From: Pegethrix bostrychoides GSE-TBD4-15B
Lineage (GTDB): Bacteria > Cyanobacteriota > Cyanobacteriia > Elainellales > Elainellaceae
NCBI GenBank assembly: GCA_019359155.1
Contig: JAHHHV010000066.1
Span: 62,001-126,000 of the forward strand
Direction of reading: 5' to 3'
Length of the DNA stretch: 64,000 nt
Shown: piece after piece, positions 1 through 64,000 of the stretch
How positions within the stretch are numbered: position 1 is the stretch's first letter
Layout: the number at the start of each line of letters is the position of its first letter
Translations under genes and position numbers: made by a program
Notes under the pieces: model-generated
Told to the model about the DNA's origin: nothing
Seen by the model: only the letters and a program-made list of their open reading frames with translations
The model's database searches: none

Positions 1-591
1 ATGGCCAGCTCTCCCAGAAAAAGCCCCGGCCCCAGACGGCCTATATCCCAAGCGCTGGATGTGACAGGTGATCAACTGGAGATTGAGCTGAAGCCAGAGC
101 GGCAGATTGGGCTGGACACAAAGCGACCGATGCCTTCACGATTTAGCGAGAGTCCCTTGCGCCGCTGGCTGAAAAGAATTCACAGCCAGATCAATCAGCA
201 GTGCTCCATTGAAATCCTGAAGGTGACTCACCTCTGTCAGCGTGACAAAGACAACTTTATTGACGGCTGGATTACCCAATATAAGCGCGGCGACGAAATC
301 CTCGGATCGGATCTGGTGCTTCAGGGCTGGCTAGTCGGCAGGGACTCACAGGCCGTGATGATTCAAGTCATGCATGGCTCAGATTTAGTGCTGGAAACAC
401 CAGTTAATATTTCTCGCCCCGACGTGTTGAAAGTTGTCCCCTGCTATTCTTCAGCCTGCAAGTTTGGCTATCAAGTGGTGCTAAATATTGAACGACTACC
501 TGCTCAATCAGAGCTGCTCTTGTACAGTATTTTTCAAGACGGGAGACGCATTCCAACTGGCTCCATCTACTATTATAAATATGGATCTTAA
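1..591 (+). CDS. Orphan beta-rich accessory domain protein (sulfotransferase-associated type)
   Basis: The product is 196 residues if the ATG at base 1 is the start, but the reading frame is open to the window edge and the true start may lie upstream. Residues 1-55 are basic and look disordered. Residues about 80-190 form one domain with IDGW, QGWLVGR and ISRPDVLKV motifs. The gene at 1541-2521 has a similar segment in front of its sulfotransferase domain (FYGWAII, LHRPDVAAL). No catalytic motif is visible. Such domains in cyanobacteria often precede sulfotransferase or glycosyltransferase domains; here it stands alone. A role in the same surface-polysaccharide or metabolite modification as its neighbours is inference. 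The possible truncation at the left edge limits confidence. Confidence 0.6.
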   Translation: MASSPRKSPGPRRPISQALDVTGDQLEIELKPERQIGLDTKRPMPSRFSESPLRRWLKRIHSQINQQCSIEILKVTHLCQRDKDNFIDGWITQYKRGDEILGSDLVLQGWLVGRDSQAVMIQVMHGSDLVLETPVNISRPDVLKVVPCYSSACKFGYQVVLNIERLPAQSELLLYSIFQDGRRIPTGSIYYYKYGS

Positions 592-674
592 ATTGTTTTT
601 ATGCGGTTTCTCAAAGTAAAAATATTCCTGGCGTGAGCTATCTCAATTTAAATTAATCAAATTAAACCGCAACT

Positions 675-1451
675 ATGGAAATTCTTGATCAGTATCTTCA
701 CTGTGCACCTGCTGACCAAAACTGTCTAGATATTTTCAAGGGAGAATGGGCTTCAAAGATGCCCTTAGAGCTGACTCATCTCAATGCTGGCACCTCGCCT
801 CTATTTGAAGATTCTCGGATTCACTGGATATCTGAACAGTTCGGGGGATTTCAGAACAAGAAGATTCTGGAGCTAGGGCCACTAGAAGCAGGTCATACCT
901 ATATGCTGGAGCGCATGGGCGCAGCAAGCATCACCGCTGTCGAAGCTAATATACGCGCTTACCTAAAGTGCTTAGTGATTAAAGAAATGCTGGGGCTGAA
1001 GTCTGCTCATTTTTTGTTGGGAGATTTTGTAGAATATCTCAAACAGCAAACTCAGAAATTCGATATCTGCGTAGCTAGTGGCGTTTTATATCATATGAAA
1101 AATCCTGCTGAGCTACTGTTCCTGCTCTCCCAAGTTTCAGAAAGAATATTTTTGTGGACTCATTACTACGATGCTGCTATTTTGCAAGCCTCACCTCAGA
1201 TCGCTAGCCGATTTTCTGACGAAGTAACCGTCAACTACAAAGGATTTTGCCATTCACTGCATCGCCAGGAATATCGAGAGGCGTTAGGCTTTTCTGGTTT
1301 CTGTGGCGGCAGTCTGCCGTTCAGTTCCTGGATGGAGCGCAGCGATATTATCGCCTATCTGAAGCTTTTGGGCTTGACCAATATTCAGATTGAGTTTGAT
1401 CATCCAAATCACCCGAATGGCCCCTGCTTTGCAATTGCTGCAAGTCGGTAG
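675..1451 (+). CDS. Class I SAM-dependent methyltransferase
   Basis: The product is 258 residues. SAM-binding motif I is ILELGPLEAGHT (residues about 68-79), followed by the acidic VEAN at the end of strand 2. The post-motif segment FDICVASGVLYHMKNP matches the motif II/III region of the DUF1698-like and Methyltransf_23-like families. The acceptor is not predictable. The gene lies between the orphan accessory-domain protein and the sulfotransferase, all on the plus strand with 80-90 base gaps. A small modification cassette for a glycan or natural product is therefore plausible. The family call is firm and the substrate is unknown. Confidence 0.85.
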   Translation: MEILDQYLHCAPADQNCLDIFKGEWASKMPLELTHLNAGTSPLFEDSRIHWISEQFGGFQNKKILELGPLEAGHTYMLERMGAASITAVEANIRAYLKCLVIKEMLGLKSAHFLLGDFVEYLKQQTQKFDICVASGVLYHMKNPAELLFLLSQVSERIFLWTHYYDAAILQASPQIASRFSDEVTVNYKGFCHSLHRQEYREALGFSGFCGGSLPFSSWMERSDIIAYLKLLGLTNIQIEFDHPNHPNGPCFAIAASR

Positions 1452-1540
1452 AGAATTTAATATTACAGCGTGAAAATTTTTGAATGAGAGAGTATACGTT
1501 GGTTGATGCCGAGCATCTTGCAGTCTAAGAGATTAAGACT

Positions 1541-2521
1541 ATGAACAGTCGTGGATTCCTTGATGTTGTCTCACCTGAGCGATTTTATGGGTGGGCTATT
1601 ATTGAGAACCAAACCATCACGCCTGAGATCACAATTCATTTAGATACGCAGGAGCTATGCAAAGTATCGGCCTCTCTACATCGTCCAGATGTTGCTGCAC
1701 TGGAGCGGCATCCCACAGGCTTATGCGGTTTTGAAGCAACTGAATTTGACCAGGCTGTCTACGATCAGGCAACGGTAGTCAGAGCTTTTATTGCTCAGAC
1801 TGGTGTTGAACTCGCGAATAGTCCCTTCTATTTGAGACACAAGATGTCTGACTTTGAGGTGGATTTTGAGCCGCTGGTTTTTGTGCATCTTCCTAAGACC
1901 GCAGGCACATCATTTCGATATGCCATAGAGTCGGTGGTCGGGGCTGAACATGTTCTAAAGGACTATGAGCGAGAGTCTTCAGAAACCTCGGCGCTAATTC
2001 AAGAATCCATTTACAGCAGCCGCAGCTCTCTGCTCGTGCCGCAAATTATTCAGCGAAACATCAAATTTTTGACAGGTCATTTTAAGACTTCTCGCTATCT
2101 ACCTGTATTGGATACTCAGGTGAGATGGTGTACCTTTCTCAGACATCCAGTTCAGCGTGTGATCTCAGAATATCACCATTTCCTTCGGAACTATGACTGT
2201 ACAGAATCGCTTGAGTCGTTTTGTCGCAAACCTTTTTTTCGCAATCGCCAGTCTCAACTCCTGCAAGGATTAGAACTAGAAGATTTCTTCTTTGTCGGCA
2301 TCACAGAACTCTATGACGAATCGATTGCTGAATTTAACCGTCTAACTGGTCTAAACATTCCCTGCTTACGAGAGAATACTTTTAGAGCTAAGCTTAGTGA
2401 ACAGTACCAGGTAGATAATGAACTGCTTAACCTGATCACCGAAAATAATATAGACGATTTCAGGCTTTACGAACGAGTCAGATGTGCCTCGCGCTCATGG
2501 CGCAGAACTGAGGCTGATTAG
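1541..2521 (+). CDS. Sulfotransferase family protein with N-terminal accessory domain
   Basis: The product is 326 residues. Residues 1-105 form a beta-rich domain with FYGWAII and LHRPDVAAL motifs, related to the protein at 1-591. The sulfotransferase domain begins near residue 115 with the PAPS 5'-phosphosulfate loop VFVHLPKTAGTSF. The 3'-phosphate-binding segment is CTFLRHPVQRVISEY (about residues 205-219). The enzyme would transfer sulfate from PAPS to a hydroxyl or amine on a glycan or small molecule. The C-terminus is basic and rich in Arg, Cys and Ser. It ends 44 bases before the convergent end of the ubiD gene. Fold and class are clear; the acceptor is not. Confidence 0.85.
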   Translation: MNSRGFLDVVSPERFYGWAIIENQTITPEITIHLDTQELCKVSASLHRPDVAALERHPTGLCGFEATEFDQAVYDQATVVRAFIAQTGVELANSPFYLRHKMSDFEVDFEPLVFVHLPKTAGTSFRYAIESVVGAEHVLKDYERESSETSALIQESIYSSRSSLLVPQIIQRNIKFLTGHFKTSRYLPVLDTQVRWCTFLRHPVQRVISEYHHFLRNYDCTESLESFCRKPFFRNRQSQLLQGLELEDFFFVGITELYDESIAEFNRLTGLNIPCLRENTFRAKLSEQYQVDNELLNLITENNIDDFRLYERVRCASRSWRRTEAD

Positions 2522-2565
2522 CCGCCCTCAAAACCTGCTTGCGCTAATGATCCTGCATATCCAGT

Positions 2566-4080
2566 TTAGGAGCGAATATCATAGCCAAATAGATTTGGGT
2601 CAACCTTGCCCAGCCGCAGGTCAGCCAGCCCGTACTCTGCCCAGCGTTGATCAACCATTGCGGCAGTGTCGGGATCAGAGACCAGCATGTCTGCCCAGGG
2701 GCGATCGGTTTCGGGATAGACCTTTGTGGTGGCATCAACGCCCATTTTGCTGCCCAAGCCACGCTTCTCGGTGGCAAAATCCAGCGCGTCAAACGGGTTG
2801 TCGGGCAGGATGAAGACATCGCGCGCCGGATCAACCTTGGAGGTGATTGCCCAGACCACCTGACGCGGGTCACGGATGTTGATGTCTTTATCGACAACAA
2901 TCACAAATTTGGTGTAGGAGAACTGCGGTAGCGCACTCCAGAAGGCCAGCGCGGCGCGGCGTGCCTGTCCCGGATAGGCTTTGTCGATAGAGATCACCGC
3001 CGCCTTGTAGCTCAGCGCCTCCATTGGCAAAAAGAAATCCACAATTTCGGGAACCTGCTGCCGCAGAATCGGCGTATAGATCCGGTTGAGTGCAATCGCC
3101 ATCATCGCATCTTCCTTAGGCGGACGACCGCTGAAGGTGGTGAGATAGACCGGATTTTTGCGGTGCGTCATGCAGTTAAATCGAATCAGCGGCGCTTGTT
3201 CGTTCACGCCGCCGTAGTAGCCCATGTGATCACCTGCGGGGCCGTCGATGCCGGTTTCACCCGGCGTAATCGTGCCTTCAAGCACAAACTCTGCATCGGC
3301 TGGCACTTCTAAATCCAGCGTTTTGCACTTGGTCAGCAGAATGCCCGAACCGCCATAGATGCCAGCAAACAGCCATTCGGATAAATCTACGGGCAGGGGC
3401 GTGGCGGCAGCTAAAATCACCAGCGGATGTACGCCAATTGCCACCGCGACTTCGAGCTTCTGGCCGAGTTCGGCAGCTTTCCGCAGATGTCGAGTTGCGC
3501 CCCGCACCGAGAGCCACTGCACCGTCATGCTGTTTTTTGATTGGAGCTGCAGCCGATAGACCCCAACGTTAACCGTTTTGTTCTCCGGGTCTTTGGTAAT
3601 CATCAGCCCCATCGTGATTACCTTGTCGGCATCGCCTGTATAGACGCGCAGCAAGGGCATCTGGGTCAAATCTACCTGATCGTCTTTGAGCACTACCTGC
3701 TGGCAGCTCGGCAACAAGTCGCGCCCCGGCTTGGCTTTGACCACATCAAACAGCACCTTGCCTAGCTCAACCGCCTGCGACACTTTTTTCGGCGGACGCG
3801 GCTGATAGAGAATCGCCAGCTTTTTACCCAGGTCTTCTAGCTCAGATACGCTTTCCATCCCCAGCCCCCAGCAGACCCGCTCGACTGTGCCCATGACGTT
3901 GATCGCAACTGGATAGGGCGATCCTTTCACGTTTTCAAACAGCAGGGCAGGGCCACCTTGCTGCAACATCCGGTTGGCGATCTCGGCAATTTCCAGGTTA
4001 GGGTCAACCGGAGCGCTGATCCGTCGCAGCTGGCCGCGTTGCTCAATCAGCTTCAGGTAGTCTTGTAGGTCTTTGGCCAT
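2566..4080 (-). CDS. ubiD: UbiD family decarboxylase (probably 4-hydroxy-3-polyprenylbenzoate decarboxylase)
   Basis: The product is about 504 residues from the ATG at 4080 (MAKDLQDYLKLIEQRGQL), where the family normally begins. An in-frame ATG at 4122 adds 14 unlikely residues. UbiD enzymes use prenylated FMN for reversible aromatic decarboxylation. In cyanobacteria the homologue is assigned to the decarboxylation step of plastoquinone synthesis. Family landmarks are NVMGTVERVCWGLG near the N-terminus, the Glu-rich AEFVLEGTITPGETGIDGP segment and GDHMGYYGG that follow it, and AYPGQARRAAL in the C-terminal half. It is transcribed divergently from the Ada/AlkA gene. The family is certain; the plastoquinone role comes from family knowledge. 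Confidence 0.93.
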   Translation of the reverse strand: MAKDLQDYLKLIEQRGQLRRISAPVDPNLEIAEIANRMLQQGGPALLFENVKGSPYPVAINVMGTVERVCWGLGMESVSELEDLGKKLAILYQPRPPKKVSQAVELGKVLFDVVKAKPGRDLLPSCQQVVLKDDQVDLTQMPLLRVYTGDADKVITMGLMITKDPENKTVNVGVYRLQLQSKNSMTVQWLSVRGATRHLRKAAELGQKLEVAVAIGVHPLVILAAATPLPVDLSEWLFAGIYGGSGILLTKCKTLDLEVPADAEFVLEGTITPGETGIDGPAGDHMGYYGGVNEQAPLIRFNCMTHRKNPVYLTTFSGRPPKEDAMMAIALNRIYTPILRQQVPEIVDFFLPMEALSYKAAVISIDKAYPGQARRAALAFWSALPQFSYTKFVIVVDKDINIRDPRQVVWAITSKVDPARDVFILPDNPFDALDFATEKRGLGSKMGVDATTKVYPETDRPWADMLVSDPDTAAMVDQRWAEYGLADLRLGKVDPNLFGYDIRS

Positions 4081-4238
4081 GTTAAAGGAATCTAAGTTGA
4101 AGGAATGTAAAGCGCTTCTCATTCCATTATGCGGCTAAAGACGAGTGCAGGATGAGTTGCACCACTAAACTAATGTCTCTGAACAGTCATGTCCGAAAAT
4201 GGCGAGTGCAATTTGCCATCGCGCTCTATCCTGTGAGC

Positions 4239-5723
4239 ATGATCCTAGATGCTGAAACCTGCTACCGTGCCTTGCAAGCCCGCGACCCGCGCTTTGACGG
4301 GCGGTTTTTTACGGCAGTTTGCACCACCCAAATTTTCTGTCGCCCCGTCTGCCCCGCCCGAACGCCTAAGTTTGAAAACTGCCGTTTTTTTAGCTCAGCT
4401 GCCGCTGCTCACGCCGCCGGGTTTCGCCCCTGCCTGCGCTGTCGGCCAGAACTGTCGCCAGATCTGCTCACCCAGATTACGACGGCTTCGACGGTGAATC
4501 GCGCTTTGCGGCTGATCAATCAGGGGGCGCTAGATCAAGGCAGCGTCGCGGAGTTGGCGAATCGCTTGGGGATGGGCGACAGGCATCTGCGAAGGCTATT
4601 TGACCAGCATTTGGGCATTTCGCCGCTAGCGGTGGCGCAGACGCGACGGATTCTGTTTGCTAAGCAGCTGATTAACCAAACAGAACTGCCGCTGACTGAC
4701 ATTGCGCTGGCGGCAGGCTTCAACAGCATCCGTCGGTTTAATGCCGCCATGCGCGACAGTTACCAAAAGTCACCCACTGAGCTGCGGCAGGCCAAAACCA
4801 GTAGGCTATCTGCCATGCCACCGATCGGTCAACCCGCGATTCAGATCCGTCTGCCGTTTGAGCCGCCTTATCATTGGGCAGCACTTGTGCAGTGGCTGAC
4901 ACCCCGCGTCACGGCTGGCGTTGAGCAGATTACGCCCGCAGCCTACCGCCGCACGATTGAGCTAGAAGGCGCTCAGGGCATGGTGGAGCTGCATCCCGTT
5001 GAGGATGCCAACTATCTGCTAGCGCAAATTCAGTTTCCCAAACTAGGCTGCCTCAGTCAAATTGTCGAACGACTGAAGCAAATGTTTGATCTGAGTGCCA
5101 ACATAGGCGAAATTGCCGCACAGCTCGGTTCCGATCCGCAGTTGCAGTCAGTTGTGCATGCCCTGCTGGGACTGCGCGTTCCGGGAGCCTGGGATGGTTT
5201 TGAGCTAGCGGTGCGGACGATTTTGGGACAGCAGGTGAGCGTCGCTGCGGCAACCAAAATGGCAGGTCGGCTGGTGCAAATCTACGGCGCGGCGCTGCCG
5301 GAACCGCAGGGCGAACTGACGCATCTGTTCCCGCAGCCGACTGCGCTGGCCGCAGCTGACCTGACCCAAATTGGCCTGACGCTCAATCGCAGCAAGGCAA
5401 TCAACGCCATGGCGGCTAAATTTGCGGCTGAGCCGGATTTTTTCAGTCGGTTCACGGATCTAGAGGATGCGGTGCAGCAGCTGACTCAGCTTCCCGGCAT
5501 TGGCGACTGGACAGCGCAATATATTGCCATGCGCGCCCTGCGAGAGCCGGATGCGTTTCCAGCCAGCGATCTGGGACTGCGGCGTTCGATGGCGCTGCTG
5601 GGCTGTGCGGTGCAGCAGTCAGAGCTAGTCGCTCTTTCGCAAGCTTGGCGACCCTGGAGAGCCTACGCCGCAATGTATCTCTGGATGAATCTCAATCTGT
5701 CGTTACTTAAGTCGGAATCATAA
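4239..5723 (+). CDS. Ada-AraC-AlkA fusion: methyl-phosphotriester sensor, regulator and 3-methyladenine DNA glycosylase
   Basis: The product is about 494 residues from the ATG at 4239 (MILDAETCYRAL); frames reaching back to 4152 add an atypical leader. Residues 1-75 match the Ada N-terminal zinc domain, with four Cys in IFCRPVC and RPCLRC. In Ada one of these takes a methyl from phosphotriesters and switches on activation. Residues about 85-180 are an AraC-type helix-turn-helix (ELANRLGMGDRHLRRLF, DIALAAGFNSIRRFN). The remainder is an AlkA-type glycosylase with the helix-hairpin-helix LPGIGDWTAQYIAMRA and the catalytic Asp in FPASDLGL. Its stop overlaps the ogt start by one base, so sensor, excision repair and direct reversal form one operon. 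Autoregulation by alkylation damage is inferred from the family. Confidence 0.94.
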   Translation: MILDAETCYRALQARDPRFDGRFFTAVCTTQIFCRPVCPARTPKFENCRFFSSAAAAHAAGFRPCLRCRPELSPDLLTQITTASTVNRALRLINQGALDQGSVAELANRLGMGDRHLRRLFDQHLGISPLAVAQTRRILFAKQLINQTELPLTDIALAAGFNSIRRFNAAMRDSYQKSPTELRQAKTSRLSAMPPIGQPAIQIRLPFEPPYHWAALVQWLTPRVTAGVEQITPAAYRRTIELEGAQGMVELHPVEDANYLLAQIQFPKLGCLSQIVERLKQMFDLSANIGEIAAQLGSDPQLQSVVHALLGLRVPGAWDGFELAVRTILGQQVSVAAATKMAGRLVQIYGAALPEPQGELTHLFPQPTALAAADLTQIGLTLNRSKAINAMAAKFAAEPDFFSRFTDLEDAVQQLTQLPGIGDWTAQYIAMRALREPDAFPASDLGLRRSMALLGCAVQQSELVALSQAWRPWRAYAAMYLWMNLNLSLLKSES

Positions 5724-6274
5724 TGAAAACGCTAACGCTCGAAAAACTCAGTTCGCCTATCGGTAGAATTTTAGTGATTACAGATGATCAGACACTTTAC
5801 GGAGTTGAATTTGAAGGCTATGAAGCCCGAACTTATAAATTTCTAGCGAAAAGATTTGGCGACTATCAACTGAATATATATCAGAATTCAACTAAAATAT
5901 CCCAGCATATTCAAGCCTATCTAGAAGGCGACTATCACAGCCTTGATCAAATTCCAGTGAGCACGAGTGGCACAGCCTTTCAGCAGCAAGTCTGGACAGC
6001 GCTCCGCCAGATTCCCGTCGGGACGGTGATGACCTACGGCGAGCTAGCTCGACAGTTGAATAAACCCGCAGCGGCTCGTGCAGTCGGTATCACCAATTCG
6101 CTCAATCCAATTTCGATTGTGCTGCCCTGTCATCGGGTGATTGGAGCCAACGGTACGCTGACGGGTTACGCAGGCGGACTGGAGCGCAAACGCTGGCTGC
6201 TTCAGCATGAGGGCTGGCAGCCAGACCAGCAGCTCAATCTGTTAACGCAATCTGTTAACGCGCTGACGCGCTGA
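5723..6274 (+). CDS. ogt: Methylated-DNA--protein-cysteine S-methyltransferase
   Basis: The product is 183 residues. It transfers O6-methyl groups from guanine to its own active-site Cys. The motif PCHRVIGANGTLTGYAGGL (about residues 132-150) holds the acceptor Cys. The preceding GTVMTYGELARQLN segment is the winged-helix DNA-binding part. The ATG shares its A with the stop codon of the upstream Ada-AlkA gene, which implies translational coupling. The last codons lie inside an 8-bp tandem repeat (6260-6283), so the C-terminal residues ALTR may be recent and variable. Confidence 0.96.
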   Translation: MKTLTLEKLSSPIGRILVITDDQTLYGVEFEGYEARTYKFLAKRFGDYQLNIYQNSTKISQHIQAYLEGDYHSLDQIPVSTSGTAFQQQVWTALRQIPVGTVMTYGELARQLNKPAAARAVGITNSLNPISIVLPCHRVIGANGTLTGYAGGLERKRWLLQHEGWQPDQQLNLLTQSVNALTR

Positions 6275-6283
6275 CGCGCTGAC
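6260..6283. repeat. 3 x 8-bp tandem repeat across the ogt stop codon
   Basis: Three exact copies of GCGCTGAC are contiguous. The ogt TGA stop lies within the second copy. A change in copy number would alter the last residues of Ogt. Confidence 0.85.
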
Positions 6284-6581
6284 GGCTGCGCTATTCCCGC
6301 AGAAAAAATCCGCCCAAGTTTTTCAAATTTTGGGCTTGTGCAAATCTTGAGGATGCTTTATGCTTTTCAGACTGGCGTAACAACCAGCAAATCTGGGCTT
6401 GAGGCGAGGTCGCTGACTAGAAGTGATTGCACCCACAACTAGCCAGCTAACTTAACACTCCGTTTCAGCGGAGCGCTAGGCTGTGTTGATTGTAATAGAT
6501 TGGCATACCTTGTTCATGAAAGTGGTTGAGTGAATCCCGCTGCTTCAAGCCCTCCAAACCAACTCCATTGAGGCCAAATCT
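6284..6581. other. Intergenic stretch with weak hairpin
   Basis: About 300 bases without a convincing gene. An inverted repeat, GCCCAA at 6312-6317 and TTGGGC at 6330-6335, could pair over a 12-base loop, but no T-run follows, so it is not a standard terminator. A minus-strand open frame (6465-6689) overlaps here and has no recognisable features. Confidence 0.4.
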
Positions 6582-6782
6582 ATGTCTACAGAGTTCAACG
6601 AACTGCTGCAAAATCCGCATGGCGATAATTTGCAGATCTGGATTGTCGGCAGCCGCGAGCAGGTAATCCACACCATCAACGAGTTTCACGTTAAGCGCGT
6701 CGTCGCTGATCGCAGCCAGTTCAGCCCACTGATTCCGGCTCCGCTAGCTCCGGGCAAGTATATGACTTTGCTAATGCGCTAG
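6582..6782 (+). CDS. Small hypothetical protein, 66 aa
   Basis: The product is MSTEFNELLQNPHGDNLQIW followed by a mixed polar/hydrophobic chain ending GKYMTLLMR. The composition looks like a real folded protein, with no low-complexity run. It has the style of short conserved cyanobacterial proteins, but I cannot assign a family. No strong ribosome binding site is seen. A minus-strand frame covers part of the same DNA and is less protein-like. No membrane segment or signal peptide is visible. Confidence 0.55.
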   Translation: MSTEFNELLQNPHGDNLQIWIVGSREQVIHTINEFHVKRVVADRSQFSPLIPAPLAPGKYMTLLMR

Positions 6783-6887
6783 AGAACAAAAACCAGATTC
6801 ACGAATCTTCGGGTGGGAGATTCTGGCGTTACTGAGTGATGGGCTACCGTGTGCATAGATCTCCAGGTCAATCGCAACTCGTTTGGA

Positions 6888-6934
6888 GATCCCCCAAAAT
6901 CCTCCTACTCTTCGGGAAGGGGGTTGGGGGGATC
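6888..6934. repeat. GATCCCCC-type cyanobacterial hairpin repeat
   Basis: GATCCCCC at 6888-6895 pairs with GGGGGATC at 6927-6934, and inner CC-rich and GG-rich blocks extend the stem. C-rich/G-rich palindromes of this type are dispersed in many cyanobacterial genomes and resemble small non-autonomous mobile elements. It lies in the gap before the RTX gene. Confidence 0.65.
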
Positions 6935-7079
6935 GGTTCGGCCTGTATGTACATGGTAGCTGCTCCACTTCACCGAACTTGCACGCAAGCTGCGTAGATT
7001 TCCTTAGCAGTGCTCAATCTCAGACGGGAACGCTGACTGTAGTTTATTAGTTCATTGCAGTCTACCAACGCCTACCGCC

Positions 7080-10000
7080 ATGATTTCCATCGTCGCTCCG
7101 TCCAAGCTGCTCGTTGTTTTTGATGCCAATATTCCCGATCTTCACACCCTGGTAGCAGGCATGGTGGCAGGTGCGGAGCTGCGGGTGCTCGACCCCAACC
7201 GCGATGGCATCGCTCAGATTACGCAATTTCTGGTGGCTCAGCCTGCTGCCGCTCTGCACATTGTTTCGCACGGTCGGCCTGGGTCGCTCCAACTTGGTAA
7301 GACTCGGCTCAGTTCTGCCAATTTGGCTGACTACGCAGGGCTGCTGCGGCTTTGGTCGAGTGCCGAGATTTTGCTGTATGGCTGCGAGGTGGGGCAGGGC
7401 GAAACCGGACGCAACTTCATCGCGCAGCTCAGCGAATTGACCGGAGCGAGCGTGGCGGCTTCTGAAACGGTGACGGGCAATGCAGCTTTGGGTGGCGATT
7501 GGGATTTGCAGGTTTGCACAGGCAAGGGCGAGACGAAGCTAGCATTCGCAACCAGCGCTCTGGCAGCTTACAGCGGCAGTTTGCCTGCGGGCGATCCGGT
7601 CGTGACTCCCGGCGTGACTGACCCCAGCTATAGCGAAAACGCTGCTCCCACGTTGCTCGATAGCGCCATCACGGTAGCCGACGACTCCAGCGACTTCAAC
7701 AGCGGCAGCCTCACCGTCCGCTTCACCAGTGGCGGCATTGCCTCCGACCGACTCAGCGTGGTTTCTGGCGGCAGCGTCACCCTCGACGGCAAAACGGTGA
7801 AAGTCGACGGCACGGCCATCGGCACTTACGCAGGCGGCATCGGCAGCGAAGATCTGGTAATCAGCTTCAACGCCAGCGCCACCCCAGTCAACGTGCAAAC
7901 CCTGCTGCAAGCAATTGGCTACGCCAACAGTGCTGAAGATTTAACGAGCGGCAGCCGCAACGTCGAAATCATTGTGAACGACGGCAAGGGCGGCATTAGC
8001 GCTCCCGTCAGCAAAACCATCAGCGTCACCGGAGTCAACGACGCGCCGATCATCGGCAGCACCACGCTGCTTTACGACGCTTCGCTCAACAGCACCCCTG
8101 ATGCTCAGGGCTGGTTGGGCGTAACCTCTGGCGCAACCGTCTCTGCCAGCAACGGCTCCACCAACCTGAACACCCTAGTCAACTCTGGACTCTACGCAGG
8201 CTACTCCACGGTCAGCAGCCAGCCCTTAGATGCCGTTCAAGGCTTTGTGGTCAACTTCAGTGCCGAAGTCTTGGCTGAAGCCATCGAAACCGCTGCCAAC
8301 AAAAACGGCGATGGCAAACCCGACCGCGCCGGCTTCAGCATCATTGTTGTCAGCAGCGACAATACCAAAGCCATTGAACTCGGCTTCAACCAAGTCGGTG
8401 GTCAGCTCAGTATCTTTGCTCAAGAAGACGGCACGAGCCAAGCTGATCCATCTCAAGCCCCCAACAGCCCAACGGGTAGCTCGCTAACGCTGTTCACCCA
8501 AGCCGAATCCGCACTATTCACGCCCACAGCCGGACTCAACAGCTACGATCTGGCGGTTTCTGGCAGCACCTACACCCTCTACGCCAATGGTACAGCCATC
8601 CTCAGCGGCAAACTCCGCGACTATACCGCTTTTGCCCCCACAGCGCCCATCCCCGACCCCTACGAAACGCCCAACCTGATCTTCTTCGGCGACAACACGA
8701 CCTCTGCCCAAGCCAACATCAACCTCGGCTCAGTCAAAGTCACCACCCACAGCAGCCTGCCCGCCAAGACCGTCAACGAAGACACACCGCTGGTCATCAC
8801 AGATCTCTATCTGGGCGATTGGGATAGCTCAGACCTGCTCAGTGTCACGCTATCAGTTGGACAAGGTACGCTGCGGCTCAACAGTCTGGGCGGCGCATCA
8901 ATTTTTTATGACAGTAACTCAACTATCCGGCTGGAAGGCAGAGCCGATCAGATCAATCTCGCTCTCAGTCGAGGCAACCTCACGTATCAAGGCAATCTCA
9001 ACTTCAGCGGAGCTGACCTGCTCACCGTTGCGGCTAGCGACGGCATAGTGGCCGCACCCGTGATCAAAACAGTGGACATCACCATCCACAGCCTCAATGA
9101 TGCCCCCACCTCTGCTGACAAAACGATTGCAACCGACGAAGATACGGCCTATACCTTCCAGCTTTCTGACTTCCGGTTCAGCGATTCAGATAGCGATGAT
9201 AGCTTGCAAACAGTGAAAGTCACGCAGCTTCTCGGTGCAGGCAGTCTCACTTTAGACGGCAGTGCAGTCACCGCCAATGATCAGATCTCAGTCGCCGACA
9301 TCACGGCTGGCAAGTTATCGTTCACGCCTGCCGCCAACGATAACGGCACGGGCTACGCCAGTTTCCAGTTCCAAGTCAGCGACGGCACAGCATTTAGCTC
9401 AGCCCAAACGCTAACCGTCAACGTCAGAGCAATCAACGATCTGCCCACCTCTGCTGACAAGACCGTTACAGCTGATGAAAATACTGCCTATGTCTTTCAG
9501 CTGTCCGATTTTCAGTTCAGCGACTCAGATAGCGGCGACAGCTTACAAACAGTGAAAGTCACGCAGCTTCCCGGTGCAGGCAGTCTTACTCTAGACGGCA
9601 GTGCAGTCACCGCCAATGATCAGATCTCAGTCGCCGATATCACGACTGGCAAGCTGCAATTCACGCCTGCCGCCAACGATAACGGCACGGGCTACGCCAG
9701 TTTCCAGTTTCAAGTCAGTGACGGCACAGCATTCAGCTCAGCCCAAACGCTAACAGTAGATGTCAGCTCCAATAATACTGCGCCGACCTCAGCCGACAAA
9801 ACTGTCGTCACCGACGAAGATACCGCCTATATCTTCACCACGTCTGACTTCGTCTTTAACGATATCGACAGCAGCGACAGCTTACAGCAAGTCAAGATCA
9901 CTCAGCTTCCGAGTGCAGGCAGCCTGACTCTGGATGGCACTGTAGTGAGCGCAGATGACGAAATTTTGGTTGCAGATATTGTGGCTGGCAAGCTGCAATT

Positions 10001-11669
10001 CACGCCTGCTGCCCACGATAACGGCGCAGGCTATGCCAACTTCCAGTTCCAGGTCGGCGACGGCACGGCATTCAGCGCTGCCCAAACCCTGACGCTCGAT
10101 GTCACCGCAGTCAACGATGCTCCAGAAATCTCTGGCATTCCCGACACCAGCGTGCGTCAAGGCGATAACTACATTTTTGCGCCCAGCTTCGATGATGTCG
10201 ATGGTGATCAGCTCAGCTTCTTCATTGCCAACAAGCCTGCCTGGGCAGAGTTTGACCCAGATACCGGAGTCCTCAGCGGCATCCCCACCAACAGCGATAT
10301 TGGAGTCACTGAAGATATCGTGATCAGCGTTAGTGACGGGAAAGCCACCGTTGAGCTAGCCGCATTCAACCTCTCAGTTGATAACGTCAACGACCTGCCA
10401 ACTATCTCTGGTACACCCACCACGAGCATTGCCGAAGACAGCTTCTACAGCTTTACGCCAACTGCCGACGACCCCGACTTTGGCGACCCAATCAGCTTCT
10501 TGATCAACAACAAGCCCATCTGGGCCAGCTTCGATCCCACCACAGGCCAACTCAGCGGCACACCCACCAACAACAATGTTGGCGTGACCCAAGACATCAT
10601 CATCAGCGTCAGCGACGGCCAGGACACTGTGGATTTAGCCAAGTTCACCCTCACCGTCACTAACACCAACGACGCGCCCGTTCTCAGCAGCCCCGTCGCC
10701 GACCAAACCACAGTCGCCAACAGCAGCTTCAGCTTCACCGTCCCTAACGGCAGTTTCACAGACCTCGATCTCAATGACAAACTCACGCTCCGCGCCAGCC
10801 TCGCCTCTGGACAGCCTCTCCCCTCGTGGCTCAAGTTCGACCCCCAAACCAACAGCTTCAGCGGCCAGCCTACCGATGCCGATGTCAGTCAGCTCAGCCT
10901 CAAACTCACTGCCACTGACCTAGAAGGCGCAGCTGCCAGCGATCTATTTAATCTGACGATTCTCGACAGTCAGTTTGAATCCCAGCCGCCGCTACCCAGT
11001 CAAGCCACGGGTCTGCCTACCACCCCCATCCGCACCAGCCAGTCTATTGCCACAAAATATCAAGGCAACGATAAAGCCAACCTGATTAAAGGCGGACTGC
11101 TCACCAACGACCTGCTGCGTGGCGGCAAAGGCAACGACCGACTCTACGGCGGTCAAGGCCGCGCTAAAGCCGGACGCGACCGACTCTACGGCGGCAGCGG
11201 CAACGACCGACTCTATGGCGGCAGCGGCAGCGACCTGCTAGAGGGCGGCGACGGCAACGACAAACTCTGGGGTGGCAAAGGCCGCGATCTGCTCTTGGGC
11301 GGTGACGGCAACGATCGGCTGCTGGGTCAAGATGGCGACGACATCCTGAACGGCGGTAACGGCAACGACTGGCTTAAAGGCGGACGCGGCAAAGATATGT
11401 TCGTATTCGATAGCCCTGATGCTGGCCACGACAGAATTGCCGACTTCGAGTTGAACCAAGATGTAATTGATCTACGCCAAATCTTTGCGGCTCCAGAATT
11501 TGCCAGCCAGAGCGGCTTTGCCCGCTTCTCGCAGTTCGTCCAGCTAGAGCAGGTCGGCGCAAACACCGAGGTAAAGCTCAACCTCGACGGCAGCGGCTTC
11601 AAAACTTTGGCAACCTTGCAAAACGTCTCGGCAGGCAACGTGAAGCCGACGCATTTTGTGATGGTGTAA
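7080..11669 (+). CDS. Giant secreted RTX protein with DUF4347, cadherin/Ig-like repeats and calcium-binding C-terminus
   Basis: The product is 1529 residues with no Sec signal, as expected for type I secretion. Residues 1-165 are a DUF4347 domain (ALHIVSHGRPGSLQLG, EILLYGCEVGQGETG). Residues about 170-670 contain further beta-sandwich segments. Three consecutive 113-residue repeats (about 673-1011) are of cadherin-like type with PTSADKT, DEDTAY and FQFQVSDGTAF motifs. Three Ig-like modules follow (about 1012-1300; NDAPEISG, NDLPTISG, NDAPVLSS). Residues about 1340-1440 carry RTX nonapeptides such as GGKGNDRLYGG and GGDGNDKLWGG, which bind calcium. Such proteins act at the cell surface as adhesins or matrix components. 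No type I exporter gene is present nearby. It is followed by a tandem repeat and a terminator. Confidence 0.93.
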   Translation: MISIVAPSKLLVVFDANIPDLHTLVAGMVAGAELRVLDPNRDGIAQITQFLVAQPAAALHIVSHGRPGSLQLGKTRLSSANLADYAGLLRLWSSAEILLYGCEVGQGETGRNFIAQLSELTGASVAASETVTGNAALGGDWDLQVCTGKGETKLAFATSALAAYSGSLPAGDPVVTPGVTDPSYSENAAPTLLDSAITVADDSSDFNSGSLTVRFTSGGIASDRLSVVSGGSVTLDGKTVKVDGTAIGTYAGGIGSEDLVISFNASATPVNVQTLLQAIGYANSAEDLTSGSRNVEIIVNDGKGGISAPVSKTISVTGVNDAPIIGSTTLLYDASLNSTPDAQGWLGVTSGATVSASNGSTNLNTLVNSGLYAGYSTVSSQPLDAVQGFVVNFSAEVLAEAIETAANKNGDGKPDRAGFSIIVVSSDNTKAIELGFNQVGGQLSIFAQEDGTSQADPSQAPNSPTGSSLTLFTQAESALFTPTAGLNSYDLAVSGSTYTLYANGTAILSGKLRDYTAFAPTAPIPDPYETPNLIFFGDNTTSAQANINLGSVKVTTHSSLPAKTVNEDTPLVITDLYLGDWDSSDLLSVTLSVGQGTLRLNSLGGASIFYDSNSTIRLEGRADQINLALSRGNLTYQGNLNFSGADLLTVAASDGIVAAPVIKTVDITIHSLNDAPTSADKTIATDEDTAYTFQLSDFRFSDSDSDDSLQTVKVTQLLGAGSLTLDGSAVTANDQISVADITAGKLSFTPAANDNGTGYASFQFQVSDGTAFSSAQTLTVNVRAINDLPTSADKTVTADENTAYVFQLSDFQFSDSDSGDSLQTVKVTQLPGAGSLTLDGSAVTANDQISVADITTGKLQFTPAANDNGTGYASFQFQVSDGTAFSSAQTLTVDVSSNNTAPTSADKTVVTDEDTAYIFTTSDFVFNDIDSSDSLQQVKITQLPSAGSLTLDGTVVSADDEILVADIVAGKLQFTPAAHDNGAGYANFQFQVGDGTAFSAAQTLTLDVTAVNDAPEISGIPDTSVRQGDNYIFAPSFDDVDGDQLSFFIANKPAWAEFDPDTGVLSGIPTNSDIGVTEDIVISVSDGKATVELAAFNLSVDNVNDLPTISGTPTTSIAEDSFYSFTPTADDPDFGDPISFLINNKPIWASFDPTTGQLSGTPTNNNVGVTQDIIISVSDGQDTVDLAKFTLTVTNTNDAPVLSSPVADQTTVANSSFSFTVPNGSFTDLDLNDKLTLRASLASGQPLPSWLKFDPQTNSFSGQPTDADVSQLSLKLTATDLEGAAASDLFNLTILDSQFESQPPLPSQATGLPTTPIRTSQSIATKYQGNDKANLIKGGLLTNDLLRGGKGNDRLYGGQGRAKAGRDRLYGGSGNDRLYGGSGSDLLEGGDGNDKLWGGKGRDLLLGGDGNDRLLGQDGDDILNGGNGNDWLKGGRGKDMFVFDSPDAGHDRIADFELNQDVIDLRQIFAAPEFASQSGFARFSQFVQLEQVGANTEVKLNLDGSGFKTLATLQNVSAGNVKPTHFVMV
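9096..10112 (+). repeat. 3 x 339-bp in-frame tandem repeats inside the RTX gene
   Basis: The units start at 9096, 9435 and 9774 and the next module starts at 10113, so each is exactly 339 bases (113 codons). Units 1 and 2 are nearly identical over long stretches at the DNA level; unit 3 is more diverged. This indicates a recent duplication of unit 1/2 with an older third copy. Confidence 0.93.
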
Positions 11670-11678
11670 GTCAAAACG

Positions 11679-11790
11679 GTTAGTGAAAAGCAGTTAGTGA
11701 AAAGCAGTTAGTGAAAAGCAGTTAGTGAAAAGCAGTTAGTGAAAAGCAGTTAGTGAAAAGCAGTTAGTGAAAAGCAGTTAGTGAAAAGCG
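11679..11790. repeat. 8 x 14-bp minisatellite
   Basis: There are eight contiguous copies of GTTAGTGAAAAGCA, the last ending CG, followed by a degenerate ninth (GTCAATGAACAG). It lies between the RTX stop codon and its terminator, so it is transcribed as 3' untranslated sequence. There are no unique spacers, so it is not a CRISPR array. Confidence 0.97.
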
Positions 11791-11806
11791 GTCAATGAAC
11801 AGTTTG

Positions 11807-11830
11807 GGCATCCTGCGGGGTGCCTTTTTT
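11807..11830 (+). terminator. Rho-independent terminator of the RTX gene
   Basis: The stem GGCATCC/GGGTGCC has 7 pairs (one T-G) with a TGCG loop and is followed directly by six T. It ends the plus-strand RTX transcript after the minisatellite. Confidence 0.85.
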
Positions 11831-11866
11831 GTGGCTCAGCTTTTTCTATCTCAGCTTTTCGGCAAC

Positions 11867-12124
11867 TCACCCGCCGCTCACAGGTGGAATTAGCACAACT
11901 TCATCCCCCGACTGCAAGAGCTGCTCGGCTGCCGCAAACTCCAGATTCACCCCAAATCGCGTCACCTCTCGCCACTGCTCAAGCTGCGGCTGCTCCGCCA
12001 GCAACCGATCGCGCAATTGCCCTACCGTCGTGCCAACAGGCAGCTCTAGCTTTAGCTCTGGGCAGCTATAGGCTTCTTGATAGGCCGCAAACAGCTTGAC
12101 CGTAATCGCAATCGGCTCAGACAT
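11867..12124 (-). CDS. moaD: Molybdopterin synthase sulfur carrier subunit
   Basis: The product is 85 residues from the ATG at 12124 (MSEPIAITVKLFAAYQEAY). It has a ubiquitin-like beta-grasp fold and ends in the conserved diglycine (VLIPPVSGG) that carries the thiocarboxylate for conversion of cPMP to molybdopterin. The motif VNLEFAAAEQLLQSGDEV is typical of MoaD. An upstream in-frame ATG (12142) would add six residues. It is a lone moa gene here, transcribed divergently from the gene at 12197 across a 72-base gap. Confidence 0.9.
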   Translation of the reverse strand: MSEPIAITVKLFAAYQEAYSCPELKLELPVGTTVGQLRDRLLAEQPQLEQWREVTRFGVNLEFAAAEQLLQSGDEVVLIPPVSGG

Positions 12125-12196
12125 GATTCCACCCAGGCTCAACCCTTCTAACAGTAGGTTACGCTGGAGAAGCGCTCACCATGACTCTTATTTTCT

Positions 12197-12583
12197 ATGC
12201 TTGGCACGTTTCAACATAGCAGCTTGCGAATCGAACTTGCAGCCTCCCAGCAGCAAATCCGCGAAAGCCTTGTCTGCCCAGCCCAGTTTCGCCAGTGGCT
12301 TGCCCCTCAAACCTTTTCCGCAGGCTTGCCAGATCACTTGCAACCTGGAACTGTCTTCACAGGCTGGCTGGGGCCAGTCGCCATCCGGCATCAGGTTGAG
12401 CAGGTCGAGCCAAACGGTATCCGGCTGCTGCTCAGCCAGGGCATCGACGGCTTTCATCAGTGGCACTGGGGCGATGGTTGGGTGCAGTCGAGCTTAGCAG
12501 GCGTGTCACTGCTGCCGCTAAACCTCGGCCAAACGCTGAGCCTACTGCGGCTGCGGTATTTCTTGACAAACCAAGCGCGTTAG
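12197..12583 (+). CDS. Conserved cyanobacterial protein, possibly SRPBCC-like
   Basis: The product is 128 residues. The sequence begins with a short leader and continues SSLRIELAASQQQIRESLVC, then TFTGWLGP-like and HQWHWGDGWVQSSLAGVSLL motifs, ending LPLNLGQTLSLLRLR. The alternating pattern and GDGWV core resemble SRPBCC/START-like folds found as single-domain proteins in cyanobacteria. No catalytic residue can be named. The opposite strand is also open (12188-12466), but this frame has the protein-like composition. Function unknown. Confidence 0.75.
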   Translation: MLGTFQHSSLRIELAASQQQIRESLVCPAQFRQWLAPQTFSAGLPDHLQPGTVFTGWLGPVAIRHQVEQVEPNGIRLLLSQGIDGFHQWHWGDGWVQSSLAGVSLLPLNLGQTLSLLRLRYFLTNQAR

Positions 12584-12592
12584 CCGCAGCTC

Positions 12593-13930
12593 CTACTCAC
12601 CCATCGGTAGTTCCGCATCGGAGCGCTTGGCTTCCAGTTTTTGCGTCCTGAACTTAATCGAATCAGCGTGAGAGGGCAGGCCTTCTGCCGTAGCCAGCAG
12701 ATCCACCGCCGAGGCCATTTTCTCCAAAGCCTGGGGCGAGTATTGAATCAGGCTGGAGCTTTTGATAAAGGTTTCGACGCTTAACGCCGAGGCGTAGCGA
12801 GCCGAGCCGGAGGTGGGCAGCGTGTGGTTTGGCCCAGCCAGGTAATCACCTACCGCTTCAGGCGTGGAATATCCCAAGAAAATTGCTCCAGCATGGCGGA
12901 TTTTCTCTAGCAGCACCCAGGGTTCTGCAATCTCTAGCTCCAAATGCTCCGGGGCAAACTCGTTTGAGAGTTCGGCAGCGGCCTCCAGCGATTCGACCAC
13001 CACAATCAGGCCATAGTGCGCGATCGCCTTTTCAGTCAGCATGCGGCGCGGGTGATTCACCAACTGCTGCTTCACCTCGGCCACGACTTGAGCCGCCAAA
13101 TTAGCATCTGGAGTGAGCAGAACTGCGGCAGCCATCGGGTCATGCTCCGCCTGTGCGAGCAAATCCGCCGCCACATGCCGAGGGTTGGCGGCATGGTCAG
13201 CAATAATCAAGATCTCAGAAGGCCCCGCCAGCGAGTCAATGCCCACCGTGCCGTAAACCAGCTTTTTGGCCAGCGTCACGTAAATATTGCCAGGCCCCGT
13301 AATCACGTCCACTTTCGGGATCGTCTCTGTGCCGTAGGCCAAAGCTCCAATCGCCTGCGCCCCGCCGACCCGATAAATTTCGGTCACACCCGCCTCTTGT
13401 GCCGCTACCAGCACCGCCGGATTCACCGCTCCATCTGGCGCAGGCGGCGTTGTGATTACAATCCGAGGCACCTGCGCCACTTTCGCCGGAATCACGTTCA
13501 TAATCACCGTGCTTGGATAGGCGGCTCGGCCTCCGGGCACGTAGAGCCCTGCCCGATCAACCGGACTGTAGCGCTTGCCCAGCACCACCTCATCCTCGCC
13601 AAACTGCACCCAGCTCTTCGGCACGCGCTGCCGATGAAAGGCTTCCACCTGCCGACAGGCTAGCTGGATCGCGCTCAGCAATTCTGGAGCGACCTGCTGG
13701 TAGGCCGCATCTAGCTCTGAGCCTGTCACGCGCAGCTCTTCGGCTTTCAGCATCACCTGATCATACTCTTCGGTGTAGTGCAGCACAGCCCGGTCGCCCT
13801 GCCGCTTCACGGCTTGCAGCACCTCCCGCACCGTTGCTTCTTTGTGAACAACCTGATCGTCGTGAGTCCGATCGCAGATTCGCCTTAGCTCGGTGAGAGC
13901 CTCGGCACGCTGAGTAATAATTCGCAGCAT
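12593..13930 (-). CDS. hisD: Histidinol dehydrogenase
   Basis: The product is 445 residues. It catalyses the last two steps of histidine synthesis, NAD-dependent oxidation of histidinol to histidine. Landmarks are YVPGGRAAYPSTVIMNVIPA, the GGAQAIGALAYGTETIPKVD nucleotide region, FAPEHLELE with catalytic and metal-binding residues, and GPNHTLPTSGSARYASALSV. It points away from rpsT and the rpo operon. The order hisD/rpsT/tatD/rpoB is familiar in cyanobacteria. A second his gene, hisIE, lies separately at 37075. Confidence 0.97.
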   Translation of the reverse strand: MLRIITQRAEALTELRRICDRTHDDQVVHKEATVREVLQAVKRQGDRAVLHYTEEYDQVMLKAEELRVTGSELDAAYQQVAPELLSAIQLACRQVEAFHRQRVPKSWVQFGEDEVVLGKRYSPVDRAGLYVPGGRAAYPSTVIMNVIPAKVAQVPRIVITTPPAPDGAVNPAVLVAAQEAGVTEIYRVGGAQAIGALAYGTETIPKVDVITGPGNIYVTLAKKLVYGTVGIDSLAGPSEILIIADHAANPRHVAADLLAQAEHDPMAAAVLLTPDANLAAQVVAEVKQQLVNHPRRMLTEKAIAHYGLIVVVESLEAAAELSNEFAPEHLELEIAEPWVLLEKIRHAGAIFLGYSTPEAVGDYLAGPNHTLPTSGSARYASALSVETFIKSSSLIQYSPQALEKMASAVDLLATAEGLPSHADSIKFRTQKLEAKRSDAELPMGE

Positions 13931-14179
13931 TGCCAGATTGTGTGAGAAACGCTAGGTCAGGAGTATGTACAGAATCCGCACTCTATAAAGTCATCATAGC
14001 TGCCTGATATGGGAATCGGGGGCAGACCTGTGTCTTTAGCTTAACCTGGTTTTTCAGCAGATTTATGTAGAGCCAGTAGCAGATTCTTTAGGAGTTTTCT
14101 GGCGGTTTTACCCAATCTTTCGCTAGAATTGTGGATCGCTGAAAGCGTTGAATTCTGAAATCCTACATCTAGAGTTACT

Positions 14180-14485
14180 GTGGCAAATATTAAGTCAGCA
14201 ATCAAGCGCATCGACATTGCAGAGCGTAACCGTCTGCGAAACAAAGCTTACAAATCTGCGACCAAAACGCTGATCAAGCGCTACGTCGGCGCGGTAGATA
14301 CTTATGCGGCAGAGCCAACCACTGAGTCGATGCAAACTGTCCAGACGACACTCTCGGCGGCCTTTAGCAAAATTGACAAGGCGGTCAAGCGAGGCGTAAT
14401 TCACCCCAACACTGCCGCCAGACGCAAGGCGCGCTTAGCCAGAATTCTCAAGGCGCAAGAAGCTAAAGTCACGACCACAGCCTGA
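14180..14485 (+). CDS. rpsT: 30S ribosomal protein bS20
   Basis: The product is 101 residues from a GTG start. The N-terminus [20 protein letters not shown] is a standard S20 opening, and the C-terminal [17 protein letters not shown] is the basic 16S-binding helix. The stop codon lies in an 18-bp direct duplication (14478-14511), so the C-terminus is locally repeat-affected. It precedes tatD by 58 bases and is probably cotranscribed with it. Confidence 0.97.
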
Positions 14486-14511
14486 GCCGGAATGCCAGCC
14501 TGAGCCGGAAT
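14478..14511. repeat. 18-bp direct duplication at the rpsT stop
   Basis: CAGCCTGAGCCGGAA starts at 14478 and again at 14496. The first copy contains the rpsT stop codon. Confidence 0.8.
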
Positions 14512-14543
14512 TCCCAGCTTAGGTTCACTAGAGAGCCAGCGCC

Positions 14544-15374
14544 ATGCAGCTAGTTGACACTCACGTTCACCTGAATTTTGACAGCTTTGCCGATGACCTA
14601 GCAGCAGTTGCCGAGAACTGGCGAGCGGCAGGCGTGGTCAGGCTGGTGCATTCCTGTGTCCAGCCCTCTGAGTTTGAGAGTCTGGTAAAGCTGGCCGATC
14701 AATTCCCGGAGCTGGTGTTTGCTGTCGGGCTGCATCCGTTGGATGCTGAGCAGTGGTTGCCCAGCTCCAGCGCGGACATTCTGGCGCTGGCTCAGTCGGA
14801 TCCTAGAGTGGTAGCCATTGGCGAGATGGGGCTAGATTTCTACAAATCCGCTAGTCAGGAGCAGCAGGAGCAGGTCTTTCGAGCGCAGCTCTCAATTGCG
14901 CGGCAGCTTGATCTGCCTGTCATTATCCACTGTCGGGACGCGGCAGAGCGCATGGCAGCTATTTTGCAGGAGTTCTGGCAGGACGATCAGGCCCCCGTTA
15001 GAGGCGTGATGCACTGCTGGAGCGGCAATCCAGCAGAGACTCAGCTGTTTTTGGATCTGGGGTTTTACATTAGCTTTAGCGGCATTGTCACTTTTAAAAA
15101 TGCGCTGCAAGTTCAGGCCTCCGCGCAAATGGTGCCTGACGAGCGGCTGCTGATTGAAACCGACTGTCCGTTTCTCTCGCCTGTGCCTCGGCGAGGCGAA
15201 AAGCGCAATCAGCCAGCTTACGTGCGTCATGTGGCTGAACAAGTGGCGCGACTGCGGCAGGTTTCACTCGAAGTCATTGCGGCTCAAACAACTGCCAACG
15301 CCTGTCGGCTATTTGAGTTAACGCTGCCTCAAGCGGCAGAGAGCATGAGTGCCAACGCGATTTGCACATCTTGA
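14544..15374 (+). CDS. tatD: TatD family metal-dependent hydrolase (DNase)
   Basis: The product is 276 residues. It has the metal-binding [11 protein letters not shown] at the N-terminus, GEMGLDFY, the HCRDA motif, the GVMHCWSG motif and [11 protein letters not shown] near the C-terminus. All metal ligands of the TatD/YcfH TIM-barrel family are in place. The family has 3'-5' exonuclease or deacylase activity; the exact physiological substrate is not fixed. It is located between rpsT and rpoB. Confidence 0.95.
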
Positions 15375-15877
15375 TGACTCAAGTATTTGCTAGAGATACA
15401 CAAAATCAGGAGCTTACGTCATAATGAAGACTGAAGTATTAGAATTCTTAATAGATGATGCAGACTCTCAGGGCATCGACCAGGGCATCGACGCACTCAA
15501 GAGCTTTTCCAGACCTGCATCTTGCCAAAAGCAGCCTTGCATATAGCCAACCCTACTAAACCCTGGCTTTAGACCGATTCGATTGTGCTCAGCTTGCCCA
15601 AAGTCGTTTTGTTGACAAAGTTAATTGTTTAAGATATATTCTCCATGCTCTGTCTGCCCGCTCGCTGACTGTCCGTATTGGAACTCTTACAGAAACGCAG
15701 CTTCACTAGCCGTTGCGATAGCCCCCTACAGTCACTATAGACTCTGCTAATTTCAGTTTTCCTCAACGAAGACTGGATTTTTTGTTCGCTACAGCTTTTT
15801 TGCCACAGCCAGGTTTTCCATCTAGCCGCCACCGCATTAGGGGTTTGCCCTAAGCCATTATCTATCCGAGGAGCCGC
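15375..15877. promoter_or_regulatory. rpoB upstream region
   Basis: About 500 bases with no convincing gene. It contains a strong sigma70-type promoter at 15612-15640. If that promoter is used, the rpoB mRNA has a leader of roughly 230 nucleotides. A minus-strand frame at 15629-15832 has no protein-like character. Confidence 0.6.
15612..15640 (+). promoter_or_regulatory. Sigma70-type promoter for the rpoB-rpoC1-rpoC2 operon
   Basis: TTGACA at 15612-15617 and TATATT at 15635-15640 are separated by 17 bases. The -35 box is a perfect consensus and the -10 box matches 5 of 6. Confidence 0.75.
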
Positions 15878-18800
15878 ATGAGTACCTTAACCAAGTCAAC
15901 CCCGCTGTTTACGTTGCCAGACCTTGTTGAGATTCAGCGGGCGAGCTTCCGCTGGTTCTTAGAAGAGGGTTTGATTGAGGAGTTAGATAGCTTTTCGCCG
16001 ATCACTGACTATACCGGCAAGCTAGAGCTGCACTTTCTAGGCAAAGAGTATAAGCTCAAGCGTCCCAAATATGACGTAGACGAAGCCAAGCGGCGAGACA
16101 GCACCTATGCGGTGCAGATGTACGTGCCGACGCGCTTGATTAACAAAGAAACGGGCGAGATTAAAGAGCAGGAAGTCTTTATTGGCGATCTGCCCCTAAT
16201 GACCGACCGGGGTACTTTTATCATTAACGGCGCTGAGCGAGTCATCGTCAACCAGATCGTCCGCAGTCCCGGCGTTTACTATAAAAAAGAAATTGACAAA
16301 AATGGACGCAGCACCTTCAATGCCAGCCTTATTCCCAACCGGGGCGCATGGCTGAAGTTTGAAACCGATAAAAACGATCTAGTTTGGGTGCGGATTGACA
16401 AAACCCGCAAGCTCTCGGCGCAGGTGCTTTTGAAAGCGCTGGGATTGACCGACAGTGAAATTTTTGACGCGCTGCGCCACCCCGAATACTTCCAAAAAAC
16501 CATCGACAAAGAAGGTCAGTTCAGCGAAGAAGAAGCGCTGATGGAGCTGTATCGCAAGCTGCGTCCGGGTGAGCCGCCCACGGTTTCCGGTGGACAGCAG
16601 CTGCTTGACTCACGCTTCTTTGACCCTAAGCGCTATGACTTGGGTCGGGTGGGTCGCTACAAAATGAACAAGAAGCTGCGGCTCAGCGTCCCCGAAGCCA
16701 CGCGGATTCTCACCCCGCAGGATATTCTAGCGGCGGTAGATTACCTGGTGAATTTGGAGTTTGACACAGGTCAGATTGACGATATTGATCACTTGGGCAA
16801 TCGCCGGGTGCGTTCGGTGGGCGAGCTCTTGCAAAATCAGGTGCGAGTCGGTCTCAACCGCCTAGAGCGGATTATCCGGGAGCGGATGACGGTTTCAGAT
16901 GCCGATTCACTAACGCCTGCCTCGCTGGTCAACCCGAAGCCGCTGGTGGCTGCAATTAAGGAGTTCTTCGGCTCCTCGCAGCTCTCGCAGTTTATGGATC
17001 AAACCAATCCGCTGGCTGAGCTGACCCATAAGCGGCGGCTGAGTGCGCTAGGGCCAGGTGGCCTAACCCGCGAGCGCGCTGGCTTTGCGGTGCGCGACAT
17101 TCACCCCTCCCACTATGGACGCATCTGCCCGATTGAAACACCCGAAGGCCCAAACGCGGGTTTGATTGGCTCGCTGGCAACTCACGCCCGCGTCAATGCC
17201 TATGGCTTTATCGAAACCCCCTTCAGCCGTGTCGAGAATGCTCGCGTTATTAAAGACGAAGCGCCGCTCTACATGACCGCCGACGAAGAAGATGACTTCC
17301 GGGTGGCGGCAGGCGATGTCTCGCTGGATGAGAACGGCAATATTTTGGGTGAGCAGATCCCGATCCGCTATCGTCAGGAGTTCACCACGGCTGCTGCCGC
17401 CGAAATTGACTACGTGGCCGTCTCACCTGTGCAGATCATTTCGGTGGCCACCTCGCTAATTCCGTTCTTGGAGCATGACGATGCCAACCGTGCCCTGATG
17501 GGATCGAACATGCAGCGGCAGGCGGTTCCGTTGCTGCGGCCTGAGCGGCCGCTGGTGGGCACGGGTCTAGAAGCGCAGGCCGCACGCGACTCCGGCATGG
17601 TCATTGTCAACCGGATGGATGGCGAAGTGGTGCATGTGGATGCCAACCGGGTGCGGGTTCGCAGCACCGAAGGCGAAGAGGTTGAGTATCAGCTTCAGAA
17701 GTACCAGCGTTCCAACCAAGATACCTGCCTCAACCAGCGGCCAATCGTGTTTGTGGGTGATCAGGTGGTGGCGGGACAGATCTTGGCGGATGGCTCTGCC
17801 ACTGAAGGCGGCGAGCTAGCGCTGGGACAAAACGTCCTGATCGCCTACATGCCCTGGGAAGGCTACAACTACGAAGACGCGATCTTGATTAGCGAGCGAC
17901 TGGTCTACGACGATGTCTATACCTCGATTCACATTGAGAAGTATGAGCTAGAAGCGCGTCAGACCAAGCTAGGCCCCGAAGAAATTACCCGCGAGATTCC
18001 CAACGTGGGCGAAGATGCACTGCGACAGCTTGACGAAGCCGGGATCATCCGGATTGGAGCCTGGGTGGAGTCGGGAGATATTCTGGTGGGCAAAGTCACG
18101 CCGAAGGGCGAGTCCGATCAGCCGCCCGAAGAGAAGCTGCTGCGAGCGATCTTTGGCGAGAAAGCGCGCGATGTGCGGGATAACTCGCTACGGGTGCCCA
18201 ACGGCGAGAAAGGCCGCGTGGTGGATGTACGAGTGTTCACGCGGGAGCAAGGCGACGAACTGCCGCCTGGTGCCAACATGGTGGTGCGGGTCTATGTGGC
18301 TCAAAAACGCAAGATCCAGGTCGGCGATAAGATGGCTGGACGGCACGGCAACAAGGGGATTATTTCCCGGATTCTGCCGGATGAAGATATGCCCTATCTG
18401 CCGGACGGTACGCCCATTGACATCGTGCTTAACCCGCTAGGCGTGCCCTCGCGGATGAACGTGGGGCAGGTGTTTGAATGTCTGCTGGGCTGGGCTGGCA
18501 CCAATCTGGGCAGCCGCTTCAAGATGGTGCCGTTTGACGAGATGTACGGCGAGGAAGCTTCGCGCCTAACCACCCACGCCAAGATCCAAGAGGCCAGCGA
18601 CAAGACCGGCAAGCCCTGGGTCTTTAATCCAGATAACCCTGGCAAAATTCAGGTCTATGACGGACGGACGGGTGAACCGTTTGATCGGGCAGTCACGATC
18701 GGCACGGCCTATATGCTGAAGCTAGTGCACCTAGTAGACGACAAGATCCACGCGCGTTCGACTGGGCCCTACTCGCTGGTGACGCAGCAGCCGCTAGGAG

Positions 18801-19177
18801 GCAAGGCGCAGCAGGGCGGACAGCGATTTGGCGAGATGGAAGTCTGGGCGCTGGAAGCCTTTGGCGCAGGCTATATCTTGCAGGAATTGCTCACTGTCAA
18901 GTCTGATGATATGCAGGGTCGCAACGAAGCGCTCAACGCCATTGTCAAGGGCAAGGCAATCCCGCGTCCTGGTACGCCAGAGTCGTTTAAGGTGCTGATG
19001 CGCGAGCTGCAATCTCTTTGTCTTGACATTGCGGCGCATAAGTTGCAAACCCAGGAAGACGGGGCAAGCCGCGATATTGAGGTTGATCTGATGACGGATG
19101 TGGGCAATCGTCGCACGCCTTCACGCCCGACGTATGAATCGATTTCGCGCGACGAGATTGAGGTCGAAGAAGACTAG
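15878..19177 (+). CDS. rpoB: DNA-directed RNA polymerase subunit beta
   Basis: The product is 1099 residues, the shorter cyanobacterial form. It forms the catalytic core with the alpha, gamma (RpoC1) and beta-prime (RpoC2) subunits. The rifampicin pocket [20 protein letters not shown] keeps the sensitive-type Asp, His and Arg, followed by [19 protein letters not shown]. Other landmarks are [19 protein letters not shown] and, in the C-terminal half, [17 protein letters not shown] and [20 protein letters not shown]. An AGGAG-like site (CGAGGAGC) precedes the ATG. It is first in the rpo operon, 133 bases before rpoC1. Confidence 0.99.
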
Positions 19178-19310
19178 TTGCCGGATTGCCTCGATGCTTG
19201 CCGCAGTCGAAGCTGAGACTGGTGAGGCATTTGAGGCCATAGGTCTGCCCGTAGATTGGCCCGATGGGGCTAGATGGAACTTACCAGGATAGAAGAGGAA
19301 ATATTCAACG

Positions 19311-21185
19311 ATGCCGAAGTTAGAACAACGGTTTGACTACGTCAAAATTGGTCTGGCATCTCCAGAGCGGATTCGCCAGTGGGGAGAGCGGACGCTGCCA
19401 AACAGCATGGTGGTGGGCGAAGTCACCAAGCCCGAAACCATCAACTACCGGACGCTGAAGCCCGAAATGGACGGGCTGTTTTGCGAACGAATTTTTGGAC
19501 CCGCCAAAGACTGGGAATGTCACTGCGGCAAGTATAAGCGGGTGCGGCACCGAGGCATTGTCTGCGAGCGCTGCGGTGTGGAAGTCACCGAATCGCGGGT
19601 GCGCCGTCATCGGATGGGCTATATCAAGCTAGCTGCGCCCGTCACCCATGTCTGGTATCTCAAAGGTATCCCCAGCTACATGGCGATCTTACTCGACATG
19701 CCGCTGCGCGACGTGGAGCAGATTGTCTACTTCAACTCCTATGTGGTGCTGGAGCCGGGTAATGCTGAAAACTTGAGCTATAAGCAGCTCTTGACTGAAG
19801 ACCAGTGGATTGAAATTGAAGATCAGCTCTACAGCGAAGACTCGCAGCTTCAGGGCATTGAGGTCGGAATTGGAGCCGAGGCATTGCAGCGCTTGCTCCA
19901 AGATCTGGAGCTAGAAAAAGAAGCCGAAACGCTGCGCGAAGATATCGCCACTGCCAAAGGCCAAAAGCGCGCCAAGCTGATCAAGCGGCTGCGAGTCATT
20001 GACAACTTCATTGCCACTGGATCGCTACCCGAATGGATGATCTTGAGCGTGATTCCGGTGATTCCGCCCGACCTGCGCCCAATGGTTCAGCTCGACGGTG
20101 GCCGCTTTGCCACCTCTGACCTGAATGACCTGTACCGCCGGGTGATCAACCGCAATAACCGATTGGCGCGACTCCAGGAAATTCTGGCTCCCGAAATCAT
20201 TGTCCGCAACGAAAAGCGGATGCTGCAAGAGGCGGTAGATGCGCTGATTGACAACGGTCGACGGGGTCGCACCGTCGTTGGAGCTAACAACCGGGCGCTG
20301 AAGTCGCTGTCTGACATCATTGAAGGCAAACAAGGTCGCTTCCGCCAAAACCTGCTGGGTAAGCGCGTTGACTATTCTGGCCGCTCGGTGATTGTAGTCG
20401 GGCCGAAGCTGAAAATCCACCAGTGCGGTCTACCGCGCGAAATGGCGATTGAGCTATTTCAGCCGTTTGTGATCCATCGGCTGATTCGGCAGGGCTTGGT
20501 CAACAATATCAAAGCTGCCAAAAAACTGATTCAGCGCAACGATCCGCAGATCTGGGATGTGCTGCAAGAGGTGATCGAGGGGCATCCAGTGCTGCTGAAC
20601 CGGGCGCCAACGCTGCACCGTCTGGGGATTCAGGCGTTTGAGCCAATTTTGGTAGAAGGCCGCGCTATCCAGATTCACCCACTGGTCTGTCCAGCCTTCA
20701 ACGCAGACTTTGATGGCGACCAGATGGCAGTGCATGTGCCGCTGTCGCTAGAGTCGCAGGCTGAGGCGCGGCTGCTGATGCTGGCTTGCAACAACATTCT
20801 CTCTCCGGCAACCGGCAGACCGATTGTCACCCCCAGTCAGGATATGGTGCTGGGCTGCTATTACCTAACTGCCGAGAATCCGGCGGCAACTTTGGGCGCA
20901 GGCCGCTACTTTTCCAGCCTGAACGATGTGATTATCGCCTACGACCAGCGGCAGGTTGATATCCATTCCTACGTCTGGGTGCGGTTTGCAGGCGCAGTCG
21001 AGAGCGAAGACGATGAGGCTGAGCCGTTAGAAGTCACGACGGCTGAAGATGGCACGGTCACTAAGCTGTTTAAATATCGCCGAGTGCGCCAAGACACCGA
21101 GGGCAACGTAATTTCGCAGTACATCAAGACCACGCCGGGACGGATTATCTACAACAAGGCCGTTCAGGATTCTCTGGTGAGCTAG
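19311..21185 (+). CDS. rpoC1: RNA polymerase subunit gamma (N-terminal part of beta-prime)
   Basis: The product is 624 residues. The zinc-binding domain has [19 protein letters not shown] near residues 66-84. The active-site magnesium motif is [12 protein letters not shown], and the clamp segment is [16 protein letters not shown]. In most bacteria this is fused to the C-terminal half; in cyanobacteria it is a separate gene. It is 70 bases from rpoC2 in the same transcript. A 40-residue acidic linker ([14 protein letters not shown]) lies near the C-terminus. Confidence 0.99.
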
Positions 21186-21255
21186 AGGGGCAGGGACATT
21201 CGCTAGATGAGAGCTGAATCAGAACTGGACAGAGTGAACTATTGAGGGGCAGAGA

Positions 21256-24200
21256 ATGACATCAGAAGACAGAATGACCCAAAAATCGGCACCGCCAACG
21301 ATTTTTCGCAACCGAGTGGTGAACAAGAGTCAGCTCAGACGGCTAATTGCCTGGGCTTTTACCAACTACGGTACGGCTCGCACTGCCAACATGGCCGACC
21401 AGCTCAAAGATCTGGGCTTCAAGTTTGCGACGCGAGCTGGCGTTTCGATTAGTGTCGATGACTTGCAGGTGCCACCCACCAAGCGCAAGCTGCTGGAGGC
21501 TGCCGAAGAAGAGATCCGCGCCACCGAAAACCGCTACACAAGAGGCGAAATCACCGAGGTCGAACGCTTTCAGAAGGTGATTGACACCTGGAACGGCACC
21601 AGCGAAGAGCTAAAAGACGAGGTGGTGCGCCACTTTAAGTCGAACGATCCGCTCAACTCCGTCTATATGATGGCCTTCTCTGGAGCCAGAGGTAACATCT
21701 CTCAGGTGCGGCAGCTCGTCGGGATGCGCGGCCTGATGGCCAATCCGCAGGGGGAAATCATCGACCTACCGATTAAGACCAACTTCCGCGAAGGGCTGAC
21801 CGTCACCGAATATATTATTTCGTCCTATGGTGCCCGCAAAGGTCTGGTAGATACGGCGCTCCGCACCGCCGACTCTGGCTATCTCACCCGTCGTCTAGTG
21901 GATGTAGCGCAAGACGTGATCATCCGCGAACTCGACTGCGGCACCGAGCGCGGCATCTCAGCCAAAAGCATGACCGATGGCGAGCGAGTGCTAATTCCGC
22001 TTGAGGATCGGCTGCTGGGTCGGGTGGCCTCGCAGGATATCGTTCATCCTCAGACGGGTGAGGTGATTGTCGCTCGCAACGCTGCCATCTCAGATGAGCT
22101 GGCGCGGGAGATCGGTAAGGCCAAAATTGAAGAGGTGTTTGTACGCTCGCCCTTGACCTGTGAAGCCAGCCGTTCGGTCTGTCAACTTTGCTATGGCTGG
22201 AGTTTGGCTCATGCTTCGCGGGTTGATTTGGGCGAGGCCGTCGGGATTATCGCCGCTCAGTCGATTGGCGAACCGGGGACGCAGCTGACCATGCGGACGT
22301 TCCACACGGGCGGTACGTTTACCGGCGAACTCACGCCGCAGATTCGGGCTAGCTTTGACGGCACGGTGCATACCAAGCCCAAGCAGTTCCGCTCGCGCCC
22401 TTTCCGCACCCGACACGGCGAAGATGCTCTCAGCAGCGAAGTCAGCGTTGAAGTCAGCGTTGAATCGGGCGATCGCAAGGAATCCACGACGGTGCCCTCA
22501 GGTTCGATCATCTTTGCGCGGGATGGCGAGAAGGTGAAGCTGGGGCAGATGCTGGTCGAGATGCCGAGCGCGGGTCGCGTCCGCAAAGTGACTGAAAAAG
22601 CGACTAAAGACGTGGTTTCCGACCTGGCGGGTGAAGTCAAATTTGCTGACCTGATTCCAGAAGAGAAGAAAGACCGTCAGGGCAACACGACTCGCATCGC
22701 TCAAAATGGCGGTCTGATCTGGATCCTCTCCGGCGAGGTCTATAATCTGCCGCCGGGAGCCGAGCCTGCGGTGAAAAACGGTAGCCGCATCGAAGAGACC
22801 AGCGTGCTGGCCGAAACCAAGCTCGTCACCGAAAACGGTGGTGTGGTGCGGATTCCGGAAGAAAGCGAAGGCAAGGCCGGACGCGAGATTGAGATTATCA
22901 CGGCCTCGGTGTCGCTCGACGAAGCCAAAGTCGTGATGGAAAGCCAGCAGGGGCGAGAGCATTACCTGATTGAAACCCAGAGCGGCCAGCGGTTCTCGCT
23001 GATTGCCACACCGGGTACTAAAGTCAGCAACGGTCAGGTTGTAGCAGAACTGATCGACGACCGCTACCACACCAATACCGGCGGCATTATCAAGTATTCT
23101 GGCGTGGACGTGGCCAAAAAAGGCAAAGCCAAGCTGGGCTACGAGGTCGTGCAGGGCGGCACGCTGCTCTGGATCCCGGAAGAAGCGCATGAGGTCAACA
23201 AAGATATTTCGCTGCTGCTCGTGGAAGACGGGCAGTATGTGGAAGCAGGCACCGAAGTCGTCAAGGATATTTTCTGCCAGAGCAATGGCGTTATAGAAGT
23301 CACTCAAAAGAACGACATTCTGCGCGAAATCGTGATCAAGCCGGGTGAGCTGCATTTGGCCGACAACCCAGAAGCCGTCATGTCGAAAGATGCCACCATC
23401 GTCAATCCGGGGCAGGAAGTAATGCCGGGTTTGGTCGTCGAGGAGCTGCGCTACGTTGAGTATGTCGAATCTCCTGAAGGCCCAGCTTTACTGCTGCGTC
23501 CGGTCACCGAGTTTCAGGTGCCCAACGAGCCTTCTGTACCCAGTCAGGCTTCCACCAAAGAAGAATCGGGCTGCTCGATTCAGCTACGCGCCGTGCAGCG
23601 CATCCCTTACAAAGACGGGGAGCGGGTCAAGTCGGTAGAAGGTCTGGATCTGCTGCGGACTCAGCTGGTGCTGGACATTGAGCAAGATACGCCGCAGCTC
23701 GCTGCTGATATTGAGCTAATCCCAGATGAAACTGATCCCGCAGTGCAGCGCTTGCAGCTCGTGATCCTGGAGTCTTTGATTATCCGGCGGGACGTGGCGG
23801 CTGATCAGACCCAAGGCAGCACTAGCACCCGGCTTTTGGTAAAAGACGGCGACCAGATTGCTCCTGGCGCGGTGGTAGCGCGTACCGAGATCCTCTCAAA
23901 AGAGGCGGGCGAAGTGCGCGGGATTCGCGAAGGCAGCGAGGCAGTGCGTCGGATTCTGGTCATGCGGCCTGTGGATCAGCTGGTCATTGACACCAAGGGT
24001 AAAGCGCCGGTGGTTAAACCGGGCGACCTGCTGGTTTCAGGCAACAAAGTCGCTGAAGGCAACATCACAACGCCCGAATCGGGTCAGGTTGTCAAGGCTG
24101 AGGACGGGCAGGTGACGCTGCGGATAGCACGCCCTTACCGCGTCTCGGCAGGTGCAGTCTTGCAGATTGACGACGGTGACCTGGTGCAGCGGGGGGATAA

Positions 24201-25317
24201 CCTGGTGCTGCTGGTGTTTGAGCGCGCCAAAACAGGCGACATCATTCAGGGTCTGCCCAGAATTGAAGAGCTGCTGGAGGGTCGCAAGCCCAAAGAAGCC
24301 TGCATTCTCTGCAAGCGTCCCGGTACGGCTCAGGTTGTCTATGGCGATGACGACTCAATTGAAATCAAGGTGGTGGAAGGGGATGGCGTGATCACCGAAT
24401 ATCCGCTCCTACCCGGTCAAAACGCGCTCGTCATTGACGGGGAGGAAGTCAGAACCGGTCAGGCGCTGACGGACGGCCCCGCCAATCCGCATGAGATTCT
24501 GGAGGTTTTCTTCACCTATCACCGTGAGTCGCATGGGGTGCATGAAGCTTCGCTGCTCAGCCTCAAAGAAGTCCAAACTTTCCTGGTCAACGAGGTGCAG
24601 TCGGTGTACCAGTCACAGGGGGTTGAAATTTCTGACAAGCATATCGAAGTGATTGTGCGGCAGATGACCTCTAAAGGGCGTGTCGACGATGGCGGCGACA
24701 CAACCATGCTGCCTGGTGAACTCGTCGAGCTGCGGCAGATTGAGCAGGTGAACGAGGCAATGTCGATTACTGGCGGTGCCCCGGCTGAATATACACCGGT
24801 TCTGCTAGGGATCACCAAAGCCTCGTTGAATACCGACAGCTTCATCTCCGCCGCCAGCTTCCAGGAGACGACCCGCGTTTTGACCGAGGCGGCAATCGAA
24901 GGTAAATCTGACTGGCTGCGCGGCCTCAAGGAAAATGTGATCATTGGCCGATTGATTCCGGCAGGCACGGGCTTCAACACCTACGAAGAAACCGCCAGCG
25001 TCGAGCTTGATCCTTACTATGAAGGCGGCATGTTGGAAGAAGACGCGGTGCTAGACGATGTGGTGCTGGACGATCGCACGGCCCGCAGCTACGAACGCGA
25101 CGGCGGCTACGATGTCTTCTCGCCGCTGAGCGGACGCGATCAGCCAGAGGTGAGCGAACTGAGCAGCGAATTTGGCGCGACCTTTAGCCCCACGCCCATT
25201 GAATCGGATGTGGACGAAGATGACATTTACTCGCCGATTGTTGAAGATAGCGACGATGACGACGAGTTTGAAGAAGTAGAGGACGGAGACGACGGAGACG
25301 ACGGAGACGACGAGTAA
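21256..25317 (+). CDS. rpoC2: RNA polymerase subunit beta-prime (C-terminal part)
   Basis: The product is 1353 residues. The second zinc site is in [16 protein letters not shown], and the bridge-helix/trigger-loop region has [20 protein letters not shown]. The long middle section (about residues 390-1000) is the lineage-specific sandwich-barrel hybrid motif insertion of cyanobacterial RpoC2. The extreme C-terminus is highly acidic and encoded by three 9-bp units (GGAGACGAC). An alternative ATG lies six codons in (21274). It is terminated by the hairpin at 25380-25420. Confidence 0.99.
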
Positions 25318-25340
25318 ATCTAGCAGTTGGCTGATCCAAC

Positions 25341-25370
25341 TTGAACTCGCCTAACTTGAACTCGCCTAAC
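25341..25370. repeat. 2 x 15-bp tandem duplication
   Basis: Two exact copies of TTGAACTCGCCTAAC lie between the rpoC2 stop and its terminator. Confidence 0.9.
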
Positions 25371-25379
25371 TTAAAAGTG

Positions 25380-25420
25380 CCTCCTCTGGTAGGATATTTC
25401 TGCTGGAGGAGGATTTTTTT
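25380..25420 (+). terminator. Rho-independent terminator of the rpo operon
   Basis: CCTCCTC (25380-25386) pairs with GAGGAGG (25406-25412) around a 19-base loop, followed by A and seven T. Confidence 0.8.
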
Positions 25421-25558
25421 ATGAGCCTGCGCTTTTGGCGCTATCGTCTGGCACTGCTGATCAGCAGGATGGTAATCATTCCGATTGGCTATGGCAGCAG
25501 ATTTCATCTGCCGGATAGACCGCCTCAACCGCAAATAGCCCAAAGATCAACAAGATAA
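25421..25558 (+). pseudogene. Possible N-terminal fragment of a DUF2809-like membrane protein
   Basis: A 45-codon frame directly after the rpo terminator reads MSLRFWRYRLALLISRMVII and continues PIGYGSRFHLPDRPPQPQIA. The start resembles the opening of cyanobacterial DUF2809 membrane proteins (W-R-Y-R-L-A-L, first membrane helix, then P-x-G). Only the first helix is present, and the frame then becomes proline-rich and stops. I infer a truncated remnant; it could instead be a chance frame. No transposon lies beside it. Confidence 0.3.
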
Positions 25559-25582
25559 ACATCAAGATTAATAAGTGGCGCG

Positions 25583-27406
25583 ATGGCAGAGAGCGATTTG
25601 ACTTCCGACCAGCTTTCTCCGACCAAACGGGCGCTATTGGCGCTGAAGCAGCTTCAGGCTAAGCTCGCTGAGGCTAACTATGCCCAGCGGGAGCCGATTG
25701 CGGTTGTGGGCTTGGGCTGTCGCTGGCCGGGAGCGGCGAATCCAGCCGAGTTTTGGAGGCTGTTGCAAAACCAACAGGACGCAATTGCGCCAGTGCCCGC
25801 AGACCGCTGGGATCTAGATAAATTTTACGATCCTGATCCGGCCATTCCGGCCAAGATGCCGCATCGAGAAGGCGGATTTCTGCCGGATCTGCTCAACTTT
25901 GATGCTGGTTTTTTTCGGATCGCCCCCCGCGAGGCCAAGAGCCTTGATCCGCAGCAGCGCCTGCTGTTAGAGGTGAGCTGGGAGGCACTAGAGCAGGGCG
26001 GGTTTGCAGCAGATGGGCTGGTGGGCAGCCAGACAGGCGTGTTTGTGGGCATCAGCAGCATTGACTACTGGCAGCGATTGCTCAGCCGTCACCCCAGCGA
26101 AATTGATGCTTACCTGGCGACTGGCAATACGCACAGCATGGCCGCAGGCCGGATCTCCTATATTTTGGGCTTGACTGGCCCCAGCCTTGCCATGGATACG
26201 GCCTGCTCTTCATCGCTGGTGGCGCTGCATTCGGCCTGCCAAAGTCTGCGGCTGCGCGACTGCGATCTGGCACTGGCAGGCGGCGTGAACCAGATTTTGG
26301 AGCCAGCCACCAGCTTGAACTTTGCCAAAGCCAAAATGCTCTCGCCCACCGATCGCTGCCGCAGCTTTGATGCCGCCGCTGACGGCTTTGTGCGAGCTGA
26401 GGGCTGCGGCGTGGTGGTGCTGAAACGCTGGCGAGATGCCCTGCGCGACCAGAACCCGATTTGGGGCGTGATTTTAGGGTCAGCTGTCAACCATGACGGG
26501 CGAGCCAGTGGCCTGACCGTACCCAACGGCTCGGCGCAGCAGGCGTTGATTCGGCAGGCGTTGGCACAGGCGCAGGTGGAACCCAATCAGGTGAGCTATG
26601 TGGAGACCCACGGGACGGGCACGGCTTTGGGCGATCCGATTGAGGTGAATGCGCTGGGCGGGGTGTTTGGCACTACCCGTCTAGCGAGCCAGCCACTGAT
26701 TTTGGGCGCGGTTAAGACCAATATTGGCCATACGGAGGCCGCAGCCGGAATGGCGGGACTGATCAAAACTTTGCTGGCCTTGCAACATCAGCAGATTCCC
26801 GCCAACCTGCATTTTCAGCAGCCCAACCCGCAGATTGATTGGAGTACTCTACCCGTCCAGGTGCCGACTGTACCTGTAGACTGGCCGCAGCAACATCAGC
26901 CTCGCATTGCGGGGGTCAGCGCTTTTGGTTTTAGCGGCACGAATGCTCATCTGGTCGTAGCAGATTTTCCAATTGGCGAACTGCCTCCTGGCAAAACTTC
27001 TAGCCCTGATTTGCCTCACTATTTGCTACCCCTTTCCGCCAAAACTCAGCCGGCGCTAATGCAGCTGATCGAACGCTACCGGACGCACCTGCAAACCTAC
27101 GCCGGATCGCTGGCCGATCTCTGCTACACGGCTCAAATTGGCCGCTGCCACTTTAGCCAACGCCAAGCGCTGATCGTCAGTTCATTGAGCGATCTGCGTG
27201 AACAGCTTGCTTGGGTTGTTGCTTTGGTTGTCATGCCCCAATCTGCACATGAAGCACCTGCTGATCTGCAAGCCATCATGCAGCAGTATTTAGCTGGAGC
27301 CACGATTGATTGGTCTGCACTGTGGCAGGGGCAAACCGCCCGCATCGTCGATTTGCCAACCTATCCGTTTCAGCGTCAGCCTTACGGAGTTGGAATCATT
27401 GGCTAG
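25583..27406 (+). CDS. Stand-alone type I polyketide ketosynthase lacking its acyltransferase
   Basis: The product is 607 residues. Residues 1-30 resemble the docking/linker start of modular PKS proteins (LSPTKRALLALKQLQAKLAE). The KS domain (about 36-455) has the complete catalytic triad: Cys208 in DTACSSS, His343 in THGTGT and His383 in NIGHTEA. After GVSAFGFSGTNAHLVV comes the usual KS-AT linker (LPLSAKTQPALMQLIERYRT, HFSQRQALIVSS). The AT domain of about 300 residues is missing, and the chain goes straight into a post-AT linker (TIDWSALWQGQTARIVDLPT, then YPFQRQPYG). There is no ACP, KR or other PKS domain nearby. It may be an in-frame deletion product or a module served by AT and ACP in trans. 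KS activity is plausible; the product is unknown. Confidence 0.92.
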   Translation: MAESDLTSDQLSPTKRALLALKQLQAKLAEANYAQREPIAVVGLGCRWPGAANPAEFWRLLQNQQDAIAPVPADRWDLDKFYDPDPAIPAKMPHREGGFLPDLLNFDAGFFRIAPREAKSLDPQQRLLLEVSWEALEQGGFAADGLVGSQTGVFVGISSIDYWQRLLSRHPSEIDAYLATGNTHSMAAGRISYILGLTGPSLAMDTACSSSLVALHSACQSLRLRDCDLALAGGVNQILEPATSLNFAKAKMLSPTDRCRSFDAAADGFVRAEGCGVVVLKRWRDALRDQNPIWGVILGSAVNHDGRASGLTVPNGSAQQALIRQALAQAQVEPNQVSYVETHGTGTALGDPIEVNALGGVFGTTRLASQPLILGAVKTNIGHTEAAAGMAGLIKTLLALQHQQIPANLHFQQPNPQIDWSTLPVQVPTVPVDWPQQHQPRIAGVSAFGFSGTNAHLVVADFPIGELPPGKTSSPDLPHYLLPLSAKTQPALMQLIERYRTHLQTYAGSLADLCYTAQIGRCHFSQRQALIVSSLSDLREQLAWVVALVVMPQSAHEAPADLQAIMQQYLAGATIDWSALWQGQTARIVDLPTYPFQRQPYGVGIIG

Positions 27407-27469
27407 CCGGAACCTGATACACTAAGCGATGTCTTAAGAGAAATACAGCTTATCTTTACTGTGCAGCCT

Positions 27470-28093
27470 ATGCGGTTTCAACTGAGTCACTCTTTAGCTA
27501 TCGTCTTACCGCTGCTGCTGACTCTGCCGAATGCTAGTCCAAACAGGCTGGCTTTACCGACTACGCAACCCGCAATTCAAGGCATCCAAATTGCGGCGCT
27601 CACCAGCCAAGAGCAGGCGGCTCTGCGGCAGGGGCAAGTGTTGCTCTCCGGCCAAGACGGCAGCTATACGGCGCGGGTTATGGCAAATGGCTCAGTCGAT
27701 ACCGCCTGGACTGTGCTGACGGACTACGATAATTTTGCCAACTTTCTACCAGGCGTTGAATCCAGCCAGCTTCTAGAGAGCAGCGGCAGCCAGCGCCAGT
27801 TTGAGCAGGTGAACGTGATCCGGATTTTTCCAATCACGCACCGGGAGCGCACCGTCATTTCGGCTTCTGAAACCTATCCCTCCAAAATTGCCTTCAGCCA
27901 GGTACAAGGCGACCTGAGAAAGCTACAAGGAGCCTGGTATATCACTGGCGCAGGCAGTCAGGTGATGATTACGCATCAGGTTGTGGTTGAACCTGTCTCC
28001 AATCGCGGCATTTTCTTTGGCCTCTACAAAGACAATCTGCAAAAGACAATGGCAGCGCTGAAGCAAGAAATCGAGCGGCGCTCCGGTGGATAG
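27470..28093 (+). CDS. Exported SRPBCC (cyclase/dehydrase-like) family protein
   Basis: The product is about 207 residues from the ATG at 27470; a GTG three codons upstream (27461) is an alternative start. A hydrophobic N-terminal segment (HSLAIVLPLLLTLPNAS) looks like a signal peptide. The rest matches the Coq10/polyketide-cyclase START-like fold: DTAWTVLTDYDNFANFLPGV, then FPITHRERTVIS and a C-terminal helix NLQKTMAALKQEIERR. The family binds hydrophobic ligands. It starts about 60 bases after the KS gene on the same strand, so shared transcription is possible, but the export signal argues against cytosolic polyketide cyclisation. Confidence 0.8.
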   Translation: MRFQLSHSLAIVLPLLLTLPNASPNRLALPTTQPAIQGIQIAALTSQEQAALRQGQVLLSGQDGSYTARVMANGSVDTAWTVLTDYDNFANFLPGVESSQLLESSGSQRQFEQVNVIRIFPITHRERTVISASETYPSKIAFSQVQGDLRKLQGAWYITGAGSQVMITHQVVVEPVSNRGIFFGLYKDNLQKTMAALKQEIERRSGG

Positions 28094-28120
28094 CACTCTT
28101 GTAGATCAGGAGATCAGATC

Positions 28121-28933
28121 ATGGACTGGCAGGAGCGACATGTAATTGTGACTGGCGGCTCCAGCGGCATTGGCAAAGCCACGGCCATCCACCTCGCCCG
28201 CCGAGGCGCAAATATTTCGATTCTGGCGCGCGATCCGCAGAAACTGGCGCAGGCGGAGACCGAAATCACTGCTGGATCAAACCAAGTTCAGGTGTTCAGC
28301 GTTTCGGCAGATCTCTCAGACCGAGCGCAGGCAGAGCAGGCAATTTTGAGCGCGGTGCAGGCATTGGGTTCGCCAGATTTACTCGTTACCAGCGCTGGCA
28401 TCGCCCATCCCGGCTATTTTCGGGAGCTGCCGATCGAGATTTTTGAGCAGACGATGGCAATTAACTACTTCGGCACGCTCTACTGCATCAAGGCAGCTTT
28501 GCCTCATATGGAAGCGGGCGGCGGCCATATTGCCCTGATTGGCTCCGGGGCTGGACTGATCGGCATCTATGGCTATACGCCTTACAGCCCCAGCAAGTTT
28601 GCGGTGCGCGGCTTGGCCGAGTCGCTGCGGGGCGAGTTGAAGGTGTGGGATATTGGCCTGTCGATTGTCTACCCTGCCGATACCGACACGCCGCAGCTGG
28701 AGGCCGAAAACCGCACCAAGCCTCCTGAAACCAAGCAGATTACGGCCACAGCTCAAATGTGGAGCGCCGAAGACATGGCTGCTGCAATTGTCAAAGGCAT
28801 TGAGCAAAAGGCGTTTGTGATTGCGCCGGGGCAGGAGATGAGCGTGCTAGCAAAATTACATAGCCTGATTGCGCCGGGGCTAAACTGGTACTTCGATCGG
28901 ATTGTGCGCCGGGTGCGTAGCTCTGGACTTTAG
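28121..28933 (+). CDS. SDR oxidoreductase, 3-ketodihydrosphingosine reductase-like
   Basis: The product is 270 residues. The NADP-binding GGSSGIGKATAIHLARRGA, the NNAG-equivalent TSAGIAH, and the active-site Tyr and Lys in YGYTPYSPSKFAVRGLAESL are all present. The C-terminal signature YPADTDTPQLEAENRTKPPE closely matches eukaryotic and bacterial 3-ketodihydrosphingosine reductases, which reduce the first intermediate of sphingoid bases. No serine palmitoyltransferase gene is visible here. The SDR class is certain and the subfamily probable. It follows the SRPBCC gene by 27 bases. Confidence 0.85.
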   Translation: MDWQERHVIVTGGSSGIGKATAIHLARRGANISILARDPQKLAQAETEITAGSNQVQVFSVSADLSDRAQAEQAILSAVQALGSPDLLVTSAGIAHPGYFRELPIEIFEQTMAINYFGTLYCIKAALPHMEAGGGHIALIGSGAGLIGIYGYTPYSPSKFAVRGLAESLRGELKVWDIGLSIVYPADTDTPQLEAENRTKPPETKQITATAQMWSAEDMAAAIVKGIEQKAFVIAPGQEMSVLAKLHSLIAPGLNWYFDRIVRRVRSSGL

Positions 28934-28950
28934 CGCTAGAGTCTAGCGCT
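28932..28950. repeat. 19-base perfect palindrome at the SDR stop
   Basis: AGCGCTAGA and TCTAGCGCT are exact reverse complements around a single G. The arm begins inside the stop codon of the SDR gene. There is no T-run, so it is not a standard terminator. Confidence 0.75.
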
Positions 28951-29239
28951 GCGCCAAGCCAAACCAAAATTTTTCTTAAGAAGTAAAAAAAGGCTGTTCA
29001 CCGTACTAACCCCGTGATACACTCTGTCGTCATGCGGTTTTCTCGGAGTGAGCCATCCCCCAACTCACCAGATTCCGTGATCTCCGTCATGGGTTTTCTA
29101 CTCAGGAGCGCTTAGACTCGCAGAGATGATTGGCAGATGCATGAATCGCATCAAATTTAGGTTAAATCGGATCAATTCGGGCAGCAATTTAGCGATTTAG
29201 CGGTATAACTGACAGGACACTCGCAAGACAGCTCCCAAG
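28951..29239. other. Intergenic stretch, no gene seen
   Basis: AT-rich in its first half with a TTCTTAAGAA palindrome at 28973-28982. No reading frame of note and no clear promoter hexamer pair. Just before the next gene, CAAGATGACTGG occurs twice in tandem (about 29235-29261). Confidence 0.4.
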
Positions 29240-29554
29240 ATGACTGGTTCCAAGATGACTGGCAAAACAACCGGCAGTTCGCCGGGTATGGTGATTTCCC
29301 TTATGCAACCGACGCTCCAGACCGTAATTCAACCGACTTCCCAACCGACTTCCCAGCCAACACTCCAGCAGCGACTCGTCAAATTTCTAGAGCATGACCT
29401 GTCGATTCCTACTAGCGCCATCAATATGGGCTTGCGTCAGCAAGAGCAGTCTGCCCCGCTTCCTGACAATCTGCTGCCGATGGTGCTGTGGCAATATGGC
29501 CTAATTACCATCGAACAGCTTGATCAGGTATTCGACTGGATGGAAAAAGCTTGA
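29240..29554 (+). CDS. DUF2949 domain protein
   Basis: The product is up to 104 residues. The C-terminal 65 residues match the cyanobacterial DUF2949 family: LVKFLEHDLSIPTSAINMGL followed by LLPMVLWQYGLITIEQLDQV and FDWME. The N-terminal part (MTGSKMTGK, QPTSQPTSQPT) is encoded by short tandem repeats and is probably not structured. ATGs at 29288 and 29303 are credible alternative starts. Function of the family is unknown. It is an isolated gene, convergent with the receiver pair that follows. Confidence 0.8.
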   Translation: MTGSKMTGKTTGSSPGMVISLMQPTLQTVIQPTSQPTSQPTLQQRLVKFLEHDLSIPTSAINMGLRQQEQSAPLPDNLLPMVLWQYGLITIEQLDQVFDWMEKA

Positions 29555-29741
29555 GCTGAACAAATATTTAGAGAAAGATATCTAGAGAATTAGATACCTA
29601 GAGAATTAGGTAGAGAACATATACCAGACTGACCAGATGAATATACCAGCAGAATATATTTGCTAGTCTGTCAGCAGGGCTTTCAAGAGCAGGGGTTTCA
29701 AGCAGCCTCGAAAAAGATGAGCTAACCTAGCTGCATTGACC

Positions 29742-30104
29742 TTATGCGAGGCAGGCAGAGACTTGTTGCGGTAGCTGTTTCCAAAGCTGAGTTTTTTCAA
29801 TATATCCAGTGGCTCGCAGCGATTCAGCCCGGTCGAAGAAGGTGCGGCTGCTGCGGTGGCTGAGCAGCAAAAAAGCCAGATCCTTGAGGGTAGGATCGGT
29901 GCGGATTGCCTTTAAGACGTTGAGTCCGTTGAGCTGAGGCAAGTTTAGTCCGCAGATAATCAGATCCGGCTGTTCGGCTCTAGCTAGCTTAAGTCCGGCT
30001 CTCTCACTGGCGGTTGTTAGGACTCGTACCTGTTTGGAGGAGAGCCGGAGCACTAGGTAGTCTTGCAGCGCCAAGTCGGCTTCGATGAGCAGGATCTTTT
30101 TCAT
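29742..30104 (-). CDS. Single-domain pseudo-receiver lacking the phosphoacceptor Asp (copy B)
   Basis: The product is 120 residues, one REC domain from MKKILLIEADLALQDYLVLR to the C-terminus. The phosphoacceptor position in PDLIICGLNLPQLNG is Gly52 instead of Asp, and one of the two acidic pocket residues is Ala (EA in place of ED/DD). Ser in LLLSHRS and Lys in YIEKTQ remain. Phosphorylation at the normal site is therefore not possible. It lies 4 bases after a homologous receiver (30109-30477) and is the last gene of a minus-strand two-component cluster. It could act by protein-protein contact. Fold is confident; role is unknown. Confidence 0.88.
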   Translation of the reverse strand: MKKILLIEADLALQDYLVLRLSSKQVRVLTTASERAGLKLARAEQPDLIICGLNLPQLNGLNVLKAIRTDPTLKDLAFLLLSHRSSRTFFDRAESLRATGYIEKTQLWKQLPQQVSACLA

Positions 30105-30108
30105 GGTT

Positions 30109-30471
30109 TTAGCTCAGGCAGGTTTTGATTGCATAGACGAGCTGGCTCCAGATCTTGGCAATTTCGAGATAGCCATTGGGCTGAAGCTGCTGGGACTGCT
30201 CGTAAAGTTCGTAGGGATTGCTAGAGCCAATCAGCAGCACTGGCGTTTGAGAGGTGAGCGGATTGTAGCGGATGGCTCTGAGGACGTTAAGGCCGTCAAT
30301 CTTATGTAACTTCAGGTTGCAGAGCACCAAATCCGGCTGGCGCTGCTCAACCAACCGCAGTCCGGCCACTCCATCGGTTGCCCAGAGTACGGAAAAGTTC
30401 TTTAAGGTGAGCCAATCAATCAAAGAAGCGCGAAAATCAGCGTTTTCCTCAATCACCAAGATAGTGGCCAT
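30109..30471 (-). CDS. Single-domain pseudo-receiver with Asp-to-Asn phosphoacceptor (copy A)
   Basis: The product is 120 residues from the ATG at 30471 (MATILVIEENADF); a TTG two codons upstream is an alternative start. From this start it has the same length as its downstream neighbour. In PDLVLCNLKLHKIDG the phosphoacceptor position is Asn52. The conserved Lys is also lost (GYLEIAKIW). The two acidic pocket residues are present as EE. The sequence GLNVLRAIRYNP parallels GLNVLKAIRTDP in the neighbour, so the pair arose by tandem duplication. A long inverted repeat lies about 140 bases upstream of the start. Confidence 0.88.
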   Translation of the reverse strand: MATILVIEENADFRASLIDWLTLKNFSVLWATDGVAGLRLVEQRQPDLVLCNLKLHKIDGLNVLRAIRYNPLTSQTPVLLIGSSNPYELYEQSQQLQPNGYLEIAKIWSQLVYAIKTCLS

Positions 30472-30614
30472 ATCCAAAGTCTTTACTTACGGTCATTCTC
30501 AGCTTAGAGCGAAGTTCTGAGGTTTTCTTGAAGTTTATCTAACTCTTCAGGTCTTCACCGTTCACTCGGCTGTTTTTAGCAAGACTATAATTTTATCCCA
30601 GCCTGATTAATTAG

Positions 30615-30640
30615 GCTGTATACATCATGTTGTATACAGC
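30615..30640. promoter_or_regulatory. 26-base inverted repeat upstream of the receiver pair (possible operator)
   Basis: GCTGTATACA and TGTATACAGC are perfect 10-base arms around TCATGT. An AT-rich segment with TAAAAT and TATAGT lies between it and the minus-strand receivers, where a promoter could sit. Symmetry and position suggest a dimeric regulator site; the regulator is unknown. An imperfect palindrome, GCCTGATTAATTAGGC, adjoins it at 30601-30616. Confidence 0.5.
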
Positions 30641-30706
30641 ACACGATATATACACTGTATTGCATAGATTATGCTTGCTCCAGCGCTCTCCAACGCATCC
30701 AACGCA

Positions 30707-31090
30707 TTAGTCCCAGCCTAGCAGTTGAGCAACTTGGTGCGTCAGCAGCATTGGATCAAACGGTTTGGCAATCAGTCCTTTGACACCCAGCGCCGTCAGG
30801 TCGCGAGAGGGGATCAGATCGACCTTGGCGGTCAGTAAGACAACAGCTTGATCTGTGGCAGAGCGAGTGGCGCTAGCTCGGAGATGCTGCAAAAACATCA
30901 GTCCATCCATTGCAGGCATCATCAAATCGAGAACAATGGCATCAGGGCAAATGCTTTCGGCTAGCTCTAACCCGGCCTGTCCAGAGCTAGCAGCAGCCAC
31001 CTGCCAACCCGCAATATCTTCAAAACAGCTGCAAATAATCTCGCGAACCGGCTCGTCATCCTCGATGACTAGCACAAGGCGTTGCGTCAC
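30707..31090 (-). CDS. Response regulator, single receiver domain
   Basis: The product is about 128 residues from the GTG at 31090 (VTQRLVLVIEDDEPVREIIC); a GGGAG lies about a dozen bases upstream. An ATG at 31237 would add 49 residues with no similarity to receivers. It is canonical: acidic EDD, phosphoacceptor Asp in CPDAIVLDLMMPAMDG, Thr in VVLLTAK and Lys in GLIAKPFDP. There is no output domain, so it probably passes phosphate or binds a partner. It sits between the kinase gene and the two pseudo-receivers on the same strand, and is the only stand-alone receiver here that can be phosphorylated. Confidence 0.92.
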   Translation of the reverse strand: MTQRLVLVIEDDEPVREIICSCFEDIAGWQVAAASSGQAGLELAESICPDAIVLDLMMPAMDGLMFLQHLRASATRSATDQAVVLLTAKVDLIPSRDLTALGVKGLIAKPFDPMLLTHQVAQLLGWD

Positions 31091-31458
31091 AATACAATAA
31101 CTCCCTCTTGATCCTAGCCTGACCATCGGCAAGCGCATGAACCGACGCTGCTTAATCAAACTGCTCGCACAGGATTGGCTGATGGGCGCTGATTGGGTTA
31201 GCTGATCCAGTATCGGGTGAAAAAGGGGGTAGTGCAAACCTGACTGCTCAACTTCCAGAAATACTTACCATGCTTGCATGGCTCGAACTCCTTCACTCAA
31301 ACAACAGATCGCTCACGAACTACCCCTCTATGTTCCTCAACCTTAAAGTGACCCGTGAATGTACTTATATATATCGCCCAAAAATGAAGATTTTTTGAAG
31401 TTACAAACGTTTACATTAACCAGCGCCTGGGAGATTTTGAGGCGGTTGGGCTGTTTGG
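31091..31458 (-). promoter_or_regulatory. Gap between kinase and response regulator
   Basis: About 370 bases without a convincing gene. On the minus strand an AT-rich block (about 31365-31375, TATATATA) could supply a -10 element for the response regulator at 31090. A matching -35 box is not clear. Confidence 0.3.
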
Positions 31459-33750
31459 CTATCGGATGGAGATGGGCGCTGGCCGGGACAGCATGAGTGG
31501 ATCTACGGGAGATGCCTCAGCGAATGAACAGCTCGGCGGCTGAGCAGGCGAGTCAGTAGGCTGAAGCGGTACAGTAAAGCAGAAAACGCTGCCCTGCCCC
31601 AGCAGACTCTCAGCCCAAATTTGGCCACCCTGCTGCTCAACAATTTTGCGGCAGATGGCTAGCCCTAGACCTGTACCGCCCTTGAGCCGCGAGTCGGAGG
31701 CATCAACCTGCTGAAACTGGTCAAACACTTTTTCCAGCAGCTCTGCCGGAATACCGCGCCCTTCATCTTGAACCATGAACAAAGCATAGTCAGCAGGCGG
31801 GCTGGGAATTGGCGTATCTGGTTCATGGCAACCGCCTTCATGGCAGCCGCAGCTTGGCCGCAGCTTGGCTGAATCAAGCTCAAGAGAGTGAGGCTGGACG
31901 GAGACGCAAATTGTTTTGCCGGGATCAGAAAACTTAATAGCGTTGCTAATCAAGTTGGTGAGCGTTTGCAAAATTGAGTCGGGATGCACCCAGACCTGGA
32001 TCGGAGTGAGAGCAACGCAAATTTGGATCTGCTCGGCTTCAGCGCTCGGACGCATCGCCTCAACCGCCTGCTGGATCAAGGCTGCGGCATCGCAGCTCTG
32101 CATCGTCAGCGTAATTTTGCCTGACTCTAGCCGCTGGAAGTCCAGAATGTCGTTGATCAGCCGCACCAGTCGATCGGTTTGCTCTGCCGCCACCTGCAAC
32201 ATCCGCCGCCCTTTTTCGGGCTTTTGATCATAGACTCCGCCCGCTAACAGCCCCAGCGACCCCCGAATTGCCGTCAGGGGCGTCCGCAGCTCATGGCTAA
32301 CCGTGGAGACAAACTCAGACTTGATCTGAGCCATGGCGCGACTCTCGGTGATATCTTCGACGGTGCCCACATAGGCGACTGGAGTAGCCTCGGCGCTCAA
32401 AATCGGGGCAGTCCGAACGCAGCCGTAGCGAATTGTGCCGTCCTGATGCAGATAGCGCACGTCGTTGTAGGTGCTGCTAGCTTGCGCTCCCTGCTCGCGC
32501 CATTGCTCCATGATCCAGCGTAGATCGTCGGGATGGATAAACTGCGTCCAGCCAAAGCCCAGCGACTGAGCCAGCGAATAGCCGCCAATCTTTTGCGCCT
32601 GGGCGTTGCTGTAGACCATCTGCCCGACCGCATTAGTCATAAAGATGCCGATTGGCGCAAACTCGCTCAGCGAGCGGAAGGTGGCTTCGCTCATCCGCAG
32701 TGCCGCCTCTGTCTGCTTCAGCTCACTGATGTCAAACAGCGAAGAGCGGCTCATGATGAACCTGCCCGCCGCATCCCGAATCGCCGTAGAGCTAAGGCTG
32801 ACGGGCAGCATCGAGCCGTCTTTGCGCCGCAGCTCCAGCTCCAGGTTTTTGAGCTGCCCCTGCTGGACGAACTTGGGAAATAGGGCTTGAAACACTCCCT
32901 GACTTGAGGCGCTCAGCAGCTTCACAACTGGCTGTCCCAGCAGCTCAGAGCGCTCGTAGCCTAGCCAGTTCAGCTCGGTATCGTTGATTTGGACAAATCG
33001 CCCCTGACGATCTAGCGAATGGTAGCCACAGGGCGCGTTGTTGTAGAGATCGGCGGTTTCGGTCACGGATTGGCGGCTGGTTTGCTCTGCGGCGCGCCGC
33101 TGCCGGATCTCGGCTTCGAGCAGGTAAAACACCCAGACAATCAGGCCAAAGCTCAGCCCGTAGCCCACCAAGCTGATCAGCTTGGTAGCTTGCAGGCTAT
33201 TTGTCATCTGGGTGGAGCGCTGCTGCAACAGGCTCTGCTCGTGGTGGCTCATTTGGCTCAACAGCACCTGGATTTGGTATTGAGCCTGCTGGCCTTGTAG
33301 CGTCAGCTCAGCTTGGGTCTGCTGCTCTTTGGGAAAGTTGCGCTGAATGCCAACCGACTGCCGCAGCGCGCTGAAGCGTTGATTCACCAGCAGTCTGACG
33401 GCTTGAATCCGCTGCTGCTGGTTAGGCTCGTCGCCCGTCAGAGTTTGCAGCTCGTCGAGCGCTACGTCAGCCGTCTGGAGTCCAGAACGAAACATCAGCA
33501 GAAAATCTTCATCTTGCTGCACTAAATAGCCGCGCCGACCTAGCTCTGAATCCTTGATGCCGCTTTCGACTCGATCAAGCTTGCGAAGAACCTGATAGCT
33601 GTGCTCCAGCTTTTGGCGGTTGAGCACCAGCTCTCGAAGGCTGTTGTAGGAGGAAACGCCTACAGCGAGCAGCAGCAGCAGTGCCGCCCCAAGACCGCTA
33701 CGCCGCCAGCTTGGCAGGAGTCGGCTGAATCGGCGGTTCCTTATCCACAT
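31459..33750 (-). CDS. CHASE3-PAS-PAS sensor histidine kinase with a Cys/His-rich insert in the ATPase domain
   Basis: The product is 763 residues. Membrane helix 1 (GLGAALLLLLAVGVSSY, about 19-35) and helix 2 (about 190-215) enclose a CHASE3 sensor (ELGRRGYLVQQDEDFL). Two PAS domains follow (about 235-345 and 355-470; FVQINDTELNWLGYERSELL, IHPDDLRWIMEQWRE). HisKA has His486 in FVSTVSHELRTPLTAIRG. HATPase has the N box NLISNAIKFSD, G1 DEGRGIP and G2 GGTGLGLAI. Between N and G1 there is an unusual insert with C634-G-C-H-E-G-G-C-H-E. The start overlaps the stop of the upstream five-domain regulator by 10 bases, so the two are cotranscribed and are likely partners. Confidence 0.95.
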   Translation of the reverse strand: MWIRNRRFSRLLPSWRRSGLGAALLLLLAVGVSSYNSLRELVLNRQKLEHSYQVLRKLDRVESGIKDSELGRRGYLVQQDEDFLLMFRSGLQTADVALDELQTLTGDEPNQQQRIQAVRLLVNQRFSALRQSVGIQRNFPKEQQTQAELTLQGQQAQYQIQVLLSQMSHHEQSLLQQRSTQMTNSLQATKLISLVGYGLSFGLIVWVFYLLEAEIRQRRAAEQTSRQSVTETADLYNNAPCGYHSLDRQGRFVQINDTELNWLGYERSELLGQPVVKLLSASSQGVFQALFPKFVQQGQLKNLELELRRKDGSMLPVSLSSTAIRDAAGRFIMSRSSLFDISELKQTEAALRMSEATFRSLSEFAPIGIFMTNAVGQMVYSNAQAQKIGGYSLAQSLGFGWTQFIHPDDLRWIMEQWREQGAQASSTYNDVRYLHQDGTIRYGCVRTAPILSAEATPVAYVGTVEDITESRAMAQIKSEFVSTVSHELRTPLTAIRGSLGLLAGGVYDQKPEKGRRMLQVAAEQTDRLVRLINDILDFQRLESGKITLTMQSCDAAALIQQAVEAMRPSAEAEQIQICVALTPIQVWVHPDSILQTLTNLISNAIKFSDPGKTICVSVQPHSLELDSAKLRPSCGCHEGGCHEPDTPIPSPPADYALFMVQDEGRGIPAELLEKVFDQFQQVDASDSRLKGGTGLGLAICRKIVEQQGGQIWAESLLGQGSVFCFTVPLQPTDSPAQPPSCSFAEASPVDPLMLSRPAPISIR

Positions 33751-35852
33751 ATGTCCTGCTGCTGCTTTTGCTGCTGCTGCCGCTGAGATTTCAATGCACT
33801 AGAACTGGCCGCACTAGAACTGGCCGCACCTTGGCCAAAAGACTGCCCCGCTCGCTTCAGCCGTCGCAAAATCCGTTCGATTAGCGCATTGCCATCTGAT
33901 TGGCTGAGGCTAGACTTGTGAAAATAGTCGTCTGCTCCGGCCTGAAAGGCTCGATCAATTTGGTCGGGGCTGCCGTGATTGGACAGCATCAAGATTGGTA
34001 GGTGCTGCCATTGCAGGTCGCTTCGCACCATTTGAGTGAGCTGCCAGCCGGTTAAGACGGGCATTTCAAGATCGAGAATTAGCAAATCGGCAGGGCTATC
34101 TTGATCGCTGAGCTGTGCCAACTGCTGCCAGAACTGCTGCGGATCGCTGAGTCCAGTCACCTGAATCTCTAGGGGTTGAAGTCGGCTGCTGAGCCAGGTC
34201 AAAATTGCCGGGTCATCATCCACCACCATGACGCGACTAGGGGCAGGCTGCCGCGTTCCCAAAACATGCATGATGGCATGAAAGAGATCAAAAACTGACG
34301 CGGGTCTTTGCAGAAAAACGCCGCCGACCTCAGCCACAGCCAGTCGGTTTTGCAGCGTCTCTTGCGCGCTTAGGGCAATCAGGGGCTGCGGTGTACTGGA
34401 CTGAGCCAAGTGATCGAGGAGCGCTCTGCCTTGATTGGGCAGTCTCCAGTCTAGATCCAGCAAAATCACGTCCGGGCGCATCTGGACGAGTCGAGCCTGA
34501 GCGGTTCGAGCTGTGGCGGTTTCGAACCGCAGTCCGGCTCTGAGCGCCAGACCGGTGAGCTGCTCAGCTAGGTCACCATCCGTCAAAATCGCCAGAATCA
34601 GCGGTTGATCAGGCGTTTGGGGAATCGGAGAGGTTTGCCGGGCGAGCGGCGACGCAGGCGAAAAAAACTTGGGCAGACTGGCGGAGAGTGCCTGCACCCA
34701 GCCCTGGAGCTGAGCCTTCTGAAGATCGTCTAGCAAAATCTGCGGCTGTAGCCAGTCTTCGATCTGTTTCGCCCAGCTTGATCCGGCATGCAGCCCAAAA
34801 ATACCGAGCGAGCCTGCCAGCTTATGCGCCGTCTGAGCAGCCTGCTGCCGTAGCTCAGCTGTACAGCCATCCCCCAACAGCAGCTCCACCGCCTGCTCAA
34901 TCTGCTCGACTTGGGCAAGCATCTGATCGGCTGACTGCTGCCAAACTCGCCGCGTAATTGCCAGTGCCTGAGCCGCCTGCTCTGGATCGATACTCTTGGA
35001 GGCGGTGGCTTCAGGGAGGGGGTTGGCAGGTAGCTGATCGGCTGGCTGATCGGCAATAGGTGGCTCTGCCAGAACTGCTGTTTGAGTTGGCGAATCCCCG
35101 GCTGGCGCTGGCGCCTGCTGTGCTCCGACCTGCTGCGATTTCTGGGGATTCGTCTGGGCTATTAGCTGCTTAGAGCTAGACTCGGCGGGACGCAGCCGAT
35201 AGCCCATGCCGTGGACTGTCTTGATGGGATTAGCAACGCCTGCAGCTTCCAGCTTTTGGCGCAGGCATTTAATGTGAGTGCTGACGGTTTCTTCCCCCGG
35301 CGACTCTGCGGGATTCCAGAGCCGATCGAGAATAGCGCTGCGGCTGAAGACGCGGTTGGGGGTTGATAAAAACAGCTCTAGCAGTCCGTACTCTTTGGGG
35401 GTCAGGTGTAGAACTATCCCGTCGGCTCGCACCTCGCGGCAGGCTGAGTCGAGGCAAAGATTTTCCCAGGTGACTTGCGGCGTGATCAAGCCCTTGCCTC
35501 GCCGCAGCAGCGCCCGCACTCTCGCCAACAGCTCGGCCAGATCAAACGGCTTGATCACGTAGTCGTCGGCTCCAGCATCCAGCCCCAGAATTCGGTCGGT
35601 GGCGCTCTCTCTGGCAGTGAGCAGCAGGACTGGCGTAGCGTTACCGTAATCCCGCAGTGCTTGACAGAGGCAGATGCCGTCAAGTTTAGGCAGCTCCACG
35701 TCTAGGATGATCAAGTCATAGTCGAGCTGCCGAGCCAAATCCAGTCCGGCTTGCCCGTCTATTACCGTACTGACCTGATAGTGCTGTGCTCTAAGACTAG
35801 CGGTTAGCACTGCACTGGTCGGTTGATCATCCTCGACCAGCAAAATCTGCAT
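33741..35852 (-). CDS. Multidomain response regulator: REC - OmpR-type DNA-binding - HPt - REC - REC
   Basis: The product is 703 residues. REC1 (1-117) has phosphoacceptor Asp51 in DLIILDVELP and Lys in DDYVIKPFDL. A winged-helix OmpR/PhoB domain follows (about 126-223; LTPKEYGLLELFLSTPNRVF, VHGMGYRLRP). A proline/alanine-rich linker leads to an HPt domain with His343 in TAHKLAGSLGIFG. REC2 (about 415-535; RPDVILLDLDWRLP) lacks the usual Lys motif (FLQRPAS). REC3 (about 545-665) is canonical (ADLLILDLEMPVLTG). The C-terminus is Ser/Ala then Gln-rich. REC, HPt and DNA-binding modules in one chain imply an internal phosphorelay that ends in transcription control. It is first in the cluster, overlapping the histidine kinase. 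Confidence 0.95.
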   Translation of the reverse strand: MQILLVEDDQPTSAVLTASLRAQHYQVSTVIDGQAGLDLARQLDYDLIILDVELPKLDGICLCQALRDYGNATPVLLLTARESATDRILGLDAGADDYVIKPFDLAELLARVRALLRRGKGLITPQVTWENLCLDSACREVRADGIVLHLTPKEYGLLELFLSTPNRVFSRSAILDRLWNPAESPGEETVSTHIKCLRQKLEAAGVANPIKTVHGMGYRLRPAESSSKQLIAQTNPQKSQQVGAQQAPAPAGDSPTQTAVLAEPPIADQPADQLPANPLPEATASKSIDPEQAAQALAITRRVWQQSADQMLAQVEQIEQAVELLLGDGCTAELRQQAAQTAHKLAGSLGIFGLHAGSSWAKQIEDWLQPQILLDDLQKAQLQGWVQALSASLPKFFSPASPLARQTSPIPQTPDQPLILAILTDGDLAEQLTGLALRAGLRFETATARTAQARLVQMRPDVILLDLDWRLPNQGRALLDHLAQSSTPQPLIALSAQETLQNRLAVAEVGGVFLQRPASVFDLFHAIMHVLGTRQPAPSRVMVVDDDPAILTWLSSRLQPLEIQVTGLSDPQQFWQQLAQLSDQDSPADLLILDLEMPVLTGWQLTQMVRSDLQWQHLPILMLSNHGSPDQIDRAFQAGADDYFHKSSLSQSDGNALIERILRRLKRAGQSFGQGAASSSAASSSALKSQRQQQQKQQQDICG

Positions 35853-36060
35853 CCTAAATTCCCTTAGGGTTTTATATCAAGGCTTTTGGAAACTACGGGA
35901 AATTAAAGCATGCTTCCTTAAATTACGCATGGGTATCCAGCCCCCCGAAACCGCCATTTGGCTGAAGTTGGCTTGACTGAAGTTGGCTTGACTGAAGTGG
36001 CTGCTAGTAGCCGAGTTACTTGGTTTCTTGATGGCTGGATCTTGACATAATAGGTTTCTG
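35853..36060. other. Intergenic stretch with 15-bp tandem repeat
   Basis: Between the regulator start and the GST stop. CTGAAGTTGGCTTGA occurs at 35962 and 35977 with a third partial copy to about 36001. A run of six C lies at 35941. Some sequence here must carry the promoter of the two-component cluster, but no clear hexamer pair is seen. Confidence 0.5.
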
Positions 36061-37062
36061 CTAGAGTGCAGTGCGGCTGTGGGGCTGCCAGAGATCCAGC
36101 GCTGGCCCTAGCGGAATCAGCCCGCCAGGATTCAGCGGAAACAGATTGCCGTAGTAGTCTCGCTTCACGGCTTCGAGATCGCAGGTTGTGGCAATGCTGG
36201 AGATTTGGTAAATATCGCGCAGGTAGCCGCTCAGCTGCGGGTAGTCTTGAATCCGGCGCAGATTGCATTTAAACAAACTGTAGTAAACCAAATCAAACCG
36301 AAACAGGGTTGTAAACAACCGCACATCAGCTAGCGTTAGCTGGCTACCGCAGAGAAACCGCTGAGCTTGCAGCGTCACCTCAATTTCGTCGAGGGTCGCA
36401 AACAGCGCTTTGCAGGCTTGCTCGTAGGCTGACTGAGTTTGGGCAAATCCGCAGCGGTATACACCGTTGTTTACCGCATCATAAACTTTCTGATTCCAAC
36501 TATCAATCTCTGGGCGGAGCAATTCTGGATAGAGATCTATTTCTGGATGTTCAGCGATTGTGTTAAATGCTGCGTTCAGAATCACAATAATTTCTGAGCT
36601 TTCATTGTTGACAATCTTGTTCTCTACGCTGTCCCACAGAATTGGCACTGTGCAGCGCCCCGTATATCCGGGCTGAGCTAGCTCATAGAGTTGGCGCACT
36701 GTCTGACAGCCCAGCTCTGGCTGTTCAAACACCCAGCCGCCTGCTTCTGGTGAGGGTCGCACCACCGCCACCGAGATTGCGGACTCCAGCCCCTTGACTG
36801 CCCGCACGATCAGCGTTCGATGCGCCCAGGGACAGCCCAGCCCGACCAGCAGACGATAGCGTCCTGCCTCTGGCAAAATTTCTGCGCCGCGAAACTGGCT
36901 CTCAGGCCGCAGATATTCGCCGGACTGGCTGCGGGGAGCCATCTGCGACATCATCACATGCCAGAGGGTTAACCAGACCCAGCGCCCCAGCCGAATCACA
37001 AACTGGGCGGGTAGAGGTTTAGCTTGAGATTTAGCTTGAGGTTTAGCTTGAGGCTGAGTCAT
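36061..37062 (-). CDS. Glutathione S-transferase, glutathionyl-hydroquinone reductase type
   Basis: The product is 333 residues. The catalytic Cys77 is in VGLGCPWAHRTLIVR, the signature of the Xi/ECM4/YqjG class, which removes glutathione from glutathionyl-hydroquinones. Other class motifs are TVPILWDSVENKIVNNESSE and LTLADVRLFTTLFRFDLVY. The first 16 residues (QAKPQAKSQAKP) are encoded by short direct repeats and precede the usual domain start. It ends 12 bases before the hisIE stop on the same strand order, so it may be cotranscribed with hisIE. Confidence 0.92.
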   Translation of the reverse strand: MTQPQAKPQAKSQAKPLPAQFVIRLGRWVWLTLWHVMMSQMAPRSQSGEYLRPESQFRGAEILPEAGRYRLLVGLGCPWAHRTLIVRAVKGLESAISVAVVRPSPEAGGWVFEQPELGCQTVRQLYELAQPGYTGRCTVPILWDSVENKIVNNESSEIIVILNAAFNTIAEHPEIDLYPELLRPEIDSWNQKVYDAVNNGVYRCGFAQTQSAYEQACKALFATLDEIEVTLQAQRFLCGSQLTLADVRLFTTLFRFDLVYYSLFKCNLRRIQDYPQLSGYLRDIYQISSIATTCDLEAVKRDYYGNLFPLNPGGLIPLGPALDLWQPHSRTAL

Positions 37063-37074
37063 GGGGAGATCTCT

Positions 37075-37713
37075 CTAGCGACGGCGGTCTTGCAGCTTGC
37101 GGTAGACGGATTTGACATCGACATTGTGATGCGCCAGCGCCACCAGCAGATGATAGATCAAGTCGGCAGCTTCTCCGGCAATCGCATCCGGGTCGTCGTC
37201 TTTGCAGGCCATCACCACTTCGGCAGACTCTTCGCCAATTTTCTTGAGAATCTTGTTGTCGCCGCCCGCCAACAGCTTGCAGGTGTAAGAGTCTGGATGG
37301 GGATGATCGCGACGGTCGCAGATGATGCCAAACACCTGAGAGAGCGTGTCGGCAGGCGGCGGCTGAATGCTGCCATCGATCTGGTGGAAGCAGCTGCGCT
37401 CGCCCGTATGGCAGGCTAAATCGCCGATCTGCTCGACGGTGACCAAAATTGCGTCGCTGTCGCAGTCATAGCGGATTGACTTCACCTGCTGCAAATGCCC
37501 TGAGGTTGCGCCCTTATGCCAATATTCCTGTCTAGAGCGGCTCCAGAACCAGGTTTCGCCCGTCTCTAACGTTTTTTGCAGCGAGGCTTGATTCATCCAG
37601 GCCAGCATCAGCACCGTGCCGTCTAGATAGTCTTGAACGATAGCGGGCACTAGCCCCTGGTCGTTGTAGCAGATCTTTTCGACCGGAATGGCCGTCTCAA
37701 ATTCAGTCGGCAT
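37075..37713 (-). CDS. hisIE: Bifunctional phosphoribosyl-AMP cyclohydrolase / phosphoribosyl-ATP pyrophosphatase
   Basis: The product is about 212 residues from the ATG at 37713 ([17 protein letters not shown]); an ATG at 37734 adds seven residues. It performs steps 2 and 3 of histidine synthesis. The HisI half has [19 protein letters not shown] and metal ligands in DCDSDA and [10 protein letters not shown]. The HisE half has [15 protein letters not shown] and [13 protein letters not shown]. The upstream gap carries a 13-bp minisatellite that also borders the divergent DUF202 gene. Confidence 0.97.
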
Positions 37714-37880
37714 CTCCAACCCCTCGCATGGCAAACAGCAGTCTCTATATTATTGCGGGTATTGCGGCTCGGTCGGGTCGGGAGAGATAGGGAAGCGTCT
37801 TCGAGTCGCGCTCTTGTTGTCTCTGCGCTAGTCAGGCAGCCCAAAACGGCGTTTAATGAATTTTCAGGGGTGAACCAGAA

Positions 37881-37926
37881 GGCCAGGAGTGGAGGCCAGG
37901 AGTGGAAGCCAGGAGTGGAGGCCAGC
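37881..37926. repeat. 3.5 x 13-bp minisatellite
   Basis: Units GGCCAGGAGTGGA at 37881, 37894 and 37907 (first base A) and a partial fourth. It lies in the divergent gap between hisIE and the DUF202 gene, just upstream of the latter's GTG start. Confidence 0.92.
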
Positions 37927-37930
37927 AAAA

Positions 37931-38338
37931 GTGACGGAAGATCTGCCAAAATCCTACAACATGCAGGCCGAACTCGCCCGTGAGCGCAACCGGGCTGCGG
38001 CTGAACGCACGCTGATGGCTTGGATCCGCACTTGCTTAGCGTTGATTAGCTTTGGCTTTGGCATCAACAGCATCGTTAGCGCTGTGCTGATCGCTCAGAA
38101 TAAGTCAGCCCAGAGTCCGCTAGTGCTGTCTCGCGTTTTGGGGCTGGCTTTTATTGCACTGGGAACCTACGCGATGGTGCAGGCTGTGATTGAGCATCGG
38201 CAAGAGCTGCGCTACATCCAGCACGCGGTCAACTACCTGTACCGCCCCCGGACTTCGCTGGGACTCAAAGTGGCAGTTGGCCTGATCGGCATCGGCATCT
38301 TTGCCTTCACCTGGATTTTGATCAGCGTTCTTGCTTAG
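37931..38338 (+). CDS. DUF202 (YidH-type) membrane protein, first of a pair
   Basis: The product is about 135 residues from the GTG at 37931, or 125 from the ATG at 37961. An upstream in-frame ATG at 37889 is inside the minisatellite and unlikely to be used. The motif ELARERNRAAAERTLMAWIR is the family signature, followed by membrane helices CLALISFGFGINSIVSAVL, VLGLAFIALGTYAMVQAVI and VAVGLIGIGIFAFTWILIS. Function is not established; the family often occurs as pairs. The second copy follows 26 bases later. Confidence 0.9.
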   Translation: MTEDLPKSYNMQAELARERNRAAAERTLMAWIRTCLALISFGFGINSIVSAVLIAQNKSAQSPLVLSRVLGLAFIALGTYAMVQAVIEHRQELRYIQHAVNYLYRPRTSLGLKVAVGLIGIGIFAFTWILISVLA

Positions 38339-38364
38339 GCTCTTGAGTCTCTAGTCTCTGCGCT

Positions 38365-38808
38365 ATGCCCTCTATTCAGCCGCCCCCTCCCACCAACGAC
38401 ACCACCGAACTCGCCCGCGAGCGCAACCGAGCTGCGGCGGAACGGACGCTGCTGAGCTGGATCCAAAACTGCCTGTCGCTGATTGGCATCGGTATCGCGC
38501 TCGATCAAATTCTGACAGCCGTAAACCGAGGTTTCCCACAAAATAATCCGCTCGTCAACCTGAGGTTGGCTCACGCAATTAGCCTCAGCTTAATCGGGCT
38601 GGGGGGGCTGCTGCTGCTGCTGGCGGTTGTAATTTATCGGCAGCAAACGCGCTGGCTTGACCCGACTCGTGCTCTAGCTCGTGACCTGGCTCGTGACCTA
38701 ACTCGTGACCCGACTCGTGATGTCAGCCTCTGGTCTAGAAATGAGCTGAGCGCAGGCGCGGTAATTTTGCTGGGAATTGGGGCAATGGTGATCATCCTGC
38801 TGCTCTAG
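38365..38808 (+). CDS. DUF202 membrane protein, second of a pair, with RD-repeat insert
   Basis: The product is 147 residues. It has the same TELARERNRAAAERTLLSWI signature as the gene before it and three predicted membrane helices. Between helices 2 and 3 there is an extra charged segment, DPTRALARDLARDLTRDPTRD, encoded by 12-bp near-repeats (about 38660-38720). The first DUF202 protein has a shorter, different loop there. The repeat is probably a recent expansion in an inter-helix loop. It is in an operon with the first DUF202 gene. Confidence 0.9.
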   Translation: MPSIQPPPPTNDTTELARERNRAAAERTLLSWIQNCLSLIGIGIALDQILTAVNRGFPQNNPLVNLRLAHAISLSLIGLGGLLLLLAVVIYRQQTRWLDPTRALARDLARDLTRDPTRDVSLWSRNELSAGAVILLGIGAMVIILLL

Positions 38809-38820
38809 GGCTGGACAACG

Positions 38821-40260
38821 CTAAACCAAGCCCCGCAGCAGCGCTTGCAGCTTTAATTTCACTTCGGCGAATTCGCGTTCTGGGTCAGAGCCCGCCACGA
38901 TTCCAGCTCCGGCATACAGCCTTGCGTGATGGCCATCTAGCAAAGCAGAGCGAATTCCAACAATAAATTCAGCGTTGCCCTCAGCATCCAGCCAGCCCAG
39001 CGGCGCGGCATAGAGCGAGCGGTCAAACGGCTCGTAGCGCAGAATTTGCTCGCAGGCGGTTTGGCGCGGCATTCCGGCCACCGCAGGCGTGGGGTGCAGC
39101 GCGGCGACGAGTTGCATGGGGTGCAGATCTGGGGGCAACTGCGTTTGGATCGGCGTATGCAGATGCTGGATATTCGCTAGCTGCCGCAGGCTAGGGCGGC
39201 TGGCATAACTGGGATGCAGTCCCAACTCCAGCAGCTCCTGAGCAATAAACTCGACCACCAATCGATGCTCATGCTGCTCTTTGGCGTTCTGGAGCAGGCG
39301 TGAGGCTAGCCGACGATCTTCGCTCACCGTGCGTCCGCGTGAGGCCGAGCCAGCCAGCGCGTCGGTAATTAAATGGCGCTGGCGAATGCTGAGCAACCGT
39401 TCGGGGCTAGCTCCAATAAAGCTCTGACGACCATTGCTGACGGAAAACACGGCGCAGTCTGGGTGCAGCTGACGCAGATGATGCAGTGACTGACAGCCCT
39501 GAAACGGCAGCTCGGCATAGACATCAATGGCATGAGCCAAAACCAGCTTTTTGTAAGCGCGATTTTGAATGGAGGCTAAGGCCGAAATCACCCCTGTTTG
39601 AAAGGGATGATTATCAATAATTGTCCAGCGATTCAGCTGGCTCAGCTGTGATTCAACTAAATAGAAATGCTCGGCAGAGAGCCGCTGAATAGTTTGGATT
39701 TGCTGCCAAATTGTCTGGGTAATTTCGCTAATTTTAGCCACTGCATCAATGGGCCAATTAACCGTAACCCGCCCTGAATTTTGCTGACGAGCAATCTGCC
39801 AGCGCGGCAAAAATAGCGTAGCAGGCGCAAAGGGAGCAGCGCTGCCCGCCTGATCAAAAAAGCTGAAGCTGCTGAAAATGCAGGGGGCAGCCCAATTCTG
39901 ATCCCTGGTTTGCTCCCAGCTCTGGGCAGGCAGATTGAACAGCAGGCGGGCAAAGCAGTCTTGGGTGAAGCGCTGTGCCTCCACAAAGCGCTCAGCGCCA
40001 CTAATTTCGCTGGAGATGATTGGATCAAAAGCCGCAACTGCTGCGCCACCATCACGGTTTTCAAAATAAAAATGCACCTGTCCAGCCGCAAATCTGTGCA
40101 GCACCGTCAGCGGATCAATCGCCGCAGTTTCTAACGCAACGCTGGCAATCTTGGTCTGACCTGATAGAACAGCCTGTTCTTTACAGAACTCAAGAAATTG
40201 ATATAGTTTTTTACAATCTTGCGACGAGTTAAGCTGGCTAAAAGGTGATTGACAAAGCAT
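38821..40260 (-). CDS. menF: Isochorismate synthase
   Basis: The product is 479 residues of the chorismate-binding family. It converts chorismate to isochorismate, the entry step of phylloquinone synthesis in cyanobacteria. Landmarks are KKLVLAHAIDV, FIGASPERLLSIR, DALAGSASRGRT, HPTPAVAGMPRQ, GRSLYAAPLGW-like DRSLYAAPLGWLDAEGN and the C-terminal ARLYAGAGIVAGSDPEREF. The first about 190 residues are variable, as usual in this family. menA, another gene of the same pathway, lies 1.8 kb away on the opposite strand beyond a P450. Confidence 0.95.
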   Translation of the reverse strand: MLCQSPFSQLNSSQDCKKLYQFLEFCKEQAVLSGQTKIASVALETAAIDPLTVLHRFAAGQVHFYFENRDGGAAVAAFDPIISSEISGAERFVEAQRFTQDCFARLLFNLPAQSWEQTRDQNWAAPCIFSSFSFFDQAGSAAPFAPATLFLPRWQIARQQNSGRVTVNWPIDAVAKISEITQTIWQQIQTIQRLSAEHFYLVESQLSQLNRWTIIDNHPFQTGVISALASIQNRAYKKLVLAHAIDVYAELPFQGCQSLHHLRQLHPDCAVFSVSNGRQSFIGASPERLLSIRQRHLITDALAGSASRGRTVSEDRRLASRLLQNAKEQHEHRLVVEFIAQELLELGLHPSYASRPSLRQLANIQHLHTPIQTQLPPDLHPMQLVAALHPTPAVAGMPRQTACEQILRYEPFDRSLYAAPLGWLDAEGNAEFIVGIRSALLDGHHARLYAGAGIVAGSDPEREFAEVKLKLQALLRGLV

Positions 40261-40351
40261 TGAACTTTAAAAATTCCTGAACAGTTCAGCCGTTAGAGTT
40301 CAGATTCAAAATGCAGCCTGAACGCTGAAAATTAGCTATTCCTAACATACT

Positions 40352-41716
40352 TTAACCCGCCGATTTTGCTAAGCGACCTGTGGCTCTGCGCTGCCCCATG
40401 ACCCGCAGCTTCAGATCTCCTGGTGGCACAAAGGTAATGCCGCGACGAGCAGGGCGACTCAGGGGCGGCGGCGGCTGAGTCGGGCAAAACTCGTACTGCC
40501 GCAGCAGGCTGGCCAAAATCAGCTTCATCTCAAACAGCGCCAGCGCCATGCCGATACAGCTGCGACTGCCCCCGCCAAACGGCAGATATTCGTAGGGCGA
40601 CTTGGCCTCCAAAAAGCGCTCAGGCCGGAACTGCTGCGGATCGGGGTAAGCCTCTGGCCGTCGATGCGCCAGATAGATACAGGGAATCAGCACCGCGCCG
40701 GGATCAAACTCGTAGCCCGCCAGCGTCAGGGACTGCTTGACGCAGCGCGGTTGAGCAATTAGCGCTATCGGATAGATCCGCAGCGCTTCTTTGCAGACGG
40801 CGCTCAGGTAGGGCAACTGAGCCAGCGCCGCAGGACTCGGATCGGCGCTTTCTAGCTCAGCCTGAAGCCGCGCCAAAATTTCGGGATGGCGATGCAGCCA
40901 GTAAAACACCCAGCTCAGGCCGGAAGCAGTGGTTTCATGCCCCAGCAGCAGCAGCGTCATCAGCTGATCGCGCAGCTCTAGATCGCTCAACGGCTGTCCT
41001 GCTAAATCGCGAGCCGCCAGCAGCATCGCCAGAATATCTTCACCAGGGGGAGCAGCACGGCGCTCGCGAATTTCGGCATAGATCAGCGCATCGATCTCGG
41101 CTCGCAGCCGCAGAAAGCCGCCCCAAGGGCTCAGTCTCCCCAGATCTTGCTGCAAGGGCGGTAGGAAAAACTGCACCGAGTAGAGCGGCGAATTGATCCG
41201 CTCCAGCAGCCGATGCAGCAAGACCTTGAGCTGAAAATAGCGCTGACCGGGCTGGAGGCCAAACAGCACGCGCAAAATCACGTCCAGCGAAATTTCCAGC
41301 ATCTGTGCCTGCACTGAAATCGTCCTGCCAGTTGGCCAGCAGGTTTGCTGCGTCATTTGGCAAATCAGCTCGCCGCAGTTTCGCAGGCTCTCGCCGTGCA
41401 GCGCGGGCATCAAGAGCTGCCGCTGCCGCTGATGTTGCGCCCCGTCCTGCATAATCAGCGACTGGTCGCCTGTCAGCGGTCGAAATACATGGGTGACTTT
41501 GCCCAGCGCCAGCCGATCGGCCAAGGTCGTGAAAATTGCCTGAAGATCGTCGGGATGGCTGAAAAACACGACGGGTGGCGAGTCTGCCCCCAGCACTCTC
41601 AGCGTAAAGCAGTCGCCGTAGCGCTCAGCGCAGTCTGCTAAAAATCCGGTTGGGTTGGCGATGATTTGCAGCGTTTGCGCTAGCGGCGGCAGCGTTGAGC
41701 CAGCGGGAAGTTTCAT
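40352..41716 (-). CDS. Cytochrome P450 (CYP110-like)
   Basis: The product is 454 residues with no N-terminal membrane anchor. The oxygen-binding I-helix motif is LLLGHETTASG, the K-helix ExxR is KEALRIYP, PERF is present, and the heme-ligand loop is FGGGSRSCIGMALA. The N-terminal LPPLAQTLQIIANPTGFLAD and overall layout resemble the cyanobacterial CYP110 family, whose members hydroxylate fatty acids, alkanes or terpenoids. No terpene or hydrocarbon gene is adjacent. It lies 91 bases upstream of menF in the same direction, so a joint transcript is possible. Confidence 0.95.
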   Translation of the reverse strand: MKLPAGSTLPPLAQTLQIIANPTGFLADCAERYGDCFTLRVLGADSPPVVFFSHPDDLQAIFTTLADRLALGKVTHVFRPLTGDQSLIMQDGAQHQRQRQLLMPALHGESLRNCGELICQMTQQTCWPTGRTISVQAQMLEISLDVILRVLFGLQPGQRYFQLKVLLHRLLERINSPLYSVQFFLPPLQQDLGRLSPWGGFLRLRAEIDALIYAEIRERRAAPPGEDILAMLLAARDLAGQPLSDLELRDQLMTLLLLGHETTASGLSWVFYWLHRHPEILARLQAELESADPSPAALAQLPYLSAVCKEALRIYPIALIAQPRCVKQSLTLAGYEFDPGAVLIPCIYLAHRRPEAYPDPQQFRPERFLEAKSPYEYLPFGGGSRSCIGMALALFEMKLILASLLRQYEFCPTQPPPPLSRPARRGITFVPPGDLKLRVMGQRRATGRLAKSAG

Positions 41717-42028
41717 GCGGTGATGGATGCGGTGGGCAAGACAAGGGCAAAAATTCTGTTAAAGCCTTCGTATTGTAGACATAAGGGAGGCAGGGTCTGG
41801 GAAGGGTTGATTCATGATTCGTTACGGGCGACAGTCTGAGACGGGCGGCGGCTGGCCTTTATAATGAGGGCTGTGTGATCACGGGTGCGCCTATCTACGG
41901 GGACTCCTGCCCTACAGTGCTTTGCTCTACAGTGCCTTTGCCGATCTGCTCTCAAGACTTTTCGAGATTTTTTCGAGATTTTTTCGAGATTTCTCAGTGA
42001 CTTCAGCTAGAACCTCCAGCCGCCACTC
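41717..42028. promoter_or_regulatory. Divergent P450/menA control region
   Basis: About 310 bases between divergent genes, with no reading frame of note. On the plus strand CTGAGA at 41836-41841 and a perfect TATAAT at 41860-41865 are 18 bases apart. An 11-bp tandem repeat (TTCGAGATTTT, three copies, 41961-41992) lies close to the menA start. Confidence 0.5.
41836..41865 (+). promoter_or_regulatory. Candidate promoter for menA
   Basis: The -10 box TATAAT (41860-41865) is a perfect consensus; the -35 CTGAGA matches 4 of 6, with an 18-base spacer. The distance to the menA ATG is about 160 bases. Confidence 0.45.
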
Positions 42029-42991
42029 ATGACTACCAAAGTGACTCCAGCTGCAAACGCCGCCGCTGCCCAGCCCGCCGCCCAGACTGCTGATGCAGGC
42101 CGCAGGCCGCAGAACCTTTGGCTCGCCGCGCTAATGCCGCCCATGTACAGCGTCGCGGTTTTCCCGATTGCCCTCGGCAGCGCCATTGCCTTTGCCGAAA
42201 CGCAGCATCTGCGCTGGGGCATTTTCCTGACGTTTCTGCTCTCGGCAATTTTGATTTTGGCCTGGGAAAACCTCAGCAATGATGTGTTTGACGCAGAGAC
42301 TGGCATTGATGCCAACGAACCGACCTCGCTGGTCAACCTGACGGGCAACAAATCGCTGATTTTCTGGCTGGGCAATCTCTGCCTGGGGCTGGGGATTGCG
42401 GGCATTCTGGCGATTGCCTGGGGGCAGCAGGACTTCACCATTTTGGGCTTGATTTTGGGCTGCTGCGGCTTGGGCTACATCTATCACGGGCCGCCGTTCC
42501 GCCTAGGCTATCAGGGGCTGGGCGAAATTCTCTGCTTTTTGAGCTTTGGGCCGCTGGCTGTTTCTGCTGCCTACTACAGCCAGACTCAGGCTTGGTCCGC
42601 CGAGGCGTTAGCGGCTTCGCTGCTGCTGGGGGTGAGCACGAGTTTGATTCTGTTCTGCTCACATTTTCATCAGGTGGCGGACGATTTGGCTGCTGGCAAA
42701 CGCTCGCCTGTGGTGCGTCTGGGAACAAAGCGGGCGGCTCAGCTCTTGCCCTGGCTCTGCGGCGGGATGTTCGGCTTGGCAGGGCTGCTGGTTGTGCTCC
42801 AGGTTTTCCCGGTTTGGCTGCTGCTGGTTTTTATCAGCTTGCCTGCGGCGATTAACCTGTGCCGTCATGCCTTGACCTACCATGACCAGCCGGAGCGCGT
42901 CCGCAACTGCAAGTTTTTTGCGGTGGCGCTGCATTTCTGGAGCAGCGTTTTGCTCTGCCTGAGCTTTGCAATTGCTGGGGTTGTCTCATGA
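42029..42991 (+). CDS. menA: 2-carboxy-1,4-naphthoquinone phytyltransferase
   Basis: The product is 320 residues, a UbiA-superfamily membrane prenyltransferase. The first Asp-rich motif is ENLSNDVFDAETG and the second is HFHQVADDLAAGKRSP. About eight membrane helices follow the polar Ala/Pro-rich N-terminus. In cyanobacteria it attaches phytyl to the naphthoate ring in phylloquinone synthesis. Its stop overlaps the start of the GIY-YIG gene by four bases (ATGA). Confidence 0.96.
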   Translation: MTTKVTPAANAAAAQPAAQTADAGRRPQNLWLAALMPPMYSVAVFPIALGSAIAFAETQHLRWGIFLTFLLSAILILAWENLSNDVFDAETGIDANEPTSLVNLTGNKSLIFWLGNLCLGLGIAGILAIAWGQQDFTILGLILGCCGLGYIYHGPPFRLGYQGLGEILCFLSFGPLAVSAAYYSQTQAWSAEALAASLLLGVSTSLILFCSHFHQVADDLAAGKRSPVVRLGTKRAAQLLPWLCGGMFGLAGLLVVLQVFPVWLLLVFISLPAAINLCRHALTYHDQPERVRNCKFFAVALHFWSSVLLCLSFAIAGVVS

Positions 42992-43515
42992 GTGCCCCAA
43001 GCTTAGCGGAGCTGGAGTTTCTGCCCGTTCTGGATGCGGATGGGCTGATGCCGGATACCTTTGACGGCAAAGTTGGGGTCTACGCGATTTTTGATGCGGC
43101 CAAAATTTTGCAGTATGTGGGCTACTCGCGGGATGTCTCGCTCAGCCTGAAGCAGCATTTGGTGCGCCAGCCTCAAAGCTGCTACTGGTTTAAGGTGCAA
43201 ACCATCGACCGCCCTAGCCGCAGCATACTCGAAGCAACGCGCGATGCCTGGATTGGCGAAAACGGCGCGGTGCCGCTGGGGAATGCGGCGGCAGCTGATC
43301 TCTGGAATCAGCCGATTGACGCAAAGCCTCGGATGACTACCGCAGAACAAACGGCTTATGAGTCGAGCGATGAGCCGGGGAAAATTAAAGCTTTGAAGCA
43401 GGTTGCTCGCCGCATTGAGATTGAGGTGATGCAGGATCTTGAAGCGCGGGGCGTAAAGCTGCCGATTCGCTTTGATCCTAAAGCGAAGGAGTCGGGGCTG
43501 CTTAACTTGAAATAG
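42988..43515 (+). CDS. GIY-YIG nuclease family protein
   Basis: The product is 175 residues. The GIY-YIG core is GVYAIFDAAKILQYVGYSRD (about residues 31-50). The following region has DAWIGENG where the catalytic Glu is expected. The C-terminal half (residues about 110-175) is polar and shared by cyanobacterial homologues. It is translationally coupled to menA by an ATGA overlap, although no role in quinone synthesis is known. Nuclease activity is inferred from the fold. Confidence 0.85.
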   Translation: MSAPSLAELEFLPVLDADGLMPDTFDGKVGVYAIFDAAKILQYVGYSRDVSLSLKQHLVRQPQSCYWFKVQTIDRPSRSILEATRDAWIGENGAVPLGNAAAADLWNQPIDAKPRMTTAEQTAYESSDEPGKIKALKQVARRIEIEVMQDLEARGVKLPIRFDPKAKESGLLNLK

Positions 43516-43675
43516 GCTTGAAATAGAGCAGTGAAAGTAGAGCAGGTTCATCGCTTGACCACAATGCTGTGAGGATATCTCAAAGCTTTGTCCAGTGATC
43601 CAGATTCTTCCGATTCATAGGGGCAAGCTAGAGGTAAAGGGGACTGACCCCGATCACTCTAGCCATTGCATCCCT

Positions 43676-46105
43676 ATGCTAATTCCCTGCCAAAATCTAC
43701 AAAATCAGGTCAATGCACTCCTTCAGCTTCAGCAGCAGGAGCCGTTGCTGCGTGCCGCTGACAGTACCGCGATTCAAAATTCGCTGCGAAAGGCGATTGC
43801 GCCTACCTTTGAAATCGTGTTTGCTGGCGCGTTTAGTGCGGGTAAATCAATGCTAATCAACGCCCTGCTGGAGCGTGAGCTGCTCTACAGTGCCGAGGGT
43901 CACGCCACTGGCACTGAGTGTCAAATTGCCTATGCCGAACCTGACCAAGAGCGCGTTGTGCTCACCTTCATGAGCGAAGCCGAAATTCGCGAACAGGCGA
44001 CGCTGCTCTGCGGACGGCTGGGGCTGAGCGCCACGGTGAATATCAATCAGCCCGAAGTCATTGAGCTGCTTCAGCAAAAATGCCAGCAGATTATCGAAGC
44101 TGAGGGCGGCGAGAGCAAGTCAGATCTAGCTAAACAAGCCAGCGCTCTAAACTTTCTGCTTGCAGGCTTTATCGACAACCGCGAACATATCCATACGGTG
44201 AAGCAAAACACCTTTTCGATGGAGCGGTTTAACTTCAGCAACTTACAGGAAGCCGCAGGCTATGCGCGTCGGGGGGCAAACAGCGCCGTGCTGAAGCGTG
44301 TGGAATATTACTGTCATCACCCGCTGCTCCAGGATGGCAACATTTTGGTGGACACGCCGGGAATTGACGCGCCAGTCAAGAAAGACGCTGAACTCACCTA
44401 CGCCAAAATCGAGCATCCCGATACGTCAGCCGTGGTCTGCGTGCTCAAGCCCGCCTCGGCAGGCGATATGACCAGTGAAGAAACCGAGCTTTTAGAGAAA
44501 ACCAAAGGCAATCCCAGCATTCGTGATCGGGTGTTTTATGTCTTCAATCGCGTTGATGAAACCTGGTACAACGCTCAGCTGCGGCAGCGGCTAGAACGCC
44601 TGATTCAAGAGCAGTTCCGTGACTCTAGCCGGGTTTACAAAACCAGCGGTCTGCTGGGCTTTTACGGCAGTCAGATCCGTCAGGATCAGAGCGGTCAGTT
44701 TGGGCTGGCGGATCTGACCAGCAGCTCAGAGTCACCGCAGTTTGTGAATGAGTTTAATCGCTACTGCGCGAACTCCGGCAAGCTGCCCGCCGACCGCTTT
44801 CGGATTGATGTCAAAAGCTACGAGTCGCCAATCGAAAACTATCTGCGAATTTTGGGCGAAGCGGGCGATCCGCTGATTGAGCAGCTAATCCAAGATAGCG
44901 GCATCGAAACCTTCCGCAGCGCCATCACCCGCTACCTCACCGAAGAGAAACGCCCGCTGCTGCTGGCCAATCTGGCGGACGACTTGCAGCCGCTTTGCAT
45001 CAGCCTCAAGCAGAGCTACGTGGCCGCATGGCAGGAGCTCAGCAGCCAGCCGCAGGATATTGCGACGCTGAAAGAGCAGGAGCTGCGACAGCTTAGCAAA
45101 GAGCTCAAGCAGGTGGGCGATCAGTTCCGGCAGGATATTGAGCAGACGGTGAATCGAGCCGTGGCCAGCAATAGTAACAAAGTGCTGGAGGCTAGCTTTT
45201 TGAAGCTGAAAGCCCGTATGGTCAGCCGTCTGGATGAGCTGCTGAATACTTTCTCAGTAGGCGAAATTCACGAACGCGCTCAGGCAAGCCACAAGCGCCA
45301 TTCGGTGGTGCCCCTGCTGGCGATTCTGGCCGAAGCCTTTTACTATTTGGCAGATGGTCTGGAAGCCGTGTTGGTAGATGCCTCGCGGGAGCTAGTGGCC
45401 AATTTCTTTCAGCATCTGCGCGATCAGGTGCGGCAGCAGGACTATTACCGCCATCTCTATCGCCTGCTGGGGCATGACAGCGGTCTGGAGGTGCGGCTGA
45501 ATCAGCTGGAGCAGCAGGTTTGCAGTGCGTTGGTGAATGAAGCCTGCACCGAATGCGACCGCTATGTGCGCGAGCGGCCAGAGTTTTACACCGAAGGCTC
45601 TTGCTCGATGTGGCAATTGCGCCAAACTTTGCAGCAGGCTTGCCGGGGCTACGACTACCAAAACATGATCGAAGCAGAACCCGCCATCCGCCAGCTTCTA
45701 AAGCTCGACTTTGAGCAAAAGGTGAAGGAAACCGTGATGCGAACTTTCCGCCAAACAATCAACCAAACGCTAAACCTACATCTGCTTGAATCTGCCAGCG
45801 AACAGGCCGACCAGATTTTGCAGCAGTACGATCAGGCGCGGACTTATCTGGCGCAAATTCTGGACAAAGAAGCCGAGGAGAAAATTCGCGGCAATCGACA
45901 GAAGCAGTCTGAGCTGGAGCAAAAAATTGAGCTGTACAATCAGTCGACTTCTGGCATCAATGTCTGTCTGGAAACGATGCAGCTCGACCGTCAGAAGCTC
46001 CCGACAATTAGCAAAGAGGATCTGATGATTTTGCCTGTGGAAGCGGCAGTCATTGAGGCAGAAGTTGTTGAGGAGGAGGCTGAAATGCAGTTGGTTGAAG
46101 CGTAG
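43676..46105 (+). CDS. Bacterial dynamin-like GTPase
   Basis: The product is about 809 residues from the ATG at 43676; a GTG at 43595 adds an unusual 27-residue leader. The GTPase has the P-loop GAFSAGKSM (51-59), a switch segment GHATGTEC, G3 DTPGID (226-231) and G4 NRVDE (291-295). Long helical stalk regions follow (about 420-700). A hydrophobic stretch, HSVVPLLAILAEAFYYLAD, may form the membrane-contacting paddle. The C-terminal 60 residues are coiled-coil-like and acidic. Dynamin-like proteins remodel membranes and in other bacteria act in thylakoid maintenance, stress or phage tolerance. Only one copy is present here, not the side-by-side pair often seen. Confidence 0.93.
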   Translation: MLIPCQNLQNQVNALLQLQQQEPLLRAADSTAIQNSLRKAIAPTFEIVFAGAFSAGKSMLINALLERELLYSAEGHATGTECQIAYAEPDQERVVLTFMSEAEIREQATLLCGRLGLSATVNINQPEVIELLQQKCQQIIEAEGGESKSDLAKQASALNFLLAGFIDNREHIHTVKQNTFSMERFNFSNLQEAAGYARRGANSAVLKRVEYYCHHPLLQDGNILVDTPGIDAPVKKDAELTYAKIEHPDTSAVVCVLKPASAGDMTSEETELLEKTKGNPSIRDRVFYVFNRVDETWYNAQLRQRLERLIQEQFRDSSRVYKTSGLLGFYGSQIRQDQSGQFGLADLTSSSESPQFVNEFNRYCANSGKLPADRFRIDVKSYESPIENYLRILGEAGDPLIEQLIQDSGIETFRSAITRYLTEEKRPLLLANLADDLQPLCISLKQSYVAAWQELSSQPQDIATLKEQELRQLSKELKQVGDQFRQDIEQTVNRAVASNSNKVLEASFLKLKARMVSRLDELLNTFSVGEIHERAQASHKRHSVVPLLAILAEAFYYLADGLEAVLVDASRELVANFFQHLRDQVRQQDYYRHLYRLLGHDSGLEVRLNQLEQQVCSALVNEACTECDRYVRERPEFYTEGSCSMWQLRQTLQQACRGYDYQNMIEAEPAIRQLLKLDFEQKVKETVMRTFRQTINQTLNLHLLESASEQADQILQQYDQARTYLAQILDKEAEEKIRGNRQKQSELEQKIELYNQSTSGINVCLETMQLDRQKLPTISKEDLMILPVEAAVIEAEVVEEEAEMQLVEA

Positions 46106-46122
46106 GTTCTGCTCTCACTCCT

Positions 46123-46162
46123 AAAGTCTCCCTTATCTACATACTGTAGAGTGGGGGACTTT
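46123..46162. repeat. AAAGTC-type hairpin after the dynamin gene
   Basis: AAAGTCTCCC (46123-46132) pairs with GGGGGACTTT (46153-46162) with one T-G pair; an inner stem CTAC/GTAG closes a 5-base loop. There is no T-run. The arms match the G-rich palindromic repeats dispersed in cyanobacterial genomes. Confidence 0.7.
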
Positions 46163-46193
46163 GAGCAAGAAATAGAATTTTGAGGAGATCAAT

Positions 46194-46565
46194 TTGATTA
46201 TGGAAGAGAAATTTGAGCGGTTGAAGCATGAGACCGAGCATCAGGGAGTTGTTTTATCGTTAGAGCCTGCGACTTTTAAGGTAAAAGATTTCATTTCAAG
46301 AGTTAGAGCAGTTGTCAAAGGACAGCTTCTCAATCGGATTATTGAAGACTTAAAATCTCATCAGCAGGGCATTCTAGATCATCATCATCATGCTGCACTA
46401 CTGCAAGATGAAGGCATTCCCTGCGAAATTCTCTGTCCTGGAAAACCTGACTGGCAAAAAGGCAAAGTCCGAATTGCTGTGTATCTCGAATTTTGCCCCG
46501 ATGCACCTGAAGTCTCGGATGATTCGCTCGATGGAATTCGGCAGGCTATTACTCCTGAAGTCTAG
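46194..46565 (+). CDS. KGK domain protein
   Basis: The product is 123 residues. The C-terminal half carries PDWQKGKVRIAVYLEFCPD, the KGK family signature found mainly in cyanobacteria. The His-rich ILDHHHHAAL segment lies in the middle. A TTG at 46194 sits six bases after GGAG (46184-46187) and is the better-spaced start; the ATG at 46200 is the alternative. Function of the family is unknown. It is followed 10-20 bases later by an HNH nuclease gene. Confidence 0.85.
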   Translation: MIMEEKFERLKHETEHQGVVLSLEPATFKVKDFISRVRAVVKGQLLNRIIEDLKSHQQGILDHHHHAALLQDEGIPCEILCPGKPDWQKGKVRIAVYLEFCPDAPEVSDDSLDGIRQAITPEV

Positions 46566-46586
46566 TTAGATTTAGTGCCCAACATC

Positions 46587-46826
46587 ATGCCATCTCGACG
46601 TATCAAAATTCCGGCTACCGTGCGTGACTATGTATTCCAGCGCGATCAGTATCAATGCCAGAGCTGCGGTTCAGTGAACTTAAAAGATCTGTCGGTGGAT
46701 CACATTATGCCGCTGGCGAAAGGCGGAACTGACGACATCAGCAATCTGCAAACACTCTGTCGGAGCTGCAACTCTCGTAAACAGCACCATACAGATGAGC
46801 GATTTCAGCGGCGCTACCAGTCATAA
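46587..46826 (+). CDS. HNH endonuclease
   Basis: The product is about 79 residues from the ATG at 46587; a GTG at 46575 is possible. It is one compact HNH domain: [35 protein letters not shown] and [10 protein letters not shown], with zinc-binding CxxC pairs and the catalytic His in VDHI. It is the short stand-alone form with no fused DNA-binding or restriction domain. It lies behind the KGK gene. Its substrate is unknown. Confidence 0.9.
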
Positions 46827-46893
46827 AGCAGAACTATGTTTGGGTCAAGCTTGGTTGAAGATGCAAGTAGGATGAACATACGGGTTTCTTAAC

Positions 46894-47066
46894 ATGATTA
46901 ACCTGGATTTCAGAACGCTGCGAGGAACATATGAGCAGGGCGGTAAACAAGGCATGATTCACATGGTGAGTGCTGGGGCTAGTCAAAATCGATTGGTGCT
47001 AGGACAAATTAAAGTGCATCAGAAATCACAGCGGTTCCAAAGCTATTCTCCGCTCACGATCTAGCA
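46894..47066 (+). pseudogene. ISAs1-family transposase fragment
   Basis: A 56-codon frame reads FRTLRGTYEQGGKQGMIHMV and continues ASQNRLVLGQIKVHQKS. This matches the internal DDE-domain part of ISAs1 (H-repeat) transposases (DGKTLR, MIHMVSA, LVLGQVKV). After KS the homology resumes in another frame (AVPKLFSAHDLA), so there is a frameshift. Both ends of the element are missing. The remnant runs into the 3' end of benE. Confidence 0.75.
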
Positions 47067-48226
47067 GGGCGTAGCAGCAGCGCGAGCGCCCCAGCGAGCA
47101 GTCCCCAAAAAGCCGCGCCAACGCCAAACAGCGTCACGCCAGAAGCCGTCACCAAAAACGTGATCAGCGCTGGCTCTCGCTCTGCTTCCTGAGATACAGC
47201 CACTGACAGCCCGTTACCAATCGTGCCCAGCAGCGCCAGACCTGCAATTGCGCTCACCAGCTCTTTTGGGAAAGCCGCGAAGACTGCCGTCACCGTTGCC
47301 CCAAACAGCCCGATGGACAGATAAAAAACACCTGCCGCCACCGCCGCCACATAACGCTTATTGGGATCTTCGTGGGCTTCTCGTCCCATGCAGATAGCCG
47401 CCGTAATCGCCGCCAGATTCAGCGCAAAGCCGCCAAACGGTGCCAAAACCACGGTTGCTGCGCCCGTCCATCCAATCAGCGGTGAAATCGGCGCATCGTA
47501 CCCCGCAGCCCGCAGCACGGCAACACCGGGCACGTTTTGCGAAGCCATTGTCACCACAAACAGCGGCAGCGCCACGCCCACCAACGCCGCCAGCGAAAAC
47601 TGCGGGGCTGTGAAGACAGGCTGGGCGAACTGTAGACTCACACCGTTCCAATTCAGCAGTCCTTGCGCTGCGGCAATTAGAATTCCAATCACCAAAGCAG
47701 ATATAACGGCGTAACGCGGTAGAACGCGCCGCATTAACAAATAGGTGATGAACATCGCGAAAACCAGGACAAACTGCGTTTTCATTGCCGTGAACAGATC
47801 TAGTCCAAACCGCAGCAGCACGCCCGCCAGCATTGCCGAAGCAATCGGCAGCGGAATTTGGCTCATCGCCCGCTCAAACCAGCCGGTAAATCCGCAGAGC
47901 GTGATCAGCAGCCCTGAGCACAAAAATGCGCCAATCGCCTCTGGTAGCGGCACACCTGCCGCCGCAGTAATCAGCATTGCCGCACCGGGCGTAGACCAAG
48001 CCGTGACCACTGGGACTCGATAGCGCAGCGACAGCCCAATGCAGGTGATGCCCATGCCCAGACCCAGCGCCCACATCCAGGAGGCAATCTCGGCATCAGA
48101 GGCGTTGAGCGCCTGCGCGGCCTGAAACACAATCACCGCCGAGCTAGTAAAGCCCACCAGCACCGTCACAAAGCCCGCAATCACGGCTGAGACAGAAAAA
48201 TCTTTGAATGATCTCAGCAGGGTCAT
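47054..48226 (-). CDS. benE: BenE family benzoate/proton symporter
   Basis: The product is 390 residues with about 11-12 hydrophobic segments. Characteristic parts are VTAWSTPGAAMLIT, MASQNVPGVAVLRAAGYD and FGGFALNLAAITAAICMGRE. BenE proteins import benzoate with protons. No benzoate catabolic gene is visible, so the substrate may differ. The last codons overlap the transposase remnant, which may have supplied the end of the gene; the C-terminus (LLRPARS) still looks normal. Confidence 0.93.
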   Translation of the reverse strand: MTLLRSFKDFSVSAVIAGFVTVLVGFTSSAVIVFQAAQALNASDAEIASWMWALGLGMGITCIGLSLRYRVPVVTAWSTPGAAMLITAAAGVPLPEAIGAFLCSGLLITLCGFTGWFERAMSQIPLPIASAMLAGVLLRFGLDLFTAMKTQFVLVFAMFITYLLMRRVLPRYAVISALVIGILIAAAQGLLNWNGVSLQFAQPVFTAPQFSLAALVGVALPLFVVTMASQNVPGVAVLRAAGYDAPISPLIGWTGAATVVLAPFGGFALNLAAITAAICMGREAHEDPNKRYVAAVAAGVFYLSIGLFGATVTAVFAAFPKELVSAIAGLALLGTIGNGLSVAVSQEAEREPALITFLVTASGVTLFGVGAAFWGLLAGALALLLRPARS

Positions 48227-48394
48227 CGCTTCTCCCGACTAATCTGAACGCCTGTCTAGGATAGAGAATCTGGCTGGATTTGGCTTGAATCTTTTTCAGG
48301 CAGGCAATGTCTTGAACAAACGCGCCTGCAAATTTTGCCTAAACCAGTATTCCAGAGTTGGGTTCTAGAAAATCGCTGAGTCTGGGAGTCGCTG

Positions 48395-49057
48395 ATGCTG
48401 TGTGTTGAGGATCTGCTGAAACTGGAACTGTTTCGCTTACTGCCCGCCTCAAGGCTCGACTGGATCGGTGAGCAGGTCAGTGAGATTCACCTTAGTCGGG
48501 GTGAGCTATTGGTGCGAGAGGGCGACCCGCCGCGCGGCTTTTTTGTGTTAGTGGAGGGCAGCATGGGCATCACGCGCCTGAGCGACTGCCCAGAAATGCC
48601 ATTGATGCAATTGGTATCGCGAGTTTTCGAGCCGTTTTTTGCCACGAAGGCAGTAGGCAAAGGCTCGGGCTTGGGGCTAAATGTCACGCGCCGCATTGTC
48701 GAAAATCGCCATCACGGGACGCTCAGCCTGCAATCGCAAGCCGGGACGCACCACTTCTGGATCTGTCTGCCCATTGATCAGCAGGTCATCCGGACTTCGG
48801 AGCCTGCTGATCCCAAGCTAGCTTTGCTTCTGTGGCCTGATCCGATCAATTCCATAAAACCGCTGCCAGAACCGATCGACCAGCCGAGTCGGCAGCAATT
48901 TCGTCATCAGCGCCAGCATAATGTCACCCCCCGTCGCGGCCACGTAGCGCGGCTTAGGCTTGCGGTCACTCAAAGCTTTGACGATCACCTCAGCCACCTG
49001 CTCTGGGGTCCAAGCCATTTTCAGCAGACGGTGATTCAGGTCATCCATTTGAGTTAA
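48395..49057 (+). pseudogene. Internally deleted cNMP-binding/histidine-kinase-like protein
   Basis: The open frame is 220 codons. Residues 1-71 match the first part of a cyclic-nucleotide-binding domain (GELLVREGDPPRGFFVLVEG). At about residue 72 (nt 48611-48622) the sequence jumps to the C-terminal end of a kinase ATPase (VFEPFFATKAVGKGSGLGLN, then RRIVENRHHG and FWICLPI). The rest of the cNMP domain, the HisKA region and the ATPase N box are absent; related cyanobacterial proteins carry about 300 extra residues here. After CLPI the frame runs on antisense to the convergent SDR gene for about 80 codons with no family similarity. It cannot bind ATP. I call it a remnant of an in-frame deletion. 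Confidence 0.75.
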
Positions 49058-49711
49058 TGCAGGACTATAGGGCGATTGGGTCGGGTCATCCACCGCTTGC
49101 TGCATCTGCTGATTAGCACGATCAAAAAAGTTGGTTTTAACAGGCCCCGGCTCAATCACGCTCACCGCAATATTAAACGGCTCTAGCTCCATCCGCAGCG
49201 CATCGCTCAACCCTTCTAGCGCAAACTTTGAGGTGCTGTAGAGTCCGCCTAGTGGAAAGGCCACTCGCCCGCCAATCGAGCTGACGTTCACAATTCGGCC
49301 ACCGCCCTGCTGCCGCATGACTGGAATCACAGCCTGAATTAGCGTAATTACGCCCAGCAAGTTCACCTCAAACTGCTGTCGCACTAGCTCAGTTGAGACC
49401 GACTCAATCGGCCCCATTTGGCCGTAGCCCGCATTGTTCACCAGCGCATCAATTCGGCCAAACTGGTCGAGCGTCTTTTGAGCCAGCGCCTTCACCTGAT
49501 CGGTCTGAGCCATGTCGGTAGGGACGACACAAACTTCAGCCCCAGCTTGGCGACAAGTCTCGGCCACAGCGTTTAAGCTATCCAGACTCCGAGCGGCCAG
49601 TATTAGCCGGATGCCTGGGTATTTGTGAGCAAGCAGCTCTGGCAAAGCTGCACCAATTCCGGCTGAAGCACCCGTAATCAAAATCACCTGCTGATTCATT
49701 GGCTGGTTCAT
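48818..49711 (-). CDS. SDR family oxidoreductase
   Basis: The product is 297 residues of the classical short-chain dehydrogenase type. The cofactor loop is ITGASAGIGAALPELLAHKY, then VNNAGYGQMGPIE, VNVSSIGGRVAFPLGGLYST with the catalytic Ser, and Tyr and Lys in YSTSKFALEGL. EPGPVKTNFF follows. The C-terminal extension with a hydrophobic MLALMTKLLP segment resembles SDRs acting on lipids or retinol-like substrates. The exact substrate is unknown. Its 3' end overlaps the antisense tail of the cNMP/kinase remnant. Confidence 0.92.
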   Translation of the reverse strand: MNQPMNQQVILITGASAGIGAALPELLAHKYPGIRLILAARSLDSLNAVAETCRQAGAEVCVVPTDMAQTDQVKALAQKTLDQFGRIDALVNNAGYGQMGPIESVSTELVRQQFEVNLLGVITLIQAVIPVMRQQGGGRIVNVSSIGGRVAFPLGGLYSTSKFALEGLSDALRMELEPFNIAVSVIEPGPVKTNFFDRANQQMQQAVDDPTQSPYSPALTQMDDLNHRLLKMAWTPEQVAEVIVKALSDRKPKPRYVAATGGDIMLALMTKLLPTRLVDRFWQRFYGIDRIRPQKQS

Positions 49712-49844
49712 CGAAATAACCCTGCGGTGATTATTCTCTCAGCCTAGCAGGTTGCCTCTGGTAAAACTATCTTTCTCCAGTTAGGCTCTAGTCAGATCTA
49801 GACATAGTTAAACTCTATCATTGGAGAGACTTGTAATGATTTAG

Positions 49845-50477
49845 CTACTTCTGAGCATATGCCTGCGTGATTTTTAAGTGGTTGGGCTGAGCTGCAACCC
49901 GCGCCAGCCAAGCCAGAACTGCCGGAAAGCGCGTCAAATCAAATCCGCCTTCATCAGCAACATGCGTGTAGGCATAGAGCGCAATATCGGCAATGCTGTA
50001 TTGGTTGCCCACCAGAAATGGATGCTCGCTCAGCTGCTGCTCCAGCACAGCCAAAGCCGCATAGCCCGGATCGCGCTTCTGCTCAATGATTGCTTGGTAT
50101 TGCTCAGGTTGATCTCTGGCTTTGTAGTGCAACAAAAACCGCGAAGTGGCAATGTAGGGTTCGTGGCTGTACTGCTCAAAAAATAGCCACTGCATTACGT
50201 AGGCACGCTCTAGTCGATCTTGCGGCAGGTAGGTGGTGCCTTCGCTCAGATAGATTAAGATCGCGTTCGACTCAGATAAGTACAGCCCTGGCTCTAGCTC
50301 CAGCACTGGAATCCGCCCGTTGGGGTTAATTGCCAAAAAATCAGGCCTGCGCGTTTCCTGTTGCAGAATATCTTTCTCAATATATTCATAGGAAATTCCG
50401 AGCTGTGTGAGCAGCAGCCTAACTTTGTAACCATTTCCTGAAGGACGAAAATCATAGAGTTTGTACATTGCAGCCAT
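49845..50477 (-). CDS. Glutathione S-transferase family protein
   Basis: The product is 210 residues; MYKLYDF at 50468 is a likely alternative start. The thioredoxin-like N-terminal domain has DFRPSGNGYKVRLLLTQLG and NPNGRIPVLELE, then SESNAILIYLSEGT. The helical C-terminal domain has FLVGNQYSIADIALYAYTHV. Ser or Asn near residues 13-15 would act as the catalytic residue. The substrate is unknown. It is not closely related to the Cys-type GST at 36061. Confidence 0.93.
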   Translation of the reverse strand: MAAMYKLYDFRPSGNGYKVRLLLTQLGISYEYIEKDILQQETRRPDFLAINPNGRIPVLELEPGLYLSESNAILIYLSEGTTYLPQDRLERAYVMQWLFFEQYSHEPYIATSRFLLHYKARDQPEQYQAIIEQKRDPGYAALAVLEQQLSEHPFLVGNQYSIADIALYAYTHVADEGGFDLTRFPAVLAWLARVAAQPNHLKITQAYAQK

Positions 50478-50528
50478 AGTTTAAACTTCAACGCAAGCAT
50501 GATAGCTGAAAATAGCTGAGCTGAGGCA

Positions 50529-51312
50529 TTACCAGTCTGTAACTCGCTCAAATTCTGCCTTGTAGCATTGCAGAGTTGCTTGGTCATAGCAGACAAATCG
50601 AATGGTACCGATTGCAGTATGGTTGAGCAAAAATTGGCTGACAGTTTCAAAGGCAATGCGAGCAGCACGATTGCTAGGAAACCCTCGTCCGCCCGTGCCC
50701 AGTGCCGGAAATGCGATTGAGTGAAGCCCCTTTGCTGCCGACAACTCCAGGCAGCTTCGGTAGCACTGAGCGAGCAACGCCTCTTCCCCCTGCTTGCCCA
50801 TCAGTCCAGGTTGGGCAGACCGTATGGATCACCCAAGCAGCAGGCAAGTTAAATCCAGGCGTGATTTTCGCTTCTCCCACGGCAACTCCATTCAGCAGAC
50901 GGTAGGCGACCAACAGCTCAGATCCTGCGGCGCGGTGAATTGACCCGGACACTGCACCGTAGCTAGATAGCTCAGAATTTGTGGAGTTCACAATTGCCTC
51001 TGTGTCCTGCTGGCTAATTTCCCCTAGCTGCGGCCCGCGCCCAAAGGCATAAAACAAACTGGTGTGACCACTGCTGCGCTTGCTGCTGCGCGTATAGGAC
51101 TGAATCGAGGACTTTTTACGGTAGCTGGCAAATTTGCGAGCCTTTAGCTCTAGATCCAAATCTTCTAAAGCTGCGGCTTCTGGAGCCGACATCGCTAAGT
51201 TGCAATCCAGCATCTGCTGCCGGGTTTCTTGGAGAACATCGCTGGCCATTGCATAGTCACCGTGATCTACCAGACGCACAGCCTCTTTTTTAGCACGCGC
51301 CGTCATCATCAA
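50529..51312 (-). pseudogene. Frameshifted and truncated VWA-macro domain protein
   Basis: Two minus-strand frames together encode the C-terminal part of a VWA-plus-macro protein. Frame 1 (from 51312) begins in the helical region after a VWA domain (VLQETRQQMLDCNLAMSAPE; SSGHTSLFYAFGRGPQLGEI) and enters the macro domain (DTEAIVNSTN, ITPGFNLPAAWVIHTVCPTW). Near 50800-50815 the homology shifts to the second frame (GKQGEEALLAQCYRSCLELS, IAFPALGTGGRGFP), which ends at 50529. A one-base insertion or two-base deletion explains the break. The VWA domain itself is absent upstream. Macro domains bind ADP-ribose. It is probably non-functional. Confidence 0.8.
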
Positions 51313-51460
51313 GGCAAAACAGAGTAATGCAAAAATAGAGTCAGCCCGGTCGAAAACCTACAGCCAAAAAGCGGCTAAGCCTGCCAGTTTTGCACAGAAA
51401 TGATACATTTGAACCAGATTAGGCAATTAGCCCACCGAAACAAGCGATCTCAAATCAGCC

Positions 51461-51697
51461 ATGGCGACTACAAAAATTAGAAAGACTCCCGGCATCCAGA
51501 ATGGCGCTGCCTGCATTGGTCGGACACAAATCCCGGTCTGGGAACTGATTGCGCTCTCTTTACAGGGCTGCTCAGACAGCGTTTTGCTCAGCGACTATCC
51601 GCAGCTAACCCGCGATGATCTGAAAGCTGCCCGCAATTATTACGCGCAAAACCCCGACGAAATCGATGCCGTGATTGCTGCCGAGCAGCCCGGATAA
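51461..51697 (+). CDS. DUF433 domain protein (orphan antitoxin-like)
   Basis: The product is 78 residues. IRKTPGIQNGAACIGRTQIP, then LLSDYPQLTRDDLKAARNYY and DEIDAVIAAE are the DUF433 signature, a small helix-turn-helix-like fold. DUF433 genes are commonly followed by a DUF5615 PIN-like toxin gene. Here the next plus-strand gene is mazG, 390 bases on, so no partner is adjacent. It may be a solitary antitoxin or regulator. Confidence 0.88.
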   Translation: MATTKIRKTPGIQNGAACIGRTQIPVWELIALSLQGCSDSVLLSDYPQLTRDDLKAARNYYAQNPDEIDAVIAAEQPG

Positions 51698-51707
51698 GCG
51701 CTAGCTC

Positions 51708-51983
51708 CTAGCCTGAATGTGATTCTGGATCTAGCGATTCGGCTGTAGCGCTGGTCGAAACATGCCCTGAGAGCCAGACTGTCATCGTACTGGCAGCTGC
51801 CGCCGTCACAATGGCAATGGCGATGATCGCCTCGCTGCTCGCTTCAGTCGAGAAGAGCAAATCCGCAGCCAACATGCCCGTTGAGCAGCCCCAGATCGTC
51901 GCCGTTGCGGCGACGCAGCCTTGCGGTCGGGGAGTCAGATTCTGGGTTGGACTCTGGGGTGATCGGGATAGATCGTCAGGCAT
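51708..51983 (-). CDS. Hypothetical small membrane protein
   Basis: A 91-codon frame with two hydrophobic segments (TATIWGCSTGMLAADLLF; AIIAIAIVTAAAASTMTVWL) and polar ends. No family is recognised and no strong ribosome binding site is seen. The opposite strand is also open (51811-52005). Repeats of CTGTAGAGA lie just upstream (51990-52020). It could be real or a chance frame. Confidence 0.35.
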   Translation of the reverse strand: MPDDLSRSPQSPTQNLTPRPQGCVAATATIWGCSTGMLAADLLFSTEASSEAIIAIAIVTAAAASTMTVWLSGHVSTSATAESLDPESHSG

Positions 51984-52086
51984 AGGTTTCTGTAGAGAGC
52001 TGTAGAGAGGGCTGTAGAGAAAGCGTTACCGCAGGCATCAAACTGTAAAATTGGCGATAATTCGAGTGCAGCTTCGCGAATTTACC

Positions 52087-52908
52087 ATGACTGACTTAGG
52101 CTCGCCCAATTCTACGGCATCGCTCGTAGCGCTTCAGCATTTAATCACGGTAGTGGCCAAACTGCGCGACCCGAACAGCGGCTGCCCCTGGGATCTAGCC
52201 CAAACACCTAAAACGCTGATTCCTTACGTGATTGAAGAAGCCTACGAGGCCGCAGACGCGATCCGGCAGGGTGAAGCTACCGCCATTGCTGACGAGCTAG
52301 GCGATCTGCTGCTACAAGTGGTGCTGCAAGCCCAGATTGCCAGCGAGTCGCAGCAGTTTGATCTAGCCACAATTGCGGCGGGCATTGCGGCCAAGCTGAT
52401 TCGTCGACATCCACATGTCTTTGGCGACGCGCAGGCCAAAACCGTCGAGCAGGTGCGGCAAAACTGGGAGGCCATCAAAGCCCAGGAAGAGCAGTCCAAA
52501 ACCGATCTGCCGTTTTTATCCCCGCGCCTCGACCGCTATGCTCGCTCGCTGCCGCCCCTGACTGCCGCGATGAAGATCTCCAAGCAGGCGGCTGAGGTAG
52601 GGTTTGAATGGGAGAGCGTGGCAGGCGTTTGGGAGAAGTTTCACGAGGAGCTCGGCGAATTTGAGCAGGCGCTCGCTGCCGAGACTCAAGCCGAGCAGCA
52701 GGCTGAGTTAGGCGATCTGCTGTTTACAATTGTGAATCTGGCACGCTGGTATGGACTTGACCCGGAGGCCGCCTTGCAGGGCACAAACCAGCGATTTGTG
52801 CAGCGGTTTGGGCATGTCGAGCAGGCAGCAGGACGCAGTCTCAGCGACTGTAGACCGGAGGAATTAGAGCAGTTCTGGCAGGCGGCAAAGCGGTCACAGC
52901 GGTCGTAG
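52087..52908 (+). CDS. mazG: Nucleoside triphosphate pyrophosphohydrolase
   Basis: The product is about 273 residues from the ATG at 52087; a TTG at 52051 is less likely. It has two MazG-type helical domains. The first has LRDPNSGCPWDLAQTPKTLI, the metal-binding EEAYEA and ELGDLLLQVVLQAQ. The second has KFHEELGEFEQALA and AELGDLLFTIVNLARWYGLD. It hydrolyses NTPs to NMP and pyrophosphate as housekeeping of the nucleotide pool. It is a solitary housekeeping gene, not the toxin-linked short form. Confidence 0.95.
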   Translation: MTDLGSPNSTASLVALQHLITVVAKLRDPNSGCPWDLAQTPKTLIPYVIEEAYEAADAIRQGEATAIADELGDLLLQVVLQAQIASESQQFDLATIAAGIAAKLIRRHPHVFGDAQAKTVEQVRQNWEAIKAQEEQSKTDLPFLSPRLDRYARSLPPLTAAMKISKQAAEVGFEWESVAGVWEKFHEELGEFEQALAAETQAEQQAELGDLLFTIVNLARWYGLDPEAALQGTNQRFVQRFGHVEQAAGRSLSDCRPEELEQFWQAAKRSQRS

Positions 52909-52958
52909 TCGCGAGGGTGATGCGAGGTTTGCGGATTGAACTCAACTTGGTTGTATCG

Positions 52959-53759
52959 TCAAATCTCGTCTGGGTTGATTCCCAAGGCCTGCAATCGTTC
53001 TGCTAAGCGACGCGCTTTTGCCTCCGCGTTTTCTGCCCTTGTCTCTGCACCTGCTGCTCGTTCTGCTCCGGTGGGGATGACCTGCCCAGCTTGATCGCAC
53101 CATCGCAGCCAGAGGTGGGGGATCTCTTCTTCAAATGAGCCTTCCCAGAGCGTCAAACCCAGCCCAACTGCGTTCAGCCAGACTGATTGGCTGACTGCGG
53201 TGATGCCGGAGGGCGGTGTGAGTTCGCGGTAGCCGTCGGGTGAAATTGACCAGACTCGCAGCAAGGCGTTATTCATTGCGTCTGAGCTTTGGATCTGCCG
53301 GAGGGGGTCAAACACGACGTAGTAGCGAATGCCGATTTGGGCATAGATCGCTTGCTTGGCAGCTGTCTTCCCTTTCTGGCGAGATTTTTGGCTCAGGATT
53401 AGCTCGTCGCCTTCTGTATTTGAGACAATTTCGATGCAGACTTCTGGAGCTTTGCCAAATTCCCAGACGAAGTAAGAGCGATTGCGGCGCTGAGAAAAGT
53501 CTTCAGCCCGCTGCACTCCCAGGCTCAGCAGCATATCGGGCACAATTGGCTCACCTTTGAGCTTGTAGAACAGCCCGACATTGGCAGCTGCCAGGAAGGG
53601 GGTAGGTAGGGCTTGAGAACTGTAGAGCGGTTCGACCAACAGCCGCTGCTGGACTTCAGATTGAAAATTGTCCACTGGGGTATCGTCTTCAATAACCAGA
53701 TGGCTGATGTCAAGCTCATGAACAATTTCGTCGTTGAGAAGTTGCTGCGTCATAGCCAT
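52959..53759 (-). CDS. Uma2 family (DUF820) endonuclease-like protein, long form
   Basis: The product is 266 residues. The PD-(D/E)XK-like core has VPDMLLSLGV with the Asp and CIEIVSNTEGDEL with the Glu, then KKxxYAQIGIRYYVVFDP. The C-terminal tail is a charged coiled-coil-like helix (AETRAENAEAKARRLAERLQ), typical for cyanobacterial Uma2 proteins. These families are greatly expanded in cyanobacteria. Activity is inferred from the fold and no biological role is established. Another Uma2 gene is at 61280. Confidence 0.92.
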   Translation of the reverse strand: MAMTQQLLNDEIVHELDISHLVIEDDTPVDNFQSEVQQRLLVEPLYSSQALPTPFLAAANVGLFYKLKGEPIVPDMLLSLGVQRAEDFSQRRNRSYFVWEFGKAPEVCIEIVSNTEGDELILSQKSRQKGKTAAKQAIYAQIGIRYYVVFDPLRQIQSSDAMNNALLRVWSISPDGYRELTPPSGITAVSQSVWLNAVGLGLTLWEGSFEEEIPHLWLRWCDQAGQVIPTGAERAAGAETRAENAEAKARRLAERLQALGINPDEI

Positions 53760-53822
53760 TCGCCAAGCTGAGTGTTTTGCTGTACTGATTGCTGTACTGA
53801 CTATGATATCAGGCGACTCTTT

Positions 53823-53860
53823 GGCGCTATTTGGCTGGCGCTATTTGGCTGGCGCTATTT
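53823..53860. repeat. 2.7 x 14-bp minisatellite
   Basis: Units GGCGCTATTTGGCT at 53823 and 53837 and a 10-base third. The repeat reaches into the stop codon of the convergently placed methyltransferase gene. Confidence 0.92.
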
Positions 53861-55195
53861 AGGTTTTTGGGTCAGCAGCACGTAGAGATACTTTTCGAGG
53901 TTAATCAGTGTATTGCGGAGTTCTTGACTGGCGCGCTGCGGATTGGTCGGTTTGAGTGTGATCGGGTCGCAGGCGTAGATTTTGAGGATACGCTTCAGCA
54001 GTGCCGGAAACTGCTGGGGGGCATCCCAGAGCGGCAGCAGGCCAGCCAAAACATAGGGGCTGAGCATAATTCGGACTTGATGGGGTGCGGCAGCGGTGAA
54101 ATAGCGGCTCAGGTCAAACTGCTGCTGCTGCCGAATTGCGTCGGTAATCGCTGTTTTGATCGCTGGCGTTTGGAGCTGTGGATGTAGCGTCACCCGCGCC
54201 GTCTCCCAGTCTGGGTCTGCCCAGCTAGCGGGTGTCTTCCAGGCGGGTGTCTGATGAGCCTGCCCGACCCAGAAATCTAGCAGGCGGTGGATGGGGGCGA
54301 TCAGCTCAAATAGCTGGAGCTGTTCTTCAAGTGAGAGCTTGGGCAGGTTCTCTTGCCAAAAGGACGGCAGGTTTTGCGGGTTTTGAAACAGTCGGGCTAG
54401 CTCCCAGCTGCGTTGATTGGTCATGCAGATAAACTCTAGTTCTGCATCCCGCAAGGCCGCAAACAGATCGGGAATTGTGTAGCCCTGGTCGCCGTGAAAC
54501 AGATAGTTCATCAGCACATAGTCCTGCGGATCTTCGACAGCCTGCTTGGCGCTCCAGGTTTGCTGCTTCAGCGGTACATCATCTGAGAGTTCGCGCATTG
54601 TTTCTAAAACAATCTCAATTTCCGGCTGCTGAGGATTGCCCTGCATCAGCCCCAGCGCGGTAAACAGCTCCTGTGCCCGGAAATAGTGATAGCGCTGATA
54701 GAGGCTGTGCAGGTTGCCGCGCAGAATGCCTTGAGGCTTCAGCTTGCTCCTGAGCATTTTCAATGCCTGTTCTAGGTCAGGCAGCAAATACAGCACCTCG
54801 TCGCAGTTGATGTAGTCAAACTGCCGATCGAGCTGATCGAGATCGAGCAGCGAAAGCACCTGAAACTGCGCTGCGGCAAATCCGTGAAACCGCAGCCGCT
54901 CTTGCGCGAGCTGGATGGATTTGGCCGAGAGATCAATCCCCAAGATCTCAGCACCTGGATTGGCCGCAGCCAGGATCAGCGTTTTGTAGCCCGTGCCGCA
55001 GCCGACATCGAGAATCGCCAGATCCGGAGATTTAGCGACCTGCTGATTGCGTAAATAAAACGGCGTGATGAAATTGTTGGCGTAGAGCAGATTGGCATCG
55101 CCCTGCGGCGACAGTTCGAGCGGCATGTTGGGATAAGGTGCACTCTCAAACTGCTGGCGAATCTTTTCGAGGAGTTCAGCGTTCTGAATCGTCAT
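53855..55195 (-). CDS. Class I SAM-dependent methyltransferase with helical C-terminal domain
   Basis: The product is about 446 residues from the ATG at 55195 (MTIQNAELLEKIRQQFESAP); an ATG at 55237 adds 14 residues. The methyltransferase domain (about 20-190) has LAILDVGCGTGYKTLILA, ILGIDLSAKS and FDYINCDEVLYLLPD. A helical C-terminal region of about 230 residues, including DVPLKQQTW and QRSWELARLF, resembles the regulatory part seen in cyanobacterial proteins of this architecture. The methyl acceptor is not predictable. The stop codon lies in the 14-bp minisatellite. Confidence 0.9.
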   Translation of the reverse strand: MTIQNAELLEKIRQQFESAPYPNMPLELSPQGDANLLYANNFITPFYLRNQQVAKSPDLAILDVGCGTGYKTLILAAANPGAEILGIDLSAKSIQLAQERLRFHGFAAAQFQVLSLLDLDQLDRQFDYINCDEVLYLLPDLEQALKMLRSKLKPQGILRGNLHSLYQRYHYFRAQELFTALGLMQGNPQQPEIEIVLETMRELSDDVPLKQQTWSAKQAVEDPQDYVLMNYLFHGDQGYTIPDLFAALRDAELEFICMTNQRSWELARLFQNPQNLPSFWQENLPKLSLEEQLQLFELIAPIHRLLDFWVGQAHQTPAWKTPASWADPDWETARVTLHPQLQTPAIKTAITDAIRQQQQFDLSRYFTAAAPHQVRIMLSPYVLAGLLPLWDAPQQFPALLKRILKIYACDPITLKPTNPQRASQELRNTLINLEKYLYVLLTQKPK

Positions 55196-55270
55196 AGCTG
55201 GGGCTGCTCTAGTGCTGCTCTTTACGTTGTAGTTCAAGCTGTAGCAGGTTGCTCAGCCGACTGGAAGGGG

Positions 55271-55723
55271 CTATTGGGGCAGTAAGAAGCCCGTGCCCGG
55301 TCGGCGGATGATGTAGCGGGCGGTGTCTTCGAGGGGCGTGCGGTAGAGGATCAGCGCGTTGCGGTTGGGCAGATTGTAGAAGCGATAGATCGCCTCGGCG
55401 CGGGCGAGCTGCTGGTCGCGGGGAATGCCAGCATTTTCTGGGAAATAGCCAGCGCGTTCGACAATCCGGTAGCCGTCGAGAATTTGCGCCGCATCCCCAT
55501 AGATAAAGTCGTAGTCGCCCTCGAAGTTAGGATCGGTTTCCAGATCGCTCAAAAATCCGGTCGAAAGCGTCATTTCAGATTGATCTTCCCAATCATCAAA
55601 GCGAGTCAGCGGCAAGATGCCCTGTCGGATTTCCGACTGAGCCTGAGAAGGCCAGCACAGAGCGCCCATCAACAGAGACAGAACCAGAACCAGCGGCTGA
55701 GTAAATTTCAAGGTGAATTTCAA
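55271..55723 (-). CDS. Exported hypothetical protein
   Basis: The product is 150 residues from a TTG start at 55723, with GGAG seven bases upstream that supports this choice. The first 28 residues form a signal peptide (LVLVLSLLMGALCWPSQAQS). The mature part has FDDWEDQSEMTLSTGFLSDL, AAQILDGYRIVERAGYFPEN and RAEAIYRFYNLPNRNALILY. I recognise it as the style of a conserved cyanobacterial exported protein but cannot give a function. It lies between pgsA and the methyltransferase on the same strand. Confidence 0.8.
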   Translation of the reverse strand: MKFTLKFTQPLVLVLSLLMGALCWPSQAQSEIRQGILPLTRFDDWEDQSEMTLSTGFLSDLETDPNFEGDYDFIYGDAAQILDGYRIVERAGYFPENAGIPRDQQLARAEAIYRFYNLPNRNALILYRTPLEDTARYIIRRPGTGFLLPQ

Positions 55724-55806
55724 GACAGAACTCCTTGCAGAGTGAAGAGCGGATCACCCGGATAGTAGCGAGCTTTGCGCCCGGATTTTGTGATCTATCT
55801 CCCAAC

Positions 55807-56319
55807 TTAAGCTGATTTTTCGGCAGGTCGCAAATAAATCGCGCCGGAAATCAGCGTCAGCGCCACCGAGATCCAAAAGGCAACCAGCGCCGGCAATCGC
55901 CAGTCTGCTCCCAGCGGCGCAATCAGCAGCGCAATTGCCGCAATCTGGCTGACGGTCTTCAGCTTGCCCCAGAGGTTTGCGCCGGAGATCGTAGTTTGAT
56001 TTACCCGCCAGCCCGCAATCACCAGTTCGCGCCCCAGAATTAAAAATACGCCCCAGGCTGGAATCGCGCCCAGCTCAACCAGCACCAGCAGCGGAGCCAG
56101 CACCAGCAGCTTATCCACCAGCGGATCAAGAAATTTGCCCAGCTCGGTGACTTGGTTGAGCCGTCTGGCCAAATAGCCGTCCAGCCAGTCTGTGCCCGCC
56201 GCCACCAGAAATACCGCCAGCGCGATCCACTGCGCCCGCAGCGAAGGCTGATAGAGCAGCACCAGCAGAATTGGCACGCCCAGCAGTCGCGAAACCGTGA
56301 TCCAAGTCGGTAGGTTCAT
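55807..56319 (-). CDS. pgsA: CDP-diacylglycerol--glycerol-3-phosphate 3-phosphatidyltransferase
   Basis: The product is 170 residues with four to six membrane helices. The CDP-alcohol phosphotransferase motif DWLDGYLARRLNQVTELGKF followed by LDPLVDK has all catalytic Asp and Gly residues. It makes phosphatidylglycerol phosphate, and phosphatidylglycerol is essential for photosystem II and thylakoids. Single gene with ordinary codon use. Confidence 0.96.
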   Translation of the reverse strand: MNLPTWITVSRLLGVPILLVLLYQPSLRAQWIALAVFLVAAGTDWLDGYLARRLNQVTELGKFLDPLVDKLLVLAPLLVLVELGAIPAWGVFLILGRELVIAGWRVNQTTISGANLWGKLKTVSQIAAIALLIAPLGADWRLPALVAFWISVALTLISGAIYLRPAEKSA

Positions 56320-56464
56320 AGTGAACGGGGGGTGAATGGGGGGAAGAATCGAGCTTTGCTTAGTTCTTTAGTTCTATCGAGATTCTGGCGAGATTCTGGC
56401 TGGCTTGTCACCCCACCCTGGAGAGGTTTAGCGCTCCAGCACGCATTCAGCGCTCATTCAACAC

Positions 56465-57832
56465 TCATTCAGCACTCACGGTCAACACCTGCGGCGGCGT
56501 TGAGTCAGGCGGATAGAGCAAGCTAAACTCAACCAGCCGCCGCTCACCGCCCGCTAGCTCCAGCCTCACCAGCGGCTCTCCCTGCTGACCGCGTCGCTGC
56601 ACCAAATGGATATATCGCACTTGCAGCTTGCCCTGATCATCTGCATAGCGCAGTCGGACGCTACCCCGAAAAAATGTCTGAGTCGGCAGTGGATCGAAAA
56701 AGCGCAGACCATTGCGACTCAAGCTGTCTTCTTTGATCGGCGTTTGCAGTGCTAGCGTCACGGCCCGGGGCTGACTGTCCGGGTTGACCAGCGGCAGTGA
56801 CAGATCGTACTGGATGCCGTAGTTACCGTGGGCTTCGTAGGCCGTGTCGGGATAGCGGACGCGCATCTGAGCCGACTGGCTTTGGTCGCTGCCCATTCTG
56901 CCTCGCGCCAATGTGCTCAGCCCGTAAGAAAAGGCGCTGCCCGCTGCCGGGATGGTCAAGCTAGCCGAATCGGGATTATCAGTGACCTGGGACTGCCAGC
57001 TGGAACCAATTGCCACGCCCGCAACGCGCCCGTAGATAATCTGGTTGGTGGGAGCCGTGTTGTCGAGCAGGGAGGGCGGACGGTCGCGGGGGGTGACTAG
57101 ACTGCCAGTTTGCAGCAGGCTCTCCCAGTCTTGCAGGCTAGGCGGAACTTCTCGATTGGCTGCTGTTCGCGCCATCAGCGCTAGACTTGCCAGATAGACT
57201 GGGCCGCTGCTCCGGAGCCGCATCAGGGTTGAGCGACCGTTCACGGGCGGATCGAGCTCGGCCACCGGAATCGGCAGGTTCAGCAGCATTTGGTAGGCGT
57301 TGGGCGCAATGGTGATCCGGGGTGGAAAAATCGCCTGCCGCAGCCCCCGCAGCAGGTCACTCATCGCCCGATCACCTGGCCCCGCAAACACCCGACCCAG
57401 CGGATTTTCCAGCATTGGCGGCAGCGGGATGAACGGCGCGTCCGGCTGGCTGAGGTAGCTGGCGGCTTGCAGCGTATCCAGCGTGACCGGGCGACTGCCG
57501 GGGTTGTAGGCGATCACACCTAGATAGGCGCTGGTTTTGGCGGGGGAGAGCGCCTTGAAGACGTGATGAGCAAAAATGTCGAAGCGTCCGTTGAAGCCGA
57601 AGTTGAGATGGGCGGCGGGAGTTACCTTGCCCTCTGGCGGAAAGGTCGAGAGGAGAATGCCTTCTGTGCCGATAATTTCAGGGCTGTTGCTGTTCAATAC
57701 AGGCACGTCATCTAGCGCACCGGGCAGCGGACGGACAATTTGCGGAATCACGATCTCCTGGGCGGGCGGCGGGGCGGGAGACGGAGACGGGGCAGGCGGC
57801 GAGGCTTGGGCGAGCAGTAGTGGCAGCAGCAT
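56465..57832 (-). CDS. DUF3370 domain protein, exported
   Basis: The product is 455 residues. It has a short hydrophobic N-terminus and a proline-rich linker (PAPSPSPAPPPAQ), then the DUF3370 domain: LNSNSPEIIGTEGILLSTFP, HLNFGFNGRFDIFAHHVFK and QIIYGRVAGVAIGSSWQ. The family is almost confined to cyanobacteria and is thought to be periplasmic or surface exposed. Function is unknown. Upstream, the start region is divergent from the phosphoribosyltransferase gene. Confidence 0.9.
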   Translation of the reverse strand: MLLPLLLAQASPPAPSPSPAPPPAQEIVIPQIVRPLPGALDDVPVLNSNSPEIIGTEGILLSTFPPEGKVTPAAHLNFGFNGRFDIFAHHVFKALSPAKTSAYLGVIAYNPGSRPVTLDTLQAASYLSQPDAPFIPLPPMLENPLGRVFAGPGDRAMSDLLRGLRQAIFPPRITIAPNAYQMLLNLPIPVAELDPPVNGRSTLMRLRSSGPVYLASLALMARTAANREVPPSLQDWESLLQTGSLVTPRDRPPSLLDNTAPTNQIIYGRVAGVAIGSSWQSQVTDNPDSASLTIPAAGSAFSYGLSTLARGRMGSDQSQSAQMRVRYPDTAYEAHGNYGIQYDLSLPLVNPDSQPRAVTLALQTPIKEDSLSRNGLRFFDPLPTQTFFRGSVRLRYADDQGKLQVRYIHLVQRRGQQGEPLVRLELAGGERRLVEFSLLYPPDSTPPQVLTVSAE

Positions 57833-57981
57833 AGAGGTTCTTCAGACAGCCTTCAAAACACAGGAGCAAAGCACAAGAGCGTCGGATTCTGAATTTACAC
57901 CATTTTGTGTGCCGCGCTGGCAAATTCAAGCCTGCGCCAGTTGGTATGATGCTGTTCATCTTTGCAAGACGAAAACCAGCT

Positions 57982-58536
57982 ATGTCAGACCTCTACGTGT
58001 CCTGGACAGAGTACCACCAGAAAATTGAGCAGTTGGCGGCTCGCATTCATCAGTCGGGATGGGAATTTGATCAAATTGTCTGCATTGCGCGGGGCGGGCT
58101 GCGGGTAGGCGACACGCTTTCCCGGATTTTTGGCCTGCCGCTGGCGATTCTCTCTACTTCGTCCTATCGCGGATCGGGCAAGCAAAGCCGCAGTTCGCTG
58201 GTGTTCTCGCGCGATTTGAGCATGACCACTCCGGGGCTGGGCAGCCAGATTCTGCTAGTGGATGATCTGGTGGACTCAGGAGAGAGCCTGAAACGCACCC
58301 TGAAATGGCTGGATCGCTACTACGGCTTTTACATTGATGAAATCCGGACTGCCGTGCTCTGGCATAAGGCCTGCTCGACAATTCAGCCCGACTACTATGT
58401 GGACTATCTCGACAACAACCCCTGGATTCATCAGCCGTTTGAAATTTACGAGCAGATGAACCCAGCCGAAATCCAGCTAGAAAGTGGCATAAAATCTGAT
58501 CAAGCTCCCTCCTCAACCGCGCGTCCCGATCCCTAA
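57982..58536 (+). CDS. Phosphoribosyltransferase family protein
   Basis: The product is about 184 residues from the ATG at 57982 (MSDLYVSWTEYHQKIEQLAA); an upstream frame from 57907 adds a non-homologous leader. The PRPP loop is ILLVDDLVDSGESLKRTL, and the N-terminal DQIVCIARGGLRVGDTLSRI is typical of xanthine/guanine-type PRTases. A role in purine salvage is likely, but the exact base is not fixed. The C-terminal 15 residues are polar and variable. Confidence 0.92.
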   Translation: MSDLYVSWTEYHQKIEQLAARIHQSGWEFDQIVCIARGGLRVGDTLSRIFGLPLAILSTSSYRGSGKQSRSSLVFSRDLSMTTPGLGSQILLVDDLVDSGESLKRTLKWLDRYYGFYIDEIRTAVLWHKACSTIQPDYYVDYLDNNPWIHQPFEIYEQMNPAEIQLESGIKSDQAPSSTARPDP

Positions 58537-58675
58537 GAATTGCTTAAGATCGCGTCAGGCATACCTTTTGGCACCTACTCTGGCTAAAAGGGGCAGCACC
58601 CTGCGCTAGTTTAGGTAGAGTCATCGTTTAGATCGGCTTAGATCAGCAGTTCAATTCAGCACCCAAAATCAGCTT

Positions 58676-61216
58676 ATGACCAGTCAGCCAATGGATTGTG
58701 TTCGCGTAGAAGATGATCGGACAGGAACAACTGTTGATACGCTCAAGCGAGCGCTCGCCGACAACTTATACTACATCCAGGGAAAAGACGAAAACTTCGC
58801 CACCCTCTACGACTACTACATGGCGCTGGCCTACACGGTGCGCGACCGACTGGTACATCGCCGCATCAAAACGGCGCAAACCTATTTTGACAAAGACATC
58901 AAAGTTGTCTACTACCTCTCCGCCGAATTTTTAATTGGGCGGCTGCTGCTCAACAACTTGATCAATATTGGCCTCTATGACCAGATGCAGCAGGCGCTCA
59001 AAGAAGCTGGCCTGAATTTGGACGATTTGCTAGAAGGCGAAGAGGAGCCGGGGTTGGGCAACGGCGGCTTGGGACGACTTGCCGCCTGCTTTTTGGACTC
59101 AATGGCGACGCTAGAAATCCCGGCGATGGGCTACGGCATCCGCTATGAGTTCGGGATTTTTGACCAGTATATCCAAGACGGCTGGCAGGTCGAATACCCG
59201 GACAACTGGCTGAGATTTGGCAATCCCTGGGAAATTCCTCGCCCTGACTATATGGTTGAGGTGAAGTTTGGTGGACATACCGAAACACATCTTGATTCAG
59301 ACGGCAATAAGCGAGTTCAGTGGTCGCCTGGAATTACGGTATACGGTACGCCCTATGATACGCCGATTCCTGGCTATGGCAACAACACTGTGAATACGCT
59401 GCGGCTTTGGTCAGCCAGGGCTGGGCAAGATTTTGACTTCCATATTTTCAACGCAGGTGACTACACGCAGGCGGTCGCTGCCAAGACCTTCTCTGAGAAC
59501 ATCTCGAAGGTGCTGTACCCGAACGACAATACGCCGCAGGGCAAGGAGCTACGGCTTCAGCAGCAGTACTTCTTTGTTGCCTGCTCGCTGCAAGATATTG
59601 TGCGGCTGTATTTGCGGAAGCACCAGTCGTTTGATGCCTTCCCTGACAAGGTGGCGATCCAGCTTAACGACACGCACCCGGCGATTAGCGTGGCTGAGCT
59701 GATGCGGATTTTCCTAGACGAGCATAGCCTAGACTGGAAGTATGCCTGGGAACTCACTCGCCGCACCTTCGCCTATACCAACCATACGTTGCTAGCTGAG
59801 GCGCTGGAAAAATGGCCGGTCAGCCTGTTTGGGCGGCTGTTGCCTCGGCATCTGGAGATTATCTACGAGATTAACCAGAGCTTTATGGATGAGATCAACG
59901 CAAAATATCCGGGTGACTACTCCAAAATGTCGCGGATGTCGTTGATTGAAGAAGGCCAGGAGAAGCAGGTACGGATGGCGCATTTGGCCTGCGTGGGTAG
60001 CCATACGGTCAATGGCGTGGCAGCGCTGCATACTGAGTTAATCAAGCAGCAGCTCATGCAGGATTTCTATCAGCTCTGGCCGGATAAGTTCCAGAACAAA
60101 ACCAACGGCATCACGCCCCGCCGCTGGCTGCTGATGAGCAACCCAGAGCTGTCAGGGCTAATTACCGAGAAAATTGGAGACGGCTGGGTCAAAGACCTCG
60201 ACAAGCTGCGCCAGATTGAACCATACGCTGACGATCCGGAGTTCCGGGTGCGCTGGCGGCAGATCAAGCAGGATCGCAAGCAGAAACTAGCCCAATATAT
60301 TCTGCGGAGTAATGGCCTAGAAGTTGATCCGCATTCGCTGTTTGATGTGCAGATTAAACGCATTCACGAGTATAAGCGGCAACTGCTCTGCGCTATGCAT
60401 ATGATTGCGCTCTACAACCGGGTCAAGGCCAATCCGGGTATGGATCTGGTGCCCCGCACCTTCATTTTCGGCGGCAAGGCAGCTCCGGGCTATTTTGTCG
60501 CCAAGATGGTGGTGAAGCTGATTAACTCAATCGGCGAGGTCATCAACAACGATCCGGATATCGCCGGTCGATTGAAGGTGGTGTTTTTGGCAAACTACTC
60601 GGTATCGCTGGGGCAGTTTGCCTATCCGGCTGCGGATCTGTCTGAGCAGGTTTCGACAGCGGGTAAGGAGGCATCCGGCACAGGCAATATGAAGTTCTCG
60701 CTGAACGGGGCGCTGACAATTGGCACGCTGGACGGCGCGAACGTGGAGATCCGCGAGGAGGTGGGAGCCGAAAACTTCTTCCTGTTTGGACTGACGGCAC
60801 AGGAAGTGATGGCGAAGAAAGCCGCAGGCTATAGGCCGACCGACTACTATCACTCGAATCCAGTGCTGAAGCAGGTGATTGACCAGATGGGTTCGGGCTT
60901 CTTTTCGCCTCAAGAGCCGGGGCTGTTTATGTCGCTGGTGGATTCGCTCTTGCACAGCGATGAGTACATGCTGCTGGCTGATTTCCAAGCCTATCTCGAT
61001 TGTCAGGATCGGGTCAGCGAGGCGTTCCGGGATCAGGACAACTGGGCGCGGATGTCGATTCTCAACGTGGCGCGGATGGGCAAGTTCTCATCTGACCGGA
61101 CGATTGATCAGTACTGCAAAGAGATCTGGCAGGTTGAACCAATGCCGATTGATCTAGGGGTCTATTCGCAGGAAACCGCTGGCTTGAAGGTGACTAAAGC
61201 CCCTGAGCAGGCTTAG
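58676..61216 (+). CDS. glgP: Glycogen/starch/alpha-glucan phosphorylase
   Basis: The product is 846 residues, the family's usual length. It releases glucose-1-phosphate from glycogen. Landmarks are YYLSAEFLIGRLLLNNLINI, GNGGLGRLAACFLDSMATL, FALNDTHP-type QLNDTHPAISVAELMR, KRIHEYKRQLL, and the PLP-lysine motif EASGTGNMKFSLNGALTIGT. Many cyanobacteria have two copies; only this one is in the window. Confidence 0.97.
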   Translation: MTSQPMDCVRVEDDRTGTTVDTLKRALADNLYYIQGKDENFATLYDYYMALAYTVRDRLVHRRIKTAQTYFDKDIKVVYYLSAEFLIGRLLLNNLINIGLYDQMQQALKEAGLNLDDLLEGEEEPGLGNGGLGRLAACFLDSMATLEIPAMGYGIRYEFGIFDQYIQDGWQVEYPDNWLRFGNPWEIPRPDYMVEVKFGGHTETHLDSDGNKRVQWSPGITVYGTPYDTPIPGYGNNTVNTLRLWSARAGQDFDFHIFNAGDYTQAVAAKTFSENISKVLYPNDNTPQGKELRLQQQYFFVACSLQDIVRLYLRKHQSFDAFPDKVAIQLNDTHPAISVAELMRIFLDEHSLDWKYAWELTRRTFAYTNHTLLAEALEKWPVSLFGRLLPRHLEIIYEINQSFMDEINAKYPGDYSKMSRMSLIEEGQEKQVRMAHLACVGSHTVNGVAALHTELIKQQLMQDFYQLWPDKFQNKTNGITPRRWLLMSNPELSGLITEKIGDGWVKDLDKLRQIEPYADDPEFRVRWRQIKQDRKQKLAQYILRSNGLEVDPHSLFDVQIKRIHEYKRQLLCAMHMIALYNRVKANPGMDLVPRTFIFGGKAAPGYFVAKMVVKLINSIGEVINNDPDIAGRLKVVFLANYSVSLGQFAYPAADLSEQVSTAGKEASGTGNMKFSLNGALTIGTLDGANVEIREEVGAENFFLFGLTAQEVMAKKAAGYRPTDYYHSNPVLKQVIDQMGSGFFSPQEPGLFMSLVDSLLHSDEYMLLADFQAYLDCQDRVSEAFRDQDNWARMSILNVARMGKFSSDRTIDQYCKEIWQVEPMPIDLGVYSQETAGLKVTKAPEQA

Positions 61217-61279
61217 GTTACTGTCGGCTGAATAGCTTGGCTAATTAGTGTGGCTAAATGGTTTGAGGCTGGCCTTGTG

Positions 61280-61879
61280 CTAGCCCCTTTCTGTTTCTAC
61301 GGGCGGTGATGGCTCTAGCGCCACGTCTTCGTAAACTGCTGCTAGCGTGGCTTCAAATTGAATGCTCTGGAGCTGAAACTGCTGCTGTTCGGCCCTGTAA
61401 AGTTGCAGTATCCATTGCCCTTCGGCGTTGCGGCGAAAGCATTCGATCTGCTGTCGTCTGGTGTTAATCAAAACATATTCTTGCAGGCTGTCTAGTTTCA
61501 TGTAGTCGAAAAATTTATCGCCCCGATCAAAGGCTTCGGTGGAGTCGGAGAGCACTTCCACAATCAGAGTTGGGTGCTGTTTATAGGTGGACGTGGCCTG
61601 ATCGCGCGGGTCGCAGGTGACGAGGATATCGGGGTAGTAAAACCGATTCAGCGACTCGATTCTTGCCTTCATGTCGGCAATGTAAACGCGACAGCCGCTG
61701 CCTCGAACGTGACTCCGCAGCAGCGCAAACAAATTTCCAGTCACCGTAACGTGTGCATCGCTAGCCCCAGCCATCGCGTAGACCTGCCCATCGATGTATT
61801 CGTGTTTGATGGGGCTGTTTGACTCAAGCTGAAGGTATTCGTCGGGCGTGAGGTGGGAGTGGCTGGGAGAGACAATCAT
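61280..61879 (-). CDS. Uma2 family (DUF820) endonuclease-like protein
   Basis: The product is 199 residues. The core is complete: LTPDEYLQLESNSPIKHEYI, GQVYAMAGASDAHVTVTGNL, YYPDILVTCDPRD with the Asp and PTLIVEVLSDSTEAFDRGDK with the Glu and Lys. It ends with the GQWIL-type strand and a short acidic tail. It is the commoner short Uma2 form in cyanobacteria. Function is unknown. It is 600 bases from the decayed locus and NACHT gene that follow. Confidence 0.95.
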   Translation of the reverse strand: MIVSPSHSHLTPDEYLQLESNSPIKHEYIDGQVYAMAGASDAHVTVTGNLFALLRSHVRGSGCRVYIADMKARIESLNRFYYPDILVTCDPRDQATSTYKQHPTLIVEVLSDSTEAFDRGDKFFDYMKLDSLQEYVLINTRRQQIECFRRNAEGQWILQLYRAEQQQFQLQSIQFEATLAAVYEDVALEPSPPVETERG

Positions 61880-62037
61880 CAGCGCTGCGGGTTTTGGCGG
61901 AGCATCTCTTTTAGTTTACAGTTATTACTTTGGGGAAGTCATATCGCTGTGCATTGGCAAATTCTGCAAAATTGCCGAAAGTCTTGGAATTTGCTGGGTT
62001 GCTGTCGTAGAACAATCGTGGAGTTGAGAAATTCCCC
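61880..62037. other. Intergenic stretch, no gene seen
   Basis: Upstream region of the Uma2 gene on the minus strand and of the decayed plus-strand locus. No clear promoter pair was identified. Confidence 0.4.
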
Positions 62038-62432
62038 ATGGTAAACCCGTTGACCTTGATGGCTGGCGCGCTTGCGAAATTGGCGTTTGATGAGGTTTGT
62101 TCAGTCGGGCGCAGGCGGGATGGCGAAGCAGTCGGTGGGTGGTGGCAACCGATTTCAAGACTGGTTCACAAGACTCTATAATTTTCCAAAAAACTGGAGA
62201 ATCACATTGATGCGATTTGGTACTTCGTTCACCCCTACAACTCATCCTTACTTGTTTAGGAATACCTCTATATGAAAGCGATCTGAGTGCTTTGAAGATT
62301 GTCTTTCCAGCGATCGATCTACGCTACTGGATATCACAACTCAAGTCTCAATTGATTGCTTCTGGTCACGAATCTCTGAACGAGATCGGCACAGAACTTG
62401 GAACCAGATTAGTTCGATTGAGTAATACCTGA
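62038..62432 (+). pseudogene. Decayed plus-strand gene, N- and C-terminal fragments
   Basis: From the ATG at 62038 the frame reads MVNPLTLMAGALAKLAFDE. Past about 62093 a coherent continuation is found only in another frame (FVQSGAGGMAKQSVG). The opening resembles the N-terminal segment (NPLTLxAGAxAxLAF) used by several large cyanobacterial multidomain proteins. A later frame (about 62270-62432) reads SDLSALKIVFPAIDLRYWIS and ends TELGTRLVRLSNT, which looks like a real C-terminus. The parts are not in one frame, so I infer a frameshifted, internally deleted gene. The family is unknown. Confidence 0.35.
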
Positions 62433-62486
62433 GGATATAGATTAATTCCCTCCCAACCCTCAATCCTGCGAGCTTCCAGAACTCTC

Positions 62487-62512
62487 AAAGTCTCCTAATT
62501 CTAAGGGACTTA
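62487..62512. repeat. AAGTC-type hairpin repeat near the NACHT gene end
   Basis: AAGTCTCC and GGGACTT form a short stem around about 8 bases, followed by AGGGGGC. It resembles the hairpin arms at 46123-46162 (AAAGTCTCC / GGGACTTT). Confidence 0.45.
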
Positions 62513-62552
62513 GGGGGCTACCAAAGCTTGAAACGCTCAGGACTAGCTCGTG

Positions 62553-64000
62553 CTACAGTCCACAAGTCTCTGCGCGAGAAAAGAGATGCACACACAACAC
62601 CTTTAACAAGAAACTAAAACCCCCACTAGGAAGTTCTCCGACGAGAGAGTTTGGAAGATCGAAACTGAGGTTTTCGTATCTCCTAAATTCGTTGTCCCTA
62701 CGCCACCCAACGCGATCGAAAAACTCGCGCCAGTCCTCCAAATTGTAAGTCTTTGGGCTACCAAATTCTTGCCAGATCTGCTTCTGGACGCTAAAGCCCC
62801 ATTTACCGTTGCTATGTTCAACCCACAGCCGATCAATCGTCACTAGTTCTTTGCAGGGGAAGCTAAGTATGTCGTCTACTGAGAAAATGTCGCCAATTTC
62901 TTTGCCAACTGTGGTGATCATCAGCTCATAGGTTTCTCGATCCGCTGCTTTCCATTCAGCATTGGTTAGCATGTTCTCCAATGGTTGAAACCGAGCAGTT
63001 GTGATCTCGTTCACCAGCGCTGGATTGAGGCGGCGGCGTTGGGTATTGGTGCTGTCGCGCCAGCAGTCGTAGGCTAAATGAACGTACTGCTGATCTAGCG
63101 CTGCTCGCAATAGCGATATCGGATCAATCTGCGCTGCATAAAGCCGAATTGTGGAGTACCAAAACGGTTCATTCAGATGCGGATAGAGCAAAGCCTCTTG
63201 CCGCAAGCGCTTGACTTCCGCCGCCGCCAAATACTCCTGAAAGCTAAGGTGGGTAAACTCATACTCTTCCGGTTCGCGTTCCACTAGCAATTCGCTCACC
63301 TGCACAATCTGCTCCAAGAAATCTTCGGGATGCACAGTTTCATCCTGCTGCGCTAAATGCTGAGCCAACAGCGGCAGCAATTCCTGCTTCGAGATCTGCT
63401 CTAGCTGACGCTGCATCATCTCCAGCGCCAAACCCTGAAGCACAACCTGCCGCTCGTCGGCTTCCAGCAATAGCTCAACATTGCGAGCATTTGGGCGGTT
63501 TCGGAGCTGAAGCGTGCAAATTTCTTGATACAGCTCAGCCCGACGGCGTGGCAGTTCAGCGCTGGGGTTAGTGCGGTGAAACGTGGCGATCATATTCAAG
63601 ATCAGCGGATTTTTCGCCATGTCCCTCAGCTCTTGGCGGCGATCAATCTGTTCCAGCAAATCAGCGGCGTTGCGATTCGCCTGCTGCTCCACATCTAGCG
63701 TGTTGCGTCCGCCTCTGGCATAGCGCTCCTGACAGAGATACCACTGCCGCACAAATTTCTGTCGCTGCTCCCGGTTAAACGCCTGCACAAATAAAGCCGT
63801 GCGCGGCTTCTCGCCCACGTATAGCTCATAGCCCCCCGGACGCGAACTAAGCAAAAACACCGACTCGCTATATTGCCGCATCTGAGCGCTAATCCACTGG
63901 CTGACGGCTTTTCGTTCGTGGTCAGCTACCTCATCAAAGCCATCTAGCATCACCAGCGCTCGCCCAGCTTCCAGCAGATTCACTGCCCAATTCGGCGGTA
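62553..64000 (-). CDS. NACHT NTPase with C-terminal GUN4 domain (5' end beyond window)
   Basis: The frame is open to base 64000, so the N-terminus and Walker A lie outside; about 482 residues are visible. It starts in the NACHT domain with Walker B and the following acidic residues (GRALVMLDGFDEVADHERK), then LLSSRPGGYEL, the NPLILNMIATFHR helical segment and TLQLRNR. The FTHLSFQEYLAAAEVKRLRQ motif ends the NACHT-associated region. The C-terminal 130 residues are GUN4-like: LENMLTNAEWKAADRETYEL, FPCKELVTIDRLWVEHSNGK, WGFSVQKQIW and FFDRVGWR. GUN4 binds Mg-protoporphyrin and other tetrapyrroles. NACHT NTPases are signal-transducing switches, several of which act in antiphage defence. Fusion of the two suggests a switch whose sensor is a tetrapyrrole-binding module; that is inference. 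Confidence 0.93.
   Translation of the reverse strand, partial: PPNWAVNLLEAGRALVMLDGFDEVADHERKAVSQWISAQMRQYSESVFLLSSRPGGYELYVGEKPRTALFVQAFNREQRQKFVRQWYLCQERYARGGRNTLDVEQQANRNAADLLEQIDRRQELRDMAKNPLILNMIATFHRTNPSAELPRRRAELYQEICTLQLRNRPNARNVELLLEADERQVVLQGLALEMMQRQLEQISKQELLPLLAQHLAQQDETVHPEDFLEQIVQVSELLVEREPEEYEFTHLSFQEYLAAAEVKRLRQEALLYPHLNEPFWYSTIRLYAAQIDPISLLRAALDQQYVHLAYDCWRDSTNTQRRRLNPALVNEITTARFQPLENMLTNAEWKAADRETYELMITTVGKEIGDIFSVDDILSFPCKELVTIDRLWVEHSNGKWGFSVQKQIWQEFGSPKTYNLEDWREFFDRVGWRRDNEFRRYENLSFDLPNSLVGELPSGGFSFLLKVLCVHLFSRAETCGL

Follow-up and report, generated by a model that had tools for sequence, protein, structure and literature searches.

A membrane-anchored NACHT protein with a C-terminal GUN4 domain

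The window, a 64,000-nucleotide stretch of DNA from the cyanobacterium Pegethrix bostrychoides GSE-TBD4-15B (G000:C68:62001-126000), ends within a minus-strand gene whose start codon lies outside it. Its reading frame continues past position 64000 and encodes a protein of 756 residues. The features of the locus, in window coordinates, are as follows.

62553..64000, minus strand: portion of the TM-NACHT-GUN4 gene inside the window; the start codon is beyond the edge
62553..64823 (L007:8553-10823), minus strand: whole TM-NACHT-GUN4 gene, 756 aa
63741..64000, minus strand: visible part of the NACHT domain (whole domain, residues 206-361; Pfam PF05729, 60.9 bits)
64191-64217, minus strand, outside the window: Walker A motif AWGGYGKTT, residues 203-211
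62625..62999, minus strand: GUN4 core, residues 609-733 (Pfam PF05419, 116.7 bits)
62628-62639, minus strand: conserved GELP codons at the end of the GUN4 core
62586..62627, minus strand: hypervariable tail of 42 nt, agtgggggttttagtttcttgttaaaggtgttgtgtgtgcat, in place of the canonical GUN4 LxNxLR segment
62520..62585, minus strand: R1, the conserved 3' DNA element (E 7.6e-17), with one stop per reading frame
62553-62555, minus strand: TAG stop codon of the NACHT-GUN4 gene, inside R1
62400..62519, minus strand: expected place of the distal module half (GCGATCCGTTACCTGGCACC) and then of a convergent Y1 transposase, both missing

The motifs LVMLDGFDE (63930-63956), SSRPGG (63831-63848), and HLSFQEYL (63228-63251) and the GUN4 sequence of the earlier reading are all read from the minus strand, and both domains that had been claimed from the letters alone, a NACHT core and a C-terminal GUN4, were recovered with Pfam. 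The visible part by itself scored 117.5 bits for GUN4 against a cut-off of 29.2 and 32.9 bits for NACHT against a cut-off of 26.7, and the full-length protein was again above both cut-offs, at 116.7 and 60.9 bits, respectively. The sequence-only reading had proposed a search for Walker A beyond position 64000, and the motif is present there, with alanine replacing its first glycine. Walker A and Walker B (LVMLDGFDE) both being there, the window protein belongs to the NACHT/STAND proteins. An N-terminal effector had also been placed past the window edge; an N-terminal domain could indeed be read, but it is a membrane segment, hydrophobic over residues ∼40 to 75 with a peak at 53 to 75 and a weaker stretch before it, and no TIR, protease, or nuclease was found upstream of NACHT. 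This membrane segment is the N-terminal output part of the protein, which ends in GUN4 and would work as a membrane-anchored switch of the NACHT (STAND) type. Full-length relatives with 45 to 57% identity occur in many cyanobacterial genera, and the architecture is therefore not due to chance.

The gene is surrounded by rpsD, a HerA-type ATPase, Uma2, and glycogen phosphorylase, and no defense island, the setting raised in the sequence-only reading, is obvious around it. We found no neighborhood shared among the NACHT-GUN4 relatives, the only conserved neighbor of the operon type being a Y1 transposase gene. Of the curated antiphage families in NCBIfam, DS8 and EruA scored 26 to 27 bits with the window protein against cut-offs of 790 and 1000, and in PADLOC the protein was matched by PD-T4-6 alone, through its GUN4 end (profile PDLC04062, P0001 residues 571-734). 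This profile probably includes kinase-GUN4 proteins and may give false calls in cyanobacteria. Part of the Uma2-family gene behind the locus (window 61280-61879, minus strand) has a 70% identical copy elsewhere in the genome. A second GUN4 fusion, which carries no tail and is possibly a separate system, follows the genes of a protein of 818 aa and an ATPase of 445 aa (L009:3423-8576).

The end of the GUN4 domain and tetrapyrrole binding

By sequence, the tailed GUN4 domains are like canonical GUN4, the Mg-chelatase cofactor (PDB 1Y6I and 1Z3X), in their core, where the W/S/G/Q residues and GxLP are retained. They differ in having no LxNxLR end, and the domain in the window is in addition without GUN4_N, fused to NACHT, and followed by a hypervariable tail. 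In canonical GUN4, LxNxLR follows GHLP and adjoins the bilin; its asparagine is required for bilin binding and has been lost in all GUN4 paralogues (PMC10156173), and its arginine has an important part in the binding of porphyrin (PMC8967248). In the same genome, canonical GUN4 (L008:7157-7888) has LSNQLR at this position (LPLSNQLR), and the window protein has SGGFSF (LPSGGFSF). When 30 tailed GUN4 domains were aligned with canonical GUN4, the core was conserved up to G-x-L/F-P and nothing was conserved thereafter until the last residues, LxNxLR being missing from all 30.

These observations bear on the reading of the locus as a pigment sensor, in which tetrapyrrole binding by GUN4 would set the NACHT switch according to the state of the pigments, whether photosynthetic or altered by phage, and the tail would be irrelevant. 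The idea that GUN4 senses tetrapyrroles for fused effectors has already been published (PMC7159879), the core is conserved and far above the Pfam cut-off, and among solved structures the best relatives are GUN4 proteins that bind tetrapyrroles. However, with LxNxLR gone, an element tied to bilin and through its arginine to porphyrin, and with nothing conserved after GxLP, the sensing of tetrapyrrole status advanced in the sequence-only reading is unsupported, and pigment gating would leave both the hypervariable tail and the conserved 3' module described below without a reason. The loss of ligand contacts is thus real as far as LxNxLR is concerned, but porphyrin could still bind through the remaining core, since an Asn-to-Gly GUN4 mutant retained porphyrin. 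We consider a pigment-gated switch unlikely.

Fusions of GUN4 to kinases, caspases, trypsin, and TIR and its presence in ternary conflict systems have been described (PMC7159879, PMC8195603, PMC2853523), and these are the same fusions as the ones seen here. In the portions of these papers available to us, GUN4 is treated as a tetrapyrrole sensor or effector domain and neither tail hypervariation nor a transposase linkage is mentioned. We also found no open paper on GUN4 hypervariability or on a link between GUN4 and a Y1 transposase.

Hypervariable tails between conserved flanks

The coding sequence passes the GUN4 fold into a tail that is wholly different between relatives, and the stop codon lies within a conserved DNA element. 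The C-termini of the relatives form three unlike strings, LLSHRDL, LFSRAETCEL, and SSLAQRLVNCSTSQ, which are translations of one conserved DNA sequence in three frames, and the segment of variable length sits between the GxLP codons and this element, R1. Such a hypervariable end, of 20 to 90 nt, is found throughout Cyanobacteriia on GUN4 domains that are joined to NACHT, TIR, caspase, kinase, or trypsin modules, the modules N-terminal to tailed GUN4 being TIR, TIR-NACHT, caspase, protein kinase, and trypsin.

We built a model of R1 from its sequence alone and searched 390 Cyanobacteriia genomes from 160 genera. The element is present in 153 of the genomes and in 73 of the genera, at 1 to 6 copies per genome, and a GUN4 domain precedes nearly all of the copies that were read. 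A stop in every frame occurs within 74 nt in 81 of 84 copies, compared with 31 ± 4 after shuffling, and these three-frame stops stand at fixed positions (23, 30, 37, or 46). A site resembling TACCTGGCAC was observed behind 51 of 82 copies, 47 of these sites being 111 to 113 nt from the element start, and in none of 83 control windows; the distal module half of the relatives, GCGATCCGTTACCTGGCACC, lies ∼112 nt from the element start. No conserved RNA fold, hairpin, or base pairs could be detected in R1, Rfam gave no match for it, and no pattern of its type was found in viral contigs or in a plasmid collection.

The 77 tails that we collected have a median length of 50 nt, with 28, 16, and 33 of them in the three length classes modulo 3. 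Their composition is strongly skewed (A,.15; C,.10; G,.415; T,.34), G and T making up 75% of the bases, and it is alike at all three codon positions, without codon periodicity. In-frame stops are found at 6 of 1382 codons versus 64 of 1354 and 63 of 1338 in the other two frames, with ∼5% expected, which amounts to an approximately 10-fold depletion. As the uniformity across codon positions and the depletion of in-frame stops indicate, tail DNA looks random and blind to frame even though it is translated and kept open by selection. The G/T bias could come from selection for hydrophobic tails rich in Gly, Val, Leu, and Trp, although the uniform codon positions argue against this.

Comparisons between species or paralogues, with one genome per species, gave 14 pairs with related bodies. 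In these pairs, the bodies are.75 to.90 identical and the elements.77 to 1.00, and in 12 of the 14 the similarity of the tails does not exceed that of shuffled sequences. The pair L113 and L114 has identical 60-nt elements and bodies that are 89% identical, with unrelated tails of 59 and 83 nt. Hypervariability is confined between conserved flanks.

We asked whether the tail could be an unconstrained, fast-drifting C-terminus and R1 an ordinary 3' regulatory or RNA element, with no targeting involved. C-termini are commonly variable, and R1 is also seen behind genes with no transposase nearby. Drift would, however, have to bring the tails down to shuffled-level similarity between two flanks that are.75 to 1.00 identical and give them a strand-specific G/T make-up unlike either flank, and the 10-fold depletion of in-frame stops means that the tail is under selection. 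The three-frame stops at fixed positions likewise speak against this explanation, as does the lack of an RNA fold and of an Rfam match for R1, and we regard it as quite improbable.

The tail could in principle also be the work of a diversity-generating retroelement (DGR), with a reverse transcriptase rewriting it in trans from a template repeat. Cyanobacterial DGRs vary the C-termini of similar signaling proteins (PMC7517822, PMC10907252) and, together with those of multicellular bacteria, are like the present case in the localized hypervariation of signaling and conflict proteins, in the conserved 3' DNA, and in possible action in trans; the window's genome has a DGR-like reverse transcriptase with Avd-like and FGE genes. 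However, DGRs substitute at template adenines and keep the length constant, whereas the tails vary in length and frame and have no adenine-directed substitution. Neither a genomic donor nor a template repeat was found for the two tails tested, those of G000 (the window's genome) and G183, and paralogues within one genome have no common template. The scaffold is GUN4 instead of a C-type lectin, the linked enzyme is an HUH transposase with no linked reverse transcriptase, and the reverse transcriptase locus has its own candidate targets with FGE domains. A DGR is thus very improbable, and we rejected it for the tail on the grounds of variable length, variable frame, and the missing template in G000 and G183. 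The reverse transcriptase locus itself (L073:396-7829, G000:C44) holds a MoxR ATPase, a vWA protein, FGE-domain proteins, an HNH protein, an Avd-like protein, and the 370-aa reverse transcriptase.

In the tails at L148, L156, L018, and L186, we observed short duplications of the left flank, of the element start, or of internal repeats (CACCTATGGGACACCTCCCT occurs twice), hinting at slippage or repeated opening. Boundary duplications are not a general feature of the tails, 3 of 77 sharing at least 8 nt with each side. AlphaFold models of GUN4 with its tail and of the full protein, from two input sequences, gave pLDDT values of 38 and 32, too low for use; to judge from the alignment, the tail would lie at the GUN4 cleft.

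A linked Y1 transposase and a proposed diversification system

When the neighboring genes were clustered, a single one recurred. It encodes a Y1/HUH transposase and adjoins the module on its far side in convergent orientation. The linked enzyme P0002 has 260 residues, matches Pfam Y1_Tnp (PF01797) with 68.4 bits, and has the HUH motif NHVH and the tyrosine context YIHANP; going by these motifs, it appears to resemble TnpA-REP class 2 of PMC6006769. The NHVH and YIHANP motifs, the Y1_Tnp domain, and a low copy number are common to P0002 and the RAYT/TnpA-REP enzymes that go with REP palindromes (PMC6006769, PMC3116915), but the enzyme here is tied to the 3' end of one gene and not to dispersed palindromic repeats. 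Unlike classical REP sites, R1 has no conserved hairpin, and REP hairpins were not found flanking P0002; some published TnpA-REP subclasses are also without REPs (PMC6006769).

R1 was found in 48 of the 50 genomes with a strong transposase copy and in 105 of the 340 others (p ∼1e-19), and at least 34 of 60 strong copies are convergent, 47 to 279 nt from an R1 among those listed. The distal TACCTGGCAC site also goes with a local transposase or its remnant (34 of 39 versus 15 of 39 without). Many of the transposase copies are broken or fragments, and since no strong copy was detected in 105 R1-positive genomes, that of the window included, the enzyme is not needed for keeping a tail; it could work in trans, could be incidental, or could have disappeared from these genomes. 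At L041:2220-2330, the tail and the R1 core are gone and GEFP codons are joined straight to the distal module half, with the convergent Y1 gene intact; this copy is a deletion derivative.

The same linkage could be read as that of a mobile element made up of R1 and the Y1 gene, with the 3' ends of GUN4 genes as its insertion site; the tails would then be scars left by repeated insertion and excision, and no system would be kept for diversity. Such an element would account for the many fragmentary transposase copies, for the partial flank copies in tails such as L148, L018, and L156, and for the junction at L041. The purging of stops and a three-frame stop module kept over 73 genera, however, imply use by the host gene, insertion at GUN4 only would demand strict targeting, and the arrangement recurs with other hypervariable genes, as described next. 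We consider the mobile-element explanation rather unlikely.

In the small genomes of another family (f2), relatives of the enzyme are convergent behind unrelated genes that have conserved bodies, unrelated 3' tails, and the TACCTGGCAC site. These genes code for an outer-membrane-like protein and for precursors whose leaders, as in prochlorosins, are of the Nif11 type. The near-identical paralogues L175 and L176 of genome G156 have both flanks in common and differ over the 60 to 120 nt between them, and the TACCTGGCAC site is present there. A convergent enzyme behind a gene with a conserved body and a hypervariable 3' end is therefore seen for GUN4 and for the f2 targets, and not for the window copy. 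The f2 tails are not obviously G/T-rich, and the two settings may differ.

The outer-membrane-like genes at L173-L176, L180, and L182, of which there are several paralogues per genome, share NRDVRVHD and then run into tails that are unrelated to one another; a Y1 transposase gene faces them from ∼300 nt behind. At L177, L178, and L179, Nif11/prochlorosin-like and other precursor-peptide genes with a variable core each have a convergent Y1 transposase. This second arrangement matches a preprint (Laurenceau et al., bioRxiv 10.1101/2020.03.09.984088) which, as cited in PMC10783134, associates TnpA-REP genes with lanthipeptides (prochlorosins) in marine picocyanobacteria. As far as the citing paper conveys it, the same Y1/HUH class stands there beside genes with conserved bodies and hypervariable ends, whereas the targets here are of the immune or cell-death type (NACHT, TIR, caspase, kinase, and trypsin with GUN4) and come with a 3' module that has stops in all frames and with G/T-rich, frame-blind tails.

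We propose, with a probability of roughly 60%, that a targeted diversification system, common in Cyanobacteriia, rewrites the tails of receptors and that GUN4 is the scaffold for a varied recognition segment. In such a system, the last ligand-determining part of GUN4 would have been replaced by the short hypervariable tail, 20 to 90 nt of G/T-rich and apparently untemplated DNA being put in, or exchanged, at the junction of the GxLP codons with the 3' module. The module would end translation in whatever frame results, and it has the TACCTGGCAC site at a fixed spacing. A TnpA-REP-like HUH (Y1) transposase, whose gene usually stands convergent to the module and just behind it and otherwise at another place in the genome, probably recognizes the module and nicks one strand, and rewriting of the tail would start from this break. 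Tails with in-frame stops would be purged by selection, and receptors of differing specificity would arise from the varied tails that TIR, caspase, kinase, protease, and NACHT proteins carry. Untemplated addition is suggested by the lack of a donor in G000 and G183 together with the G/T-rich make-up; G/T-rich DNA seldom yields stop codons. Because the tail sits at the ligand-determining end, the GUN4 fold may scaffold a variable recognition surface, in a role that may be like that of the C-type lectin fold in the DGRs of conflict systems (PMC10907252). By their domain content, the tailed GUN4 proteins may function as immune receptors.

A more specific form of this proposal, which we put forward tentatively, is an active non-retroelement system in which a domesticated HUH transposase reopens the 3' ends of immune-type receptor genes at the conserved module, untemplated G/T-rich nucleotides are added, and the three-frame stop closes the gene. 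The binding face of GUN4 would in effect display a library of random peptides, a loose parallel to the N-region addition seen in the antigen receptors of vertebrates. We know of no described diversity system with this mode of action; the one known precedent, taken from the paper citing the preprint, is the lanthipeptide association, with the same enzyme class and other targets. If that preprint, which we know through its citation, already shows tail rewriting of this kind, the system described here would be a variant of it.

Should the proposal be true, bacteria would have a second route besides DGRs to randomize part of their immune or cell-death receptors, one that relies on a nuclease resembling a transposase and apparently needs no template. 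The fusion of GUN4 to many types of cyanobacterial effectors would then be explained, with GUN4 as the carrier of a variable tip and not as a pigment sensor, and TnpA-REP enzymes would gain a job and a tie to hypervariable lanthipeptides. There would also be a compact natural system for peptide diversity in vivo, testable in laboratory strains by sequencing one locus.

The window copy is probably orphaned or frozen and no longer rewritten, since its module has lost the distal half, it has no Y1 gene next to it, and none of this enzyme family is found in the genome, where a search for Y1 relatives returned only an IS200-type TnpA of 137 aa and a broken copy. Another locus (L142:2652-12583) has, within 10 kb, two related tailed GUN4 genes, a single Y1 gene, and a third copy of the element accompanied by a GUN4-like remnant. 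The bodies there are related and the tails unrelated, and the third tail region is rich in G/C, not in G/T.
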